64,000 nt of DNA, taken from the NCBI GenBank assembly GCA_031276725.1, contig JAISMM010000090.1:1-64000 (forward strand), read 5' to 3'. Made by a program: the position numbers and the translations under genes. This stretch comes from Clostridiales bacterium (GTDB lineage: Bacteria > Bacillota > Clostridia > Christensenellales > Pumilibacteraceae). The notes beneath the pieces were generated by a model. That model saw only the letters and a program-made list of their open reading frames with translations. It was not told the DNA's origin and made no database searches. This document shows, piece after piece, positions 1-64,000 of this stretch; the first letter of the stretch is position 1, and each line of letters starts with the position of its first letter.

Positions 1-155
1 ACTCCGGACAAGTTTAGGCAACTTTAAGGCGCGTCTTTTTTGCCGTAAATTTTCTTCTTTTTTTGCCGATAGCGGTGCTATTGCCTGCAAAAACAAGTCA
101 ATTTCCGTCTAAAAAATCCCTCGCCTTAAACCCGCCCCGCTTATCCGGAGTTTTC
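1..155 (+). mobile_element. MITE-like element, copy 1 (5' end cut by window)
   Basis: This is the same 159-bp element seen whole at 62776-62934. The first four bases (GAAA) lie outside the window, and the right end closes with CTTATCCGGAGTTTTC. The ends are inverted repeats built on AACTCCGGACAAG, and the interior carries T-rich tracts around GATAGCGGTGCTATTGCC. It has no coding capacity. Its mobility is inferred from the five near-identical dispersed copies and the target duplication at the 41440 copy. Confidence 0.8.
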
Positions 156-220
156 CCTGACAATCTTAGGCGGCTTAAAGCCGCCACGCTATCGGGAGTT
201 TTTAACGGAGAGATATTACT

Positions 221-1495
221 ATGGATAAGGACATAACAACTTTGATAAAGAGCGGCGCGGCAAGCGGGCTTAAAGCGGTCGAGATACGCGACGGCGCGGT
301 CGACTGCCTTAAACCGCTCGTGGGCGGGCGGTTCGCGCTCGTCGTTTCGGACGAAAACTGCTTAAAGGCGGGGGCGTCCGCGCTTTCGCGTATCGGCGCG
401 TGCGAAACTCTCGTATTCCAAAAGGGCGTCCGCGCCGACGAGACCGCCGTCGAAACCGTCCGCCGCGCGCTCCTCGACGTCGAGGTCATAGTCGCGCTGG
501 GGTCGGGTACGATAACCGACATTTGCAGGTACTCGGCGGCCGCCGCAAATCTGCCGTTCATATCCGTTCCGACCGCGCCGTCTATGGACGGCTACGCCTC
601 GTCCTACGCCGCTATGCTTTTTAGCGGCACACGGGCGCCGTACCCGGCAAAATTCCCCGAGGCGATCGTAGCCGACACGCGCATACTTTGTTCCGCGCCG
701 CGCCGAATGATTACGGCGGGCCTAGGCGAGCTTTTGGGCGCGTATCCGCGTCTGTTAGATTGGAAGCTCGATTCGCTCATAAACGGCGGCGACTATTGCG
801 ACGAGGTCGCCGCGCTCGTCCGCGCCGCCGTCGAGGACTGCTTTAACACCCTTACGGCGGCAAACCTCTACGCGCCCGAGGGGGCGGGGGCGCTCGCAAG
901 GGCGCTTATTATATCGGGCGCGCGCGCAAGCGGCGTCAAAACGGGCGGGTCGGCGCGGCACATATCGCGCTATATCGAAATGCAAAGAATTTTCAAAAAA
1001 CGTCCCGTCCCTCTCTACGGCGAGGCGGTCGCCGTCGGCGCTCTTACCCTGTGCGGACTCTATCCGCTGGTGGCGGCGCGCGTGCGCTCGCGGATGAACA
1101 TAGCGGTTTCGTTTTCGCAAAAAATTTGGGAGCAAACGGTAAAGGAAAAGTACGGCCCCGCCGCGAGCAAATTAATCAAGTCGGAGCGGACGTTAAAGCG
1201 CAATTCCGGCGAAAAGCGCCGCGCGCGCATAAACAAGATATACGCGTCCGCGCCGCAGATTTTGGAGCATTTGACGGCCGACGCCGTTCCCGACGCCGTT
1301 TTGAACGCCTACGGGGCCTTGGGCGGCGTAACGGACTACCCGCAGCTTTCGCTTACGCTCAAAGACGTCAAGGACGCCGTTCTATACGCTAAGGAGCTTC
1401 GCGCCGTCTACACAATCCTGCAAATGGCGTCCGACCTTAACCTTTTGACGGGCTTCGCCGCCTCGCTCACCAAAAAAGAAAAGAGGGAATTATAA
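221..1495 (+). CDS. sn-glycerol-1-phosphate dehydrogenase-like protein (AraM/EgsA family), altered metal site
   Basis: A 424-residue member of the iron-containing alcohol dehydrogenase superfamily. NAD-binding signatures are clear: a GSGTITD loop (residues 94-100) and TAPSMDGYAS (118-127), both typical of AraM/EgsA G1P dehydrogenases, which reduce dihydroxyacetone phosphate. The start ATG follows GGAG at 206-209. The metal ligands known for the family look replaced. The Asp of the GLGD-LLGK motif is Glu (about residue 170). The EHxxSH motif reads ARHISR (245-250). The LHGE motif reads LYGE (265-268). Family membership is firm, but activity is doubtful, and this may be a repurposed or inactive paralogue. 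It stands alone, before the ppdK promoter. Confidence 0.8.
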   Translation: MDKDITTLIKSGAASGLKAVEIRDGAVDCLKPLVGGRFALVVSDENCLKAGASALSRIGACETLVFQKGVRADETAVETVRRALLDVEVIVALGSGTITDICRYSAAAANLPFISVPTAPSMDGYASSYAAMLFSGTRAPYPAKFPEAIVADTRILCSAPRRMITAGLGELLGAYPRLLDWKLDSLINGGDYCDEVAALVRAAVEDCFNTLTAANLYAPEGAGALARALIISGARASGVKTGGSARHISRYIEMQRIFKKRPVPLYGEAVAVGALTLCGLYPLVAARVRSRMNIAVSFSQKIWEQTVKEKYGPAASKLIKSERTLKRNSGEKRRARINKIYASAPQILEHLTADAVPDAVLNAYGALGGVTDYPQLSLTLKDVKDAVLYAKELRAVYTILQMASDLNLLTGFAASLTKKEKREL

Positions 1496-1565
1496 AAATA
1501 TACCAAAAAAACCGCAAAAATCCGCAAAGAGTTCCGCAAAGAGTTAAAAAAATTCTAAAAATCGG

Positions 1566-1595
1566 TTGCCAAAAGACCGCCTTGTGTGGTATAAT
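1566..1595 (+). promoter_or_regulatory. sigma-A promoter for ppdK
   Basis: A TTGCCA box (1566-1571), an 18-nt spacer and TATAAT (1590-1595), with a TGG extended -10 directly before it. It lies 42 nt upstream of the ppdK ATG, which has its own AAGGAG site at 1621-1626. Confidence 0.75.
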
Positions 1596-1637
1596 CATAA
1601 GGTTACAGCAAATATTTTTTAAGGAGAAAACAGTTAT

Positions 1638-4277
1638 ATGTCAAGAAAGTACGTTTTTATGTTTGAGGAGGGCAACGAAAAGCAGCGCGAGCTGCTCGGA
1701 GGCAAGGGCGCGAACCTTGCGGGAATGACCAACCTCGGCTTGCCGGTGCCTCCCGGGTTCACGGTTTCGACCGAGGCTTGCACCCGCTACTACGACGACG
1801 GCCGCAAAATCGGCGCGGATATCGAGGAGCAAATATTTATTTCGCTCGCCAAGCTCGAAAAGAAAATGGGCAAAAAATTCGGCGATCCGTCCGACCCGCT
1901 TCTCGTTTCGGTGCGCAGCGGCTCCCGCGCCTCTATGCCGGGAATGATGGACACCATTCTCAATTTGGGACTCAACGACGAATCCGTCGAGGGACTCGCA
2001 AAAAAGACGGGCAATCCGCGATTCGCCTACGACTCCTACCGTCGCTTTATACAAATGTTTTCGGACGTCGTTATGGAGCAGGAAAAAGCGGTTTACGAAC
2101 GTATTTTAGACGACATTAAGGGCAAGAAGGGCTATAAGAGCGACACGGATTTGACCGCCGACGACCTTAAAGCGATAGTAAAACTTTTTAAGGATAACTA
2201 CAAAAAGAATCAGGGCGCGGACTTTCCGCAGGACCCCAAGGTTCAGCTTATCGAGGCGACTAAGGCGGTGTTCCGTTCGTGGGACAACCCCCGCGCCAAC
2301 TCCTACCGCCGTATGAACGACATACCCTACAATTGGGGTACGGCGGTCAACATTCAGTCGATGGTATTCGGCAACAAGGGCGAAACGTCCGGCACGGGCG
2401 TGGCGTTCACGCGCAACCCCTCCACGGGCGAAAACAAGCTCTACGGCGAATATCTTATGAACGCCCAAGGCGAGGACGTAGTGGCGGGAATCCGCACCCC
2501 CAAGACTATCGACGATCTAAAACAACAAAATCCCGCGCTTTTCGAGCAGTTTGTCAAAATCACCCAAACGCTCGAAAAGCACTATAAGGATATGCAGGAT
2601 ATGGAGTTCACCATCGAGGAGGGCAAGCTCTATATGTTGCAAACGCGCAACGGCAAGCGCACCGCCAAGGCCGCGCTTAAAATTGCCGTCGACCTCGTCG
2701 GCGAAAAGATGATCGACGAGCAAAAAGCCGTTTTGATGATCGACCCCAAAAGCCTCGATTCGCTCCTTCACCCGCAGTTCGAGGCGGCCGCCCTCAAAAA
2801 GGAAAGCGGCGCCGTTATAGCCAAGGGCTTGCCCGCCTCACCGGGCGCGGCTTGCGGCAAAATAGCGTTCACGGCCGAGCGCGCGCAGCAAATGGCCGAA
2901 AAAGGCGACAAGGTTGTGCTTGTGCGGCTCGAAACCAGCCCCGAGGACATCGAGGGTATGTACGTGTCGCAGGGCATTTTGACGGCGCGCGGCGGTATGA
3001 CGTCCCACGCGGCGGTAGTCGCGCGCGGTATGGGCACGTGTTGCGTCGCCGGCTGTTCCGACATCGTCGTCGACGAGGAAAAGAAAATCTTAAAGGCGGA
3101 CGGCAAAACGTTTAAGGAGGGCGACTATATATCGCTCGACGGATCTACCGGCTACGTCTACGGCAAGGCGATAAACACCGTTCCCGCGTCGCTCTCGGGC
3201 GACTTCGGCACCATAATGCAATGGGCGGACAAGTACCGCGTTCTAAAAGTCCGCACAAACGCCGACACCCCCGCCGACACCGCCCGCGCGGTGGAGCTCG
3301 GCGCCGAGGGCATAGGTCTTACGCGCACCGAGCATATGTTTTTCGACGCCGACCGCATTACGGCGATGCGCGAAATGATTGTGGCAAAGACTGTCGCGGA
3401 GCGCGAAAAGGCGCTTTTGAAGCTCCTCCCCATGCAAAAGAAGGACTTTAAGGGAATCTACGAGGCGTTAGAGGGCCGACCCGCCACAATACGCTTCCTC
3501 GACCCGCCGCTCCACGAATTTTTGCCGCACACCGACGAGGAAATCGCCGCGCTTGCCAAGGATATGAAACTGACGTTCGACGAGCTTAAAGCGACGGTCG
3601 AATCGCTCCACGAATTTAACCCGATGCTCGGTCATCGCGGCTGCCGTTTGGCGGTAACGTACCCCGAAATCGCCGTTATGCAAACCCGCGCCGTAATCGA
3701 GGCGGCAATCGAGGTCAACAAGGAAAAGGGTCTTAACATAGTCCCCGAAATTATGATCCCGCTCGTGGGCGAGGTGAGGGAGCTTAAATACGTCAAGGAC
3801 TTCGTGGTAAAAACCGCCGACGAAATTATCGCGAAAAGCGGCGTCAAGCTGACCTATAAGGTCGGCACCATGATAGAGGTTCCCCGCGCGGCGATCACCG
3901 CCGACAAAATCGCCGAGGAAGCCGAATTCTTTTCGTTCGGGACTAACGACCTGACGCAAATGACGTTCGGCTTTTCCCGCGACGACGCCGGGAAATTCCT
4001 TAAAGACTACTACGAAAAGAAAATCTACGAGTCCGACCCGTTCGCGAAGGTGGACTTCGAGGGCGTGGGCGAGCTTATAAAGCTGGCGGTCGAAAAAGGC
4101 AAGCGCGTCCGCAAGGATATAAAGCTCGGCATTTGCGGCGAGCACGGCGGCGACCCCGCGTCGGTGGAATTTTGCCACAACGCCGGATTAAGCTACGTTT
4201 CCTGTTCGCCCTACCGCGTGCCTATCGCAAGGCTGGCGGCGGCGCAGGCTAATTTGCGCAATCCCCGCAAGGAATAA
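1638..4277 (+). CDS. ppdK: pyruvate, phosphate dikinase
   Basis: An 879-residue protein, the normal full length for bacterial PPDK, which interconverts pyruvate, ATP and phosphate with phosphoenolpyruvate, AMP and pyrophosphate in the cytosol. The N-terminal ATP-grasp part begins with the GGKGANLAGM motif. The central phosphohistidine domain carries GGMTSHAAVVARGMG, with the catalytic His at about residue 457. The C-terminal PEP-binding barrel ends with GICGEHGGDP, which holds the catalytic Cys. The start ATG follows AAGGAG by a few bases. In anaerobes the enzyme often runs glycolytically with pyrophosphate, and it would connect to the oxaloacetate/pyruvate decarboxylase set at 30.6-35.5 kb. 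It is apparently monocistronic. Confidence 0.97.
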   Translation: MSRKYVFMFEEGNEKQRELLGGKGANLAGMTNLGLPVPPGFTVSTEACTRYYDDGRKIGADIEEQIFISLAKLEKKMGKKFGDPSDPLLVSVRSGSRASMPGMMDTILNLGLNDESVEGLAKKTGNPRFAYDSYRRFIQMFSDVVMEQEKAVYERILDDIKGKKGYKSDTDLTADDLKAIVKLFKDNYKKNQGADFPQDPKVQLIEATKAVFRSWDNPRANSYRRMNDIPYNWGTAVNIQSMVFGNKGETSGTGVAFTRNPSTGENKLYGEYLMNAQGEDVVAGIRTPKTIDDLKQQNPALFEQFVKITQTLEKHYKDMQDMEFTIEEGKLYMLQTRNGKRTAKAALKIAVDLVGEKMIDEQKAVLMIDPKSLDSLLHPQFEAAALKKESGAVIAKGLPASPGAACGKIAFTAERAQQMAEKGDKVVLVRLETSPEDIEGMYVSQGILTARGGMTSHAAVVARGMGTCCVAGCSDIVVDEEKKILKADGKTFKEGDYISLDGSTGYVYGKAINTVPASLSGDFGTIMQWADKYRVLKVRTNADTPADTARAVELGAEGIGLTRTEHMFFDADRITAMREMIVAKTVAEREKALLKLLPMQKKDFKGIYEALEGRPATIRFLDPPLHEFLPHTDEEIAALAKDMKLTFDELKATVESLHEFNPMLGHRGCRLAVTYPEIAVMQTRAVIEAAIEVNKEKGLNIVPEIMIPLVGEVRELKYVKDFVVKTADEIIAKSGVKLTYKVGTMIEVPRAAITADKIAEEAEFFSFGTNDLTQMTFGFSRDDAGKFLKDYYEKKIYESDPFAKVDFEGVGELIKLAVEKGKRVRKDIKLGICGEHGGDPASVEFCHNAGLSYVSCSPYRVPIARLAAAQANLRNPRKE

Positions 4278-4319
4278 TGTGCGCGGTCAAGAACGGCGTT
4301 GATACGGGCTACGCTCGCC

Positions 4320-4510
4320 GAAACCGCCTCGGTTACGTACCTATGAAGTACGCGCCCTCGGCGAACCTCGCCTCTTTGACGGGCCGCGCTCCGGCGGGTG
4401 CTCGCCCTGCAAACGGCAAGCCGTTTGGCGGCTCGGCGGCGACTGTTGCCCGTCTGAACACCGTTCTTGACCGCGCGGCGGACGTTTGGGACGGCGCAAA
4501 TGCGTTGTGT
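4320..4510. repeat. degenerate copy of the long intergenic repeat
   Basis: The stretch from about 4367 (CCTCGCCTCTTTGACGGGC) through CAAACGGC...GCCGTTTG to CGGCTCGG matches, with many differences, the repeat found at 10871, 11093 and 23666. The 82-codon open frame lying over it (4277-4525) is better explained as the repeat being open by chance. It fills the gap between ppdK and dgt. Confidence 0.6.
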
Positions 4511-4559
4511 TGGTATGGGTGGTAAACACCCGATTTGCCGCCCTCTATAAAAAGATTAG

Positions 4560-5552
4560 ATGAATTACGTAGAACAAACACTAAAATTCGAGGACGAATT
4601 TCTTTCGGAATTCGCGACAAAATCGGCTAAAAGCAAGGGCCGCAAGACGCCGCTTGCCGCCGACGGACTCCGCACGGAGTTTCAGCGCGACCGCGACAGA
4701 ATTATACACTGCAAGGCGTTTAGGCGCCTTAAACACAAGACGCAGGTATTCTTGTCGCCCGAGGGCGACCACTACCGAACGCGCCTGACGCATACGTTAG
4801 AGGTCAGCCAGCTGTCGCGGACCGTGGCGCGCGCGCTAAGGCTCAACGAGGATCTTACCGAGGCGATCGCGCTCGGCCACGACCTCGGGCATACGCCCTA
4901 CGGCCACGGCGGCGAAAAGGCGCTTCAAGAGTTTACGCACTTTGAGCATAACGAGCAGTCGCTAAGAATGGTCGACGTACTCGAATACGACGGCAAGGGA
5001 ATGAACCTTACCTTCGAGGTGCGCGACGGCATACTCAATCACACCTCGCGCGGCAAGCCCGCCACGGCGGAGGGCGCGGTGGTCAGCTGGTGCGACCGCA
5101 TAGCCTACATAAATCACGACATCGACGACGCGGTCCGCGCCTCCGTCATAAAGGAGTCCGACATTCCGGACAAGTTCATATCGGCGTTCGGCGCCTCTAA
5201 CGGCAGGCGTATCAACAGTATGATTAGGGACATAATAGACAACAGCGTCTCAAAATCCGTTATACGCCCCTCGGACGCTTTTGCCGTCCTTATAGGGGAG
5301 CTGCGCGAGTTTATGTTCGAGAACGTCTACAAAAGCCCCGTCGCCAAGGCCGAGGAGCAAAAGGCGGTCGATATGATAAAGTTTTTGTACTCGTACTTTA
5401 TTAAGCGCCCCGACAAAATCCCCAAGCTGTTTTGGGACGTTAGCGGCACCGCCGAGCAGAGGGTATGCGACTATATTTCGACGATGAGCGACAATTTTGC
5501 GGTCAAGACGTTCGAGGATATTTACGTTCCCAAGAGCTGGAACAAGGTATAA
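4560..5552 (+). CDS. dgt: deoxyguanosinetriphosphate triphosphohydrolase-like HD protein
   Basis: A 330-residue HD-superfamily phosphohydrolase of the dGTPase type, which splits dNTPs into deoxynucleoside and triphosphate. Metal-binding residues are visible: HTLEVSQ after TRLT (His 78), the GHDLGHTPYGHGGE block (HD at 107-108), and a later CDRIAYINHDIDD block with a third metal-binding Asp. The length fits the short Firmicutes class that lacks the extra domains of E. coli Dgt. It is the first gene of a tight operon: dnaG begins 6 nt after its stop. The ribosome binding site is weak, and no confident promoter was found in the preceding repeat. Confidence 0.93.
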   Translation: MNYVEQTLKFEDEFLSEFATKSAKSKGRKTPLAADGLRTEFQRDRDRIIHCKAFRRLKHKTQVFLSPEGDHYRTRLTHTLEVSQLSRTVARALRLNEDLTEAIALGHDLGHTPYGHGGEKALQEFTHFEHNEQSLRMVDVLEYDGKGMNLTFEVRDGILNHTSRGKPATAEGAVVSWCDRIAYINHDIDDAVRASVIKESDIPDKFISAFGASNGRRINSMIRDIIDNSVSKSVIRPSDAFAVLIGELREFMFENVYKSPVAKAEEQKAVDMIKFLYSYFIKRPDKIPKLFWDVSGTAEQRVCDYISTMSDNFAVKTFEDIYVPKSWNKV

Positions 5553-5558
5553 AGAGGA

Positions 5559-7343
5559 ATGCGCGAAAACAACCTTGATTTTTACGACGAATTGCTGGCA
5601 AAAACCGATATCGTCAAGCTGATATCGGCATATACGCCGCTCACGCGCAAGGGCGCAACCTATTGGGGCTGCTGTCCGTTTCACCACGAAAAAACGCCGT
5701 CGTTCACCGTGTCGGATCAAAAGCAGGTTTACCACTGTTTCGGGTGCGGGGCGAGCGGCAACGCCATAACGTTCGTCAAAAATATCGAGAGCGTCGACGG
5801 GTCGGAGGCCGTTAAAATCCTCGCAAGGGCGGCGGGGTTAGAGGTTCCGTCCAACGTCCGCGGCGGCGGAGCGGACGGGCGCGCGGCGGCGGAAAAGCGC
5901 GAGCGGCTCCACGCGCTGTTACGCGAGGCGGCAATGCGCTACCACTCTAATCTGTCGACGCCCGCCGCCGCAAAGCACAACGAATACCTCGCCGCGCGCG
6001 GAATCGATAAGGAGCTTATAACAAAGTTCGGACTCGGCGCGTCGGTCTCGGGGAGCGACGTAATTATCCACCTAAAATCGAAGGGCTTTACCGAGTCCGA
6101 AATGAAAGAGGCGGGCATCGCCGAAAACAAGGCGGGCAATTGGTACGACGTGTTTTACGACCGCCTTATGTTCCCCATAATCGACGCGTTCGGCTCCGTT
6201 TCGGGCTTCGGCGGCAGAACGCTCAAGCCCGACCCGGACTTTGCCAAGTACCGCAACACCTCGCAAACGCCCGTATTCGATAAATCCCGCCTAATCTACG
6301 GCGCGAACCTCCTAAAAAAGCGCAAGCAGCGGTCGGGACTCGATTATATAATCGTCTGCGAGGGCTATATGGACGTAATCGCGCTCCACAAGGCGGGCTT
6401 CGACACGGCGGTCGCGAGTATGGGAACGGCGTTGACGTTCGCCCAAGCCAAGCAGCTAAAAAACTTTTGCGGCCGCGTCTATATCAGCTACGACGGCGAC
6501 GCGGCGGGTCAAAAGGCGACCCTGCGCGGGCTCGATATTTTGGCGTCGGCGGGTCTTAACGTCAAGGTCGCGGGTATGCCCGACGGACTCGACCCCGACG
6601 ACGTTATCAAAAAGCGCGGGCGCGAGTTTTACGCGGGACTCTTAGCGAACGCCTCGACGCTCACGGCGTTCAAGATCGAAACGCTCAAAAAAAGCTTCGA
6701 CCTTACCGCGCCCGACGAAAAGTCGAAATTCGCGGTCGAGGCGGTCAAGGTAATCAAGTCGCTCGAAAACCCCGTCGAACGCGAGGAATACCTGTCGCTC
6801 GTTCAAAAATACACGGGCTACTCGATGGCGTCGCTATTAAGCCAAGCCGGCATAACCGACGCCGCCGCCCCGGCCGCGCCCCCCGTACCGCCGCCGCCCG
6901 CAAAGCCCAAAACGGACGGCGGCTCCAAGGACGCCAAGGCGAGGTTGTTCGTGCTTGCCTGCCTTGCCGACGACGCGCCGTTTGTAGACTACGCCGAGGA
7001 CTTTAATTCCCTCTTTTGCGGCGAGGCGGAAAAAACGCTGTGCGAATACTTCTTGCAAAACAAGGCGCAAAACGCAAAAAGCGCCGCGCCGCTTTACAAC
7101 CTTGTTTCGGACGAACAGCGTGAGCTTTTAGACGCCGCGTTAAACTACGAATTTATGGCGGGCGACGGCGCCGAAAAATACGCCGACTGCGTACGGATTC
7201 TAAAAATCGGCGCGATAGAAAAAAAGAAAAACGACCTTGCGGAGCTGTTCGGCAAAACGAACGATCTGCAAATACTAAAACGTATTAACGAGCTTGACGA
7301 AAGACTCTTAAAGGAAAAAAACGGCGGTAACGAAAATGAGTAA
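5559..7343 (+). CDS. dnaG: DNA primase
   Basis: A 594-residue primase that makes RNA primers at the replication fork. The N-terminal CHC2-type zinc finger is intact (C39-P-F-H-H, then HCFGCG, C60 and C63). The middle holds the TOPRIM core, with the conserved Glu in [11 protein letters not shown] and the acidic pair in [12 protein letters not shown] Pro/Ala-rich linker (about residues 430-450) precedes a helical C-terminal part that probably binds the replicative helicase. It sits between dgt and rpoD as in other Firmicutes macromolecular-synthesis operons, and its 3' end overlaps rpoD by 8 nt. Confidence 0.97.
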
Positions 7344-8610
7344 AACAATAACGAAAAACGTGTTGACAAAGGAAATGGAAAAGGCGCTAAAAAAGTTTAT
7401 CGACGGCGCGAAAAACGGAGCGGTTACTATGGAGGCGCTCACGGTTAAGTTCGCCGACGAGCTTAGCGCCGACGCCGACCAAATGGACGAGGTTTTTAAG
7501 GCGTTGCAGGACAAAAAAATCAGCGTCGTCAAAAAACCGAATAAGGTCGAATTGTCCGAAAAAATTCAAAAGGAAATTAAGCGGCTCGTACTGCTCGGTA
7601 AGTCGCGCGGCCATTTGACGTACGACGAGGTGGGCGAAAAGCTCGCGGTGGAGTGCGAGGCGAACGCCGACCAAATGGAGGAAGTCTTTAAGATTTTGGC
7701 CGAGAACGGCGTCGAGGTCAAGAACACGCAGATCGACCTAAAAACCGACGAATCGCTCGAAAAAATCATCGGCAGCGAAATCAATATCGACGACCCCGTA
7801 AAGGTCTACCTTAAAGACATAGGCAAGGTGCCGCTCCTTAATATGGACGAGGAAATCGTTCTGGCGCAAAAAATGGCGGTGGGCGACGACTCCGCCAAGG
7901 AGCGGCTCAGCGAGGCGAATCTGCGCCTTGTGGTGTCGATCGCAAAGCGCTACGTGGGGCGCGGAATGCAGTTTTTGGATCTTATTCAGGAGGGCAATTT
8001 GGGTCTTATGAAGGCCGTCGAAAAGTTCGACTACACAAAGGGCTTCCGGTTTTCGACGTACGCCACGTGGTGGATACGCCAAGCCATCACGCGGGCGATC
8101 GCCGACCAAGCCCGCACCATCCGCATACCCGTCCATATGGTCGAAACCATCAACAGACTGATACGCGTCCAAAGATATTTGGTGCAGGAGTACGGCCGCG
8201 ACCCCACGCCGGAGGAAATCGCCGTCGAAATGTGCCTGACCGTCGAGCGCGTGCGCGAAATTCAGCGCATAGCCCTCGACCCCGTGTCGCTCGAAACTCC
8301 GATCGGCGAGGAGGAGGACAGCCATTTGGGCGACTTTATCGAGGACGTCGGCGCGTCCGCCCCCCAGGACGCCGCCGCCACGACCCTGTTAAAGGAACAC
8401 CTTTTGACGATTTTAGACACGCTTACGCCGCGCGAGGAAATGGTTTTGCGCCTTCGCTACGGCATCGACGACGGCCATCCCCGCACGTTGGAGGAGGTCG
8501 GCAAGGAGTTCAGCGTAACGCGCGAGCGCATACGTCAAATCGAGGCCAAGGCGCTCCGCAAGCTGCGCCACCCCTCGCGCAGTAAAAAATTAAAGGACTA
8601 CATCGATTGA
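7336..8610 (+). CDS. rpoD: RNA polymerase primary sigma factor, with two region 1.1-like domains
   Basis: A 424-residue sigma-70 family housekeeping factor. Regions 1.2 to 4.2 are complete: [11 protein letters not shown], then the region 2 core [35 protein letters not shown] and [13 protein letters not shown], and finally the region 4 helix-turn-helix ending in [18 protein letters not shown]. Region 2.4 and 4.2 residues match a factor that reads TTGACA/TATAAT, in agreement with the promoters seen across the window. The N terminus has two successive copies of a region 1.1-like helical domain (about 11-60 and 70-125), each containing a DADQM or [10 protein letters not shown] motif, where one is usual. 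Translation probably couples to dnaG by overlap. Confidence 0.97.
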
Positions 8611-9233
8611 ACGCGCGTATACAAGCGGCCGCGTCGCTCGTCGGCCCCTGCGAAATTTTTGCCGACATCGGCTGCGACCACGGCTATCTGTCGCGTACGG
8701 CGCTCCTTTTGGGCCGCTGCAAAACCGCCTACGCCTGCGACGTCGCCCCAAAGCCGCTCCAAAAGGCGCGGGAGCTTTTGCAAGGCTTTTCAAACGCGGA
8801 GTTTTACCTTAGCGACGGCTTTAAGGGCCTGCCTAAAATGCCGTCCGAGGCGGCGGTTTGCGGTATGGGCGGGCGCGAAATAATCCGCATTATAGACGGC
8901 GCCGTTTCGCAAGGGTTTTACCCCGCCCTCGTATTACAGCCGCAAAACTACGCGGCGGGGCTGCGGGCGTTCCTATGTAAATCCGGCTACCGCATAACGG
9001 GCGACCTCGTGATTTTTGAGCGCGGCCGCTACTACGATATAATAAGGGCCGAACGGGGCGAGGGGAGTCTTGAACCCGTCGAGCTTGCGTGGGGCGCGTT
9101 CTGCAAAACAAAAAGCCCGCTTTTATTGCAAAGACTGCTTTACGAAAAGGCTAAAATTCAAGGCTATTCGCAAACGGAGCAAAACCACGCTAAACTAAAA
9201 CTTATAGAGGAGGCGCTTAAATGGCAACTGTAA
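8607..9233 (+). CDS. trmK: tRNA (adenine(22)-N1)-methyltransferase
   Basis: A 208-residue class I SAM-dependent methyltransferase of the TrmK/YqfN family, which methylates N1 of A22 in tRNA. The SAM-binding motif [12 protein letters not shown] lies at about residues 18-29, and the CGMGGREI motif typical of TrmK is present near residue 88. The start codon is TTG at 8607, overlapping the rpoD stop (TTGA). It overlaps nif3 by 13 nt. Position directly after rpoD is the usual Firmicutes arrangement. Confidence 0.92.
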
Positions 9234-10027
9234 ACGAGGTGTTAGGGCTTATCCGCGGCTTCGCCCCGGAGGAGTACGGCTACAAAAAGGAGTACGACAA
9301 TATCGGGCTTATGGTCGGCGACGGCTCCGACGAGGTTACGAGGGTGGTTTGCTGTCTCGACGCGACTACCGCCGTAATCAACGAGGCGGTTAAATTGCAG
9401 GCGAACCTTATAATCAGCCACCATCCGCTCATTTGGAACCCGCTAAAAAGCGTTACCGCCGACACCGTCGACGGCAAAAGAGTGCTGTTGGCGGCGCGCA
9501 ACGGCATAAATATCTACGCCGCCCATACGAATCTCGACTTTACGCGCGACGGAATCAACGAATATCTCGCAAACGCGATCGGGCTAAGGAACGTCGTCCC
9601 GCTCGATCCCTATATATCGGCGGAGCTCGGGTTCGGGCGCGTGGGGGACTTGTCCAACAAGGTGTTCTGCTCGGTCTTAAAGGGCGAAATCGAGAGTATA
9701 TTAAAGGATAACCACGTGCGCATAATCGGCGAGCCGCTAACGCAAATAAAGCGCGTCGCCGTAATAAACGGCGGGGCGGGCGGCGACACGGCGTATATCG
9801 ATATGGCGAAGGCGGCGGGCGCGGACTGCCTTGTTACGGCGGACGTTCGCCACCACGTGGCGGTCTACGCCTACGAGCGGGGCTTAACGGTTATAGAGCC
9901 TCAGCACTTTAACACGGAGTACGTTTATATAGCGCGGCTCGTCCAAATTTTGCGGCTCGAAGCCAAATCGAGCAAGCTCAATATCGAAATCGTTCAGGCG
10001 GCGTCCGAAACCAACCCGAGATTTTAA
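9221..10027 (+). CDS. Nif3-like dinuclear metal centre protein
   Basis: A 268-residue NIF3/DUF34 family protein, often labelled GTP cyclohydrolase 1 type 2; its real substrate is not settled. The metal-binding His pair SHHPLIW (about residues 66-72), a further His in AAHTNLDFT and the C-terminal DVRHHVAVYA block are all present, so the two-metal site looks complete. It lacks the central inserted domain of the longer homologues. It starts inside the end of trmK, the conserved neighbour order in Firmicutes. Confidence 0.9.
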   Translation: MATVNEVLGLIRGFAPEEYGYKKEYDNIGLMVGDGSDEVTRVVCCLDATTAVINEAVKLQANLIISHHPLIWNPLKSVTADTVDGKRVLLAARNGINIYAAHTNLDFTRDGINEYLANAIGLRNVVPLDPYISAELGFGRVGDLSNKVFCSVLKGEIESILKDNHVRIIGEPLTQIKRVAVINGGAGGDTAYIDMAKAAGADCLVTADVRHHVAVYAYERGLTVIEPQHFNTEYVYIARLVQILRLEAKSSKLNIEIVQAASETNPRF

Positions 10028-10051
10028 CGCGGCGCAAAAAAAGGAGATTTT

Positions 10052-10774
10052 ATGAATTTAGACAAATTACTCGAATATCAAAGCGCGGACCTCGAATTAA
10101 AGTTTATGCAAAACGAAATCGACACCCACCCGCTTAACGGCAAGCTCGAAAAAGCGCGGCGCGAGTTTGACGCGGCCAAGGCCAACCTCGAAGCCTACGA
10201 AAAAACGGCGCAGCGCATTTTAGAAATCAACGAGCAGTCGGGAGCCTATTACGGCGACGGGCAAAAAGAATTCGCCGAGCTGCAAAAGGCCCTTAAAGAA
10301 TGCGGCGATTCCGACGCGGACAAACGCGCCGCGATCGTTTCTAAGCTCGAAGAACTGCGCGCAAAGGTGTCCAAGGTCGAAAAAGCCCTCGGCGAAAACA
10401 AAAAGAGGTCCGACGACGTTATAAAGGCGTATCAGGAATCGCACGACCGCGGCAAAAAATTCCGCGATATTTATTACGACGCAAAAAAGCGCTTCGACGC
10501 GTTCAAAAGCGAGCGCGAACCCAAAATCGCCGAGCTTACCAAAAAGCGCGACGCTATGCGCCCTAACCTCGACCCCGGGCTTTTTTCCGCCTACAAGGCG
10601 CTCGTCGACGACGGCAAAACCCCCGCCGTAGTCGAGTCGCGCACCGTCGACAACGGCAAAACCTATTCCTGCAAGGGCTGCGGCCTCAGCCTGTCCCAAC
10701 AATCCAAGGGCGAGCTTTTAGAGCGCGGGGTGTGCCGCTGCGACAATTGCCGCCGCATTATTTACAAAAAGTAG
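10052..10774 (+). CDS. coiled-coil protein with C4 zinc ribbon (CdsZ/DUF164-like)
   Basis: A 240-residue protein. Residues about 1-170 are charged and alpha-helical, predicted as a long antiparallel coiled coil. The C terminus is a zinc ribbon with CKGCG and CDNC knuckles (about 207-232). Proteins of this design regularly follow nif3 in bacteria. Some have been linked to ribosome or RNA handling, but no enzymatic motif is visible, so only the family can be named. It has a good AAGGAG site 8 nt before its ATG and closes the operon. Confidence 0.8.
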   Translation: MNLDKLLEYQSADLELKFMQNEIDTHPLNGKLEKARREFDAAKANLEAYEKTAQRILEINEQSGAYYGDGQKEFAELQKALKECGDSDADKRAAIVSKLEELRAKVSKVEKALGENKKRSDDVIKAYQESHDRGKKFRDIYYDAKKRFDAFKSEREPKIAELTKKRDAMRPNLDPGLFSAYKALVDDGKTPAVVESRTVDNGKTYSCKGCGLSLSQQSKGELLERGVCRCDNCRRIIYKK

Positions 10775-10828
10775 CCGCGCGCCGGTCGGTGAAAACACTT
10801 TTTTTAGCGGCGCGGCGGTCGCTTATCC

Positions 10829-11212
10829 GCCGCACTCGGTAACTTTTAAAATTCCCCTCCGGGGAGTGCCTCGCCTTATTGACGGGCTTAGCTCGCAGGC
10901 TCGCACGCCCTACAAACGGCTCCGCCGTTTGACGGCTCGGTTCGTGCCGCGTTAGCGGCGAGGCGGTCGCTTATCCGCCGCACTTGGCAATTCACCAAAA
11001 TTCCCCTCTATGGAGGGGTGGCGGCGAAAGCCGTCGGGGTGGTTGCTTATCCGCCGCACTCGATTTGTCCCTTAAATTCCCCTCTGGGGAGTGCCTCGCC
11101 TTATTGACGGGCTTAGCTCGCAGGCTCGCACGCCCTACAAACGGCTTCGCCGTTTGACGGCGCGGTTCGTGCCGCGTTAGCGGCGGGGTGGTTCCCCGCC
11201 CGGGCGGTTCAC
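10829..11212. repeat. three consecutive units of the GC-rich intergenic repeat
   Basis: The units start at about 10829, 10976 and 11051, each opening with CCGCCGCACT and then AATTCCCCTC. Units 1 and 3 are the long form: GTGCCTCGCCTTATTGACGG, then CAAACGGC and GCCGTTTG arms and GTGCCGCGTTAGCGGC. Unit 2 is the short form, with GGAGGGGTG, the stem GGCGGC-GAAA-GCCGTC and GGGGTGGTT. The same family recurs at 16.9-17.7, 23.3-23.75, 59.1 and 62.7-63.0 kb. No gene was seen between 10775 and 11238. Confidence 0.8.
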
Positions 11213-11238
11213 CAAAATAAATTACAACGAGGCAGCTT

Positions 11239-12138
11239 ATGCAAAACACGCAAAAAATAACAAAAGCGGTTATACCGTGCGGAGGACTGGGAACAAGGTT
11301 TTTGCCCATCACAAAGGCGGTGCCCAAGGAAATTCTTCCGGTTATCGATACGCCCGTTTTGGGTCATATCGTCAACGAGGCGCGGCTGTCGGGCATTACC
11401 GACGTGCTCATAATTTTGGGGCCGGGCAAGGACGCGATCCGCAATTACTTTACCGACAACGCCGCCCTTTTGGAGCGCTTGGAGTCGTGCGGCAAGTCCG
11501 CCGAGGCGGAAGTTTTGCGCGCCGTAACGCGCGGCATAAACTTTTCGTTCGCGGTGCAGGAGCAACCCTTGGGGAGCGGCCACGCCGTTTTATACGCCGA
11601 AAAATTCGCCGCGGGCGAGCCGTTCGCGCTCGCGTGGGGCGACGACCTTATTTGCTGCGAGGGCGACCCCGTTATGGGTCAGCTTATCGGCGCGTATCAA
11701 AAGCGCGGGGGAGTAATACTCGGGGTTCAATATTTGGACGGGGACGACATCGTTAAATACGGCGTCGCCGACGTTATAGGCGAGGTTAAGCGGGGGGCCA
11801 ACGCGGCGTACAAATGTCGCGGCATAGTCGAAAAGCCGCCCCTTGACAAAGCGCCGTCGCGGCTGTGTTCGTTCGGCCGCTACATTCTTACCCCCGGCGT
11901 GTTCGACGCTATACGCGCCACCGCAAAGGCGTCTAACGGCGAAATTCAGCTAACCGACGCCCTCAACGCCATGTGCGAAACGACCGACGTCTACGCGTTC
12001 GATTTTGTCGGCCGCCGCTACGATATGGGCGACAAATTCGGTTCCGTCCGCGCCGTAATCGAGTACGCGCTCAAAAGCTCCGAGTACGGCGACCGCGTAA
12101 GAGACTACCTAAAAGAACTCGTCAAGGACTTCGGTTGA
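11239..12138 (+). CDS. galU: UTP-glucose-1-phosphate uridylyltransferase
   Basis: A 299-residue nucleotidyltransferase that makes UDP-glucose for cell-envelope glycans and galactose metabolism. The nucleotide-binding signature GLGTRFLPITKAVPKE lies at residues 17-32. Further family blocks are QEQPLGSGHAV (about 107-117), the WGDDL metal site and the product-site GRYILTP block near residue 210. Length is normal. The ATG at 11239 directly follows the repeat block; CGAGGCAG upstream is a modest ribosome binding site. The next gene starts 5 nt after the stop. Confidence 0.95.
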   Translation: MQNTQKITKAVIPCGGLGTRFLPITKAVPKEILPVIDTPVLGHIVNEARLSGITDVLIILGPGKDAIRNYFTDNAALLERLESCGKSAEAEVLRAVTRGINFSFAVQEQPLGSGHAVLYAEKFAAGEPFALAWGDDLICCEGDPVMGQLIGAYQKRGGVILGVQYLDGDDIVKYGVADVIGEVKRGANAAYKCRGIVEKPPLDKAPSRLCSFGRYILTPGVFDAIRATAKASNGEIQLTDALNAMCETTDVYAFDFVGRRYDMGDKFGSVRAVIEYALKSSEYGDRVRDYLKELVKDFG

Positions 12139-12143
12139 CCGCT

Positions 12144-12797
12144 ATGTTTAACGCCTTTACCACCGTTACGGATTTATCGGCGTTCGCGCGCGCCGGCATA
12201 AAAAAAGTCCGCGTCGCCGCCGCAAGCCGCGATTTAATTACGGGCGCGTTTTCGGGCGAAATCGAATTTTTCCGGACGGTAGCGGATAACGCGCCGAACG
12301 CTTTTGAGGGCGACATTTTTTTGCCCTCGCTCGAATTTTCGGATAAGACCGTCGACGCTTGCATCGAACACGTTCTGGGCAAGCGCGTCCGCTTTATGGT
12401 TCGCGCCGCCTGCACATTGGAGGAGGTCGGCCGCTTCGACGCCAAACTTTCGCTTTCGCCGGTTATGCTCCTCCGTAGGCTGGGACTTTTGCAAAACGCG
12501 ATCGTGGTCGGCGGCGTCTACCTCGATAACGACGACGTCGATTTAATGGTTCAAGAGGGCGCGTCGCTCGTTCTGACCCCCACGTTTAACGCGGGGCGCG
12601 GCGACGGTGCCGCAAACGTTTCATCCTACCTAAAACGCGGCTTAAAAATCGCACTGGGCACGGCGGACAATTCCTTCAACAAGTCCGGCAGTATCGCCTA
12701 CGAGGCCGACGTCTTACAACTCCTGACAAACGCCGCTATGAACGACCCCGCCGCCCTCACCCCCGCGCAAAAGCTCGCCCTCTGCTCCCTCTCCTAA
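12144..12797 (+). CDS. amidohydrolase-like protein lacking metal ligands
   Basis: A 217-residue protein read from the ATG at 12144, five nt after galU; a longer open frame upstream lies inside galU and is out of frame with it. The C-terminal half lines up with the last strands of TRZ/ATZ/SsnA-type deaminases and chlorohydrolases (LSPVMLLRRLGLL, LDNDDVDLMVQEGASLVL, LKIALGTADN). The family His of AHCVxLD is Gly (VVGGVYLD), and the usual GTDG reads GTAD. The N-terminal HxH strand is absent and the protein is about half family length. It is probably a non-catalytic remnant or repurposed domain; the role is unknown. Confidence 0.55.
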   Translation: MFNAFTTVTDLSAFARAGIKKVRVAAASRDLITGAFSGEIEFFRTVADNAPNAFEGDIFLPSLEFSDKTVDACIEHVLGKRVRFMVRAACTLEEVGRFDAKLSLSPVMLLRRLGLLQNAIVVGGVYLDNDDVDLMVQEGASLVLTPTFNAGRGDGAANVSSYLKRGLKIALGTADNSFNKSGSIAYEADVLQLLTNAAMNDPAALTPAQKLALCSLS

Positions 12798-12851
12798 ATT
12801 ATTTCCCCAATCCGCCAAAAAAATCGACTAAAAAATATACGGAACTCTTTC

Positions 12852-12880
12852 TTTACAAACGCATAAGATTATGTTATAAT
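12852..12880 (+). promoter_or_regulatory. sigma-A promoter, extended -10
   Basis: TTTACA (12852-12857), a 17-nt spacer and TATAAT (12875-12880), with TGT directly before the -10 giving an extended -10 element. It drives the cytidylate-kinase-like gene, 63 nt ahead of its ATG. Confidence 0.85.
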
Positions 12881-12943
12881 AGGGGCGTGGGCAAACCGCA
12901 ATAATTACACCGATAATTGCAACCGGTGGGAGGACAACCGTAT

Positions 12944-13564
12944 ATGACAGACCGTATAATTACGTTTTCGCGGCAATTCGGCAGCGGCGGCGGCGAAATC
13001 GCAAAGGAACTCGCCGCGCTTTTGGGCGTTCCTTACGTCGATAAGGCGATAATCGCCGAGGCGGCTTCCGCAAGCGGCATCGCCAAGGAATATTTTGAAA
13101 AAGCTGACGAAAGGCGCACCAACAGCTTTCTGTTTTCGCTTGTGGCGGCGTCATACGGCGGCTCCGTCGCGCCCTTGCAGCCGGGCGACATCATCACCGA
13201 CGACAAGCTGTTTATCCACGCCGCCGACGCCGTAAAAAAGCTCGCCGCGACCCCTTGCGTCATAGTGGGCCGTTGCGCTGACGATATTCTTGCCGACCGC
13301 AAGCCCGCGCGTATATTCATAAGCGCGGACTTCCCCGACAGAGTCGCGCGAATCGCAAGGCTCCGCTCCCTCGACGAAAAAGCCGCCGCCGCCCTAATCC
13401 GCAAAACCGACAAAAAACGCGCCTCTTACTACAACTTCTACACATCCAAAACGTGGGGCGCCGCCGAAAACTACGACCTCTGCCTAAACCTTTCTTCCCT
13501 CCCGAATTCCTCCGCCCTCGACCTTCTTCAATCCTTCGCAACCAATTTCATTCCCCGCGACTAG
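12944..13564 (+). CDS. cytidylate kinase-like protein
   Basis: A 206-residue P-loop protein of the cytidylate-kinase-like family (PF13189 type). The phosphate-binding loop SRQFGSGGGEIAKELA lies near the N terminus, and a VGRCADDIL block near the middle is typical of this family. A true Cmk is encoded separately at 37825, so this is not the essential CMP kinase; the substrate is unknown. The ATG at 12944 is chosen because GGGAGGA (12928-12934) sits 9 nt upstream, rather than the TTG 27 nt earlier that the open frame allows. Confidence 0.8.
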   Translation: MTDRIITFSRQFGSGGGEIAKELAALLGVPYVDKAIIAEAASASGIAKEYFEKADERRTNSFLFSLVAASYGGSVAPLQPGDIITDDKLFIHAADAVKKLAATPCVIVGRCADDILADRKPARIFISADFPDRVARIARLRSLDEKAAAALIRKTDKKRASYYNFYTSKTWGAAENYDLCLNLSSLPNSSALDLLQSFATNFIPRD

Positions 13565-13584
13565 CCGCTAAAAGGAGATTTTAT

Positions 13585-14352
13585 ATGCGTGAAAATTGGA
13601 CGTGGAACGAAACGATTTTAGCGTTTGACTTGTATTGTCGGTTGCCGAGCAAGGATGTAGTCGTCGGTAATCCCGCAATTGCGGAGCTGGCGGCAGCGCT
13701 TGGCAGAACTGCGGGTTCGGTCAAAATGAAGTTGCAAAATTTCAAGGGCTACGACCCATCATATACCTTTGACGGCAGGGTGGGACTTAGCCACGGGAGT
13801 AAAATCGACGCCGAGGTGGTTCAAGAGTTCATTGACAATTGGGACGGGCTTGTTTTACAGGCGCAAAAAATCCGCGACGAGGTGGGGTTGTCGGATGTCG
13901 AAAAAGAAGCCGACGAGCTATCGTTGCTACATATACCTTTGGAATTTAGCAAAGAAAGGATTCAAAAAGTCAGAGTGGGGCAGTCGTTTTTTAGAAAAGC
14001 GGTGCTTGCCGCCTATGATAAAAGGTGTTGTATAACGGGCATCGATATGCCGGAACTTTTGGTCGCCTCGCATATAAAGCCGTGGTCGGCGTCCAACGAT
14101 ATAGACGAAAAAGTCAATCCGCAGAACGGGCTACTGTTAAACGGTTTGCACGATTTGGCGTTCGACAAGGGCTTAATAACTATCAGTGAGGACTACAAGA
14201 TTATTCTATCGCCAAAATTGAATAATAATGCAAATAAATTATCGACGGAATTTTTCTTCAAGTATAAAAATCAACCGATAGCCCTGCCTAGCCGTTTTTT
14301 GCCCGCTAAGCAGTTTATCAAGTATCACAACGACATTGTTTTTCAAAAGTGA
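13585..14352 (+). CDS. HNH endonuclease-domain protein
   Basis: A 255-residue protein. The N-terminal part (about 1-60) contains GRTAGSVKMKLQNF, a helix-turn-helix-like segment seen at the front of several HNH restriction proteins. The C-terminal part (about 125-215) is an HNH_2-type nuclease: RCCITGI, then ASHIKPW with the first His, then NPQNGLLLNGLHDLAFD with the Asn and second His. It is therefore likely an active DNA nuclease of restriction or mobile-element type. Start ATG 13585 follows AAAGGAG. The codon choice is visibly AT-richer than its neighbours, suggesting recent acquisition. No methyltransferase partner is present. Confidence 0.85.
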   Translation: MRENWTWNETILAFDLYCRLPSKDVVVGNPAIAELAAALGRTAGSVKMKLQNFKGYDPSYTFDGRVGLSHGSKIDAEVVQEFIDNWDGLVLQAQKIRDEVGLSDVEKEADELSLLHIPLEFSKERIQKVRVGQSFFRKAVLAAYDKRCCITGIDMPELLVASHIKPWSASNDIDEKVNPQNGLLLNGLHDLAFDKGLITISEDYKIILSPKLNNNANKLSTEFFFKYKNQPIALPSRFLPAKQFIKYHNDIVFQK

Positions 14353-14361
14353 GGATTAAGT

Positions 14362-14649
14362 ATGAACAACAGAGCAAAAACATTGGCGATCAACATAGCG
14401 CGGTATTTATCGGAATGGATGGACGACGAATCTTTGAATGTGCCCGTCCGCGTTAGTAAAAAAGCAATCGAGAGCTACGGGGTTAGTTTTGACAGACCGA
14501 ACGATAGCTTGGCGGTAGCGGCGGTCAGGCATATTATTGACATCGTAAGTCCTTGGAACAGGCAAAGTATATGCGCGGTTTTAGAAGAACAATGCTGCTT
14601 TACAGAAATTGAGGCAAACCGCTACTTTGAAGCAACCTACGATGTATAA
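14362..14649 (+). CDS. small protein of unknown function, paired with the HNH gene
   Basis: A 95-residue acidic, mostly helical protein starting 10 nt after the HNH gene stop, with GAGGAT upstream of ATG. I do not recognise the family. It has no signal peptide, membrane segment or metal motif; two Cys (CC) occur near residue 76. Its spacing and similar AT-richer base usage say it travels with the HNH gene, so an immunity, inhibitor or accessory role is possible but unproven. Confidence 0.6.
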   Translation: MNNRAKTLAINIARYLSEWMDDESLNVPVRVSKKAIESYGVSFDRPNDSLAVAAVRHIIDIVSPWNRQSICAVLEEQCCFTEIEANRYFEATYDV

Positions 14650-14680
14650 CCGACGCGCTAAAAAGAGGAATGTTTGAATT

Positions 14681-15574
14681 ATGAAAATTACACTTACAAA
14701 ACTTAAAAGAGTTATTTGTATGGCGGCGGTTTTAGCGACGGCATTTTGTGCGGGAGCGTGCTTTATAGGTTTTCGGCGCGGCAAAGAGCCGGAACAGCCG
14801 CCGAGGGGCAATCCTATAGACAAGGCTTTGGTAACGCCGCCGACCAAAACGGCGTACGGGTTCGGCGAGAGCGTCGACGTTGCCGGAACGGTAATCAAAA
14901 ACTTTTATGCCGACGGCACCGAGGACACCTATACCGTAACCGCCGAATCAAAGGAGCTTCACACCGTTCCGGCGGTAATATCGTCTAATTTTTGGCATAG
15001 CGGCTTGACCGTAGAATTATATTGCGTGTTCGGTAAAATCGGCGAATACACGATTTCCATTGCGCCGCCGGAGCAAGTCGAGGGGCTTTTGTTGTATAAA
15101 ACGCCCGACATCGCGTTTTTTTATCCGCCGGAGCTTGTTTTTGAGGAGCAAGCCGACGGCGATGTCGCGTTCGCGTCGGGCGGCGAAGGAACGTTTGATA
15201 TGCTTTTGCAAAAGAGGGAACAAGCCTACTACGCCGCCGTAGCCGCCGACGAGTCGTGGAAAACCGCGTTTAAAAACGAGTATAGCGAGCAAAGATTTTT
15301 AATCGTCGGTTTTGCGCTTATTTCATTTGTCAAGCAGCCTCACCCCGATGACAATTCCACGCCGATGGCGGAATTTTTATGTTATCAAGTCCCCGTTTCA
15401 AAGGACGGCGCGGCGTATACGGCGTCGCGTTACATATTCAAAGGAGCAAAAACCTATGTTCTGACCGTTCTTAAAGGTTCGTCCGCCTACACCGACGGCG
15501 ACGGCGCCAATCATTACGATATGAGTGATTTGCTCATCGATCTGCATGACAATATGTTCGTAAGGCAATGGTAG
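14681..15574 (+). CDS. putative lipoprotein of unknown function
   Basis: A 297-residue protein with a basic N terminus and a hydrophobic stretch (about 10-27) ending in AGAC, a permissive lipobox, so it is probably anchored outside the membrane. Residues about 45-110 (TAYGFGESVDVAG, then a YADGTEDTYTV block) resemble a bacterial Ig-like sandwich of the kind that describes a 'free-form' strand pattern. The rest has alternating strands and no known catalytic motif. RBS AAAGAGGAA precedes the ATG. It sits between the HNH pair and rpsU. Confidence 0.65.
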   Translation: MKITLTKLKRVICMAAVLATAFCAGACFIGFRRGKEPEQPPRGNPIDKALVTPPTKTAYGFGESVDVAGTVIKNFYADGTEDTYTVTAESKELHTVPAVISSNFWHSGLTVELYCVFGKIGEYTISIAPPEQVEGLLLYKTPDIAFFYPPELVFEEQADGDVAFASGGEGTFDMLLQKREQAYYAAVAADESWKTAFKNEYSEQRFLIVGFALISFVKQPHPDDNSTPMAEFLCYQVPVSKDGAAYTASRYIFKGAKTYVLTVLKGSSAYTDGDGANHYDMSDLLIDLHDNMFVRQW

Positions 15575-15677
15575 ACTTTAAGCGCGTTTGTAATATTAAT
15601 ACTTTTACAAAATCCGAAAAGCGCCTTAAAAGCCCCGGTATTTTCAAAAACACGCCCGCAAAAGTCAAGAAAAACGT

Positions 15678-15706
15678 TTGACAAAGCGGGTCGTTTGAGA
15701 TATAAT
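15678..15706 (+). promoter_or_regulatory. perfect-consensus sigma-A promoter of rpsU
   Basis: TTGACA (15678-15683), a 17-nt spacer and TATAAT (15701-15706). The leader to the rpsU ATG is about 57 nt. Confidence 0.9.
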
Positions 15707-15769
15707 GTTAGGGTTGCAAAACAAGTTGCAAAAATAAAGGTTCGCGGAACAAAGGCGGGTGTAAAGCAA

Positions 15770-15949
15770 ATGTCGGTTATTAGAGTAGGCGAAAACGAGT
15801 CGTTAGACAGCGCGTTGAAGCGGTTTAAGCGCAAGTGTCAGAAGGACAACATTATGGGCGATTTGCGCCGTAAGGAGCATTACGAAAAGCCTTCCGTGCG
15901 CAGAAAGAAGAAAGCGGAGGCGGCGCGTAAACGCGGAATGAAAGGCTAA
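15770..15949 (+). CDS. rpsU: 30S ribosomal protein S21
   Basis: A 59-residue basic protein beginning [13 protein letters not shown], the canonical S21 start, with the [10 protein letters not shown] core and an Arg/Lys-rich tail ending RKRGMKG. It is a component of the small ribosomal subunit near the mRNA exit site, with a role in initiation. The open frame extends 25 codons upstream, but that part lies over the promoter leader, so ATG 15770 is taken. The last 17 bases of coding sequence recur at 16086-16102 (see findings). Confidence 0.95.
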
Positions 15950-16005
15950 ATTGCCGGCCAAACGCGGGTCGGGACGGCGCGCCGTCGCGCTTGTCCGGCC
16001 CGGCC

Positions 16006-16048
16006 GGACTCCGATAAGAGTCCTTTTGCGGAGTGAATCCGCAAAAGG
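16006..16048 (+). terminator. rpsU terminator hairpin and overlapping second hairpin
   Basis: GGACTC (16006-16011), a 6-nt loop, GAGTCC (16018-16023) and TTTT form a short intrinsic terminator. The bases from 16022 also form an 11-bp perfect stem with 16038-16048 around a 5-nt loop. The two hairpins share two bases, so they compete slightly. A GACGGCGCGCCGTC palindrome lies upstream at about 15973-15986. Confidence 0.6.
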
Positions 16049-16141
16049 CGGTTTGATTGACGGAGGCGTTCAGCCGTAGACTATTCGTAAACGCGGAATG
16101 AAGGGTGAGTTGCCCTATTTATTCGGTTGGAGGAGTTTGTT

Positions 16142-16597
16142 ATGAAACTTGCGGAATTGTTGATTGAAAGGTCGGATTGTCAAAAGAGGATTTCCGAGCT
16201 TGAAAGCGCGGTGCGGCACTGTTTAAGAGTGCAGGAGGGCGACGAGCCGCCGCAGTCGCCGCAGAAATTGCTTGCCGAAATCAAGGCGGCAAACGCCAGG
16301 TTGGCGGAGCTTGTGTGGCTGATCGCGCGCGCGAACTACGAGACGAAAATCGACGGCAAAACGACGTTGGCGCAGGCCTTGGCGCGGCGCGACGCGATTA
16401 AGGCGGAACGCGACACGCTGATCGACGTAATCGAAGAGGCGAGCAGGCGCGATTTTCGCGGCACAAAGAGCGAAATAAAGACGGTTGTTACGGTTGACGT
16501 CGCGGAATTGCAAAAGCAGAGCGATAAGCTGGCAAGGCAGTACCGCGAATTGGATACCAAAATACAGGAGCGCAACTGGACGACCGAGATAGAGTAA
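16142..16597 (+). CDS. DIP1984 family protein
   Basis: A 151-residue helical protein of the DIP1984 (septicolysin-annotated) family. It shows the family hallmarks: MKLAELLIERSDCQKRI at the N terminus, VQEGDEPP near residue 38, VTVDVAELQKQ near residue 120 and a closing QERNWTTEI. It is predicted to be almost entirely coiled coil. Function is not established; the septicolysin name is historical and no pore-forming feature is visible. The start ATG 16142 follows GGAGGAG by 7 nt; an in-frame upstream start lies within that site. Confidence 0.85.
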   Translation: MKLAELLIERSDCQKRISELESAVRHCLRVQEGDEPPQSPQKLLAEIKAANARLAELVWLIARANYETKIDGKTTLAQALARRDAIKAERDTLIDVIEEASRRDFRGTKSEIKTVVTVDVAELQKQSDKLARQYRELDTKIQERNWTTEIE

Positions 16598-16922
16598 GCA
16601 ATTCAAAAACAATTTAAGACGGTAGCGGCAAAAGCGGATACAAAGGCTTTAATGAGCGGCCAAAGCTCATCGATGTGTAATGAGTATAGCAGGCTCGCGG
16701 CGGGAGCAAGAATACATATCAGCCGAAATTTGTAACATACGCGTACACAGTTATTTAAGTAATGTTTTTACCGTGTATCGGTTTGTCCGCGAGGGCGGGA
16801 ACGGGGAACAAAAGATTTTAGACGGCGTTGCGTTCTGTGCGCGGCGCCGTTTTTTTGTGTTGCGGAATTTTTAAATCGATAGCGATTTTTGGCTTATTGA
16901 CCGCGTTAACTGTGGTGAGCCC

Positions 16923-17058
16923 GTCCGCCGCATTCGATAATTTTCCACAATTCCCCGCCCGCCGCACTCGGCAACTTTCCAAAATTCCCCGCCCGCCGCA
17001 CTTGGCAACTTCCCACAATTCCCCGCCCGCCGCACTCGGTAACTTTCCAAAATTCCCC
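16923..17058 (+). repeat. 34-bp tandem repeat, four units
   Basis: Four head-to-tail 34-bp units start at 16923, 16957, 16991 and 17025. Each has the form GCCCGCCGCACTCGG, then AACTTTCCAAAATTCCCC, with a few substitutions. There are no spacers, so it is not CRISPR. The last unit runs on into the hairpin repeat. The 1.1 kb from 16598 to 17722 holds only repeats and no gene I can support. Confidence 0.85.
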
Positions 17059-17234
17059 TCCGGGGAGGGGTGGCACCGTAGGTGCCGGGGTGGTAAGGGT
17101 CTTTACGCTACCGCCTCTGTGAGCCGCCTACAAAAACACTCGACCACCTCGTCGCTACGCGCCACCCCTCCATAGAGGGGAATTCAAGAAATGCGCCGAG
17201 GGTGTCCGACGCGCCGTTGCGGATAAAATTCCCC
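17025..17234 (+). repeat. about 210-bp repeat, copy A
   Basis: Nearly identical to 17463-17673. It contains one hairpin repeat unit in forward orientation (stem GGCACC-GTA-GGTGCC), the spacer AAGGGTCTTTACGCTACCGC and a second unit in reverse orientation (CCACCCCTCCATAGAGGGG), ending GTTGCGGATAAAATTCCCC. Confidence 0.8.
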
Positions 17235-17244
17235 CCCCGCCGCA

Positions 17245-17312
17245 CTTGGCAACTCCTCAAAATTCCCCTCTATGGAGGGGTGGCACCGTAGGTGCCGGGG
17301 TGGTTCAATTAT
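17245..17312 (+). repeat. short-form hairpin repeat unit
   Basis: A CGCACTTGG opening, AATTCCCCTCTATGGAGGGG, the stem GGCACC-GTA-GGTGCC and the closing GGGGTGGTT, followed by an AT-rich stretch that includes an AAAACTATA/TATAGTTTT inverted repeat (about 17327-17352). Confidence 0.7.
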
Positions 17313-17399
17313 TAAGTGATAGCCAATAAAAAACTATACATTAATATATAGTTTTATCAAGCTGCGGTTCAGTTATCGGTAATTTAGCCGCAGATATTT

Positions 17400-17435
17400 G
17401 GTAGGGAAAGTAGGGATTTCCCTACTTTCCCTACC
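17400..17435. repeat. 36-bp palindrome, copy 1
   Basis: GGTAGGGAAAGTAGGG, a central AT pair mismatch and the inverted copy. It is nearly identical to the palindrome at 63041-63076. Neither strand has a T-tract next to it, so it is not a standard terminator. Confidence 0.8.
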
Positions 17436-17462
17436 AAAAAAAGACTTAAAGTGTATTTATTC

Positions 17463-17673
17463 GCCCGCCGCATTCGGTAACTTTCCAAAATTCCCCTCCG
17501 GGGAGGGGTGCCGCCGTACGGCGGCGGGGTGGTAAGGGTCTTTACGCTACCGCCTCTATGAGCCGCCTACAAAAGCACTCGACCACCCCGTCGCTACGCG
17601 CCGCCCCTCCATAGAGGGGAATTCAAGAAATGCGCCGAGGGTGTCCGACGAGCCGTTGCGGATAAAATTCCCC
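17463..17673 (+). repeat. about 210-bp repeat, copy B
   Basis: A direct duplicate of 17025-17234 except at the hairpin, where the stem is CCGCCG-TA-CGGCGG instead of GGCACC-GTA-GGTGCC, plus a few point changes. Confidence 0.8.
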
Positions 17674-17722
17674 GCCCGCCGCGCCGCCGCCGCGCCGCTA
17701 TAAAGATTTACCCGCAATAACG

Positions 17723-17751
17723 TTGACAAAACCTATATATGGGTATATAAT
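17723..17751 (+). promoter_or_regulatory. perfect-consensus promoter of the retron
   Basis: TTGACA (17723-17728), a 17-nt spacer and TATAAT (17746-17751). The predicted transcription start (about 17758) coincides with the first base of the a1 arm of the retron RNA. Confidence 0.9.
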
Positions 17752-17757
17752 AGAGGT

Positions 17758-17880
17758 ACGGTTTTCGGAATCGTCCCTAATCGGGCAAGCTCCGTGTAAG
17801 CGGAGACGTCAAAACAAAAGCGCTTGAAAATATTTTCCGCCGTTGCTTCGCCACGGCAGAAAACATTTTGCGGAAACCGT
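17758..17880 (+). ncRNA. candidate retron msr-msd RNA
   Basis: About 123 nt between a strong promoter and a retron reverse transcriptase. Visible structure, in order: an a1 arm ACGGTTTTCG (17758-17767); a small hairpin CTCCG-TGTAAG-CGGAG (17790-17805) preceded by a weaker CCC/GGG one; a 17-bp msd-like stem pairing 17827-17843 with 17853-17869 (15 of 17 pairs) around a 9-nt loop; then directly the a2 arm CGGAAACCGT (17871-17880), which pairs with a1 over 10 bp with one G-U. This order matches known retron RNAs. The priming guanosine and exact ends are not determined, and no homologous RNA was compared. Confidence 0.75.
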
Positions 17881-17888
17881 GTTTAACC

Positions 17889-17912
17889 GGACGGGTAAAA
17901 TTTTGCCCGTCC
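17889..17912 (+). promoter_or_regulatory. 24-nt hairpin between a2 and the RT gene
   Basis: GGACGGGTAAAA pairs with TTTTGCCCGTCC (one G-U). A direct repeat of TTTAACGTTT follows. There is no U-tract directly after the stem, so it may be an attenuator, RNA 3' boundary or stabiliser rather than a simple terminator. Confidence 0.5.
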
Positions 17913-17994
17913 CCGCCAAGTTTAACGTTTTTAACGTTTCAAAATAAGGTCGCGGGGGGGGTAGCCGCCCCGCACAAAGGAGAGTATTAAGTCA

Positions 17995-19257
17995 GTGATT
18001 TGCGCCGCAGAGAATAACATCGGACCGATAATGTTAGTAGTTTTTTTTAACCTCATTATTCTTGTCGTCGGCGCTATTATTTTTTTTCTTATCGTCGGTG
18101 CCGCCATGGACAAGCGCGCAAAGCGTCGCGCGGACAAAAAAAACTATTCGCGCTACCCCGGGGATCCGCAAGCGGAGTCTCCGAATTTTGGCTTTGCAAA
18201 AGCCCCCGAGCCGAGGGTGCGGCACGCGGTTTTTAAGCCCGTCCCCAAAACGCGCAAAAAGCGCGGATCGCTAACGAATAAGGACGCGGCGATGACGGCG
18301 ATAAAAAAAAGGCTCGACTCTCCGCGAATCGTCGCCGCGTCGCCGCGCTCCGTCGTTTCGGAAGCGGAAATCCGCGCCGTGCTTGACAAACACGAGGGAC
18401 TTTTTTGCGCGGGCGTTTGCGACGCCCAATACGCCGAACACACCGTCAAAAAGAAGAACGGCGGCACGCGCTTGATTTGCGCGCCGTCCGCCGGGCTTTT
18501 GTCGCTCCAAAATTCGCTTTTACACATATTTATACGTTTCCCGGTGTCGGAGGCGGCGAGCGGCTTCGAAAAAGGCTGCTCGATACTCGACAACGCCGCG
18601 CGGCATCGCGGCGCCGCCCATATGCTGCAAACCGACATAGAGAATTTTTTTCCGTCCGTAACCAAAAGAATGTTTATCGACACGTTTTGCCCGAATCTTT
18701 ACCGCGCCACGGCGGAAAAATTTTGGGCGGCGGTTTCGTATAAGGGCGGACTTCCGATAGGCGGCCCCTGCTCGCCGTTCATCGCAAACCGCGTGTTGCT
18801 GCCGCTCGACAACCGAATCGCCGCGATTTGCGCCTACGACAAAATCACGTACAGCCGCTACGCCGACGACCTTACCTTTACGTCGGATTCCTACATCACT
18901 CCCGGCTTTTTGGTCTCGGTCGAAAACGCCGTCAGGGACTTCGGGTTCAAATTGAACTACGGCAAAACGCGCTTTACGGCGAGTCGGTTCCACATAACGG
19001 GCATAAACGTCCACAACAAAAAGAGCGTCGGGGGAGGCGCTCGCGCGGAATTTACGCCGGGCGCAAGGTACAAGAGCAAGCTGCGGCGCGAAATCTATAA
19101 CTATTTGGTCAAGAACGACGGTAGCGGCGGCCGCATAGGCGGCAAGCTATCGTATCTTGCCCAAATAGAGCCCGAAGCCGCCCGCGCTATTCGTGAAAAG
19201 TATTCGCGGTACGACAAGCGCAACTTTTTCAAAATTTTAGGAAAAGCCGATAAATAG
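17995..19257 (+). CDS. retron-type reverse transcriptase with N-terminal membrane segment
   Basis: A 420-residue reverse transcriptase. It should copy the adjacent structured RNA into multicopy single-stranded DNA. Core motifs are complete: LQTDIENFFPSV with catalytic Asp 214, GLPIGGPCSPFIANRV (252-267), and YADD at 289-292. Two retron hallmarks are visible: NAARH (200-204, the NAxxH motif) and ITG at 334-336 (the VTG position). There is no maturase or endonuclease domain, which argues against a group II intron. Unusually, residues about 13-37 are a strong hydrophobic segment followed by a basic run, predicting a membrane anchor ahead of a 60-residue basic linker. Start GTG 17995 follows AAAGGAGA (17976-17983); ATG 18031 is an alternative that keeps the anchor. 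Confidence 0.92.
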   Translation: MICAAENNIGPIMLVVFFNLIILVVGAIIFFLIVGAAMDKRAKRRADKKNYSRYPGDPQAESPNFGFAKAPEPRVRHAVFKPVPKTRKKRGSLTNKDAAMTAIKKRLDSPRIVAASPRSVVSEAEIRAVLDKHEGLFCAGVCDAQYAEHTVKKKNGGTRLICAPSAGLLSLQNSLLHIFIRFPVSEAASGFEKGCSILDNAARHRGAAHMLQTDIENFFPSVTKRMFIDTFCPNLYRATAEKFWAAVSYKGGLPIGGPCSPFIANRVLLPLDNRIAAICAYDKITYSRYADDLTFTSDSYITPGFLVSVENAVRDFGFKLNYGKTRFTASRFHITGINVHNKKSVGGGARAEFTPGARYKSKLRREIYNYLVKNDGSGGRIGGKLSYLAQIEPEAARAIREKYSRYDKRNFFKILGKADK

Positions 19258-19277
19258 CGCGGCGACAAAGATAAGAA

Positions 19278-22200
19278 ATGAAACTTTACGACGAACTGAT
19301 AAAAATACGCGACGAATTAAGGGTGCTGTTTTTTGATAAAAAGACGAACCGCGCCCCGACCGTCTGCAACGACGCCGCGCTTGCCGAGCTTGCCAAAAAA
19401 GCGCCGCGCACGGCGGAGGAATTCGCCTATATAAACGGTTGCGGGCGCGTGTTCGCCGAAAGGTACGCCGCGTATTTTTTGCCCGCGCTCGACCGTTTTC
19501 ACGCGCAAAACGACGCCAAAAAAATTATGTCGCCGGCAGTTTTTAAGACGCTCAAAAATTTTGAAAAGCGGCTTGTGGGCATAAACCAAAAAAACCGCCT
19601 GTTATTCCTGAACCGCCTCTACAAAAAAAATTCGTTCGACCTTAATACCGGCGTCGGCGCGTCCGTCGTCGATTTTCTGCTGTCTAAGCAGCGGCGCGGC
19701 GCGTACAAAATTTGTCCGTTCCCGCGCGGCGGCGACGCCCCCGAGCAAAAAGCCGAAACGGCGGTTTACGAACACGTCCGCACTCTCGCGCGCGAGGCGG
19801 CAAGATCGGAGCGCGAAAGCGGCATAGCCGAACTTTACGTGGGGTATCCGTTCGTTTTGGGACGCGTCGAGGCGGAGGACTTCGACCTTCGCGCCCCGCT
19901 CGCCCTGTTCCCCGTAACGGCGGCGGTCAACGAAAAAGGCGCGTTTTTAAGCCTCGACGGCGAGCGCGACGTTCTTTATAACTCCAACCTAATATTTTCG
20001 TACTACAAATTCAACGGCATCCGCCGCGAGCCGCCGTACTGCGCCGTCGAGGAAATCGAAAAGGACTTTATAGGTCAAATCAAGAGCTTCTACGAATCGG
20101 CGGGCATCAAAATCGAGGGCGAAGCCTCGCCGCCCCAAAAATTCGCGCCGCTCGAAAAAAGCGAATTCAAAAAGCTGAACGGCAAATTCACAATTTTGCA
20201 TAACGCTGTTTTGGGAACATTTTCGCTTTATTCGAGCGCGCTCCAAAAGGACTACAAAAATATCTTGGAGGGCGGCGGCGTAAACGCGCTCGCCGACGCT
20301 CTTCTTAACCCCGACGCCGCGCCCGCTCCCGCCCCCGACCCGCCCGCCGCCGTCGACGAGCGCGCGATCACCTATGTGAACGAGCTCAACGCCTCGCAGG
20401 AGTCGCTCATAGCCGCCGTAAGCTCGCACGGGGGGATAGTTTTGCACGGGCCGCCCGGCACGGGCAAGTCGCAAACGATAGTCAGCGCGATAGCCGACAT
20501 AGCCGTTCGCGGCGGCAACGTTTTAATGGTTTCGCAAAAACGCGCCGCCCTCGACGTCATACATTCGCGGCTGGGGGAGCTGTCAAAATACGCGCTGTTC
20601 ATTCCCGATTCGCTCGATAAAGACTTCTTTTACGGTCAAATTAAAACGATTTTTTCCCTCGCCCAAAATGAGGAAAAAACGCCCGCTTTGCCGTTCGTCC
20701 CTTCGATTGCCGCCGCCGCGCCGCCGTCGGCGTCCGTTTTAAGCGTCCCCGCGCCGCCGGTAAGCCCCGAGGGGGTAGGGAACGGGGGAGTACCCGCCGA
20801 CGGATTTTCGCTCGTGGCGGATGCGGTCAACTCGGCGCTCGCTCGGCTCGACGCGGGCGCGGCGGCCATAAAAAACGGCGGACTTTGCCGCATATACGAG
20901 GAGAACCCGCAAAATATTTTCTTTGCCGATCCCGCCGCTTTCCCCGACGAATACGCCGCCCTTACGGGTACGGCGGCCGCCCTTAATTACGACGGTTTGC
21001 GCGCCTGCGCCGCCGCTTTTACGGGTAACAAAGCCGCCGACGCGGAACTGTTTTTGACGCTGCGCGAACGCTATCCGTGGCTGGCCTCGCTAAAAACGCT
21101 TACGGGAACGGAACTTATAAGCGCCAAAAATTACGCCGAAACGTTTCCGACGCGCAAAAGCGCCGCCGCCGCCCTGCCGTTTTTCAAGCGGCTGTCCGCG
21201 CTTTTTAAGCTCAAAAAGGACATAAAAAAATTCGCCAAAAAGAATTTTTCTATGAAAGGCGCGGCAAAAATCTTTTACGCCGAGCCCTCCGCGCCCGCCG
21301 AAAGCCTCGATAATTTTAGCGAATATCACCGCGCGTCCAAGGAATTTTTCGCCCTCGCGCCGGAGCAAAGGGGTTACGCCGAAAGCGTTTACAGCTACTG
21401 CCGCGCACGGCAAAGGAGCTTTTCGGAATCGTTGCCGCTCGTCTACGACTGCGCCGTTTTCGCGCTCGCGTCCGATATCGAGCATACTTTGCGCGACCAT
21501 ATCGCTTGCTTTAACGCCGCTCCCGCCGCCGTCGACGCCGTGAACGAACAGTTCAAAATCAAGCGGAATTTAACGCGGGACGCCGCCGCCGCCGCACTAT
21601 GCGCCGCCCTTAACGAGCACGTATTCACGTCCAAACGCTTTTTAGAAATGCGCCGTAAATTAGAGAGCAAGCGCCGCCAATCGATCGCCGCGTTCGTCAA
21701 AAATTTTGAATTCGAGCTTACTAAGGGCGTCCGCGTTTGGCTTTTAACGCCCGAAACGGTGTCCGAGCTTTTGCCGCTCACGCCGGGGCTGTTCGACGTG
21801 GTGATATTCGACGAGGCGTCGCAACTATACGTCGAAAACGGTATCCCGTCGGTTTTACGCGCCGACGGGTGCGTCGTTGCGGGCGACCACAAGCAGCTGC
21901 GGCCGTCGAATTTGGGGTTCGGGCGCGGCGGCGGCGACGAGGAATTCGAGGACGGCGAGGAGTCGGATGCGGCGGTCGAGGAGGAGAGCCTTCTGGATTT
22001 GGCGCGCTTTAAGCTAAAAAGCGTCCTCTTGAATTTCCATTACCGTTCCAAATACGACGAGCTTATCGCGTTTTCAAACCGCGCGTTTTACGACGGCGGA
22101 CTTTGCGCGCTGCCCTCGCCGAGCCCCTCCGCCGAACCGCCCATATCGGTCGTCTACGACCCTAGCGGCGTTTGGGAATCGCGGCGCAACCTATGCGAGG

Positions 22201-23051
22201 CCAAGGCGGTTTTGCGCGTTATCCGCGACTTTCTGTACGGGAACGCGGAGCGCAAAACTATGGGCGTCATCACGTTTAACTCCGCCCAGCGCGACCTTAT
22301 CGAGGACTTGCTCGACGCCGAAAAAGCCGCCGACCCCGATTTTGCCGCGCGCCTTAACGCCGAATTTTCGCGAAAATCCCGGGGCGAGGACGTCGGACTT
22401 TTCGTCAAAAATATCGAAAACGTTCAGGGCGACGAGCGCGATATAATAGTTTTTTCGCTCGCCTACGCCCGCGACGAAAGCGGCAAAATTCCGCGCCAAT
22501 ACGGTTGGCTCAGCCAAAGCGGCGGCGAAAACCGCCTCAACGTGGGAATCTCGCGCGCCAAGGAAAAGATTATAATCGTCGCGTCCGTCCGCAGCGGCGA
22601 ACTTAAAACCGACGACCTAAAAAACGACGGCCCCAAGCTGTTCAAAAAATATTTGGAATACGCCGAATACATTTCGCGCGGCGACGTCCAAAACGCCGAA
22701 AAACTGCTCGCCGCGCTTTACCAAAAGGGCGGGCCGTTAGAGTCCGATGCCTCCGTTTGCGCCAAGGAGCTTGCCGCCGCCCTAACTGCGAAAGGCTGCC
22801 GCGTCGAGCAAAATTACGGCGTCGCGGGCTTCCCCATCGAGCTTTGCGCCTCTCTTAACGGCAAAACCGTCGGCGTCGAATTCGACAAAACCGCCCTCGA
22901 TTCATTCACCTGCGCCCGCCGTTTCGTCCACCGCTCAAACTTCTTAAAGCTCCGCGGCTGGAACCTTCTGACCTTCACCGCCTCGGATTGGCGCCGCTCC
23001 CCCGACCGTGTTTTATCCGCAATCGAAAGCCGCCTAAACGCGGACAAGTAG
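19278..23051 (+). CDS. HRDC-SF1 helicase-nuclease fusion, candidate retron effector
   Basis: A 1257-residue protein starting 20 nt after the RT gene, with no clear ribosome binding site, so probably coupled to it. Domain order: HRDC-like helical domain (about 28-72); a less conserved region; SF1 helicase of the AAA_11/AAA_12 type with Walker A GPPGTGKS (391-398), then a long helical insertion, Walker B VVIFDEASQ (841-849), motif III AGDHKQLRPS (868-877), motif V ENVQGDERDII and motif VI NVGISRAKEKI (1088-1098). Residues about 1155-1250 resemble the MTES_1575-type restriction endonuclease fold, with IEL (1187-1189), GVEFDK (1199-1204) and a closing SDW-RRSP. Nicking or degrading DNA when the retron is disturbed is my inference; no experiment is known to me. 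Confidence 0.85.
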   Translation: MKLYDELIKIRDELRVLFFDKKTNRAPTVCNDAALAELAKKAPRTAEEFAYINGCGRVFAERYAAYFLPALDRFHAQNDAKKIMSPAVFKTLKNFEKRLVGINQKNRLLFLNRLYKKNSFDLNTGVGASVVDFLLSKQRRGAYKICPFPRGGDAPEQKAETAVYEHVRTLAREAARSERESGIAELYVGYPFVLGRVEAEDFDLRAPLALFPVTAAVNEKGAFLSLDGERDVLYNSNLIFSYYKFNGIRREPPYCAVEEIEKDFIGQIKSFYESAGIKIEGEASPPQKFAPLEKSEFKKLNGKFTILHNAVLGTFSLYSSALQKDYKNILEGGGVNALADALLNPDAAPAPAPDPPAAVDERAITYVNELNASQESLIAAVSSHGGIVLHGPPGTGKSQTIVSAIADIAVRGGNVLMVSQKRAALDVIHSRLGELSKYALFIPDSLDKDFFYGQIKTIFSLAQNEEKTPALPFVPSIAAAAPPSASVLSVPAPPVSPEGVGNGGVPADGFSLVADAVNSALARLDAGAAAIKNGGLCRIYEENPQNIFFADPAAFPDEYAALTGTAAALNYDGLRACAAAFTGNKAADAELFLTLRERYPWLASLKTLTGTELISAKNYAETFPTRKSAAAALPFFKRLSALFKLKKDIKKFAKKNFSMKGAAKIFYAEPSAPAESLDNFSEYHRASKEFFALAPEQRGYAESVYSYCRARQRSFSESLPLVYDCAVFALASDIEHTLRDHIACFNAAPAAVDAVNEQFKIKRNLTRDAAAAALCAALNEHVFTSKRFLEMRRKLESKRRQSIAAFVKNFEFELTKGVRVWLLTPETVSELLPLTPGLFDVVIFDEASQLYVENGIPSVLRADGCVVAGDHKQLRPSNLGFGRGGGDEEFEDGEESDAAVEEESLLDLARFKLKSVLLNFHYRSKYDELIAFSNRAFYDGGLCALPSPSPSAEPPISVVYDPSGVWESRRNLCEAKAVLRVIRDFLYGNAERKTMGVITFNSAQRDLIEDLLDAEKAADPDFAARLNAEFSRKSRGEDVGLFVKNIENVQGDERDIIVFSLAYARDESGKIPRQYGWLSQSGGENRLNVGISRAKEKIIIVASVRSGELKTDDLKNDGPKLFKKYLEYAEYISRGDVQNAEKLLAALYQKGGPLESDASVCAKELAAALTAKGCRVEQNYGVAGFPIELCASLNGKTVGVEFDKTALDSFTCARRFVHRSNFLKLRGWNLLTFTASDWRRSPDRVLSAIESRLNADK

Positions 23052-23058
23052 GGCTATA

Positions 23059-23187
23059 ATGCTTGACTTAAAGAACGAAGTATCTAAAATCGAAAGGTTG
23101 TCGATTCCCTTTAACGAGGACAAAGACCGGAAGAATCCGAATAAAACGGGGTTAAACGGAGCAAGAAAAATCTTTCAAAACCAATAG
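23059..23187 (+). CDS. possible 42-residue protein or gene remnant
   Basis: A short frame starting 7 nt after the helicase stop (MLDLKNEVSKIERLSIPF...). It is lysine- and asparagine-rich and AT-richer than the island. No ribosome binding site is visible and I do not recognise it. It could be a small partner or the stub of a gene disrupted by the following repeats. The remaining sequence to 23265 holds nothing I recognise. Confidence 0.25.
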   Translation: MLDLKNEVSKIERLSIPFNEDKDRKNPNKTGLNGARKIFQNQ

Positions 23188-23281
23188 CGGGCGGCGAAAA
23201 GGTTCCTAACCTAAGAATGTCGCAATTTTGCAAGGAAAGACTCGCCGAAATGACCAACATATAGTTGAAAATATATCGATG

Positions 23282-23338
23282 CCGCCAAATAATCGAACCA
23301 CCCCGCCGCTACGCGCCACCCCTCCATAGAGGGGAATT
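23282..23338 (-). repeat. hairpin repeat unit, reverse orientation
   Basis: ACCACCCCGCCGCTACGCGC, then CACCCCTCCATAGAGGGG and AATT: the reverse complement of the short-form intergenic repeat. Confidence 0.7.
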
Positions 23339-23388
23339 TTTGAGATATGTCGATTGCGGCGGACGGGCAATTCTTTACTCAACGGCTC

Positions 23389-23607
23389 GCCCGCCGCACT
23401 TGGAGCGTCTTTTGAATTCCCCTCCGGGGCGGGGTGATTGCTCGCCCGCCGCACTCGGAGCGTCTTTTGAATTCCCCTCCGGGGCGGGGTGATTGCTCGC
23501 CCGCCGCACTCGGAGCGTCTCTTGAATTCCCCTCCGGGCGGGGTGATTGCTTGCCCGCCGCACTCGGAGCGTCTCTTGAATTCCCCTCCGGGGAGGGGTG
23601 CCGCGTA
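23389..23607 (+). repeat. 55-bp tandem repeat, four units
   Basis: Units begin at 23389, 23444, 23499 and 23553. Each has the form GCCCGCCGCACTCGGAGCGT, then a CTTTTGAATTCCCCTCCGGG block and CGGGGTGATTGCT. The third unit has lost one G, and the last leads into a complete hairpin repeat (GGAGGGGTG-CCGC-GTA-GCGG-CGGGGTGGTT). A long-form unit follows at about 23640-23755, ending at GGGGTAGTTTAACTGTTAAG. There is no gene between 23190 and 23863. Confidence 0.85.
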
Positions 23608-23863
23608 GCGGCGGGGTGGTTGTCCGCCGCTCTCGGCATATCCCCCAAATTCCCCTCCGGGGAGTGCCTCGCCTTATTGACGGGCTTAGCCCGCACGCCC
23701 TACAAACGGCTTCGCCGTTTGACGGCTCGGTTCACGGCGCATTCGCCGACGGGGTAGTTTAACTGTTAAGCGGTAGCCAAACAAAAACCTACGTATTAAA
23801 GCAAAGCTTTTTTAAGCGGTCATAAGAATTATCCGCCTAAAAAAACTAAAAATACCGGCGAAT

Positions 23864-24790
23864 TCAGCAGTTGTTTAAGACGCGCTTGCATTCGACTAAG
23901 AGCTCCTCGCGGAGGGCGGCGGGGGAGAGGATTTTGACGCCGGAACCGAACGAGAGGAGCTTGGCTAAAAGCTCCTGACCGCCGCCGAGGGTCGCGGAGG
24001 CGCGGTAGTTTATGCCGTGCTCGTAGATCGCGGAGCAGCCGAGCCACTCCTCGATTTGGGGCAGGATGGTGCAGGAAAATTCTATTGTAAGGTCTACGGC
24101 GCCGTGGGCGTTATCGAACTGGCCGCTGATTTTTTCGTAGACGTCGGCGTCGGAGCGGGGCAAAAATTCGTTTTCGGTTACGACAAGTCCGGATATGCGC
24201 GATAGCTTAAAAAGGCGGTAGCTTTTGCGCGAGCGGCAAAAGGCGTACATATACCAAACGCCCTCTTTAAGCACGAGATTGTAGGGGTCGACGGTGCGTT
24301 CGGTCGACGCCTCGAAGCGGTCGGTATAGCTTATGCTAAGGCTTTTGCGTTCGGTTACGGCGCGGCTTACGGCGTCGATTTTGGCGCGGTGGCCGTCGTG
24401 GGCGTTGCTCCACGGCCCGGCGTCTATAACGAAAAAGCCGAGACTTTTCATAGCGCCGTCGGTGCGGCCCGCCCCCAGCGCCCCGATTTTTTGGATAAGC
24501 GCGTCGTTTAACGAGTCGTCGAAGGACTTGTCGGTCGCCTTTAACGCCGCCAAAAGACGGCCGATTTCGGCGTCCGAAAGACAGCCGCGTTCCAAGCGGT
24601 AGTCGTCGGGAATGTAGTAGCCGCCGCCGGAGCCGGGCGAGGCCAGAACGGGAACGCCGCTGCCGGCAAGCACGTCTATGTAGCGGCTGACGGTGCGCGT
24701 GCTTATCTCGAACTTGTCCGAAAGGTACTCGCGCGTAACGCGCCGCTTGTTCAACAGCGTAAAATAAATCGACAAAATAACGGTGTTCAT
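23864..24790 (-). CDS. WYL-domain transcriptional regulator (YafY type)
   Basis: A 308-residue DNA-binding regulator. The N-terminal winged helix (about 1-55) holds the recognition segment SDKFEISTRTVSRYIDVL. Residues about 130-215 form the WYL domain (LSISYTDRF, then YNLVLKEGVWYMYAFCRSRKSY), and a WCX C-terminal extension follows. WYL domains sense ligands, often nucleic acids or nucleotides. A TTG start 27 nt upstream is possible, but ATG 24790 lies exactly where transcription from the promoter at 24797-24825 should begin, giving a leaderless message. It is divergently placed between the retron island and the M28 peptidase; its target is unknown. Confidence 0.88.
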   Translation of the reverse strand: MNTVILSIYFTLLNKRRVTREYLSDKFEISTRTVSRYIDVLAGSGVPVLASPGSGGGYYIPDDYRLERGCLSDAEIGRLLAALKATDKSFDDSLNDALIQKIGALGAGRTDGAMKSLGFFVIDAGPWSNAHDGHRAKIDAVSRAVTERKSLSISYTDRFEASTERTVDPYNLVLKEGVWYMYAFCRSRKSYRLFKLSRISGLVVTENEFLPRSDADVYEKISGQFDNAHGAVDLTIEFSCTILPQIEEWLGCSAIYEHGINYRASATLGGGQELLAKLLSFGSGVKILSPAALREELLVECKRVLNNC

Positions 24791-24796
24791 ACCAAA

Positions 24797-24825
24797 ATTA
24801 TAGCCAATATGAACCAAAATGTCAA
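24797..24825 (-). promoter_or_regulatory. perfect-consensus promoter giving a leaderless transcript
   Basis: On the minus strand: TTGACA (24825-24820), a 17-nt spacer and TATAAT (24802-24797). Six bases separate the -10 box from the ATG at 24790, so +1 is expected at or next to the A of the start codon. Confidence 0.85.
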
Positions 24826-24884
24826 ATCTATACGCATAAAGTTTGAAAGAGGGCGTATTTTTACAATTTTTGAGTAAAAAACCT

Positions 24885-24913
24885 TTGTATTTTTTTGAAT
24901 TGTGTGGTAAAAT
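24885..24913 (+). promoter_or_regulatory. sigma-A promoter of the M28 peptidase gene
   Basis: TTGTAT (24885-24890), a 17-nt spacer and TAAAAT (24908-24913), with a TGG extended -10. It is 60 nt from the -35 of the divergent regulator promoter, so the two could share an operator. Confidence 0.65.
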
Positions 24914-24953
24914 AAATAGGATAACACGTACACGGGAGGGATAACCTTAAACG

Positions 24954-27614
24954 ATGAAAACCTTTACCAAAATATATTATCCGGTCTTGGCCGTCTTTTT
25001 TGCGCTGATGTTCGCGTTCGCGTTCGCGGACGCCTACGGCGGCGGGGCTAAAAACGGTTTCGACGCGGAGTTTTATCCGAACGCCGACGAGCACCTTAAA
25101 ACGCTCGCCGCCGAAGGCCGCAACGTATACAACGCGCCGCACCTTATAGCCTCGCGCGGGTACATTTTGAATTATTTGGCGAATTTTTCGGAGCCGCGCG
25201 ACGAGGGTATGAACGCCGTCGACGGCGAGGACGGAATGAACGACGCCGAGATATACGCGCCTTCCGACGGCGTTCCCAAGCCCACGACGGCCGTTCAGAC
25301 GGCGATAGTGAGCCAGGAAACGCAGAAGCGCATTTCGAGCCTTAAAGGCGGTGTTTACGCCGTCGAAAAAACGGTGAACAATATAATTTTGTACGTACCC
25401 GGTTCGGTTACGCGCGGCGGCGGGGCGGGCGACGCCGTGTTGCTTACGGCGCACTACGATTCGGTCAAGAACGGCGCTATGGACAACGCCTCGTCGGTTT
25501 CGGCTATGCTCGAAACGGCGCGTTATATAGTCGAGGGCGGCGCCGAATACAAGAACGATTTATTGTTCGCGTTCACCGACGCCGAGGAGGAGGGTATGTT
25601 CGGCGCGTACGCGCTTATGTATCAATTCAAGGGCTTTAACAACGCCGTAAGCCGCGTCAAGTTCGCCGCCAACTTCGACTCGCTCGGCAACGCGGGCAGT
25701 CTGCTTATGTTCCAATCCACGCCCGGCTACCCCAAGCTGATTTCGACCTACCGCAAATTAAACGGCGGAACTTTCACAAGCTCTATCGCCGACACCGTTT
25801 ATAATTCGATGTCCAACTTCACGGATTTCGAGGCGTTCGGCGACGTTCCCGCGCTCAATTTCGCCAACGTGGGCGGCACCGCTGTCTACCACACCGACGA
25901 CGACAACGCCGGCAACGCAAGCCGCCGCGTCATAAAGGAGCAGGCGACTATGATGTACAAGCTCTGCGACTTCTACGGCGGCTACGACCTTAATAATTTG
26001 ACGGCTAAGGGCGGCGGGTCTGTCTTCTTTTCGTACTTCGATATTACGACGGTTTCGTATCCGTTCGCCGTAGCCTACGCCGTCGGCGGAGTTATGCTCG
26101 CGCTCGTCGCGGCGATCGTCGTTCTAAACCGCCGCAAAAAGGCGTTCGCGTGGAGGCGGGCGGGGGCGGGCGCGTTCGTTCAGGCGCTTACCCTAGCCGC
26201 TACGGTCGCCGCGCTCTACGCCGCGTACTTTTTAATCAATCTCACGCTCGCGCTTTTCGGCGTTATACCCGTACGCGCGATAGGCGGCATACGCTACGCC
26301 AACCCCGCAATAATCACGGGCGCGCTCCTTATGGCGGGGGCGCTCGCGGCTATGTTTTACATCGTGTTCAAGCGTGCGTTCGCCGTCAAGGCGACCGACG
26401 TCGTACGGGGCAACGCGCTGTTGTTCGCGCTGTTCGCCGTAGCGCTGTCGTTCGCCGCGCCCGCGCTAAGCTATATATTCGCGGTGCCCGCGCTGTTGCA
26501 GCTTTGCGTAATGCTTCTTTACGTTTTATTTAAGCAAAAATACCGTCAAAAATTCTCGCGCGATTTCGAGCGGCTGTTCCTCTATACCGTTCCCGTCATT
26601 TTGAGCCTGCCGCTCGTTATTCCCGTCGTCGTCATAGCGGCCGCCGCGCTCTCGTCGGCTATGCTGCCCGTCATAACGGTGCTATTCTTGCTCGCGGCCG
26701 GCACAATTTTGCCGCACGCCGACAAATTAAAGCCCGCGCTCGACGTTCTCGCCAAAAGGCTGCCCGCCAAAAAGGTGCGCTACGAAAGCACCGTTACCGA
26801 GCCCGTCGAGGACAAAGCCAAAAAAGGCAAATTCACCATGCAGACGTTTAAGCGCGTCGAGGTTCAAAAAACGCCGTGGAACTATAAGAACCGCTTCGGC
26901 ATAGCCCTCGTTTGCGTCATAGCCGCCCTGACCGTCATATTCGGCTCGTCGTTCGGGCCGTCGTTTAACGCCAATATTTACGGCCCGCGAAACGTCAACA
27001 ATTTGGTTTACGACAATTCCGTCGTCTACGTGTGGGAGAACGATTCGGCGGGTACGGCGACCAAAACCGTCGAGATTCACGACCTTACGGCGTATAAGTA
27101 TTTTGCCGAACACGTGCGCGGCTACAAGTGGAACGGCGGCAAAAAAGCCTACGTCAAGGAGTACAACAACAAGGTCATAGACACGGACAACTTGTTTAAG
27201 TTCCCCGACGTAAACAAGACCGGGAGCGTCTACACGTTTACGACGTTCGAGTCTAACAGCCGGATCGTAGTCGATATAGCCGGGGCGGCGAACGTTACGA
27301 AGTTTATTTTTAACGCCGCCGACCGCGACGCGGACGACGATTACGACGGACTCGTCTACGACAATACGTCCGCCGCCGACTCCCTTACGTTCAGACTCCC
27401 TTACGGCTACGGCGGCTTTACGATGACGGTCGAAACCGTTTCGGACGCGTCGCCCTCGCTCGACATAACGTATACCGAGGAGTGCATAGGGAGCGCGCTC
27501 GCCGAGGACATAACCGACGTCGAATTGCTGCGCGAAAAATTCGCGGGCGACGGCAATATCGGCGGGTTTATCACCGCGTCGGTAATTCTTAAATACACTA
27601 AAACGGCGGTTTAA
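24954..27614 (+). CDS. membrane-bound M28 family metallopeptidase
   Basis: An 886-residue protein. An N-terminal membrane segment (about 8-28) leads to an extracytoplasmic M28 zinc aminopeptidase domain: TAHYDSV with His 167, MDNASS with Asp 177, DAEEEG at 210-214 with the catalytic Glu pair, NFDSLG, and YHTDDDN with the last His ligand. From about residue 360 there are roughly nine hydrophobic segments, then a soluble C-terminal beta-rich part (about 660-886). The layout resembles ER metallopeptidase 1/FXNA-like proteins. It probably trims peptides at the cell surface. ATG 24954 follows GGGAGGG. Confidence 0.9.
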   Translation: MKTFTKIYYPVLAVFFALMFAFAFADAYGGGAKNGFDAEFYPNADEHLKTLAAEGRNVYNAPHLIASRGYILNYLANFSEPRDEGMNAVDGEDGMNDAEIYAPSDGVPKPTTAVQTAIVSQETQKRISSLKGGVYAVEKTVNNIILYVPGSVTRGGGAGDAVLLTAHYDSVKNGAMDNASSVSAMLETARYIVEGGAEYKNDLLFAFTDAEEEGMFGAYALMYQFKGFNNAVSRVKFAANFDSLGNAGSLLMFQSTPGYPKLISTYRKLNGGTFTSSIADTVYNSMSNFTDFEAFGDVPALNFANVGGTAVYHTDDDNAGNASRRVIKEQATMMYKLCDFYGGYDLNNLTAKGGGSVFFSYFDITTVSYPFAVAYAVGGVMLALVAAIVVLNRRKKAFAWRRAGAGAFVQALTLAATVAALYAAYFLINLTLALFGVIPVRAIGGIRYANPAIITGALLMAGALAAMFYIVFKRAFAVKATDVVRGNALLFALFAVALSFAAPALSYIFAVPALLQLCVMLLYVLFKQKYRQKFSRDFERLFLYTVPVILSLPLVIPVVVIAAAALSSAMLPVITVLFLLAAGTILPHADKLKPALDVLAKRLPAKKVRYESTVTEPVEDKAKKGKFTMQTFKRVEVQKTPWNYKNRFGIALVCVIAALTVIFGSSFGPSFNANIYGPRNVNNLVYDNSVVYVWENDSAGTATKTVEIHDLTAYKYFAEHVRGYKWNGGKKAYVKEYNNKVIDTDNLFKFPDVNKTGSVYTFTTFESNSRIVVDIAGAANVTKFIFNAADRDADDDYDGLVYDNTSAADSLTFRLPYGYGGFTMTVETVSDASPSLDITYTEECIGSALAEDITDVELLREKFAGDGNIGGFITASVILKYTKTAV

Positions 27615-27692
27615 GAACGGCAAATCACGACCCGCCGCCGTTCATTCGGTCAGACAATACCGTGCAATCATACATCAAGAGAGAGGTAAACA

Positions 27693-30083
27693 ATGGTAAC
27701 TATACGAAAACCCAAAAACGCGCTTAAATTTTCTAAGCCCGCGTCGTGGTGGGGCTCTACGTGGCGCGAGGCGCTCCCCGCCGGTAACGGCGTCATAGGC
27801 GCGGCCGTCAACGGCGGGCCGGGACACGACGTAATTATGATCAACCACAGCGACCTGTGGTGGCAGGGCGGCGTCGGCGTTTTGCAGGACGTTTCCGACA
27901 AATTAAAGGACGTGCGCCGCAAGCTCGACGAGGGCTCCGCGCGCGAGGCCGAGCATATATTTTCTAACGCGCTCATCACAAAGGGCTACCGTCCTCAGCC
28001 GGCGTACCCCTTGCCGCTGTGCGATTTTCACGTCAAAATGAACCTCGATAAGCAGGTCAAGGAATATGCCCGCGTCCTCAATATGGAGAACGGAGAGGTT
28101 TCGGTTACGTTCAAGGACGGCGCCACGCGCTTCGAGCGCAGTATGTTCGTTTCGCAGGTGCAAAACGTCATCGCCTACGAGCTTACGCACGCGGGCAGCA
28201 AGGCGATCGACGTAACGTTCTCGCTCGACGCGCACGACAAATTCAACTCGCGCACGCCCACGGCGGTTTCCAAGGTGCCGGACGGCGTAAACACCAAGTA
28301 CGAAAACTACTTTATGTACTTTTCGGCGCGCTCCGATAACGGCTCGGAATTCGGCTGCGTCGCGTTCATCAACCACTACGGCGGCACGCAAACGGTGAAC
28401 GCCGACTCCGTTACCATCAAGGGCGCCGACAAGGTTCTGGTGCTGTTGCGTCCGTTCATCGAAAGCCAGCGCGAAAAGGAATGGAAGTCGCTAAAAACCG
28501 CGCTGTCGTCGATTAAGCTCACCTACGAAAAACTCCTGCGCGAGCATACCCCCGTCCACAGCCGACTCTTTAACAGCGCGGAGCTCGATTTGGACGCCGA
28601 AAACCGCGATATGTTCGCAAACGACCTCCTCGATACGGCGTTCGAGTCGGGCGAGGTCAGCCCCGCGCTTTTAGAAAAGCTGTGGGCTTACGGCCGCTAT
28701 CTAATGGTGTGCGGCTCCAAGAACGTCTCGCGCCCCCTCGCGCCCTACGGCCTGTGGTGCGGCGATTACAAGGCGCACAACAGCGCCATAAGCGCGGCGG
28801 GCAGTCTGCAAACAATTTATTCGCACGTTTTAACGGGCAATATGGCGGAATATTTAGAGAGCGTCTTTACGTATTACGAAAGCGTTATCGACGACCTAAA
28901 AAAGAACTCGTCGCGTATCTACGCCTGCCGCGGACTCTTTATTCCGTCGCTTATAGCGCACGGAACGGGCGTTTTGGGCAGCGTGGAGTCCGACGTTATC
29001 CACTTTACGGGCGTCGCGGGCTGGATCAGCCGCCTGTTTTACGACTATTATCTCTACACCGACGACAAGGTGTTCCTAAAAAACCGCGCTCTGCCGTTTA
29101 TGAAGGAGACCGCGCTGTTTTACGAAAATTTCTTTAAGGTGCAGGGCGACAGCCTTTACGAATCGAGTCCGTCGTATTCGCCGCACACCACGCCCGGCAA
29201 CTATCTGGCGCAAAACGAACCGCTCCGCATAGCAAAAAACGCCGTCGTGGACTTTTCGATCGCCCGCGAGCTGTTAAAAAATCTCGTCGAGGGCTCCGAA
29301 ATCGCCGGAATCAACAAGCCCGAGCTCGCCAAGTGGCGCGATATGCTCACAAGAATTCCCGCGTATCAGTTTAACGACGACAACTCTATAAAGGAGTACT
29401 GCGATTCGCGCTATACCGACAACGTTCAAAGCACCTCGACGGCTATGTTCTATCCCGTTTACCCCGGCACCGAAATCAGCGGCGCGACCCCCGAGCTAAA
29501 AAAGTCGTTCGAGGTTACCGCCAAAAAGAAGTACGCCGCCGCGGGTAAGACCCAAACCTCGGCGACCCTCTCGCGCTACGCGGGAATCTTTGCCCGCCTC
29601 GGCGACGCCAACTCCGCGTTAGAGGCCGTTACGGCGGCGGTTCGCGGTATGGCTATGAGCAACCTCATATTCTCCGAATCCGACTGGCGCGGTATGGGCA
29701 TCGGCAGCGGCGACGTTTGGGCGGCTTACACCGTCGAACCCAATATGGGCGTTACGGCGGCGCTTACCGAAATGATTCTGCAATCGAATTCGACAACCGT
29801 TATGCTGCTGCCCGCCGTCAACGACCTCCTTGCCAAAGGCGAGGTCAACGGACTTCTAACGCGCGTCGGCGCCGAAATCGTTTCGCTCTCGTGGGATAAG
29901 CGCAAGGGTGTCGTCATAGCCAAAATAAAGGCCCGCAAGAACATAAAAATCAACGTGGTTCTTCCCTCCGGCGCCAAAAAATTCAAGCAAATCGGCTCCG
30001 AATCCGTCGACTACGAACAGGGCCTCGTATCCAACCTCGACCTCCCCGGCGGCAAAACCGTCGTTTTGGACATCAGACTGTAA
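27693..30083 (+). CDS. glycoside hydrolase family 95-like protein
   Basis: A 796-residue protein, the usual length for GH95 (alpha-L-fucosidase or alpha-L-galactosidase). The family opening is clear: WREALPAGNGVIGAAVNGG and then MINHSDLWWQGG (residues about 24-66). A central alpha/alpha-barrel region follows, with FTGVAGWISRLFYDYYLYT and SSPSYSPHT, and the closing domain with LLPAVNDLLAKGEVNGLLTRVGAE-type sequence is typical. No signal peptide is present, so it should act in the cytosol on imported oligosaccharides. The catalytic acid residues were not mapped. RBS GAGAGAGG precedes ATG. A strong terminator ends the unit. Confidence 0.85.
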   Translation: MVTIRKPKNALKFSKPASWWGSTWREALPAGNGVIGAAVNGGPGHDVIMINHSDLWWQGGVGVLQDVSDKLKDVRRKLDEGSAREAEHIFSNALITKGYRPQPAYPLPLCDFHVKMNLDKQVKEYARVLNMENGEVSVTFKDGATRFERSMFVSQVQNVIAYELTHAGSKAIDVTFSLDAHDKFNSRTPTAVSKVPDGVNTKYENYFMYFSARSDNGSEFGCVAFINHYGGTQTVNADSVTIKGADKVLVLLRPFIESQREKEWKSLKTALSSIKLTYEKLLREHTPVHSRLFNSAELDLDAENRDMFANDLLDTAFESGEVSPALLEKLWAYGRYLMVCGSKNVSRPLAPYGLWCGDYKAHNSAISAAGSLQTIYSHVLTGNMAEYLESVFTYYESVIDDLKKNSSRIYACRGLFIPSLIAHGTGVLGSVESDVIHFTGVAGWISRLFYDYYLYTDDKVFLKNRALPFMKETALFYENFFKVQGDSLYESSPSYSPHTTPGNYLAQNEPLRIAKNAVVDFSIARELLKNLVEGSEIAGINKPELAKWRDMLTRIPAYQFNDDNSIKEYCDSRYTDNVQSTSTAMFYPVYPGTEISGATPELKKSFEVTAKKKYAAAGKTQTSATLSRYAGIFARLGDANSALEAVTAAVRGMAMSNLIFSESDWRGMGIGSGDVWAAYTVEPNMGVTAALTEMILQSNSTTVMLLPAVNDLLAKGEVNGLLTRVGAEIVSLSWDKRKGVVIAKIKARKNIKINVVLPSGAKKFKQIGSESVDYEQGLVSNLDLPGGKTVVLDIRL

Positions 30084-30140
30084 CAAGCGCAAACCCCCTC
30101 CTCGACGGCTTGTCCGCCGCACTCGGCAGCTTCCCAAAAT

Positions 30141-30176
30141 TCCCCCCCCGTGATACCGCGGTCGGGGGGATTTTTT
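30141..30176 (+). terminator. intrinsic terminator after the GH95 gene
   Basis: A TCCCCCC arm (from 30141) pairs with GGGGGGA (30064 offset, ending at 30170), with an inner CCG/CGG stem, followed by TTTTTT (30171-30176). Confidence 0.85.
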
Positions 30177-30205
30177 ACGGTCGTCAAAAACTTCTTTCCC
30201 GTCGG

Positions 30206-30222
30206 CGGAAAACTCCGGACAA
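30206..30222 (+). mobile_element. isolated MITE end
   Basis: GGAAAACTCCGGACAAG matches the left terminal inverted repeat of the 159-bp element, but the rest is absent. It is a relic or unrelated partial match in the 530-base intergenic stretch 30084-30612, which otherwise holds a terminator and a promoter. Confidence 0.5.
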
Positions 30223-30415
30223 GTACGCGCAAAAACGCTTATTCAAAGTTTTCTTGTGGTTCGGGGAATAGCCGTGCGCGGGGGGGGACGAGCGGGAAAC
30301 CGTTTTGGCGCATTCCGCAGAGGGGGATTTTTTGGCGGCGGCGGGGAATAAGCCGAGGGTATTTTTGTTTGCGCAAAAAAATATAAAAAAATTCAAAATG
30401 CGGGCGGTAAATCGC

Positions 30416-30444
30416 TTGTATTTTTTTATTATATATTGTATACT
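30416..30444 (+). promoter_or_regulatory. sigma-A promoter of the decarboxylase operon
   Basis: TTGTAT (30416-30421), a 17-nt spacer and TATACT (30439-30444), in a locally AT-rich stretch. The leader of about 160 nt to the first ATG is GC-rich; no known riboswitch was recognised. Confidence 0.65.
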
Positions 30445-30612
30445 AGGTTATAGTGGGAGTTTTGGTATTTTTTGCCGTCCCGCTAAAAAGAAATCTCCGT
30501 GGATAAGCGGGGTTTCAAAAAAGTTTCGGACACGCGGGCGCGGAATTTAGGGCTGAAAGCCGCCGCGGGGGCTTGCGCGGCCGGGGAGTTTATTAAAAAA
30601 CGGAGGCAAAAC

Positions 30613-32007
30613 ATGGGCGACAACGCGCTGTTAAAAAAACTTACCGACGAGCTGAAAGAGGAGACGAAGGACGTTACCGCGCTTATTAACGCCGTGGCGG
30701 ACGAAAAGTCGTTCGTGGAATACGACCGCTTTTTGCGCGGCGACACGCCGCTCGGGGCGGCCGTGGGCGAGGGCGCGGTGAGCGGCTTTTGCTCGGTGGG
30801 CGGCATAGACGTCGGTATATTCGCGACGAATCCCGCCGTCTTGAAGGGCGCGATAGGCAAGCGCAACGCGCAAAAAATAGTCAAGTGCGTCGATAACGCC
30901 GTCGCGGCGGGCAACCCCGTAATCGGCATATACGACACCAAGGGCGCGAGGCTTGCCGAGGGCATAGGCGCGTTGGAGGGCTACGGCGCGGTTACGGCGG
31001 CGCTTTCGGACGCTTACGGCCGCGTACCCGTGATATGCGTCGTTAAGGGCGCGAGCTTCGGGCTGTCGGCGTATTTTGCGGCGGTTTGCGACGTTTGCAT
31101 AGGCTTCGACAAGTCGTCGCTCTGTACGTCGAGTCCGCTAATAATATCCGCCAAGGCGGGAGTCGACGAAAACAAGGTCGGCTCGGCAAAAATTCACGCC
31201 GAAAAAACGGGGCTGTATTCCATAACCGTCAAGAACGAAAGGGAGCTTGCCGCCGCGCTCAAAAACGCGCTCAACCTGCTTTCGGTTAGTGTCGAGGGCG
31301 GCAATGACGACGTGAACAGAGTTTGCAAAACGCTTAAAGGCGGGGTTAAGGCGGCCGCTCTTATTAAGGAAATTTTTGATACGGGAACGTTTTTGGAGCT
31401 AAAACCCGATTTTGCGCCCGTTGTTATTACGGGGCTCGCGCGGCTTAACGGCATAGCGGTGGGCGTTTGCGCGACGGATTCCGGTTACGACGGCGGCAGA
31501 CTGACCTCGAACGCGTGCGTCAAAATCGGCGAGCTTTACAACACGTGCGAGGCGTTCGGACTGCCGATCGTGAATCTTGTAGACTGCGCGGGCGCGGTCG
31601 AGGATATAGCGGAGGAGAATTCGTCGCTTATACGCGAGGTCGGCAACGTTATGTACTTGTCGTCGCAGCTGACGGTCGGGCGCGCCGCGCTCGTGTACGG
31701 CAAGGCGATCGGGGCGGGCTATACCGCGTTCGCGTCGAAGGCCGCCGCCGATTACACGCTTTGTTGGCCCGACGCGCAAATAGGCGCGGTCGATTCGGTC
31801 AAGGCCGCCGAGCTTCTTTACCGTGACGAAATCGCCAAGGCGAAAAATAAAGCGGCCGCGCTCGAAAAGCTCGCCGCCGCCTACGCCGCCGAAAACACCG
31901 CCGCCACCGCCGTTTGCGGCGAGGGCTATATCGACAATATTATCGAGCCGCAATTTTCGCGCGGGTATCTTGCCGCCGCGGTTATGTCGCTCGCGGGCAA
32001 GGAGTAG
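30613..32007 (+). CDS. biotin-dependent carboxyltransferase subunit (MmdA-like, divergent)
   Basis: A 464-residue crotonase-fold carboxyltransferase of the acyl-CoA decarboxylase/carboxylase type. The N-terminal half has GIYDTKGARLAEGIGALEGYG, where relatives have a GGAR-Q/EG oxyanion-type motif. The C-terminal half has TGLARLNGIAVGV, then GGRLTSNACVKIGELYNTCE, IVNLVDCAGAVE and a KAIGAGYTAF block. It would move CO2 between an acyl-CoA and biotin, but it is divergent (TKGAR instead of SGGAR), so the substrate is uncertain. ATG 30613 is chosen for the GGAGG site before it. It leads an operon with the Na+-pump subunits. Confidence 0.8.
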   Translation: MGDNALLKKLTDELKEETKDVTALINAVADEKSFVEYDRFLRGDTPLGAAVGEGAVSGFCSVGGIDVGIFATNPAVLKGAIGKRNAQKIVKCVDNAVAAGNPVIGIYDTKGARLAEGIGALEGYGAVTAALSDAYGRVPVICVVKGASFGLSAYFAAVCDVCIGFDKSSLCTSSPLIISAKAGVDENKVGSAKIHAEKTGLYSITVKNERELAAALKNALNLLSVSVEGGNDDVNRVCKTLKGGVKAAALIKEIFDTGTFLELKPDFAPVVITGLARLNGIAVGVCATDSGYDGGRLTSNACVKIGELYNTCEAFGLPIVNLVDCAGAVEDIAEENSSLIREVGNVMYLSSQLTVGRAALVYGKAIGAGYTAFASKAAADYTLCWPDAQIGAVDSVKAAELLYRDEIAKAKNKAAALEKLAAAYAAENTAATAVCGEGYIDNIIEPQFSRGYLAAAVMSLAGKE

Positions 32008-32013
32008 GGCGCT

Positions 32014-32337
32014 ATGTTTTATTGTTTAGCCGAGGGCGTCAAAATAGGCGAAACGTTTATGCAGGCTCTTATCGGGCTTGCGGTCGTGTTCGCGGTTTTG
32101 GCGGTGCTTATAGTCGTATTACAGCTGTTTCAAAGGCTGTTCCGCCTTAAATTTTTGAATAAGAACGCGGCCGCCTCGCAAAAAAGCGTGTCCGCGCCGG
32201 GCACGGCGGCGGCGGATTCGGGAGCTTCGGACGAGCTTACCGCCGTCATATCCGCCGCGATCGCCGCGTATTTGGCGGACGAAAACGCCGACGGGGATGT
32301 AGGCGAGCCGCCGTTCACTCTAAAAAATATCCGGTAA
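32014..32337 (+). CDS. OadG-family sodium-pump decarboxylase gamma subunit
   Basis: A 107-residue membrane protein with one strong transmembrane segment (about 15-40) and an acidic, Ala-rich cytosolic tail, as in OadG/MmdD. Gamma subunits hold the decarboxylase complex together on the membrane. It starts 6 nt after the carboxyltransferase stop, and its position between carboxyltransferase and biotin carrier supports the call. Confidence 0.82.
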   Translation: MFYCLAEGVKIGETFMQALIGLAVVFAVLAVLIVVLQLFQRLFRLKFLNKNAAASQKSVSAPGTAAADSGASDELTAVISAAIAAYLADENADGDVGEPPFTLKNIR

Positions 32338-32377
32338 ATAAAGTAGATAATTAACCTTACAAGGAGAAAAAAATATT

Positions 32378-32776
32378 ATGCGTAAGTTCAATGTCAGAGT
32401 AAACGGCAAAAGCTACGAGGTCGAGGTCGACGAGGGCGATTTTATGACCGCGCCGTCCGCGCCCGTTCAAGCGCCGGTTAAAAGTTCCGCCGCCGCCGCG
32501 CCGGTTCAAAAAACGCCCGTCGCCGCCGCGCCGGTTCAAGCGGCTAAGCCCGTGGCTACTGCGGGCGGAACGCCCGTTCCGTCGCCTATGCCGGGGCTTA
32601 TATTGAAGGTCGCCGTACCGGAGGGCTCCGCCGTCAAAAAGGGCGACAAGCTCGTCGTTTTAGAGGCTATGAAAATGGAAAACGACATAGTCGCCCCCGC
32701 CGACGGCGCGGTCAATTTTGCCGTCAAAAGCGGCGATTCGGTCGAGACCGGCGACGTTTTGTGCGTCATAAAGTAG
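32378..32776 (+). CDS. biotin carrier protein of a decarboxylase complex
   Basis: A 132-residue protein. The N-terminal 25 residues form a beta segment typical of glutaconyl- or methylmalonyl-CoA decarboxylase biotin subunits; an Ala/Pro linker (about 28-70) follows; the C-terminal biotinyl domain has the EAMKMEN motif, whose Lys is biotinylated. It carries CO2 from the carboxyltransferase to the membrane beta subunit. A strong RBS (AAGGAG) precedes ATG, and the beta subunit gene starts 9 nt after its stop. Confidence 0.93.
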   Translation: MRKFNVRVNGKSYEVEVDEGDFMTAPSAPVQAPVKSSAAAAPVQKTPVAAAPVQAAKPVATAGGTPVPSPMPGLILKVAVPEGSAVKKGDKLVVLEAMKMENDIVAPADGAVNFAVKSGDSVETGDVLCVIK

Positions 32777-32785
32777 GGAGCTTAT

Positions 32786-33982
32786 ATGAACTTCGTTGAA
32801 ATGTTGAACAACCTGTGGCGAAGTATGGGTATAGCGCAGGGTACGTGGCAAAACTACGCTATGTTGGGCGTGGCGTTTTTGCTCCTGTATCTTGCGATCG
32901 CGCGCGGGTTCGAGCCGCTCCTGCTTGTGCCGATAGCGTTCGGTATGCTTATGGTCAACATACCGGGCGGCGGCGATATTCTTTACTTTAAGGGATATTC
33001 TACCGGAACTACGTCGGCGCAGTATTTGGCTACGTTGCCCGAGGGCGCGTCGCCGTCGTACGGCTTGTTTTACTACCTGTATCAAGGCGTGGACAAGGTT
33101 ATATTCCCGCCGCTCATCTTTTTGGGCATAGGCGCGATGACGGACTTCGGGCCGCTGATCGCCGACCCCAAAAGCCTTCTTATAGGCGCCGGGGCGCAGC
33201 TTGGGATATTCGTAACGTTTATCGGCGCGATTCTGTTGGGCTTTGACCAAAAGGGCGCGGCGTCCATTTCGATAATCGGCGGCGCGGACGGCCCTACGGC
33301 TATTTATCTTACAAAAATGTTACAGCAAGACAATCTTTTGCCGATGATCGCGATCGCGGCGTACAGCTATATGGCGCTGATTCCGCTTATACAGCGGCCG
33401 ATTATGTATATGATGACGACCAAAAAGGAACGCGCCATAAAGATGAAACAGCTGCGGGTCGTCAGCAAGCGCGAAAAAATTCTGTTCCCCATAATCATTA
33501 CGACGATAGTCGCGCTTATACTTCCCGACGCGCTCCCGCTTGTGGGAATGCTTATGCTCGGCAATCTCTTAAAGGAAAGTACGGTTACGGAGCGGCTTGC
33601 AAAAACGGCGTCAAACGAGCTCATTAACATAGTTACCATAATGCTGGGGATCACCGTGGGGTCAAAGGCGGTGGGCAAGGTGTTTTTGTCGACGCAAACG
33701 TTGAGCATTATCGGACTGGGGCTTGTCGCGTTCGCGATAGGCACCGTGGGCGGGCTTACCGTAGCTAAGGTTATGAACGTCGCGACGGGCGGCAAAATCA
33801 ATCCGCTTATAGGCAGCGCGGGCGTTTCCGCCGTTCCTATGGCGGCGCGCGTGTCGCAAAAGGTGGGGCGCGAGACCGACCCGAACAACTATCTGTTAAT
33901 GCACGCTATGGGCCCGAACGTCGCCGGGGTTATAGGCAGCGCGGTCGCGGCGGGCGTGTTTTTGGCTATGTTCGGCGGCTAG
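32786..33982 (+). CDS. oadB: sodium-translocating decarboxylase beta subunit
   Basis: A 398-residue integral membrane protein of the OadB/MmdB/GcdB family with about nine to eleven hydrophobic segments. It decarboxylates carboxybiotin and exports Na+. The conserved GGADGPTAIYL motif, with the essential Asp, lies near residue 172, and the GSAGVSAVPMAARV and NYLLMHAMGPNVAGVIGSA blocks near the C terminus are diagnostic. It should make a sodium motive force from decarboxylation. Confidence 0.96.
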   Translation: MNFVEMLNNLWRSMGIAQGTWQNYAMLGVAFLLLYLAIARGFEPLLLVPIAFGMLMVNIPGGGDILYFKGYSTGTTSAQYLATLPEGASPSYGLFYYLYQGVDKVIFPPLIFLGIGAMTDFGPLIADPKSLLIGAGAQLGIFVTFIGAILLGFDQKGAASISIIGGADGPTAIYLTKMLQQDNLLPMIAIAAYSYMALIPLIQRPIMYMMTTKKERAIKMKQLRVVSKREKILFPIIITTIVALILPDALPLVGMLMLGNLLKESTVTERLAKTASNELINIVTIMLGITVGSKAVGKVFLSTQTLSIIGLGLVAFAIGTVGGLTVAKVMNVATGGKINPLIGSAGVSAVPMAARVSQKVGRETDPNNYLLMHAMGPNVAGVIGSAVAAGVFLAMFGG

Positions 33983-34032
33983 CGCCGAGCGGACTTTAAG
34001 CGGAGCGGCTTTGCGCCGAGCGGACTTTAAGC
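33982..34032 (+). repeat. 20-bp direct repeat between oadB and oadA
   Basis: GCGCCGAGCGGACTTTAAGC occurs at 33982-34001 and again at 34013-34032, separated by GGAGCGGCTTT. No hairpin was found. Confidence 0.75.
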
Positions 34033-34061
34033 TATAAAAAAGAATTGGAGAATTAAGTATT

Positions 34062-35459
34062 ATGCCGAAAGTAAAAATTATGGAAACGATTTTGCGCGAC
34101 GCGCATCAGTCGCAGGCCGCCACGCGTATGCGTCTGGACGAAATGTTGCCGGTCGCCGATATTCTTGACGGCGCGGGCTACTACGCCTTGGAGGCGTGGG
34201 GCGGCGCGACGTTCGATTCGTGCCTTCGCTACCTTAACGAGGACCCTTGGGAGCGGTTGAGGCGGCTCAAAAAGGCGATTCCGCACACCAAGCTGCAAAT
34301 GCTTTTGCGCGGTCAAAACATTTTGGGCTACAAGCATTACGCCGACGACGTGGTGGAAAAATTCTGCGAGGCGTCGATAAATAACGGTATCGACATTATA
34401 AGAATTTTCGACGCGCTCAACGACACGCGCAATATGAAAACGGCTATGACCGCCACAAAAAAGTACGGCGGCACCGTCGAGGCGGCTATAAGCTACACCA
34501 CGAGCAAGGTTCACACGGTGGACTACTTTGTGGAGCTTGCCAAAGAACTCGAAAAAATGGGCGCCGATATTATTTGCATAAAGGATATGGCGAACCTGCT
34601 GTTGCCCTACACGGCTTACGAGCTTGTGGGACGCATTAAGGACGCCGTTAAGCTGCCCGTTCACCTTCATACGCACAACACCGCCGGAATCGGCGATATG
34701 ACCAACCTTAAAGCCATCGAGGCGGGTTGCGACATTGTGGACACCGCCCTGTCGCCGTTGGGGAACGGCACGAGTCAGCCCGCGACCGAGGCGCTCGTCG
34801 CCACTCTTAAAGGCACGGAGTACGACACGGGAATATCGTTGGAAACGCTTAACAAGCTGACGGCGCACTTTAACGGCGTGGCCAAGCGTCTTGCCGACGA
34901 GGGCTTTCTTTCGCCGCAGGTGTTAAAGGTGGACGTGAACGCGCTTATATATCAGGTTCCCGGGGGAATGCTCTCGAACCTTATCAATCAGTTAAAGGAG
35001 CAGGGCGCGTCCGACAGACTGCCCGAGGTGTTAAAGGAGGTTCCCGCCGTCCGCGCGGATTTGGGATACCCGCCGCTCGTTACGCCGTCGAGTCAAATAG
35101 TCGGCACGCAGGCGGTTTTGAACGTTTTGGGCGGCGAGCGCTACAAAATGGTTACCAAGGAAACTAAGGCGATGCTCGCGGGCGAGTACGGAAAGTTGCC
35201 GGTGGAACCCGATGAAAAGCTGGTCAAAAAGATTATCGGCGATACTAAAAGGATTACCTACCGACCCGCCGACGACATCAAACCGGAGCTTGAAAACTAC
35301 AAGAAGGAAATTGCCGAATATATCGAGCGGGACGAGGACGTTTTGACCTACGCGCTGTTTCCTCAGCTCGCGATACCGTTCTTTAAGCGCCGTTTGGCGG
35401 CAAAAAGCGGCGTGGACGCCGTTATATTCGACAAGACCGAAAAAGTCCACCCCGTATGA
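34062..35459 (+). CDS. oadA: oxaloacetate decarboxylase alpha (carboxyltransferase) subunit
   Basis: A 465-residue carboxyltransferase of the OadA/pyruvate carboxylase subunit B family without an attached biotinyl domain; the separate carrier at 32378 would serve it. The DRE-TIM metallolyase start (ETILRDAHQSQAATRM), the biotin-lysine site IICIKDMANLL, the metal His pair in LHTHNT and the C-terminal conserved carboxylase region are all present. The likely reaction is oxaloacetate to pyruvate, linked to Na+ export. It overlaps surE by 4 nt (ATGA). Confidence 0.95.
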   Translation: MPKVKIMETILRDAHQSQAATRMRLDEMLPVADILDGAGYYALEAWGGATFDSCLRYLNEDPWERLRRLKKAIPHTKLQMLLRGQNILGYKHYADDVVEKFCEASINNGIDIIRIFDALNDTRNMKTAMTATKKYGGTVEAAISYTTSKVHTVDYFVELAKELEKMGADIICIKDMANLLLPYTAYELVGRIKDAVKLPVHLHTHNTAGIGDMTNLKAIEAGCDIVDTALSPLGNGTSQPATEALVATLKGTEYDTGISLETLNKLTAHFNGVAKRLADEGFLSPQVLKVDVNALIYQVPGGMLSNLINQLKEQGASDRLPEVLKEVPAVRADLGYPPLVTPSSQIVGTQAVLNVLGGERYKMVTKETKAMLAGEYGKLPVEPDEKLVKKIIGDTKRITYRPADDIKPELENYKKEIAEYIERDEDVLTYALFPQLAIPFFKRRLAAKSGVDAVIFDKTEKVHPV

Positions 35460-36208
35460 GAATTCTTTTCGTAAACGACGACGGCATCGACGCCCCCGGC
35501 ATCCGCATTCTTGCGGACGCATTTTGCAAGGGCAACGACGTCTATATGGCGGCGCCCGATTCGGAGCGTTCCGCTTTCAGCCACTCTCTTACCGTTCGCG
35601 GCGAGCTTACCTGCGTAAGGGTTCGCGGCCGCGCTTACGAGGCTCTCGCGGTGTCGGGAACCCCGGCGGACTGCGTTAAATTCGCGCTCCTTCATTGGCT
35701 CAAAAACGAGCCGCCCGACATAGTTATATCGGGTATTAACAACGGCCCGAATTTAGGCTCGGACATTATGTACAGCGGCACCGTGGCGGCGGCGTGCGAG
35801 GCGGCGTACTTGGGCGTTCCGTCGGTTGCGGTAAGCCTTTCTTATTGGGGTGCCGACGACGCAAAGTATAAGGAGGCGGCCGTTTTTTTGCGCGAAAATC
35901 TGCCGCGGTTTTCGGCGGCTAAAATTCCGCAGGGCACGGTTCTTAATATCAATTATCCCGCTCACGCGCCGTATAAGGGCGTAAAGATAACCAAGGCGGG
36001 CATAACGCTTTATTCCGACCGCTTTACCGTCGTAGGCGATCTTTCGTCGTTCCGCTTAGAGGGTATGCCGATAGCGCACGACAAAAACGATTCCGATTGC
36101 GACGTGGAATGGAGTAAACGCGGCTACGCCACCGTTACCCCGATTCACCTCGATCGCAACGACTACGCGACTCTGCAAAGGTTAAGGACGGAATTAAAGG
36201 GCGAATGA
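35456..36208 (+). CDS. surE: 5'/3'-nucleotidase SurE
   Basis: A 250-residue SurE acid phosphatase, which dephosphorylates nucleoside monophosphates. The N-terminal metal site VNDDGIDAPG (Asp-Asp), the Ser in PDSERSAFSHSLT and the GINNGPNLGSDIMYSGTVAAA block are intact. The start ATG overlaps the oadA stop, and the end overlaps the next gene the same way. Confidence 0.95.
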   Translation: MRILFVNDDGIDAPGIRILADAFCKGNDVYMAAPDSERSAFSHSLTVRGELTCVRVRGRAYEALAVSGTPADCVKFALLHWLKNEPPDIVISGINNGPNLGSDIMYSGTVAAACEAAYLGVPSVAVSLSYWGADDAKYKEAAVFLRENLPRFSAAKIPQGTVLNINYPAHAPYKGVKITKAGITLYSDRFTVVGDLSSFRLEGMPIAHDKNDSDCDVEWSKRGYATVTPIHLDRNDYATLQRLRTELKGE

Positions 36209-37416
36209 AAACCGTTATAATAGGCGCGGGGGCGGCCGGGCTTACGGCGGCGTCGCAAATCAAAAACGGCGGAATTCTCGTTTTGGAAAAAAACGAAAAG
36301 CCGGGCAAAAAGCTGTATATAACGGGCAAGGGCCGCTGTAACGTTACAAACGAATGCGGGCCGTCCGAATTTATCGAAAAAGTGAACTCTAACCCCAAAT
36401 TTTTGACGAGCGCGATAAACGCGTTTTCGCCGCGCGACGCGATAGAATTTTTGGAGCAAAACGGCTGCCCGACCGTAACGGAGCGGGGCAACAGAGTTTT
36501 TCCCGCCTCGCAAAAGGCGAGCGACGTTACGAAGGCGCTCGTGCGGGCGGCGGAAAACGCGGGCGCGCAAATTATGTATAACACCGCCGTAAAAAGCGTT
36601 TCGCAAACGGAAAACGGCTTTGCGGTTTTAACGTCGGCGGGCGAAATTTTTTGCGACAACCTTATAATCGCGACGGGGGGATTAAGCTACCCCTCTACGG
36701 GCAGCACGGGCGACGGCTACAAGTTTGCCGCCGCCCTCGGTCATACGGTAGTCCCGCCCGTTCCGTCGCTCGTCCGAATCGACCTAAAAGAGGACGTTTC
36801 CGCGCTTACGGGGCTTTCGTTAAAAAACGTCGGCGCGAGCGTTAAGGACAAGCGGAGCGGCAAGGTGTTATTTTCGCAGTTCGGCGAATTGCTGTTCACC
36901 GACGCGGGCGTTTCGGGGCCCGCCGTTCTTACGCTGTCGGCAAAAATCAACCGCGCCGACCCCTCGGGTCTGCTTTTTTGCATAGACTTAAAGCCCGCCT
37001 TAACGCCCGAAAAGCTCGATAAGCGCGTTTTATCGGACTTTTCCGCCGTTCAAAACCGCGCTTTAATAAATTCCTTGTCGGATTTGTTGCCAAAATCGTT
37101 AATTCCGTATATAATTGACGTATGCGGGCTTGTCGGCGCATCGAAGGTCAATTCCCTGACGCGGGCGGAGCGCGCGCTGCTCGTGGACGGACTCAAAAAT
37201 TTAACGTTCAACGTTAAGGCGCTCGGGGGCTTTTCGTCGGCGGTAGTAACGGCCGGCGGCGTAAGCGTAAGGGAGGTTTGTCCGCAAACTATGCAAAGCA
37301 AGCTCGTAAAGGGTCTTTATTTTGCGGGCGAAATTTTAGACGTGGACGCGCTTACGGGCGGTTTCAACATTCAAACGGCCCTGTCCACGGGGTTTTTAGC
37401 CGGGAGGAGCATATGA
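36205..37416 (+). CDS. BaiN/HI0933-family flavoprotein
   Basis: A 403-residue NAD(P)/FAD-dependent oxidoreductase. It shows the FAD Rossmann motif IGAGAAGLTAASQI (4-17), the family signature GKGRCNVTN (about 41-49), GGLSYPSTGSTGDGY and the C-terminal GEILDVDALTGGFNIQ that closes the flavin site. Family members include the bile-acid reductase BaiN, but the substrate cannot be read from sequence. It sits between surE and aroH with ATGA overlaps on both sides. Confidence 0.92.
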   Translation: MKTVIIGAGAAGLTAASQIKNGGILVLEKNEKPGKKLYITGKGRCNVTNECGPSEFIEKVNSNPKFLTSAINAFSPRDAIEFLEQNGCPTVTERGNRVFPASQKASDVTKALVRAAENAGAQIMYNTAVKSVSQTENGFAVLTSAGEIFCDNLIIATGGLSYPSTGSTGDGYKFAAALGHTVVPPVPSLVRIDLKEDVSALTGLSLKNVGASVKDKRSGKVLFSQFGELLFTDAGVSGPAVLTLSAKINRADPSGLLFCIDLKPALTPEKLDKRVLSDFSAVQNRALINSLSDLLPKSLIPYIIDVCGLVGASKVNSLTRAERALLVDGLKNLTFNVKALGGFSSAVVTAGGVSVREVCPQTMQSKLVKGLYFAGEILDVDALTGGFNIQTALSTGFLAGRSI

Positions 37417-37778
37417 AAATCTACGCCATACGCGGAGCGACCACCGTTTCCGCAAACGACGAAGCCGCCGTCAAAAAAAACACGGCCGCGCTTATCGGCG
37501 CCCTTATGAGCGCGAACGGGCTCGACAAGTCCGACGCCGTCAGCCTTATAATAAGCTCGACGGCGGACATAACCGCGTTCTATCCCGCAAGAGCCGTGCG
37601 CGAATCGGGCCTGCTCGACTGCGCCCTCTTTTCGGTTTTAGAGCCGCCTATAACCGACTCGGTACCCCTCTGCATCCGCGCCCTTCTGACCGTGCAGCCG
37701 GGTCGCGACCTTGTTCCGCGGCACGTTTATTTGGAGGGGGCCAAGGTTTTACGCCCCGACATCGACCACAACCGGTAA
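37413..37778 (+). CDS. aroH: chorismate mutase, AroH class
   Basis: A 121-residue monofunctional chorismate mutase that converts chorismate to prephenate for Phe/Tyr synthesis. The AroH family pattern is present: IRGATTV at the start (active-site Arg), SSTADITAFYPARAVRESGL in the middle and VYLEGAKVLRPD at the end. ATG 37413 overlaps the previous stop and follows GGGAGGAG. An upstream in-frame extension lies inside the previous gene and is rejected. Confidence 0.95.
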   Translation: MKIYAIRGATTVSANDEAAVKKNTAALIGALMSANGLDKSDAVSLIISSTADITAFYPARAVRESGLLDCALFSVLEPPITDSVPLCIRALLTVQPGRDLVPRHVYLEGAKVLRPDIDHNR

Positions 37779-37824
37779 CCGACTTATAATATATTAAATT
37801 CGGTAACGATAAAAAGGAAAGCAT

Positions 37825-38490
37825 ATGAACATAGCAATCGACGGCCCCGCCGGCGCCGGCAAAAGCACAATAGCAAAAATACTTGCAAAAAAGCTCGGGT
37901 TTACGTATTTGGACACGGGCGCCATGTACCGCGCCGTCGCATTAAAGGCCGACAGGGCGGGGATTGCGGTTAGCGACGAAGCCGCCGTAGAGGAGCTTTT
38001 GCGCGCCCTGTCGCTCGACGTCGTTTACGGCGGCGACGGGTCGCAGCGCGTAATCTTAGACGGCGAGGACGTTTCGGACGCTATCCGCGCCCACCGCGTT
38101 TCTAAGCTCGCCTCCGACGTATCCGCGCTTAGCGCGGTGCGGCTCGCGATGGTGGACTTGCAGCGCGCCATCGCCGAAAAGACCGACACGGTGCTGGACG
38201 GACGCGACATAGGCACGTTCGTATTGCCGGGCGCGGAATTCAAGTTTTATTTAACGGCGTCCGTCGACGAGCGCGCCCGCCGCCGCTATTTGCAGCTTAA
38301 AGAAAAGGGCGAGCCTTGCGACCTTGAAAGTATTAAGCGCGACATAGCCGAGCGCGACAAAAACGACGCGGGACGCGCGCTCGCGCCGCTAAAAAAAGCC
38401 GACGACGCACTCGAAGTCGATACGACCGAGCTTTCGGTCGACGGCGTCGTAAACGTTCTTTATTCGCGCGTAAGGAGGGCGAAGCAATGA
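37825..38490 (+). CDS. cmk: cytidylate kinase
   Basis: A 221-residue (d)CMP kinase. It has the P-loop DGPAGAGKSTIAK (5-17), LDTGAMYRAVALKA (31-44), the DGRDIGTFVLPGAEFKFYLTA block and the LID arginines in ERARRRYLQL-type sequence. Length and motifs are normal. RBS AAAAAGGAAA precedes ATG. It overlaps plsC by 4 nt. Confidence 0.96.
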   Translation: MNIAIDGPAGAGKSTIAKILAKKLGFTYLDTGAMYRAVALKADRAGIAVSDEAAVEELLRALSLDVVYGGDGSQRVILDGEDVSDAIRAHRVSKLASDVSALSAVRLAMVDLQRAIAEKTDTVLDGRDIGTFVLPGAEFKFYLTASVDERARRRYLQLKEKGEPCDLESIKRDIAERDKNDAGRALAPLKKADDALEVDTTELSVDGVVNVLYSRVRRAKQ

Positions 38491-39269
38491 ACTTTTTTTA
38501 TTCGTTTGCCAGATTTATACTTTACCCCGTAGCGCGGCTGTTTTTGCCCGCGACGGTCGTCAACAAAAAGAATTTTCCGCGCAGGCGCAACCTGATAGTC
38601 GTCGCCAATCATTTGTCGTGGCAGGACGCGCCTCTGCTGGCCGTTTACACGCCGTATTACCGCCACTTTTTCGCAAAGAAGGAGGCGGGCGAAAAGTTTT
38701 TGCCGCGCTTACTCTTAAAGTGGCTCGGCGTGATTTTAGTCGACCGCGACAAGCCGGAATTATCGAGCATACGCAAAATTTTGACGTATCTCAAAAAGGG
38801 CCACGGCGTAAACATATTCCCCGAGGGGACGCGCAACAAGACGGGAACGTCGCAAATTCAACAGGTCAAAAGCGGCGCGGCGATGTTCGCGGTAAAGTCG
38901 AAAACGCCGATAGTCCCCGTAATGATTTACTCAAAAACAAAATTTTTCCGCCGCAACTTCCTCTATGTGGGCGAGGAGTTTTCGTTGACCGAATTCGAGG
39001 GCAGACCCTTAAAGGACGGCGAGCTTGAAAAAGCCGCCGCGATAGTCGAGGAGGCTTTGCTGAAAACAAAGGCGCAAATGGACGAATACGTTTTGACGCG
39101 TTTCCCTAAAAACGCGGCGAAAATCGCGAAGTCCGACGCCGCCGAAAAAACCGCAAACACGACGGAAAACGCCGCCGAATCCTTAACCGCGGCAGAAAAC
39201 GCAACCGCGACGGAAAACGCGACCGAAAACGCCGCCGAAAAAACCGATAGCGCGGAGGGCGGCGCGTGA
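38487..39269 (+). CDS. plsC: 1-acyl-sn-glycerol-3-phosphate acyltransferase with Ala/Thr-rich tail
   Basis: A 260-residue membrane acyltransferase making phosphatidic acid. The NHLSWQDAP motif (catalytic His-Asp family block, about 37-45) and FPEGTRNKTG (about 113-122) are present. After about residue 215 the sequence becomes a low-complexity, acidic tail built on repeats of ENA and TENA. Such a tail is not part of the family and may be a cytosolic or linker extension. The C terminus overlaps ispH (GTGA). Confidence 0.92.
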   Translation: MNFFYSFARFILYPVARLFLPATVVNKKNFPRRRNLIVVANHLSWQDAPLLAVYTPYYRHFFAKKEAGEKFLPRLLLKWLGVILVDRDKPELSSIRKILTYLKKGHGVNIFPEGTRNKTGTSQIQQVKSGAAMFAVKSKTPIVPVMIYSKTKFFRRNFLYVGEEFSLTEFEGRPLKDGELEKAAAIVEEALLKTKAQMDEYVLTRFPKNAAKIAKSDAAEKTANTTENAAESLTAAENATATENATENAAEKTDSAEGGA

Positions 39270-41290
39270 GAGTGGCCGTCGCAAAAAACGCGGGCTTTTG
39301 TTTCGGCGTAAAAAAGGCGGTGGACGCGGCTATGAAAAACGCCGGCGAAAACACCTTTACGTACGGCGAACTCATCCATAACGAAACGGTCGCCGACGGG
39401 CTGAAAGCGGCGGGCGTCCGCAAAATAGATTCCGCGTCGGAGTTTACGGGCGGCAAAGTCGTTATACGCTCGCACGGCGTTTCTAAGTCCGAATACGACG
39501 CGTTGGCGGCGGCGGGCGCCGAAATTATCGACGCGACCTGCCCGTTCGTAAAAAAAATTCACGGCATAGCCGCCGACTATTCGCATAAGGGCTATACGGT
39601 GGTCATAATCGGCGCGGCGGAGCATCCCGAGGTTAAGGGGATAGCGGGCTGGGTGGAGGGCGAGCCGCTCATTATCGACTCGCCGGAGGGACTAAAAAGC
39701 CTTGCGGGGCGGCAAAAAGTGTGTTTTGTGGCTCAAACTACGTTCGATACCGAAAAATATAGGGATATTATTAAAAAAATTGACAAAGAGCAATTCAAAA
39801 CAGTTGAAATTTTCGACACAATTTGCTATACTACTTATAGGCGACAATCCGAGGCCGCGCGTTTGGCGGCCCGTTGCGGCGTAATGTTGGTGCTCGGCAG
39901 CCCAAAAAGCTCCAACACGCAAAAATTATTCGGCATATGCCGGCAAAGCTGCGCAAAAAGCTATCTTGTGGATTCGGTCGCCGCGCTAAAAAGCATAGAG
40001 TTTTCGCCGACGGACTATGTGGGCATAGTAACGGGCGCGTCAACCCCGGGAGGGTTGATCGAGGAGGTAAAGGTTTATATGGGTCAACAGTTTGAAGAGG
40101 TCAGCAGTAAGGAGTTCATCGACGGCGTCGAGGAATCGCTTGTCAGCTACAAGGAGGGCAAGCGCGTCAGGGGCACGGTCATCGCGGCGGACGAAAGCGG
40201 CATTAAGCTGCGGATCGGCGGTAAGAAGGACGGGTTTATTCCCAAGGACGAAATCGACGCCGACGGCGTTTACGATCCCGACGATTACGTCGCGGGGTCG
40301 GAGGTGGACGCGCTTATCACCAACAAGCAGGACAAGGAGTCCGGCTGCGTTTTGCTTTCAAAGAAAAAAATCGACCTTATAAAGGAGGGCGATAAGGTCG
40401 TCGAGTCGATTCGCGACGGCGAGGTTTTTGAGTTCGTCGCCGAAAAGGAGACCAAGGGCGGGCTTTTGGGTAAGCTCGGCACGTATGCGGTTTTTATTCC
40501 CGCCTCGCAGATTAAGGAGGGCTTTGTAAAGGATTTGCGCGTGTACGCGGGCAAGCCCCTGCGCCTTACCGCGCTTGAAATCGACGACGACAAGCACAAG
40601 ATAGTCGCGTCGCAACGCAAGGTTTTGGAGCGCGAGCGCAAAGCCCGCGAGGAAATTTTTTGGTCGCACGTTCAACCCGACGTAATAGTCAGCGGCAAGG
40701 TCAAAAGATTCGCGAGCTTCGGCGCGTTCGTAAGCGTGGACGGCTTCGATTGCCTCGCTCACATAGTCGACCTTTCGTGGACGCACGTAAAGTCCGCCGA
40801 CGAGGTTTTGACCATCGGCGAAACCTACGACTTTTTGGTTTTAGCCGTCGACCGCGAGCGCGGACGCGTTTCGTTAAGCTACAAGCTGTTGCAGCCGCAC
40901 CCGTTTGAAAAATGTCTGCAAGACCACCCCGTGGGCTCGGTGTGCAAGGGCAAGATAACGAGCATAGTCCCGTTCGGCGCGTTCGTCGAAATCGAGCCGG
41001 GCATCGAGGGACTCGTGCACGTGTCGGAGGCGTCGCGCAACTTTATTAAAAACGTCGGCGAGGTCGCAAAGGTCGGCGACGAGGTCGAGGTTATGATTCT
41101 TAACGCCGACCCCGCAAGCAAAAAGCTCACGCTCAGCATAAAGGCGGCGCTCCCCGACGCCGAAAGGCCGGCCGACGCCGACGGCGGTCAAAACGCCGGT
41201 TCTCAAAACGGCGAAACCGAATGGTCGGAGGATAACGCTAATATGCCGTTTGCGGATTTGCTTAAAGATCTAGATATGGACAAAAAATAG
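39266..41290 (+). CDS. ispH: IspH fused to S1-domain protein
   Basis: A 674-residue fusion. Residues about 1-280 are 4-hydroxy-3-methylbut-2-enyl diphosphate reductase, the last step of the non-mevalonate isoprenoid pathway, with iron-sulfur Cys ligands in AKNAGFCFGVKKA, DATCPFVKKIH and later a Cys in IFDTICYTT, plus the GSPKSSNTQKL block. Residues about 300-640 hold four S1 RNA-binding repeats, the last with PFGAFVEIEPGIEGLVHVSE. This fusion is known in Clostridia, where the second half is annotated as ribosomal protein S1. The start is GTG overlapping plsC. Confidence 0.95.
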   Translation: MRVAVAKNAGFCFGVKKAVDAAMKNAGENTFTYGELIHNETVADGLKAAGVRKIDSASEFTGGKVVIRSHGVSKSEYDALAAAGAEIIDATCPFVKKIHGIAADYSHKGYTVVIIGAAEHPEVKGIAGWVEGEPLIIDSPEGLKSLAGRQKVCFVAQTTFDTEKYRDIIKKIDKEQFKTVEIFDTICYTTYRRQSEAARLAARCGVMLVLGSPKSSNTQKLFGICRQSCAKSYLVDSVAALKSIEFSPTDYVGIVTGASTPGGLIEEVKVYMGQQFEEVSSKEFIDGVEESLVSYKEGKRVRGTVIAADESGIKLRIGGKKDGFIPKDEIDADGVYDPDDYVAGSEVDALITNKQDKESGCVLLSKKKIDLIKEGDKVVESIRDGEVFEFVAEKETKGGLLGKLGTYAVFIPASQIKEGFVKDLRVYAGKPLRLTALEIDDDKHKIVASQRKVLERERKAREEIFWSHVQPDVIVSGKVKRFASFGAFVSVDGFDCLAHIVDLSWTHVKSADEVLTIGETYDFLVLAVDRERGRVSLSYKLLQPHPFEKCLQDHPVGSVCKGKITSIVPFGAFVEIEPGIEGLVHVSEASRNFIKNVGEVAKVGDEVEVMILNADPASKKLTLSIKAALPDAERPADADGGQNAGSQNGETEWSEDNANMPFADLLKDLDMDKK

Positions 41291-41294
41291 GTCG

Positions 41295-41710
41295 GTGAAA
41301 TTCCCTGTGATAGCGACGAATGCGGAACCCCGCCTAACTTACGTATTAGATATACGCGCGTGTCGGCGGGAACCCGCCTTCGCCGCTCCGACGGGAAATT
41401 TGACCGACCTATACAAATGCTGTGAAATTCCCCGTGATAGAAAACTCCGGATAAGCGGGGCGGCTTTAAGGCAGCGGATTTTTTAGACGGAAATTGACTT
41501 GTTTTTGCAGGCAATAGCACCGCTATTGTCAAAAAAAGAAAGTAATTTACGGCAAAAAAGGCGCGCCTTAAAGTTGTCTAAACTTGTCCGGAGTTTTCGA
41601 TAGCGACGAATACGGAACCCCGCCTAACTTACGTATTAGATATACGCGCGTGTCGGCGGGAACCCGCCTTCGCCGCTCCGGCGGGAAATTTGACCGACCT
41701 GTACGATGTT
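41295..41710 (+). repeat. 126-bp tandem duplication, second unit split by a MITE
   Basis: Unit A spans 41295-41421. Unit B spans 41422-41710 and carries the MITE at 41440-41598. Both start GTGAAATTCCC and contain TTACGTATTAGATATACGCG and the hairpin GGCGGG-AA-CCCGCC. A third start (GTGAAATTCC) at 41711 runs into the next gene's leader. The units differ at only a few bases. Confidence 0.88.
41440..41598 (-). mobile_element. MITE-like element, copy 2, with target duplication
   Basis: The 159-bp element in reverse orientation relative to copies 1 and 5, bounded by GAAAACTCCGGATAAG and CTTGTCCGGAGTTTTC. The flanking GATA (41436-41439 and 41599-41602) is a 4-bp target duplication, shown by the uninterrupted GTGATAGCGAC in the neighbouring repeat unit. 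Confidence 0.88.
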
Positions 41711-41738
41711 GTGAAATTCCGGCGCAAGGAGGGATCGG

Positions 41739-43289
41739 GTGTCGACCGTATACGCGATATGCCCGTATTGCAATAAAAATCAAACGATTCGCGACGATAC
41801 CGTGGTGGAATTTTCTTGCGAACACTGCGGCCGCATTTTGGATGTGCGGCAGCTGCGCGGAATGAATCTTATTATCGACGCCGAGACCTCGAACGCCTAT
41901 TACGCGGACGCGAAGCAATACTTCGACAACACCGATTTCCGCACGGCGGGCGAATATTTTCAAAAATCCTTAAAGGCGAATCCGAACAATTATTTGGCGG
42001 CTTACTACTCGGGGCTTTGCGGCGTTTACGCCGACGGGGACGGCGGCGGCAATCCGTTCGACGTTCCGCAGACGCTTATACGCACGCTAAAAGCCGCCGT
42101 TGAAAAAATGGAAAACGCCCAAACGCCCTTGACCGGCAAAATTGCGTTTTTGGCGATGGCGCTCGGCGAGCTTCATATAATGCTCGCCGGCCACTACGAC
42201 AAGCTGTGCGAACGCTACGGCGGACACAAAACCAAAAAACTTTTCATAAGCGGCGCGATCGCTTTTTTGTCGGCGGTCAACGAGCTTTTGGCGCTCGGGC
42301 GCGAGCGGCTTTTGGTGTTCGACGCGGCCGTTTCGGCGCCGCTCGTGTCGATTATAGATTCGGCGGTCGGGGCGTGCTTCGCCGCGATACGCCCATCGTT
42401 GGAGGGCATAAGCGACATAAGCGCGCCGACCGACTCCGAGTATAACGCCGTCAAGAGTTTTTACGGCAATTTTGTGTCCTACGCCCTGTCGATAAATCCT
42501 AAGTACGCCGCGCCCGGCGGGGCCGACCGCTACGCCGACAATTCGCGCTACAACCGCGAAATACTTTTGTTGATAGACCGCTACTACGCCGACAATTACG
42601 AGATGGCAAAAAAATATTTGTCGGCGCCGGGCGACTTTTTGACGGGTATGCGCGAGCAGTGCCTGACCGCCGTCCGCCTTACCTACTACACGGCGGTGCG
42701 GACGCTCGGCGCGGTCAAAAACAACGGCGAGCGCATAACGGCGCTAAACGAGGGCATCGTGATATTGCTCGAATACATAAAACCGCGCGTCTACATAAGC
42801 CGGGACAGGCGCGTTAAGCTTATAACGCAAAAATTCGACGGACTGCAAACGGCGGCGGCGTACTTGGACGTGTTTTTCGAGTCGCTCCCCGACGGCGCAA
42901 AAAAGCCGTCCGGCGACGTACTCGTTCAATTCTACGGCGAATGCCACGCCATGTTAAGGCTCTACTACCAAATAGTGAGCAAAAATTACAGCCGTTTCCT
43001 CAACAAAATCAAGGCCGCCAAAAACGCGGAATACGATTATTACGCGGGCTTTTTGTCCGACACGGCGTGCGCGTGCGCCTCGGCGCTTTCGGCCGTCGTA
43101 AGGTTTTGCGACCACAAAATCAAGCCGCGCATACTCCTGTTAAAGCTGTGCCGCGAAATTTGCGAGGAATTTTTGTTGCTTGCCGACTATAAAATAGAGG
43201 AGATCGAGTCGTCGGAAAAGTATTCGGACATTCTCAAAATTTACCGCGAGCTCGACGGCGACCTCGAATATTTTGCAAAATTAAGGTAG
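41739..43289 (+). CDS. zinc-ribbon and helical-repeat protein of unknown function
   Basis: A 516-residue protein. The N terminus is a zinc ribbon (CPYC at 8-11, CEHC at 27-30). Residues about 50-95 look like a TPR (YYADAKQYFDN, AGEYFQKSLKANPNNYLAAYYSG), and the rest is mostly alpha-helical. There are no catalytic motifs, signal peptide or membrane segment, so a cytosolic scaffold is plausible. The start is GTG 41739, with a strong AAGGAGGG site at 41727-41734. Confidence 0.75.
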   Translation: MSTVYAICPYCNKNQTIRDDTVVEFSCEHCGRILDVRQLRGMNLIIDAETSNAYYADAKQYFDNTDFRTAGEYFQKSLKANPNNYLAAYYSGLCGVYADGDGGGNPFDVPQTLIRTLKAAVEKMENAQTPLTGKIAFLAMALGELHIMLAGHYDKLCERYGGHKTKKLFISGAIAFLSAVNELLALGRERLLVFDAAVSAPLVSIIDSAVGACFAAIRPSLEGISDISAPTDSEYNAVKSFYGNFVSYALSINPKYAAPGGADRYADNSRYNREILLLIDRYYADNYEMAKKYLSAPGDFLTGMREQCLTAVRLTYYTAVRTLGAVKNNGERITALNEGIVILLEYIKPRVYISRDRRVKLITQKFDGLQTAAAYLDVFFESLPDGAKKPSGDVLVQFYGECHAMLRLYYQIVSKNYSRFLNKIKAAKNAEYDYYAGFLSDTACACASALSAVVRFCDHKIKPRILLLKLCREICEEFLLLADYKIEEIESSEKYSDILKIYRELDGDLEYFAKLR

Positions 43290-43307
43290 GAGGAGCAAAA
43301 AACCCAC

Positions 43308-44099
43308 GTGATATTCGATTTACACAACGACCTCGTTACGGCAAAAATGCCGCTCGAACAAATGCGCCGCTTTATAAAAAGCAACGCGCGGGTCAAAATG
43401 ACGCTCGCGGTTTGGACGAGCAAAATCGCCGACCCTTTGCCGTTTATCGCGGAGGTTATAAGGCAGTTTTCGCCGCTCGGCAACGTCCTTTTCGCGGTTG
43501 AGGATTTGTGGTTTTTAACCGAAAAAAATCTCGCCGCCCTGTGCGCTCTGCCCCTTTCCTACTGCACGCTCGCGTGGGATACCGACAACGCCGTCGCGGG
43601 CGGGCATAAGGGTACGGGCGGCGTAACGGAATTCGGCAAACGCGCCGTCGCCGCCATGAATAAAAGCGGAATCGCCGTCGACGCGGCGCACCTTAACGAG
43701 CGGAGCTTTTATAATTTGCTCGACCTTACCGACACGCTTATTTGCTCGCACGCCTGCCTTAAAGAAACGCGCTTTCATTCGCGCAATCTTAGCCCCGAGC
43801 AGGTCAAAAATATTATAGCGCGGGGCGGCGTCGTCGGGCTTACCGCCGTGGCGGACTTTTTGCCGGACGGGGAGGGCGCAAGGGGCGGTTTTGTGAATCA
43901 GCTTTGCGCGTTCGCCTCGCGCTACGGCGTAGATTCGCTCGCCCTCGGGACGGACTTGTTCGGAACCGACCCCTTAAAGGGGCTCGAAACGTACGAAAAG
44001 TTCGCGTCGCTCGCCTACGACCTCGAAGGCGCGGGCTTTACGGCGGGCGAGGCGGAAAAAATTCTTTTTAGAAACGCCGATAAATTTTTTAGCGATTAA
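43308..44099 (+). CDS. M19-family dipeptidase-like protein
   Basis: A 263-residue protein resembling membrane/renal dipeptidases. It has DLHNDL (metal His/Asp) at the N terminus, AVEDLWF where relatives carry AxEG (bridging Glu), the CTLAWDTDN block (relatives have LTW-N), AVDAAHLNE for the next His, and SHACL. It is shorter than the usual 300-plus residues, and no signal peptide is present, so it should act in the cytosol on dipeptides. The start is GTG 43308, after GGAGGAG. It follows the zinc-ribbon gene by 18 nt. Confidence 0.8.
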   Translation: MIFDLHNDLVTAKMPLEQMRRFIKSNARVKMTLAVWTSKIADPLPFIAEVIRQFSPLGNVLFAVEDLWFLTEKNLAALCALPLSYCTLAWDTDNAVAGGHKGTGGVTEFGKRAVAAMNKSGIAVDAAHLNERSFYNLLDLTDTLICSHACLKETRFHSRNLSPEQVKNIIARGGVVGLTAVADFLPDGEGARGGFVNQLCAFASRYGVDSLALGTDLFGTDPLKGLETYEKFASLAYDLEGAGFTAGEAEKILFRNADKFFSD

Positions 44100-44122
44100 T
44101 CAGGAATTAAGGAGAAACAAAA

Positions 44123-45553
44123 ATGAAAAACGAATACGAAAACCCGCTTATAACGCGCTACGCAAGCCCCGAAACGTCGCGGATATTTTCGGACGACAAC
44201 CGCTTTTCGCTTTGGCGCAAGCTATGGATTGCGCTCGCCGAAAGCGAGTCGGAGCTGGGGCTGCCCGTTACGGCGGAGCAGATCGCCGAAATGAAAAAGT
44301 ACGCCGCCGATATTAATTACGAGGTCGCCGCCGCCCGCGAAAGGGAGGTGCGCCACGACGTTATGGCGCACGTGTACGCGTTCGGCCGTCAGGCCAAGTC
44401 CGCCGCGCCCATAATTCATTTGGGGGCGACAAGCTGTTTTGTTACCGACAACGCCGAAATCGTTATGATTAACGACGCGTTAAAGGTCGTCCGCGCAAAG
44501 CTCCTAAACGTTATGGACAGGCTCGCAAAATTCGCGCTCAAATATAAGACCGTCCCCGTTTTGGGCTTTACGCATTTGCAGCCGGCGCAGCTTACCACGC
44601 TCGGCAAACGCGCCTCGCTCTGGCTTCAAGATTTGCTGTTAGACTACGAAAACCTCGAATTTTTACTTTCAAGGGTCGCGCTTAGGGGCGTTAAGGGCAC
44701 CACCGGAACGCAGGGCAGCTTTTTAAGCCTCTTTGGCGGCGATTCCGAAAAGGTTAAAAGGCTCGAACGGCTCGTCGAAAACAAGATGGGCTTTAATAAG
44801 TCCTACGCCGTTACGGGTCAGACGTATCCGCGCAAATTCGACTACAACGTGCTGTCGGCGCTGTCGCAGATAGCCCAAAGCGCGTCTAAATTCGCGACCG
44901 ATTTAAGGCTGTTGCAGAGTATGAAGGAGGTCGAGGAGCCGTTCGAAAGCTCGCAAATAGGCTCGTCGGCGATGGCGTACAAGCGCAACCCCATGCGCAG
45001 CGAACGCATATGCTCGCTCGCGCGGTTCGTTATGTCGCTGCCGCAAACGGCGGCGGTTACGGCGGGGTCGCAGTGGTTGGAGCGCACCCTCGACGACAGC
45101 GCCGCAAAAAGAATAACTATTCCGCAGGCGTTTTTGGCGGTCGACGGCATACTCAACCTGTATATGAACGTGAGCGAAAATTTGGTCGTCTACGAAAAAA
45201 TTATCGCAAAGCATATCGCCGCCGAGCTTCCGTTTATGGCTACGGAGGTCATTATCGCCGAGTGCGTCAAGGCGGGCGGCAACCGTCAGGACGTTCACGA
45301 GCGGATACGCGTCCACTCTATGGCGGCGGCGCGGGTCGTCAAGGAGCGGGGCGGCGAAAACGACCTTATCGCGCGCCTGAAAGCCGACCCCGCTTTTAGC
45401 TCCGTGGCAAAAAAGCTCGACGCCGTTCTTAAACCCGAAAACTTTACGGGACGCGCCGCCGAGCAGACCGACGAATTTATCGCGGACTTCGTCGCCCCGC
45501 TTTTAGCGCGGCACAAGGCGCTGCTTACAAAGACTCCCGATATTACGGTTTAG
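44123..45553 (+). CDS. purB: adenylosuccinate lyase
   Basis: A 476-residue member of the fumarase/aspartase superfamily acting twice in purine synthesis (SAICAR to AICAR, adenylosuccinate to AMP). The signature SSAMAYKRNPMRSE (about 282-295) with the catalytic flexible loop is exact. The IHLGATSCFVTDNAE and GFTHLQPAQLTTLGKRA blocks carry the other catalytic residues. Length is normal for the Clostridia type. RBS AAGGAG precedes ATG. Confidence 0.97.
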   Translation: MKNEYENPLITRYASPETSRIFSDDNRFSLWRKLWIALAESESELGLPVTAEQIAEMKKYAADINYEVAAAREREVRHDVMAHVYAFGRQAKSAAPIIHLGATSCFVTDNAEIVMINDALKVVRAKLLNVMDRLAKFALKYKTVPVLGFTHLQPAQLTTLGKRASLWLQDLLLDYENLEFLLSRVALRGVKGTTGTQGSFLSLFGGDSEKVKRLERLVENKMGFNKSYAVTGQTYPRKFDYNVLSALSQIAQSASKFATDLRLLQSMKEVEEPFESSQIGSSAMAYKRNPMRSERICSLARFVMSLPQTAAVTAGSQWLERTLDDSAAKRITIPQAFLAVDGILNLYMNVSENLVVYEKIIAKHIAAELPFMATEVIIAECVKAGGNRQDVHERIRVHSMAAARVVKERGGENDLIARLKADPAFSSVAKKLDAVLKPENFTGRAAEQTDEFIADFVAPLLARHKALLTKTPDITV

Positions 45554-45560
45554 TCCCACG

Positions 45561-45719
45561 GAAAACTCCGAACAAGTTTGGGCGGCTTTAAGCCGCGTCT
45601 GTTTTGCTGTAAATTGCCTTCTTTTTTTTGCCGGTAGCGGTGCTATCGCCCGCAAAAACAAGTCGATTTTTATCTAAAAAATCCGCCGGCTTAAACCCGC
45701 TCCGCTTGTCCGGAGTTTC
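45561..45719 (+). mobile_element. MITE-like element, copy 3
   Basis: A 159-bp copy with ends GAAAACTCCGAACAAG and CTTGTCCGGAGTTTCC, in the same orientation as copy 1 with more substitutions. No clear target duplication. It is 7 nt downstream of purB. Confidence 0.82.
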
Positions 45720-45736
45720 CCGCGCGCGGCGCGCAC

Positions 45737-45781
45737 AATAGCCCCTAAAAAATTTTTTCAAAAATTTTTTAGGGGGCTATT
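45737..45781. terminator. long inverted repeat, possible bidirectional terminator
   Basis: The AATAGCCCCTAAAAAATTTT arm and its inverse around 45759-45760 pair over about 20 bp with one bulged base. The right arm ends inside the -35 box of the next promoter. The A/T-rich inner stem is unlike a classic terminator. Confidence 0.55.
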
Positions 45782-45808
45782 GACAAATATAGTATTATGT
45801 GTTATAAT
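45780..45808 (+). promoter_or_regulatory. perfect-consensus promoter of the starch locus
   Basis: TTGACA (45780-45785), a 17-nt spacer and TATAAT (45803-45808), with TGT extended -10. The -35 overlaps the last two bases of the preceding inverted repeat. Confidence 0.88.
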
Positions 45809-45887
45809 CGGTACATACTAGATAATGTCATTCTATTTTTGCGGAGCGGGGCGGACAAACCCCGCGCGCGTCAAAACGGGGACGGGT

Positions 45888-48569
45888 ATGAGGACGGTCG
45901 GGCGGTTAAAATCAAGTTTATTCGGCAAGGGAGCAAAAAAAGCGCTCGCCGTTTTGCTTTGCCTCGTTTTTATCGCGCCGTTTTTTGTAAGCTGCAAGCC
46001 GCCCGCGGATTCGTCGGGGGGGGGTCGCTATACCGTTTTATTCGACCTTAACGGAGGCGTCGGCGACGTTCCCGAATCGGTCAGCGTCGAGGCGGGTCAA
46101 GCCGTGGGCGATATTCCCGCGCCCTCGAAGGACGGCGCGGAGTTCAAGGGCTGGACGGCGGACGCGGAGGGGACGGCGGCGTGGGACTTAGCCGCTACCC
46201 CCGTAACAGCCGACACCGTTTTGTACGCGCAGTGGGGCGGCGATATGTCCGCCGCCGAATACGAAAAATCGCTTGGCGCGTGGTCGGAGCCTAATCGCCT
46301 TTACATACACTATAAGCGCGAGACCGACACTATCGCGGAGTATTCAAAGCACAGTATGTGGGTGTGGCGCGAGCGCCCCGACGAGATGCCCGGCCGCACC
46401 TTTGAATGGACGCGCTACGACGAGTCGGGCGCGGTCGCCGAGGTCGATTTGTCCCGCGCGTACACCGACGCCGAAAAGACGCGGGATCAAAAGCTGAATT
46501 TTTTTAACGCGACGGAAGTCGGTATTCAGGTAGTTCTGAACGAGTCCAAGCAGGACACGAGCAGTTTTTGGCGTAACGACGGCGGCAACGTCTATATTCC
46601 CGATTTTCATACGCGTTTCCGTCCCGACGGGAGCGTGCATATTTTTGCCGTTCAAGGCAGGGTGGACGAGTTCGTATATTTTTATACGGATTTAGAAACC
46701 GTGCCGCCGAGCCCCTACGATCTTGTGGAACCGGGGAGCGCCGTAAGCAAGAACAACGTCAACAGCTCGGTTAGCGGCTACCCCGCGCCGCCTACGTCGC
46801 CCGACTTTTATAACAACGCGGGCGTGGGCTACCAAATTCAGGTGGCGTCGTTCGCCGACAGCGACGGCGACGGAATGGGCGACATTCGCGGCATAATCGA
46901 AAACCTCGACTACCTAAAAGAGTCCGTTCACGCCAACGTGCTTTGGCTTACGCCCGTGCAGCTGTCCAATTCCTATCACGGCTACGACATTATCGACTTC
47001 TACCAAATCGACCCGCGCTTCGGCACTATGGCGGACTACCGCACGTTGCTCGCCGAGGCGCACAAGCGCGGTATCCGCGTGCTTATGGACTTGGTGGTCA
47101 ACCACACGTCCGAAAATAACGTGTGGTTCAAAAATTCCGCGCAGCTCAAAAAGGGAACCGACCGCTACGGGGCCGAAATCGACTTCCGCAACTTTTACAC
47201 GTGGATAAACGCCGATATGCTCGCGGCAAAAAAGGCGAAGTATAACGTCCAATACGGCGGCAACGCGGGGAATATCGAAAAGAAAATGATTTCTTGGCGC
47301 GAGTATGGCGGCTACGGCTACTATTATTACGGCAAATTCGCCTCGTCGATGCCCGAGCTAAACTACGACTACCGGCCCGCCCGCGACGCCATCGTGGACG
47401 TGGCGTTGTTTTGGATGGCGGCGGGGCTCGACGGCTTCCGCATAGACGCGGTTAAGCATATCTATATGGACGACGAGTATTCGACTCCCGATGCGGGCGA
47501 TATAATTTCCGGTATCGGCGACGTCGGCTACGAGAACAACACGACCAAAAACGTCAACTTTTTTAAGGAATTTTCGTGCAGACTAAAAGCCGTTTACCCT
47601 AACGCGTTCGTCGTGGGCGAAAACTTTACCGGCGACAAGAATTTGACGGCGCCGTACTTCGAGGGGTTAGACTCGGTGTTCGATTTTTCGGCGGGGTCGG
47701 ACGCTAACGCCGGCTATTGCGCCGCCGTTCGGTGGGGCCATACAAGCTATACGGCGGATCACGCGGCGGGCTTGGAGCTTTATAACGCGTACCGGGGCGG
47801 CGGCGCGATTAATTCGCCGTTTACGTCGAACCACGACACGAACCGTTCTATAAGCAAGGTCAACGGCGTTTTTTCGCAGGACGATAACGACAATTTTGCC
47901 TCGGGCGACCTTACGACCAAAATCAACAAGGGCAAGCTGTACGCGTCGGTTATGCTTACTCTGCCGGGGCTTACGTGGATATATTACGGCGACGAGCTTG
48001 GTATGAGCGGCGTTATGAGTAACCGCGCGGGCGATCCCACGGAGGGCAACCTCGACAGATACGTCCGTCAGCCGTTCAAGTGGACGACCGCCGGCTTTAC
48101 GTGGAGCGAGGGCGAAAATAAGCAAAAAATCTATACCGCCGGCGCGAGTAAATATACTACGGGCTTTACGTTCGAGGCGGGCTTTACCATAGAGTGGGAC
48201 GGCTATAACAAAAATTTGGCGGGCGCGGACGAGCAGCAAAGCGACACTAATTCTATGCTGCGCCACTACGAGCGCGTTACCGCTCTAAAATCGTCCGACC
48301 CCGTGCTTATTAAGGGCACGTTCCGCGGCTTTGACCCCGGGGGCAATTTCGCCGGCGTCGAGAATCTTAACGCGGCAAATATCGTTTCGTTCAGCCGTAG
48401 CTACGGCGGCGTAACCTACAAGGTTTACCACAACCTGAGCGGCTCGCCGTACTACTTCCCCGCAAACGGATTTACCAACCGCGTTTGGGCGGCGTATAAC
48501 GACGGCGCGACGCTGTCGGGCGATTGGTGGACGCTGTCGGGATACAATTCCGTAATAGTGAGGGCGTAG
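45888..48569 (+). CDS. GH13 alpha-amylase-family lipoprotein with InlB repeat
   Basis: An 893-residue secreted glucan hydrolase. A basic N terminus and hydrophobic stretch end in FVSC, a lipobox, so it is anchored outside the membrane. An InlB/Listeria-Bacteroides repeat (about 45-115, FDLNGG to LYAQW) precedes a linker domain and the GH13 barrel: DLVVNHTSE, then FRID with nucleophile Asp 520, GEN with acid/base Glu 578 and NHDTN with Asp 650. It should cut alpha-1,4-glucan at the surface. The open frame extends 21 codons upstream to 45825; ATG 45888 gives a better signal peptide, but its RBS is modest. Confidence 0.9.
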   Translation: MRTVGRLKSSLFGKGAKKALAVLLCLVFIAPFFVSCKPPADSSGGGRYTVLFDLNGGVGDVPESVSVEAGQAVGDIPAPSKDGAEFKGWTADAEGTAAWDLAATPVTADTVLYAQWGGDMSAAEYEKSLGAWSEPNRLYIHYKRETDTIAEYSKHSMWVWRERPDEMPGRTFEWTRYDESGAVAEVDLSRAYTDAEKTRDQKLNFFNATEVGIQVVLNESKQDTSSFWRNDGGNVYIPDFHTRFRPDGSVHIFAVQGRVDEFVYFYTDLETVPPSPYDLVEPGSAVSKNNVNSSVSGYPAPPTSPDFYNNAGVGYQIQVASFADSDGDGMGDIRGIIENLDYLKESVHANVLWLTPVQLSNSYHGYDIIDFYQIDPRFGTMADYRTLLAEAHKRGIRVLMDLVVNHTSENNVWFKNSAQLKKGTDRYGAEIDFRNFYTWINADMLAAKKAKYNVQYGGNAGNIEKKMISWREYGGYGYYYYGKFASSMPELNYDYRPARDAIVDVALFWMAAGLDGFRIDAVKHIYMDDEYSTPDAGDIISGIGDVGYENNTTKNVNFFKEFSCRLKAVYPNAFVVGENFTGDKNLTAPYFEGLDSVFDFSAGSDANAGYCAAVRWGHTSYTADHAAGLELYNAYRGGGAINSPFTSNHDTNRSISKVNGVFSQDDNDNFASGDLTTKINKGKLYASVMLTLPGLTWIYYGDELGMSGVMSNRAGDPTEGNLDRYVRQPFKWTTAGFTWSEGENKQKIYTAGASKYTTGFTFEAGFTIEWDGYNKNLAGADEQQSDTNSMLRHYERVTALKSSDPVLIKGTFRGFDPGGNFAGVENLNAANIVSFSRSYGGVTYKVYHNLSGSPYYFPANGFTNRVWAAYNDGATLSGDWWTLSGYNSVIVRA

Positions 48570-48580
48570 GAGGAATAATT

Positions 48581-49483
48581 ATGAATACCGCGAACAAAAA
48601 ATTTAATATTATGCGCGCCGTCGCCGCCGCTCTCGTTTTGGCGCTCGTCCTCGTTACGGCGGCGGTTTCGACGCCGGCGCCTTTCGCCGCGACCGATACG
48701 GACGGCAGAATAACGGTTTATCTTACGCTCGAAAAAGGTCTTACCGTCGACGGCAAGACGGGCAAGGACGACGCCGCGTTCGGTCTTAGCGGAGCGGCTG
48801 TCTTGGGGCTTGAAAACGCGTTTAGGTTTGTCGGATACAAGGGCGAGCTTTTGCCCGTTCCCGACCCCCGCGCGGGGTATACGTTCGAGGGGTGGGGCTA
48901 CTCCGCCGACGCTCTGCTTTACACAACCTACGTTTGCCCCGCCGAAAACGCCGTACTGCACGCGGTTTGGCACGGGGATGCGGCCGCCGATACCGGCCCG
49001 CGCGCGGGATTCTATTTGCGGTTTTTGGGCGATGGCGAAACGCCCTACGACGGTCTTGCCGATTCGCTCGATTCCCGCTATAATATGGCGCTAAAATCCG
49101 GCGGCGGCAAGCTCGAATACGCCGTTTTCAACGTTTCGTTGTCGGCGGGTCAACGCTTTATTTTCGCCTCGCACTATCCTATGTCGGCGGCGGGCGGTCG
49201 GCGCGTCTATCCGTCTATGAATCCCGTCCGCGCCGAAAAAAGTCAATTTACCGTCGGGTATACTTTCTATGTCGGGGCGGGCGGCGAATGCGCAAAAAAT
49301 TATGTTTTCACCCAAGACGGCGAGTTGGAACAATTAGATTCGCCCGCGCGTTACACCGCCGAGATTGCCGAACAGAACGCCTATTTAACCGTCCTTAACG
49401 GCGCGGACGGCGTGTACAACATTTACGCCGTACTCTACGACGGCGGCGGTTGGCTTGAAGTCTATATGCAAAAATTGAGTTAA
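48581..49483 (+). CDS. secreted accessory protein of the starch locus
   Basis: A 300-residue protein with a signal peptide (about 8-35, hydrophobic then ending near PFAATD). Residues about 45-130 contain a degenerate InlB-type repeat (YTFEGWGYSADAL to AVWHG). The rest (RAGFYLRFLGDGETPYDG onward) is beta-rich and I do not recognise it. No lipobox, so probably released or wall-associated. ATG 48581 follows AGGAGGAA, 11 nt after the GH13 gene. Glucan binding is only suggested by context. Confidence 0.75.
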   Translation: MNTANKKFNIMRAVAAALVLALVLVTAAVSTPAPFAATDTDGRITVYLTLEKGLTVDGKTGKDDAAFGLSGAAVLGLENAFRFVGYKGELLPVPDPRAGYTFEGWGYSADALLYTTYVCPAENAVLHAVWHGDAAADTGPRAGFYLRFLGDGETPYDGLADSLDSRYNMALKSGGGKLEYAVFNVSLSAGQRFIFASHYPMSAAGGRRVYPSMNPVRAEKSQFTVGYTFYVGAGGECAKNYVFTQDGELEQLDSPARYTAEIAEQNAYLTVLNGADGVYNIYAVLYDGGGWLEVYMQKLS

Positions 49484-49505
49484 GGGGAGCCGTATTTAAG
49501 ACGCG

Positions 49506-51209
49506 ATGAATAAAAAACTGCGAAAATTTAATTTTGCGAGGGCGTTCGCTCTGTTGTCGCTCCTTGCCGCGGCGCTCCTTTTGTCCGCCTGCGCAAAGCC
49601 GGACGGAACGACCGACCGACCCGCGCCGCCGCCCGAGCCCGCGCCCGAACGGATTACGCTCGCCGCGCCCGTAATTACGCTCGCCGCGCCTAACGTTTTG
49701 TCGTGGAACGACGCTCCCGAGGGGTCGGACGGCTTGCGTTTAACCGTAAACGGCGAAGACGGCGCGGCGCTTATAAGCGGCCCGGGGGCGAATCTTAGCT
49801 CCGTCGACGCCGTAGACGGCGTTATAAAAATCGCGGCGTACTTTAACGCCGCGTCCGCCGATTTTGCCGACAGCGACGCGGTAAGATTGTCCTACGTCAA
49901 GGGCGGCGGCGCGCTAAAACTAGAATTCCCGCGCGGTATCCGCGTCGAAAACGGCTTTCTTGAATTCGAGCCGAACGGCGGCGCCGACCGCTACGAAATC
50001 ACCGACATCAACAACAACGTTTACTATACGGACGCGCCGCGCGTCGATTTGTCGCGCCGCTATATGGTCAAGTCCGTTCGGGCAAGGTGCTCGGGGCAAT
50101 ACCTCGACAGCGACAAGTCGGGGCGCTTCGACGTCGAATATTTTAAGACGGGAATCGGCACAAAGGCGCGGCCCTACGTAATATCGAGCGCGGACGAATT
50201 CAGATTTATCGATTACTATATAGCGCTCGGCGACCGCAACTATTACCGGCTCGGCGCGGACATAGCGTTCGGCGAATTCACTCTTCCCGATTACGGCGCG
50301 GCGGGCAACTACTTTATGTCGGGCAGCTTTTACGGCTATCTCGACGGGGCGGGCTTTACCGTTTCGGGCGTCAGAGTCCGCGATATAGAAGGGTGCGTAA
50401 GTCTGTTCGCGAGCATACTTCCGGGCGCGGAAATTTTTGACGTAACGTTTTCGGATATCGAGCTAAAAACCTACTTCGAGCACGGCTACGAGCATCGCGA
50501 CCCTCAGCCCAAGGGCGCGTCCGTGGCGGTCATAGCGCAAAAAAACTTCGGCGTTATCAGGAACGTAACCGTTCAAAGCTCCGTTCTGTACGCGGGCTAC
50601 GACGACGCGTCCGCCTTCGCGGTCGAGAATCGCGGGACTATAACGGGCTGCGCCTCGATAGATAACGTTATACGGGGCGGCGGCGGCGCGGCGGGAATAT
50701 GCGCCGACAACTACGGCGAAATCGCGTACTCGTTCAATTCCTCGGCGTTAACGTCGGACTATTCCGCCGGCGGAATCGCTATGGTGAATAGGGGAATTAT
50801 AAGGTCGTGCTACAACACGGGCGGCGTAACGTCCTACGGAACCGACGGCTACGCGGGCGGCATCGCGGGCGACAATTACGGCGCGGAGGGTCTAAACCTT
50901 GTCGGCGACCTTTATATAGCCAACTGCTATAACGCGGTCGCCGTTACGGGCGGCGGCGCGGGAGTCGGCAATATCGCGGGGCGCGGCGGCGTCATCCGCG
51001 ACAGCTACTACTACGCGGTCAAGCCCTACGCGGCCGCCCCGAACGGCGTTATTATCGTAGACGGCGCGGTTATAGAGGGCTCGGAGGCGCAAATCGCGTT
51101 CACGGCGTACGCTATGCAAAGCGATAATTTTGTGGCGCTCCTTAACGCGCCGTTAACCGAGCCCGTTTGGAAATCGGGAGGGGCGAACCGCACGCCGACG
51201 TTTATATGA
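49506..51209 (+). CDS. lipoprotein with GLUG/beta-helix-type repeats
   Basis: A 567-residue lipoprotein. The signal peptide ends in LLLSAC, a good lipobox. Residues about 45-150 look like a fibronectin/Ig-type sandwich. From about residue 230 there are repeated short strands of the GLUG/right-handed-helix kind (NRGTITGCAS, NYGEIAYSFNSS, NRGIIRSCYNTGG, GGIAGDNYG). Such repeats are common in surface adhesion or substrate-holding proteins. The ATGA overlap with the next gene shows co-translation. Confidence 0.8.
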   Translation: MNKKLRKFNFARAFALLSLLAAALLLSACAKPDGTTDRPAPPPEPAPERITLAAPVITLAAPNVLSWNDAPEGSDGLRLTVNGEDGAALISGPGANLSSVDAVDGVIKIAAYFNAASADFADSDAVRLSYVKGGGALKLEFPRGIRVENGFLEFEPNGGADRYEITDINNNVYYTDAPRVDLSRRYMVKSVRARCSGQYLDSDKSGRFDVEYFKTGIGTKARPYVISSADEFRFIDYYIALGDRNYYRLGADIAFGEFTLPDYGAAGNYFMSGSFYGYLDGAGFTVSGVRVRDIEGCVSLFASILPGAEIFDVTFSDIELKTYFEHGYEHRDPQPKGASVAVIAQKNFGVIRNVTVQSSVLYAGYDDASAFAVENRGTITGCASIDNVIRGGGGAAGICADNYGEIAYSFNSSALTSDYSAGGIAMVNRGIIRSCYNTGGVTSYGTDGYAGGIAGDNYGAEGLNLVGDLYIANCYNAVAVTGGGAGVGNIAGRGGVIRDSYYYAVKPYAAAPNGVIIVDGAVIEGSEAQIAFTAYAMQSDNFVALLNAPLTEPVWKSGGANRTPTFI

Positions 51210-52123
51210 AAAGATTATCGATAAAAAAACTTAACGCGCTGATTTTTGCGGTTATAATTATGTGCGCGGCGGCGGCTCCCCTCGCGGCTTGCTCGGGCGC
51301 GGCGGCCGTTCCGCAAAATATCCGCGTGGAGGCGTCGGACGACGGCTTGTCGGCGCGTCTTGTTTGGGACGCCGTTCCGGGCGCGGACTATTACAGGGTT
51401 AGGGTCAACGGCGTTGTACTCGAAACGGGCTTTACTTACCAAAATCCGCCGCTTACGGAGGGGTTTTTGTACGGCGCGATGACGGCGGGCGAGGTCAACA
51501 AATTGAGCGTGCAGGCGTGTACTCTTGCGGGCGCGTCAAGCGCGTTCACAAGCGAGGTCGAGTTTCAAAAGCTGCCGCGCACGGCGCCGCTCGACGCTCC
51601 GCGCATAGAATTAAACGGCGCGACGCTGTCGTGGCAGCCGGTAGAGTTTGCGGGGAGCTATCAAATTTGGGCGGACTCGCGGCTGTTAGATACCGTCGCC
51701 GAATCGCCCTATACCGTCGATCCCGCCGCGTTGCGTCTGCCCGTGGGCGAGTACCGTATAACGGTCGTCGCGGTCGGCGACGGCAATATTCACGGCGACG
51801 TTATAAACGTCCCGAGCGCGTCGAGTAACGCAAAAACCTACTACCAAAGCGCTATGCCCGCGCTCGCCGCGCCGGCATTGTCGGTAGACGCCGCAAGCGG
51901 AACGGTCTTGTGGACGGCGATCGCGGGGGCCGTCGGCTACGCGGTAAGAATCGAAAAGGCGGGAGCGGCGGGGCCGCCGACGGTAAAAACGGTCGGCGCG
52001 GACACGCTTAGCGTAAGCTTTACGGCTCCCGGGGTGTACGCCGTGCGTGTAAAGGCGCTCGCTAACGGCGTTACGGCGTTTAGCGGCGGATATTCCGAGC
52101 CGGCGACGGTTACGGTAAATTAA
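51206..52123 (+). CDS. lipoprotein with fibronectin III-like domains
   Basis: A 305-residue lipoprotein with a signal peptide ending in PLAAC. Three Fn3-like segments follow: about 32-120 (VRLVWDAVPGADYYRVRVNG-like pattern), 125-215 (LSWQPVEFAGSYQIWAD) and 220-305 (VLWTAIAGAVGYAVRIEK). Each has the tryptophan and tyrosine spacing of Fn3 modules. It likely positions or binds glycan beside the amylases. ATG 51206 overlaps the previous stop. Confidence 0.78.
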   Translation: MKRLSIKKLNALIFAVIIMCAAAAPLAACSGAAAVPQNIRVEASDDGLSARLVWDAVPGADYYRVRVNGVVLETGFTYQNPPLTEGFLYGAMTAGEVNKLSVQACTLAGASSAFTSEVEFQKLPRTAPLDAPRIELNGATLSWQPVEFAGSYQIWADSRLLDTVAESPYTVDPAALRLPVGEYRITVVAVGDGNIHGDVINVPSASSNAKTYYQSAMPALAAPALSVDAASGTVLWTAIAGAVGYAVRIEKAGAAGPPTVKTVGADTLSVSFTAPGVYAVRVKALANGVTAFSGGYSEPATVTVN

Positions 52124-52137
52124 AGGAAAGGACTTTT

Positions 52138-55119
52138 ATGCAAAATTTTAACGCTGAAAGGTTAATATGCAAGAGCGCGGCGCGGCGGCGTCCGTTTTTG
52201 GCGGCGACGTTCGTTTTGTCGGCGCTGTTATTCTTTTTTTCGTTCAATACTTTCGGCGCGGCGCGTCCGGTTACGGCGGCGGGAACGGCGGGACTAGAAG
52301 GGACGCTGTACGTTAGCTTTTATCGCCCCGACGGCAAGTACGAGTCGAATTTTGACGGCGCGGACGCAAAATGGTCGATTTGGGCGTTTTCGGACGGCGC
52401 GAACGGCCGCCTTATAACCGATTCTACCGCGGACGCCGATTTTGGCGGCGCGCGCGTTTTTGCCGTAAAGCTGTCGGGTAAGGAGGTTTTAGAGGCCCGC
52501 CGCGGCTCGAACAAGCTCGGCATAGTCGCCGTGCCGTCCTATCAAAACGGGGACGAGGCCGCGCCGCTTTGGGAGCATAAGGATATAGCCGCCGACAGAA
52601 CCTTTTATGTTCCGCTAAACGAAAACAACGCGGGACGCGTCTATATAATAGCGGGCGACCCGACCGTCTACTTTGATTCGGCGGCGGCGAACGCCGTCAT
52701 AAACGGAGTGCGCTACGCGAATTTCGACGGCGAGGGCAAGGTGTCGTACGTTATCGGCGGCGAGTTCAAAGCCGCGTCCAAGGTAACGGTAACAAAGCGG
52801 ACTTACAACCCCGCAAACGGCGAAATCGCGAACGAAACGCCGATTATTAACGGCGCGGCCGTCATAAATAAAACCGATTCGCGCACCGCCTCGCTCAATC
52901 ATTCAAGTTTTACGGCGGCGAATATCGACCTTCGCGCCGTCTATCTTTTGAGCGTGGACGGCTCGGCGCCCGCCGCGATCGATAAGACGCGTTTATTTAT
53001 CTCGCCCGCGTTTCAAAGCTCGCAAACGCCCGCCGAAAATATAAAATTGGGCGCGGTCTATACTTCCGACTCGACGGCGTTCAGGCTTTGGGCGCCCACG
53101 GCGGCGTACGTCAAGCTCAATCTTTACAGGCGCGGCGACGGCGGCGAGCCCTACGACACGCGCTTTATGACGGTCGGGGCGAACGGCGTTATGCAAACGA
53201 CCGTACGGGGCGACCTTGACGGCGCGTACTACACATATTCGGTTTGCGCCGACGGAACCGAAAACGAAACTATCGATATTTACGCCCAAAGCGCGGGCGT
53301 AAACGGCAAACGCGGTATGGTGATCGACCTTGACAAAACTGATCCGAACGGCTGGAACGCCGACCTTGACGCCGCGCGGGCGATTCGCGGCAGGCAAGCC
53401 TCCGACGCGCGCGACCCCGTTATTTGGGAGGTTCACGTGCGCGACTTTTCCGCTCATCCCGACAGCGGCATAAAGTACAAGGGCAAGTACTTGGCGTTTA
53501 CCGAGGACAACACGACCCTTTCGACCGACAACACGGTCAAAACGGGCATAGCCCACCTTAAAGAATTGGGCGTTACCTACGTACATCTTATGCCCGTGTT
53601 CGACTTCGGCTCGATCGACGAGGCGGCTATGGACAGCGCCGACTCGCGCGAATTCAATTGGGGCTACGACCCGGTAAATTACAACGTTCCCGAGGGCGGT
53701 TACAGCACCGACCCCTACGACGGGCGCGTTCGCGTCAACGAGTTCAAGCAAATGGTGCGGGCGCTCCACAACGCGGATATCGGCGTTATAATGGACGTGG
53801 TTTACAACCACACGGTCAGCCTAAAAAGCGCGTTCAACGCGTCCGTTCCCGGCTACTACTACCGTCAAGCGTTCGCGGACGGCGCGGGCGCGGGCAGCTT
53901 CGGCTATCCCGAATACGCCGTCGGCATTAACGGCTTCGTGTACGCGAACGCCACTCTTTGCGGCTCCGAAACCGCGAGCGAGCGCGAAATGTTCGGACGC
54001 TATATGAAAGAGTCCGTCAAGTATTGGGCGACCGAATACCATATGGACGGCTTCCGTTTCGACCTTATGGCGGTTCACAATATCGGCGTTATGAACGAAA
54101 TCCGCGCTATGCTTAATAACGACCTTGCGGCGGACGGCGGCGCGGGAATTCTTATGTACGGCGAGCCTTGGGCGGCGGGCGGAATTTCTTTGCCGCCGTC
54201 GGCGAATCCCGACTATTGGCCCGCGAATCACAATAGCCCCGATTCGCTTAAAGCGCTCGCGGACGGCATAGGCATATTCAACGACGTGTACCGTAACGCC
54301 GTAAGGGGCGACAACTCGACGGGTCAAAGGGGTTACGTCAACGGTTGGAACGACGACGAGAGGGTAGAAAATCTAAAAATCACCGTCCAGGGGACAAAGT
54401 TTTCGCCCGACGCGGTTAAAATCGACGGAGCCTTCCGCGCTATGGACACCGTTACCTACACGGCGTGCCACGATAACCGCGTTTTGCTCGATCAGCTTAT
54501 TATGGCAAACGGCGGCAAGCAACAAGCCGAAACTTTCAGGACGGGCGGCGACGGCGCTATTAAACGGCAAATCTTACTCGCGGCGGGTCTTACGCTCACG
54601 TCGCGCGGAATGATACTCTTTACGGCGGGGGACGAGTTCGCGCGCACAAAGTACGGCAACCACGACAGCTATTCGTCGAGCGACCGCCTCAACGCCCTCG
54701 ACTACGGGCGCAAGGCGCAGTTTGCGGGAATATATTCGCGATATACCGAGCTTATTAAGCTCCGTTCGCGCTTTTTGGGGTTCCGCGTCGACGCCGTTAC
54801 CGACGATAAAGCCGTCTATGCGGGCGCGTCGGGGGATTCGGGTTCGCGCGTGCTGTGGTATCAGTACAGGGGATTAGCCGCCGACCCGTACTACTCGTAT
54901 TTGACGGTCGTAGTCAATCCCTACCCCTACGCCGTTACGGTCGACGCAGGCTCCGCGTGGGCGGGCGACGCTCAATTCCGCGTAATCTACGACGGCGCTA
55001 ATCCGGTCAATTTCTACAATTCCGATTCGGCGGATACCGTAAGCGCGACGGCGCAAGCCGCCGGTATAACGGTGGCGGGGGAGTCCGTGGCGGTTTTAGT
55101 AAAATACAAGCACGGTTAA
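52138..55119 (+). CDS. pulA: type I pullulanase, secreted
   Basis: A 993-residue alpha-1,6-debranching enzyme. A basic N terminus and hydrophobic segment (about 20-45) export it. Residues about 55-280 hold PUD/CBM41-like starch-binding sequence (TLYVSFYRPDGKY, YVSFYR-type strands). An E-set domain precedes the GH13 subfamily 14 barrel: NWGYDPVNYNVPEGGYSTDP (the pullulanase signature), DVVYNHT, FRFD with Asp 642, YGEPW with Glu 676, and CHDN with Asp 779. It should open branch points so the neighbouring amylase and maltodextrin importer can use the products. Confidence 0.94.
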   Translation: MQNFNAERLICKSAARRRPFLAATFVLSALLFFFSFNTFGAARPVTAAGTAGLEGTLYVSFYRPDGKYESNFDGADAKWSIWAFSDGANGRLITDSTADADFGGARVFAVKLSGKEVLEARRGSNKLGIVAVPSYQNGDEAAPLWEHKDIAADRTFYVPLNENNAGRVYIIAGDPTVYFDSAAANAVINGVRYANFDGEGKVSYVIGGEFKAASKVTVTKRTYNPANGEIANETPIINGAAVINKTDSRTASLNHSSFTAANIDLRAVYLLSVDGSAPAAIDKTRLFISPAFQSSQTPAENIKLGAVYTSDSTAFRLWAPTAAYVKLNLYRRGDGGEPYDTRFMTVGANGVMQTTVRGDLDGAYYTYSVCADGTENETIDIYAQSAGVNGKRGMVIDLDKTDPNGWNADLDAARAIRGRQASDARDPVIWEVHVRDFSAHPDSGIKYKGKYLAFTEDNTTLSTDNTVKTGIAHLKELGVTYVHLMPVFDFGSIDEAAMDSADSREFNWGYDPVNYNVPEGGYSTDPYDGRVRVNEFKQMVRALHNADIGVIMDVVYNHTVSLKSAFNASVPGYYYRQAFADGAGAGSFGYPEYAVGINGFVYANATLCGSETASEREMFGRYMKESVKYWATEYHMDGFRFDLMAVHNIGVMNEIRAMLNNDLAADGGAGILMYGEPWAAGGISLPPSANPDYWPANHNSPDSLKALADGIGIFNDVYRNAVRGDNSTGQRGYVNGWNDDERVENLKITVQGTKFSPDAVKIDGAFRAMDTVTYTACHDNRVLLDQLIMANGGKQQAETFRTGGDGAIKRQILLAAGLTLTSRGMILFTAGDEFARTKYGNHDSYSSSDRLNALDYGRKAQFAGIYSRYTELIKLRSRFLGFRVDAVTDDKAVYAGASGDSGSRVLWYQYRGLAADPYYSYLTVVVNPYPYAVTVDAGSAWAGDAQFRVIYDGANPVNFYNSDSADTVSATAQAAGITVAGESVAVLVKYKHG

Positions 55120-55138
55120 GGCGGATAGAGCGAAAAAA

Positions 55139-56518
55139 ATGAAAAAATTAAAGGACAAATTAATAAGGGCGCTCGGCGCGCTAAAAGCTATACCGCTAAA
55201 ATTAAGGCGGCCGCTTTCGGCGCTCGCTAAAAGACTCGCCGCCCTAAAAACAAAGCTGTTCGCGGTATTGCTCGCGGCGCTGTTCGTTTTTAGCGCGGCT
55301 TGGATATTCGTGTCGGGGACGCGCTCGTCGGCCGGGGGGTTCACCGTGTGGGCGGCCGCCGAGGAGGAAACGCTCGTACGCGCCCTCATCGACGAATTTT
55401 TGGCGGCGAATCCGGACGTTACTACGCCCATAACCTTTAAGGTGCAGTCCAACAATATGGTGCTTTCCGAAATGGAGAAGGACGCGGACGCCGCTGCCGA
55501 CCTTATTTTGATAGCGTCCGATCAGGTGGGAACGCTCGCCGAGCAGGGCTTTATATCCAAAATAGGCGGCTCGTTCGAAACGTCCGTCATACAAAACAGC
55601 GACCCCGCCGCCGTAAAGCTCGCCTCGTACAGGCCCGACGGGGCGTCGGCGGACGAGCTGTACGGCTTTCCCGTTTCGCTCGACACGTGCTTTATGTACT
55701 ACAACAAGTCGATTATCAACGAACAGGCTAAAAACCTCGACAAGCTTTTGAGCGTCGAGAGCCTAAAAACGGTCGCGGCGCAGGGGCTTGAGGACGCGTT
55801 CGGATTCGATATAGGCGACGGCTTTTATTCGGCGATTCCGTTTTTGACGGCGGGCGCGACCCTGTTCGGCGCGGACGGAACCGACAAAACGCAGTGCGAC
55901 TTTTACACGTCGGAGCAAGGCCTCGCGGCGGCAAGATATATGTTCGACAACTTTACAAACGGTTCCGCCGCGCTGTTTAAGAGCGACAAGGCGAACAACC
56001 TCGCCTCGCTCCTAAACTCGAACAAGCTCCTTGCGACGGTGTCGGGCTCGTGGGAGTGGAACAACTCGTTCGCCCGCTACGCCGACAAAATCGGTATGGC
56101 GCCGCTTCCGTCGATAACGCTCGATATCGGCGGCGCGGAGCAAAAGCGGCAAATGGTGTCGTTCATAAACGCCAAAATCTACGCGGTAAATTCGCGCAGC
56201 CGCGACGCCGCGCTCGCCGCCCGCCTAGCCGACTTTATGACGGGCGAAAAGAACGCGATAAGGTGGTTTAGGGAACGCCGTTATTACGCGGCAAACCGCG
56301 CCGCCCAAGCCGACGCCGAATTTATGTCCGACCCTATGATCCGGGTTATGCGCTCGCAATTCAATTCCGCCGTCGCGGCTCCGTCCATAAAACAGATGTC
56401 GAAATTTTGGGATCCTATGGGGCGGTTCGGTCAGGCGGTGTATTCGGGAACGGCAAAAACGTGGGAACAGGCAAAGAACGAGCTGCGGCTTTCGGTCGAC
56501 AAAATTTTAACGGAATAA
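55139..56518 (+). CDS. maltodextrin ABC transporter substrate-binding protein
   Basis: A 459-residue family-1 solute-binding protein. A 40-residue basic amphipathic leader precedes one hydrophobic segment (about 41-60) without a lipobox Cys, so it is probably held by an uncleaved anchor. The binding fold starts at FTVWAAAEEETLVRALIDEF, close to the KVTVW..E.. start of MalE. Position between the pullulanase and two permeases supports maltodextrin as the ligand. Confidence 0.88.
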   Translation: MKKLKDKLIRALGALKAIPLKLRRPLSALAKRLAALKTKLFAVLLAALFVFSAAWIFVSGTRSSAGGFTVWAAAEEETLVRALIDEFLAANPDVTTPITFKVQSNNMVLSEMEKDADAAADLILIASDQVGTLAEQGFISKIGGSFETSVIQNSDPAAVKLASYRPDGASADELYGFPVSLDTCFMYYNKSIINEQAKNLDKLLSVESLKTVAAQGLEDAFGFDIGDGFYSAIPFLTAGATLFGADGTDKTQCDFYTSEQGLAAARYMFDNFTNGSAALFKSDKANNLASLLNSNKLLATVSGSWEWNNSFARYADKIGMAPLPSITLDIGGAEQKRQMVSFINAKIYAVNSRSRDAALAARLADFMTGEKNAIRWFRERRYYAANRAAQADAEFMSDPMIRVMRSQFNSAVAAPSIKQMSKFWDPMGRFGQAVYSGTAKTWEQAKNELRLSVDKILTE

Positions 56519-56536
56519 ACGGGGAGTAGTATAGAA

Positions 56537-58012
56537 GTGGAAAAACGTTCGCAAAACAAAATATTATCGTTTATGTCGGGGATAGCGGCATTTTTTGCAA
56601 ACCTCGCGGTCGCCCTCGCGCGGGCGGCAAGGTCGGTTCCGGGGCGGCTCGCCGGCTTTGCCGGTCGCCTTAAAGACTTTTTTAGCCGCTACGGCGCCGA
56701 CTTTAAGAACGGCGGCGCCGATGTTAGGCTGTCGTACGCCGTTATGGGCTACGGCAGTATAAAGGCGCGGCAGCTCGTTCGCGGCATACTCTTTTTAGTC
56801 GTCGAAATTCTGTTTATAGTCTTTATGGCGGCGTTCGGGGGCAAGGCGGTCGCCGGGTTCTTTACGCTCGGCACGCGCCTTCCCGTAACGGTCGAAAACG
56901 AATACGGCATCACTCGGCCCTTGGGCGGCGACAATTCGCTGCTTATGCTCCTTTACGGCATAATCGCGTTCATCATAATAATCTGCTTTATTTCACTCTA
57001 TTTTATGTCGGTGCGCTCGTCCGTCGACGCGCTCGCGGCAAGGGCGGCGGGCAAAAAGCCAAAGTCGTTCCGCGAGGATCTCGACGAGCTTTTGGGCGCA
57101 AGGCTGTACGCGTCTATGCTGTTCATTCCGGTGCTTTGCGTCATAGCCCTAACGGTCGTCCCCATAATCTATATGGTGCTTATGGCGTTCACAAGCTACG
57201 ACCGCAACCATCTGCCGCCCGGGTCGCTGTTCGGCTGGACGGGCTTTGCCGCCTTCGGCAAAATGCTTAGTCTGGGCGGCGGCTTTTTCGCGGTTTTGGG
57301 GTGGACGCTTATATGGGCGTTTTTCGCCACCTTTCTAAACTACTTCGCGGGTATGATAGTCGCGCTTTTAATAAACCGCAAGGGCGTTCGCGGCAAAAAG
57401 ATTTTCCGCACCGTATTCGTCCTGACCATAGCCGTGCCGCAATTTATATCGCTGCTCGTTATGCGCAACTTCCTCAACCTCAACGGCCCTCTAAACGAAT
57501 TTATCGCCAACGCGGGAATGCAAAAAATCGACTTTTTGGGCGACCCGCGCTATAACGGACTCATTCCGCGAATCTCGGTCATAGTCGTCAACCTTTGGGT
57601 GGGCATACCCTATACCATGCTCATAACGAGCGGCATTCTAATGAATATCCCCGCCGAGCTTTACGAGTCGGGGCGCATCGACGGCGCGTCGCCCGCAAGG
57701 CTGTTCATAAGTATCACCCTGCCCTACATACTTTTTATAACCTCGCCCTACCTTATTCAACAATTCGTCGGCAACATAAACAACTTTAATCTTATTTACC
57801 TACTCACGGAGGGCGGCCCCGTAACGCTGGGCGGCTCGGGCGCGGGGCGGACGGACTTACTAATAACGTGGCTCTACAAAATGACGATCGACGAAAAGAA
57901 TTACAACATAGGCGCGGTAATCGGCATATTCACGTTCTTAATATGCGCCGTGTTCTCGCTTATAGTCTATTCGCAGTCGGGCGCTACAAAAAGGGAGGGC
58001 GAATTCAGATGA
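56537..58012 (+). CDS. sugar ABC transporter permease, MalF type
   Basis: A 491-residue membrane protein with about eight hydrophobic segments and a long, basic N-terminal extension (about 1-75). The EAA loop that docks the ATPase is visible as ELYESGRIDGASPARLF near residue 375. The GTG start at 56537 follows GGGGAG. It overlaps the next permease gene by 4 nt. Confidence 0.92.
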   Translation: MEKRSQNKILSFMSGIAAFFANLAVALARAARSVPGRLAGFAGRLKDFFSRYGADFKNGGADVRLSYAVMGYGSIKARQLVRGILFLVVEILFIVFMAAFGGKAVAGFFTLGTRLPVTVENEYGITRPLGGDNSLLMLLYGIIAFIIIICFISLYFMSVRSSVDALAARAAGKKPKSFREDLDELLGARLYASMLFIPVLCVIALTVVPIIYMVLMAFTSYDRNHLPPGSLFGWTGFAAFGKMLSLGGGFFAVLGWTLIWAFFATFLNYFAGMIVALLINRKGVRGKKIFRTVFVLTIAVPQFISLLVMRNFLNLNGPLNEFIANAGMQKIDFLGDPRYNGLIPRISVIVVNLWVGIPYTMLITSGILMNIPAELYESGRIDGASPARLFISITLPYILFITSPYLIQQFVGNINNFNLIYLLTEGGPVTLGGSGAGRTDLLITWLYKMTIDEKNYNIGAVIGIFTFLICAVFSLIVYSQSGATKREGEFR

Positions 58013-58863
58013 AAAAACCGGGCTTCGGAATGCGCGCAAAACGTATCGCCGCCGACGCGGTTTGCGAGGGCATACTAATAGCGCTGTCGGTCGTGTGGCT
58101 TATTCCCGTGCTGTGGATAGCCCTGCAAGGCTTTCGCGGCGAGGGCGGCGCGCTCGTGTCGTACTACTTCCCCAAAACCTTCACGTTCGCAAACTACGCC
58201 GCGCTTTTTACCGACGCGCTTTTCCCGCGCTGGATAATGAACACCCTGACCGTCGCCGTCGTTTCTTGCGTGATGAGCGTTATGCTCACGCTGATGGTCG
58301 CTTACAGTCTAAGCCGCTTTAAGTTCAAGCAAAAGAAATTTTTTATGAACGTCGCCATGGTGCTCGGAATGTTCCCCGGCTTTATGAGTATGATCGCCGT
58401 CTACTATATCTTTAAGGCGATCGGGCTCGACGGAACTCTTATCGCGCTCGTCATAGTCTATTCGTCGGGCGGCGCGCTCGGGTTCTACGTGGCAAAAGGC
58501 TACTTCGACACGCTGTCGCTCTCGCTCGACGAGGCCGCCAAAATCGACGGCGCAAAAAACTGGCAGGTTTTCTTTATAATAATTCTGCCGCTCGCCCGAC
58601 CCATAATAGTCTACACCGCGCTTATGGCGTTTTTGGCGCCGTGGACGGACTTTATATTCGCCCGCGTTATTTTGGGAACCAACCGCGAAAGCTATACCGT
58701 GGCGATAGGGCTTTACGATTGGGTAAGCACCACGCGCAGCAACCTAATGTTCACCCAATTCGCGGCGGGATCGATGGTCGTCGCGGTGCCGATAGTCCTG
58801 CTGTTCATATTCTTGCAAAAGTATTATGTGGAGGGCATAACGGGCGGCGCCGTCAAAGGCTAA
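58009..58863 (+). CDS. sugar ABC transporter permease, MalG type
   Basis: A 284-residue membrane protein with six hydrophobic segments. The EAA loop reads LDEAAKIDGAKNWQVFF (about 177-193). ATG 58009 overlaps the previous stop and follows AGGGAGGG. The longer open frame (from 57868) lies in the previous gene and is rejected. No ATP-binding subunit is in the window; a shared MsmX/UgpC-type ATPase elsewhere is the usual solution. Confidence 0.93.
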   Translation: MKKPGFGMRAKRIAADAVCEGILIALSVVWLIPVLWIALQGFRGEGGALVSYYFPKTFTFANYAALFTDALFPRWIMNTLTVAVVSCVMSVMLTLMVAYSLSRFKFKQKKFFMNVAMVLGMFPGFMSMIAVYYIFKAIGLDGTLIALVIVYSSGGALGFYVAKGYFDTLSLSLDEAAKIDGAKNWQVFFIIILPLARPIIVYTALMAFLAPWTDFIFARVILGTNRESYTVAIGLYDWVSTTRSNLMFTQFAAGSMVVAVPIVLLFIFLQKYYVEGITGGAVKG

Positions 58864-58961
58864 TCGCGGGAGCGCCGAACGGCGGCGGTTCGGCGACTGT
58901 TGCAACATCTATCACATCGCTATCGCCGCTCCCGAACCCCGGCTTAAAATTCCCCTCGGAA

Positions 58962-59120
58962 GAAAACTCCGGACAAGTGTGGCGGCTTTAAGGCAACGGA
59001 TTTTTTAGACGGAAATTGACTTGTTTTTGTAGGCAATAGCACCGCTATTGTCAAAAAAAGAAGAAAATTTACGGCAAAAAAGACGCGCCTTAAAACCGAC
59101 TAAACTTGTCCGGAGGTTTT
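58962..59120 (-). mobile_element. MITE-like element, copy 4
   Basis: A 159-bp copy in the same orientation as copy 2, ending GTCCGGAGGTTTT. It splits a hairpin repeat unit: AATTCCCCTC lies to the left and GGGGTGCCGCCGAACGGCGG to the right. Confidence 0.85.
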
Positions 59121-59124
59121 ATAA

Positions 59125-59225
59125 GGGGTGCCGCCGAACGGCGGCGGGGTGGTTCGGTTCGGCGTGAGCATTCGACAAAAAATTCCCCTCTATGGAGGGG
59201 TGCCGCGTTAGCGGCGGGGTGGTTC
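59125..59225 (+). repeat. two hairpin repeat units
   Basis: The first (interrupted by the MITE) has stem CCGCCG-AA-CGGCGG. The second at about 59178-59224 has AATTCCCCTCTATGGAGGGG, stem CCGC-GTTA-GCGG and GGGGTGGTT. Confidence 0.8.
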
Positions 59226-59295
59226 GGCGCCCCTATAAGGCGCTTGCGCACCGGTATTAAAATTTTTTTTGGCATTGACCAAACAGGAGGTTTTT

Positions 59296-62200
59296 ATGAA
59301 AAAGAACAAATTGTCAATCGTATTGTTATCGGCGGTTTTAGCGCTCGCGTGTTTCGCGGTTGCCGCTTGCGGCGACAAGGCGGGCGAGAGTACGGAATTT
59401 ACGGTTAAATTCGTTACGAACGCCGACGTTAGTTTTGACGACGTAAAAATTCCCGCGGGCGAAAAGGCGACCGCGCCGACGGATATTGCAAGACCCGGTT
59501 ATGCGCTCGACGGCTGGTTCGGCGACGAAAATTTTTCGGACGAATCGCGTTGGAATTTTGCCGAAAACGCCGTTACAGGCGATATTACGCTGTACGCAAA
59601 ATGGACGGCGGTCGTTTACACTATCGAATATAACCTAAACGGCGGCGCTAATAACGCCGACAACCCGCCCTCGTACACCGTCGAGAGCGCGGACATAACC
59701 TTGCGCGCACCCACAAAACAGGGGTACGACTTTGCGGGGTGGTACGCCTCGGAAGATTTTGAAGGCTCGCCGATAGCGTCGATAACAAAAGGCACAACGG
59801 ACAATTTTGAGCTGTGGGCAAAGTGGACGCCGCCCGCCGTTCCCGCGTCCGTTACGGTAGCGGGCGATTCAATCGTTACGCGCGGCGGCACGGCGGTTTA
59901 TACGGCGACCGTTCTGCCCTCCGGAGTTTCGCAAAACGTTACTTGGTCGGTCGCGCCCGCAGACCTTGCCGAAATAACTTCGCTCGGCGTGCTTACCGCT
60001 ACCGACATCGGCGTCGTTACCGTTACGGCGACGGCAAGCGGCACGAACGTGAAAGGTCATATCGAGGTTACGGTTACCGCGCCGCCCGCAACGACGGTAA
60101 CCTATAATCTTAACGACGACGAATATACAAAGGCCGTCAACACCGAAAATTCTACCGCGTCGGTGGACTTGCCCGCCGTAATAAAAGCCCCTACGCGCGA
60201 TTTGTTCACGTTCGGCGGGTGGTACACCGATTCGGGCTTAATGGCCGCGCTTTCGGCAACGGAGGGCGGCTACACCTTGCCCGCCGGAACGGCGCCGACC
60301 GTAACCCTGTACGCAAAATGGACGTACGACTATCCGTACTTTATTACGGGAAAACACACGGGTTGGAAAGATTATCCGCAAATGTTAAGCAACGCCGATT
60401 CGGGCAATGAGGGAAAGGAAGCCAACGCGCTTTGGCCCGTAATGAACCCCGACAGAACGAATATAGAACGCTACGCGCCCAAAGCCCCCGTGCTTTTGAA
60501 TAACGACGGCGAGGGGGCGGGCTTTAAGGTTATAAGCCTTAACGCAAACGGTACCGACACCGTTTGGCACGGCGAGGACGGCAGTACGGACGGCGGCGCG
60601 GGCAACGTTGTTATGTCGCACGGCAGCGGCTATTACAGAGTTGTGTTGACCCATTCGGGGCTTGTTCCCACGGCGGCCGCCGTTATGCAAACGCTTACGT
60701 TTACGTCCCAATCTCACGTAACGTGGACTAACGCCGCGACTACGCAGGTTCTTCTCGGCTCGGCGTTTACCGACGCTCTAAAAGCCTATACCGTAGCCGT
60801 CCACTACGAGTACGCGACCGAGCCTACCGTAACCGTTACCGGCGTTACGGACGGCGTCGTTATGGGCGACGTTACGGTAAGCCTTTCCGCCGCTCCCACG
60901 GCAAAGGTGTATACGATTACGTATCATAACGTTACGGACGACGACCATACTAACCAAAAGACCTATACCGTCGAGAGTTCGTCTATAACGCTTACCGACC
61001 CGACCGCCCGCGCGGATTACACGTTCGGCGGCTGGTACGGCAACGAAGGCTTTACGGGCGATAAAATGACATCGATTATCACGTCGGGCGGCGACCTAAA
61101 TATATACGCCAAATGGGATGCAATCGGAAAGATTAACGTTACCTACGTACTCGACGACGGCGCTTCCGTTAAAGCAGAAAACGGAGCGGGCAATTCGACC
61201 GTCTACGACGTCGGCGTGTCCGTAACAATCGCCGACCCCTCGCGGACGCATTACACCTTCGATGGGTGGTATAAGGAGTCGGACTTCACCGAACCGCTTG
61301 CGGCGGCGGAGGGCGGCGGCGGTTCCGTATTGCCCACAGCAAGCGCCGATTCGGTAACCCTGTACGCAAAATGGACGTACGACTATCCGTACTTTGTGTC
61401 CGGCGCCCATACAAGTTGGAGTGATTATGCGGCAATGAGCGCCTTGACCGCCGAGGAAAAGGAAGTATACGCATTATATCCGTTCGTTACGGGTACGGGC
61501 GACTCCCGCGTTTGGGACGGCAAAACCTTTAAGACCGCCGAAATTCTTATGACGGCGGGCAACACCTTTAAGGTTATAGGCGACGGCGGCGGCGACACGA
61601 CTTGGTATAATGTCGGCGACGGCGTTTACAAAGAACCTCCGGCGGGCGAAACAGCCAACGCCCAAGCGGAATTTAACGGCTACTATGTTATTACGTTCAC
61701 CGCCGACAGCGGCGCCAACGCTTATTATATGAGCGCCGTAAGCTACGATCCTCTTTGCGAAGTTGTCTTTACCGATTATTCCGACACCGCCGCCTATACC
61801 CTGACGGGACTAGACGCTCTTGTCAAAATAAGCGACGGAGTGTACAGAATTCGCAAGTCCGCGCTCGCGGCAGACTTAAAAATAAATGTTACCGCAACGC
61901 TGACAACCCCCGTAGCCAATAAGGTTCTTTCGCTCGGGTACACGCCGTCCGTCGCCGCCGACGCCGCTTACACGCATTCGGGCTTCGGCATTTGGGACGC
62001 GTCCGCGATTCCCTTCACCGTAACCCTATCCGACACCGCGACCGTTACGCTAACCCTCGCCGAGGTCGACCTGATGTCGTTAAGAATTTCGGACGGCATA
62101 ACAATGCAAGACACCGTTGAAGCCTTGGCGCAGAACGTTAAAATCCCCGCCGATACGGTTCTGAATTACGCTAATCTTGCGGCATACGCCGGAATAACCG

Positions 62201-62640
62201 CCACAATCACGGGTTACCGAACTAACGACAATACCTTATTATGGTATGCGGGTTCCACCGAGGAGGTTGCTATATCGTCCGCTACAACCACCATATACGC
62301 CATAAACACGGCGAACGTATATTTGAAACTTGTAAATAACAGTAATGATGAGGGTTGGAAAAGTGCCAACGCACGAATCGCGCTTTATACGGGTTTGGGC
62401 AATACGTTCCACTACAATAGATATCTTGCGGATTTGGATATGTATGTGTGGACGGCTCCGGCTTCGGATCTCTTTATCTTTGTTAGGTTAAATCCTTCAG
62501 GTGAATTTGATTGGACGTCAAAATGGGCTCAAACCGTAGATCTTAATTTGAACGTCGACGGTAAACGCGTATATACGATTACCGGATGGGGAAATATAGA
62601 CAATGAAAAAGTTATTCCCGAAGGACCGTTACACGTCTAA
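59296..62640 (+). CDS. large InlB-repeat lipoprotein, possible starch-binding
   Basis: A 1114-residue lipoprotein with a signal peptide ending in AVAAC. Five InlB/Listeria-Bacteroides repeats (each running from a Y-or-V strand start to GGW/GWY and ending LYAKW or similar) lie at about 30-100, 105-180, 268-345, 560-630 and 637-695. A BIG2 Ig-like domain lies at about 182-265. Two modules start TYDYPYF (about 340 and 690), each followed by GxHTxW, and resemble each other; I infer they bind glucan. The C terminus (about 1000-1114) has aromatic-rich strands. Start ATG 59296 follows CAGGAGG. Confidence 0.8.
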   Translation: MKKNKLSIVLLSAVLALACFAVAACGDKAGESTEFTVKFVTNADVSFDDVKIPAGEKATAPTDIARPGYALDGWFGDENFSDESRWNFAENAVTGDITLYAKWTAVVYTIEYNLNGGANNADNPPSYTVESADITLRAPTKQGYDFAGWYASEDFEGSPIASITKGTTDNFELWAKWTPPAVPASVTVAGDSIVTRGGTAVYTATVLPSGVSQNVTWSVAPADLAEITSLGVLTATDIGVVTVTATASGTNVKGHIEVTVTAPPATTVTYNLNDDEYTKAVNTENSTASVDLPAVIKAPTRDLFTFGGWYTDSGLMAALSATEGGYTLPAGTAPTVTLYAKWTYDYPYFITGKHTGWKDYPQMLSNADSGNEGKEANALWPVMNPDRTNIERYAPKAPVLLNNDGEGAGFKVISLNANGTDTVWHGEDGSTDGGAGNVVMSHGSGYYRVVLTHSGLVPTAAAVMQTLTFTSQSHVTWTNAATTQVLLGSAFTDALKAYTVAVHYEYATEPTVTVTGVTDGVVMGDVTVSLSAAPTAKVYTITYHNVTDDDHTNQKTYTVESSSITLTDPTARADYTFGGWYGNEGFTGDKMTSIITSGGDLNIYAKWDAIGKINVTYVLDDGASVKAENGAGNSTVYDVGVSVTIADPSRTHYTFDGWYKESDFTEPLAAAEGGGGSVLPTASADSVTLYAKWTYDYPYFVSGAHTSWSDYAAMSALTAEEKEVYALYPFVTGTGDSRVWDGKTFKTAEILMTAGNTFKVIGDGGGDTTWYNVGDGVYKEPPAGETANAQAEFNGYYVITFTADSGANAYYMSAVSYDPLCEVVFTDYSDTAAYTLTGLDALVKISDGVYRIRKSALAADLKINVTATLTTPVANKVLSLGYTPSVAADAAYTHSGFGIWDASAIPFTVTLSDTATVTLTLAEVDLMSLRISDGITMQDTVEALAQNVKIPADTVLNYANLAAYAGITATITGYRTNDNTLLWYAGSTEEVAISSATTTIYAINTANVYLKLVNNSNDEGWKSANARIALYTGLGNTFHYNRYLADLDMYVWTAPASDLFIFVRLNPSGEFDWTSKWAQTVDLNLNVDGKRVYTITGWGNIDNEKVIPEGPLHV

Positions 62641-62666
62641 AAATTCTCCGCTCTCGGCGTATCGTC

Positions 62667-62714
62667 CGAATTCCCCTCTATGGAGGGGTGCCGCCGAACG
62701 GCGGCGGGGTGGTA
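62667..62714 (+). repeat. hairpin repeat unit
   Basis: AATTCCCCTCTATGGAGGGG, then TGCCGCCGAACGGCGGCGG and GGTGGT: the short form with stem CCGCCG-AA-CGGCGG. Confidence 0.8.
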
Positions 62715-62775
62715 AGGGGCTTTGTCAGTGGTATATATAAACCGCTCGCGCGTATCGCTTGAATTCCCCTTTATT

Positions 62776-62934
62776 GAAAACTCCGGACAAGTTTAGGCAA
62801 CTTTAAGGCGCGTCTTTTTTGCCGTAAATTTTCTTCTTTTTTTGCCGATAGCGGTGCTATTGCCTGCAAAAACAAGTCGATTTCCGCCTAAAAAATCCGT
62901 TGCCTTAAAGCCGCCCCACTTGTCCGGAGTTTTC
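62776..62934 (+). mobile_element. MITE-like element, copy 5 (best whole copy)
   Basis: A 159-bp element bounded by GAAAACTCCGGACAAG and CTTGTCCGGAGTTTTC. The inverted ends extend to about 33 bp with mismatches (CTTTAAGGC recurs inside both ends). It is inserted in a hairpin repeat, with AATTCCCCTTTATT to the left and TATGGAGTGGTG to the right. Confidence 0.88.
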
Positions 62935-62968
62935 TATGGAGTGGTGCCGCCGAACGGCGGCGGGGTGG
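62935..62968 (+). repeat. right half of a hairpin repeat unit
   Basis: TATGGAGTGGTGCCGCCGAA, then CGGCGGCGGGGTGG. It continues the unit broken by the preceding MITE. Confidence 0.75.
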
Positions 62969-63040
62969 TAAGGGGCTTTGTCGGCGGTATATAAACCGCT
63001 GTGCGGAGCGGTTAAATTATTAAGGTATCGGCAAAAATTC

Positions 63041-63076
63041 GGTAGGGAAAGTAGGAATATTCCTACTTTCCCTACC
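63041..63076. repeat. 36-bp perfect palindrome, copy 2
   Basis: GGTAGGGAAAGTAGGAAT followed by its exact reverse complement. It matches the palindrome at 17400-17435 outside the centre. The 554-base gap between 62641 and 63194 holds only this, repeats, a MITE and a promoter. Confidence 0.85.
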
Positions 63077-63157
63077 GGTTTTGCGCGTATGCGGCGGACG
63101 CAATAAGCGGTTATGCCGCTTAATTTTGCCCCTTTAAAAAATACCCCTTGTTTTCGA

Positions 63158-63186
63158 TTGTGTTTTTTTTGAGTTTGTGCTATAAT
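63158..63186 (+). promoter_or_regulatory. sigma-A promoter of the DEAD-box gene, near-leaderless
   Basis: TTGTGT (63158-63163), a 17-nt spacer and TATAAT (63181-63186), with TGC extended -10. The ATG at 63195 is only 8 nt beyond, so the transcript leader is about 0-3 nt. Confidence 0.8.
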
Positions 63187-63194
63187 GGGTACAA

Positions 63195-64000
63195 ATGGAA
63201 TTTGCACAACTTGGTTTAGACAAAAGGATACTCGACGCGATAGAGCGCAAGGGCTACACGGAGCCGTCGCCGATACAGCGACAAGCGATACCGCCGGCGT
63301 TAAAGGGCCGCGACATTTTGGGTTGCGCGCAAACGGGAACGGGCAAGACGGCCGCGTTCGCGATGCCGATTTTGCAGCTGCTCGACGCCGGCGTTAAGCC
63401 GGGCGCACCGCCGAAGATACGCGCGCTGATTTTGACGCCCACGCGGGAGCTCGCGTTGCAGATACACGATTCGTTCAAGACGTACGGACGCTATCTAAAA
63501 CTCAAAAGCGGCGTTATTATGGGCGGCGTTTCGCAGCATTTGCAAAAGGAAACGCTTAGCCGCGGAGTGGACATATTGATCGCGACCCCCGGCAGGCTTT
63601 TGGATTTGCACGCGCAAAGGCTTGTCGATTTGAGCCTGTTGCAGATTTTTGTACTCGACGAGGCCGACCGTATGCTCGATATGGGCTTCATTCACGACGT
63701 GCGTAGGATTATCGCGCTGATACCGCAAAAGCGTCAGACGATGTTTTTTACGGCGACTATGCCGCCGGAAATTTTGAAGCTGACCGAGGTTTTGCTGCGC
63801 GACCCCGTTTCGATCGCGGTTACGCCCGTTTCGTCCACCGTCGACGAAATTACGCAGTCGGTCTACCTTACCGACAAGCTCCAAAAGCCCGACCTATTGG
63901 TTTGGTTTATGAACAAAAACCCCGACCTTGGTACGGCGCTGATTTTTACGCGCACAAAGTACGGCGCGGACAGGCTGTCGCGCAGGCTTAAACAGTCGGG
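63195..64000 (+). CDS. DEAD-box RNA helicase (3' part outside window)
   Basis: The first 268 or so residues of an ATP-dependent RNA helicase. The visible motifs are the Q motif GYTEPSPIQRQAIP, motif I AQTGTGKT, Ia PTRELALQI, Ib TPGRLLD, motif II VLDEADRMLDMGF, motif III FFTATMPP and the start of domain 2 (TALIFTRTKYGADRLSRRL). It belongs to the RhlE/CshA group, which remodels rRNA and mRNA. There is no Shine-Dalgarno before the ATG, consistent with a leaderless start. The gene runs off the window end intact. Confidence 0.95.
   Translation, partial: MEFAQLGLDKRILDAIERKGYTEPSPIQRQAIPPALKGRDILGCAQTGTGKTAAFAMPILQLLDAGVKPGAPPKIRALILTPTRELALQIHDSFKTYGRYLKLKSGVIMGGVSQHLQKETLSRGVDILIATPGRLLDLHAQRLVDLSLLQIFVLDEADRMLDMGFIHDVRRIIALIPQKRQTMFFTATMPPEILKLTEVLLRDPVSIAVTPVSSTVDEITQSVYLTDKLQKPDLLVWFMNKNPDLGTALIFTRTKYGADRLSRRLKQS

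Follow-up and report, generated by a model that had tools for sequence, protein, structure and literature searches.

The window (64,000 nucleotides, positions 1 to 64,000 of contig JAISMM010000090.1 from a Clostridiales bacterium) carries a promoter, a structured RNA, a reverse transcriptase (RT) gene and a helicase-nuclease gene in succession on its forward strand:

17723..17751, + strand, sigma-70-type promoter, TTGACA-17-TATAAT, 12/12 matches to consensus
17758..17767, + strand, a1 arm, ACGGTTTTCG, 10 pairs with a2
17768, + strand, candidate priming (branch) guanosine, first base past a1
17773..17786, + strand, msr hairpin SL1, stem 17773-17776/17783-17786, from the fold and double changes
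17790..17805, + strand, msr hairpin SL2 with a GUAA loop, stem 17790-17795/17800-17805, from the fold and double changes
17827..17869, + strand, msd stem-loop, predicted template for reverse transcription, stem 17827-17843/17853-17869
17871..17880, + strand, a2 arm, CGGAAACCGT, pairs with a1
17995..19257, + strand, retron RT, 420 aa, with an N-terminal transmembrane helix at about 10-50, a disordered linker and an RT domain at about 143-405
19278..23051, + strand, helicase-nuclease with HRDC, DUF4011, AAA_11/12 and MTES_1575 domains, a possible partner

Retrons are bacterial elements that produce small RNA-linked DNA, usually in antiviral defence, and an earlier note had read 17758-17880 as the msr-msd RNA of such an element. 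The described geometry is confirmed, with two corrections to the msd stem. The promoter puts the expected +1 at about 17758, which agrees with the claim that transcription starts on a1. The a1 and a2 arms form 10 pairs, one of them G-U, and the small msr hairpins said to lie between a1 and the msd are indeed two in number (17773-17786 and 17790-17805). The msd stem had been described as a 17-position stem that abuts a2 exactly. It occurs in both the minimum free energy (MFE) and centroid structures, but 15 of its 17 positions are paired, with two 1x1 mismatches, and a single nucleotide, G17870, intervenes before a2. Folding of the whole segment, which the note had proposed as a check, returns the claimed structure with an MFE of -42.0 kcal/mol, compared with -31.5 +/- 3.5 for dinucleotide shuffles (z -3.0; 0 of 200 shuffles as good). 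A 10-bp arm pair arises anywhere in this 300-nt region in 17% of shuffles, and starts at the promoter +1 in 0.5%. Rfam, searched at gathering and permissive thresholds, holds no relevant family for the window RNA. Taken by itself, the window sequence is suggestive, moderate evidence for a retron RNA.

The RT gene provides a second line of evidence. Its product carries the motifs YADD, NAARH and ITG, and the clade to which it belongs has NAxxH, with VTG in most members. NAxxH (region X) and VTG (region Y) are retron-specific RT motifs, and the V-to-I change in VTG is also found in Vc81 (PMC6868368). PADLOC RT_II-A is the best profile for the window RT (E 2.7e-52), the NCBIfam model retron_St85_RT scores 195.4 bits, below its 235-bit cut-off, and PADLOC RT_Ec107-like also matches 6/6 clade members scanned but is not their best profile. 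In the AlphaFold prediction (mean pLDDT 80), the helix at 10-50 and the disordered linker precede an RT fold that Foldseek places closest to retron-Eco7, Ec86 and Ec78. By motif, profile and modelled fold, the window protein is a retron RT. It falls in a seven-member clade (support 95/93) near Clostridia type II-A RTs, and the nearest RTs outside the clade (L237, L261 and L262) are type II-A with NDT_II-A neighbour genes.

The transmembrane segment and disordered linker fused to the RT (encoded by 17995-18291) are absent from all homologues seen. In coding signal, this N-terminal part resembles the remainder of the gene. The codon signal favours GTG 17995 over an alternative start with a good ribosome-binding site at ATG 18292; translation from both is possible.

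Homologues of the RT were picked by protein search alone, and the RNA played no part in their selection. Four of these loci (G032, G153, G139 and G423), with RTs 34-40% identical, have a homologous RNA directly upstream. The expected order of parts, as first described for the window, is common to all five: GGTTTYCGGAAY is followed by one hairpin, by another whose loop is GUAA and by a long hairpin that varies, and TTTGCGGAAACC comes last. The homologous RNAs are more stable than shuffles, with z from -3.4 to -8.6, and sigma-70-like promoters that match 10-12 of 12 consensus positions end 5-7 nt ahead of a1 at 5/5 loci. The distance from the RNA to the RT start ranges from 11 to 303 nt among the homologues. 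The paired arms are kept at these four loci, but not at G012, a clade member with complete upstream sequence and no recognisable RNA copy. Two other strong inverted repeats lie upstream of the G012 RT (L238:4124-4346). In G170 the upstream region is cut at the contig end.

The five RNAs also permit the comparison of paired positions that the earlier note had named as support. With pairing columns taken from a sequence-only alignment, later realigned, 95.8% of cells in a1/a2, SL1 and SL2 are paired, and pairing falls to 37-51% when the partner is slid by 1-3 columns. Compensatory double changes occur in 11/19 pairs, a count matched by 0/500 shuffles, and they support each of the three elements (5/10 pairs in a1/a2, 2/3 counted pairs in SL1 and 4/6 in SL2). 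Sequence is conserved in the msr (identity 0.70 versus 0.48 shuffled) and not conserved in the msd (0.50 versus 0.46 shuffled), despite which each homologue keeps a long hairpin adjoining a2. The GAA at 17768-17770 is invariant across the five. Its G17768 sits at the inner end of a1, the position described for the priming G of retrons (PMC6868368), in the context CGGA in the window and TAGA in G139, where the usual retron context is TAGC. Because a homologous RNA lies beside four other RTs, the remaining doubt over the fold is removed; the comparative data are the decisive support, and the first reading of a retron RNA is supported by them.

A covariance model of the RNA, scanned against 396 genomes of the order and a focused set of 11, scores 80-115 bits at the five RT-adjacent loci only, the next best score in the sampled genomes being 25.8 bits. 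The model was trained on the same five RNAs that it recovers, so those matches are expected, and it is the lack of any further match that carries information. Searches of mobile elements added nothing: blastn with the RNA as query matched no phage or plasmid, the RT as a single-protein query found no relative in viral contigs, and msr motif scans of viral contigs found none. Two hits to a looser msr pattern in viral contigs (L267 and L268) fall within a phage gene and were dismissed as chance. Genome searches at family level, centred on G153 and G139, yielded no added clade member, and a class-level search returned II-A-like and more distant RTs only.

The neighbourhoods of the seven clade members are all different. 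Adjacent genes encode the helicase-nuclease, a polysaccharide flippase-like protein, a dCMP deaminase, a DUF6483 protein, a NUDIX protein and a methyltransferase, or lie on the opposite strand. As no neighbour gene common to the seven members was found, no dedicated effector is evident. An NDT gene beside the RT is absent in the window and the clade, and no PtuA ATPase and HNH pair adjoins the window RT. An HNH endonuclease gene (13453-14349) that matches PADLOC HNH and restriction-enzyme models (E 7.6e-81) lies upstream of the RNA at a distance of 3.4 kb, and no ATPase match came from the ORFs scanned between the two. Dispersed GC-rich repeats, partly inverted, flank the RNA-RT-helicase stretch at 16920-17682 and 23287-23620 and recur in the window at 10.8-11.0, 59.1-59.2 and 62.6-63.1 kb.

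The helicase-nuclease starts 20 bp past the RT gene on the same strand and is probably co-transcribed with it. The protein is about 1250 aa long, with HRDC near its N-terminus, and is ~40% identical to a same-genus copy. It resembles Hhe/ProA but scores below their cut-offs. An explanation that shares our reading of the RNA, and differs in the effector, is a three-part retron in which a membrane-tethered RT, in complex with msDNA, would hold the helicase-nuclease inactive until a phage disturbs the msDNA and so frees it. The short same-strand gap and the likeness to anti-phage Hhe/ProA proteins fit this explanation, as do related Hhe-like helicases encoded ~1 kb away from a retron RT in each of Bacteroides sp. 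GM023 (L054:8888-11974) and Apibacter muscae (L066:8526-11669) and reports of effector swaps between retron types (PMC12548924). However, the helicase gene lies beside the RT in 0 of the six other clade members, its relatives occur in 196/396 genomes of the order, mostly without this RT and in unrelated contexts, and the Bacteroides and Apibacter helicases are on the strand opposite to the RT. In Retron-Sda1, moreover, an adjacent defence gene pair worked without RT or RNA, a precedent for independence of such neighbours (PMC12548924). We consider a three-part system unlikely. A conserved helicase effector for the clade was rejected, as the adjacency is seen in the window only, and for the same reason the helicase stays a putative effector even there. 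In the literature covered, a pairing of an msDNA sensor with a helicase-nuclease is recorded for no retron type. That a membrane-anchored RT has an Hhe/ProA-like helicase-nuclease as its effector, in a lineage otherwise without a dedicated effector gene, seems quite doubtful.

The RNA does sit in the 5' leader of the RT gene, and might instead serve the RT mRNA as a structured leader or attenuator without ever being reverse transcribed. This is highly improbable. The outer arms, msr-like hairpins and a sequence-free hairpin by a2 make up the published retron architecture (PMC6868368), the RT has retron-specific motifs, and the varying distance to the RT start (11 to 303 nt) is unlike that of a translational attenuator. 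That the inverted repeats arose by chance, in an intergenic region rich in GC and full of repeats, has next to no probability and is refuted by the comparative data: 17% of region shuffles hold a 10-bp arm pair and dispersed repeats lie nearby (16.9-17.7 kb), but order and compensatory changes are kept in four distant loci and the covariance model finds nothing comparable elsewhere.

So, is the locus a retron? Among the criteria for a retron is msDNA with a 2'-5' linkage, and for its defence form a dedicated effector in the operon. By every feature decidable here it is a retron, and 17758-17880 is almost certainly the msr-msd template RNA that serves the RT at 17995-19257. The transcript would begin at a1, and the a1/a2 stem would set G17768 beside the start of the template. 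The RT would then bind the msr hairpins, prime from the 2'-OH of G17768 and copy the msd from about 17870 back towards 17810-17825, while host RNase H would remove the template RNA. The expected product, an msDNA of about 50-60 nt able to form a hairpin, would stay in complex with the RT. These steps follow established retron biology (PMC6868368, PMC8989520). Given that no effector gene is conserved in the lineage, RT and msDNA probably work as a two-part module or rely on an effector whose gene lies elsewhere.

Among known systems, type II-A retrons (Ec86/Eco1-like, RT plus NDT effector) share the best RT profile and the general msr-msd plan, and the nearest outside RTs belong to them. Unlike these, the clade lacks an NDT gene and has its own RNA family, and the window RT has a transmembrane extension and the CGGA context. 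The RT is also similar to those of type I-A/St85-Ec78 retrons (RT plus PtuA/PtuB), both in its St85 score of 195 bits and in the Foldseek matches to Eco7/Ec78, but it lies below the family cut-off and has no adjoining ATPase/HNH pair. A similar case is Ec107, a retron without an apparent effector gene. In Retron-Bth1, too, RT and msr-msd stand without an obvious partner gene (PMC12548924). The present lineage differs from such retrons in RT clade and host phylum, and in the window a helicase-nuclease lies directly downstream. What sets the lineage apart is that it lacks the effector of type II-A and has an RNA family of its own, and that the window copy bears a transmembrane extension, whereas the RNA architecture follows the ordinary retron plan. 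The newness of the RT lineage is judged on partial literature, and it may have been listed earlier.

The lineage is unusual because it has no conserved partner toxin gene. It adds to the retrons of Clostridia an RT clade and an RNA family absent from Rfam, and is a natural case in which an RT and its msr-msd have been kept together over long divergence with no shared effector gene. This makes it testable whether RT-msDNA functions alone or borrows effectors. With its msr conserved and its msd free to change, the RNA also shows which of its parts the RT requires.
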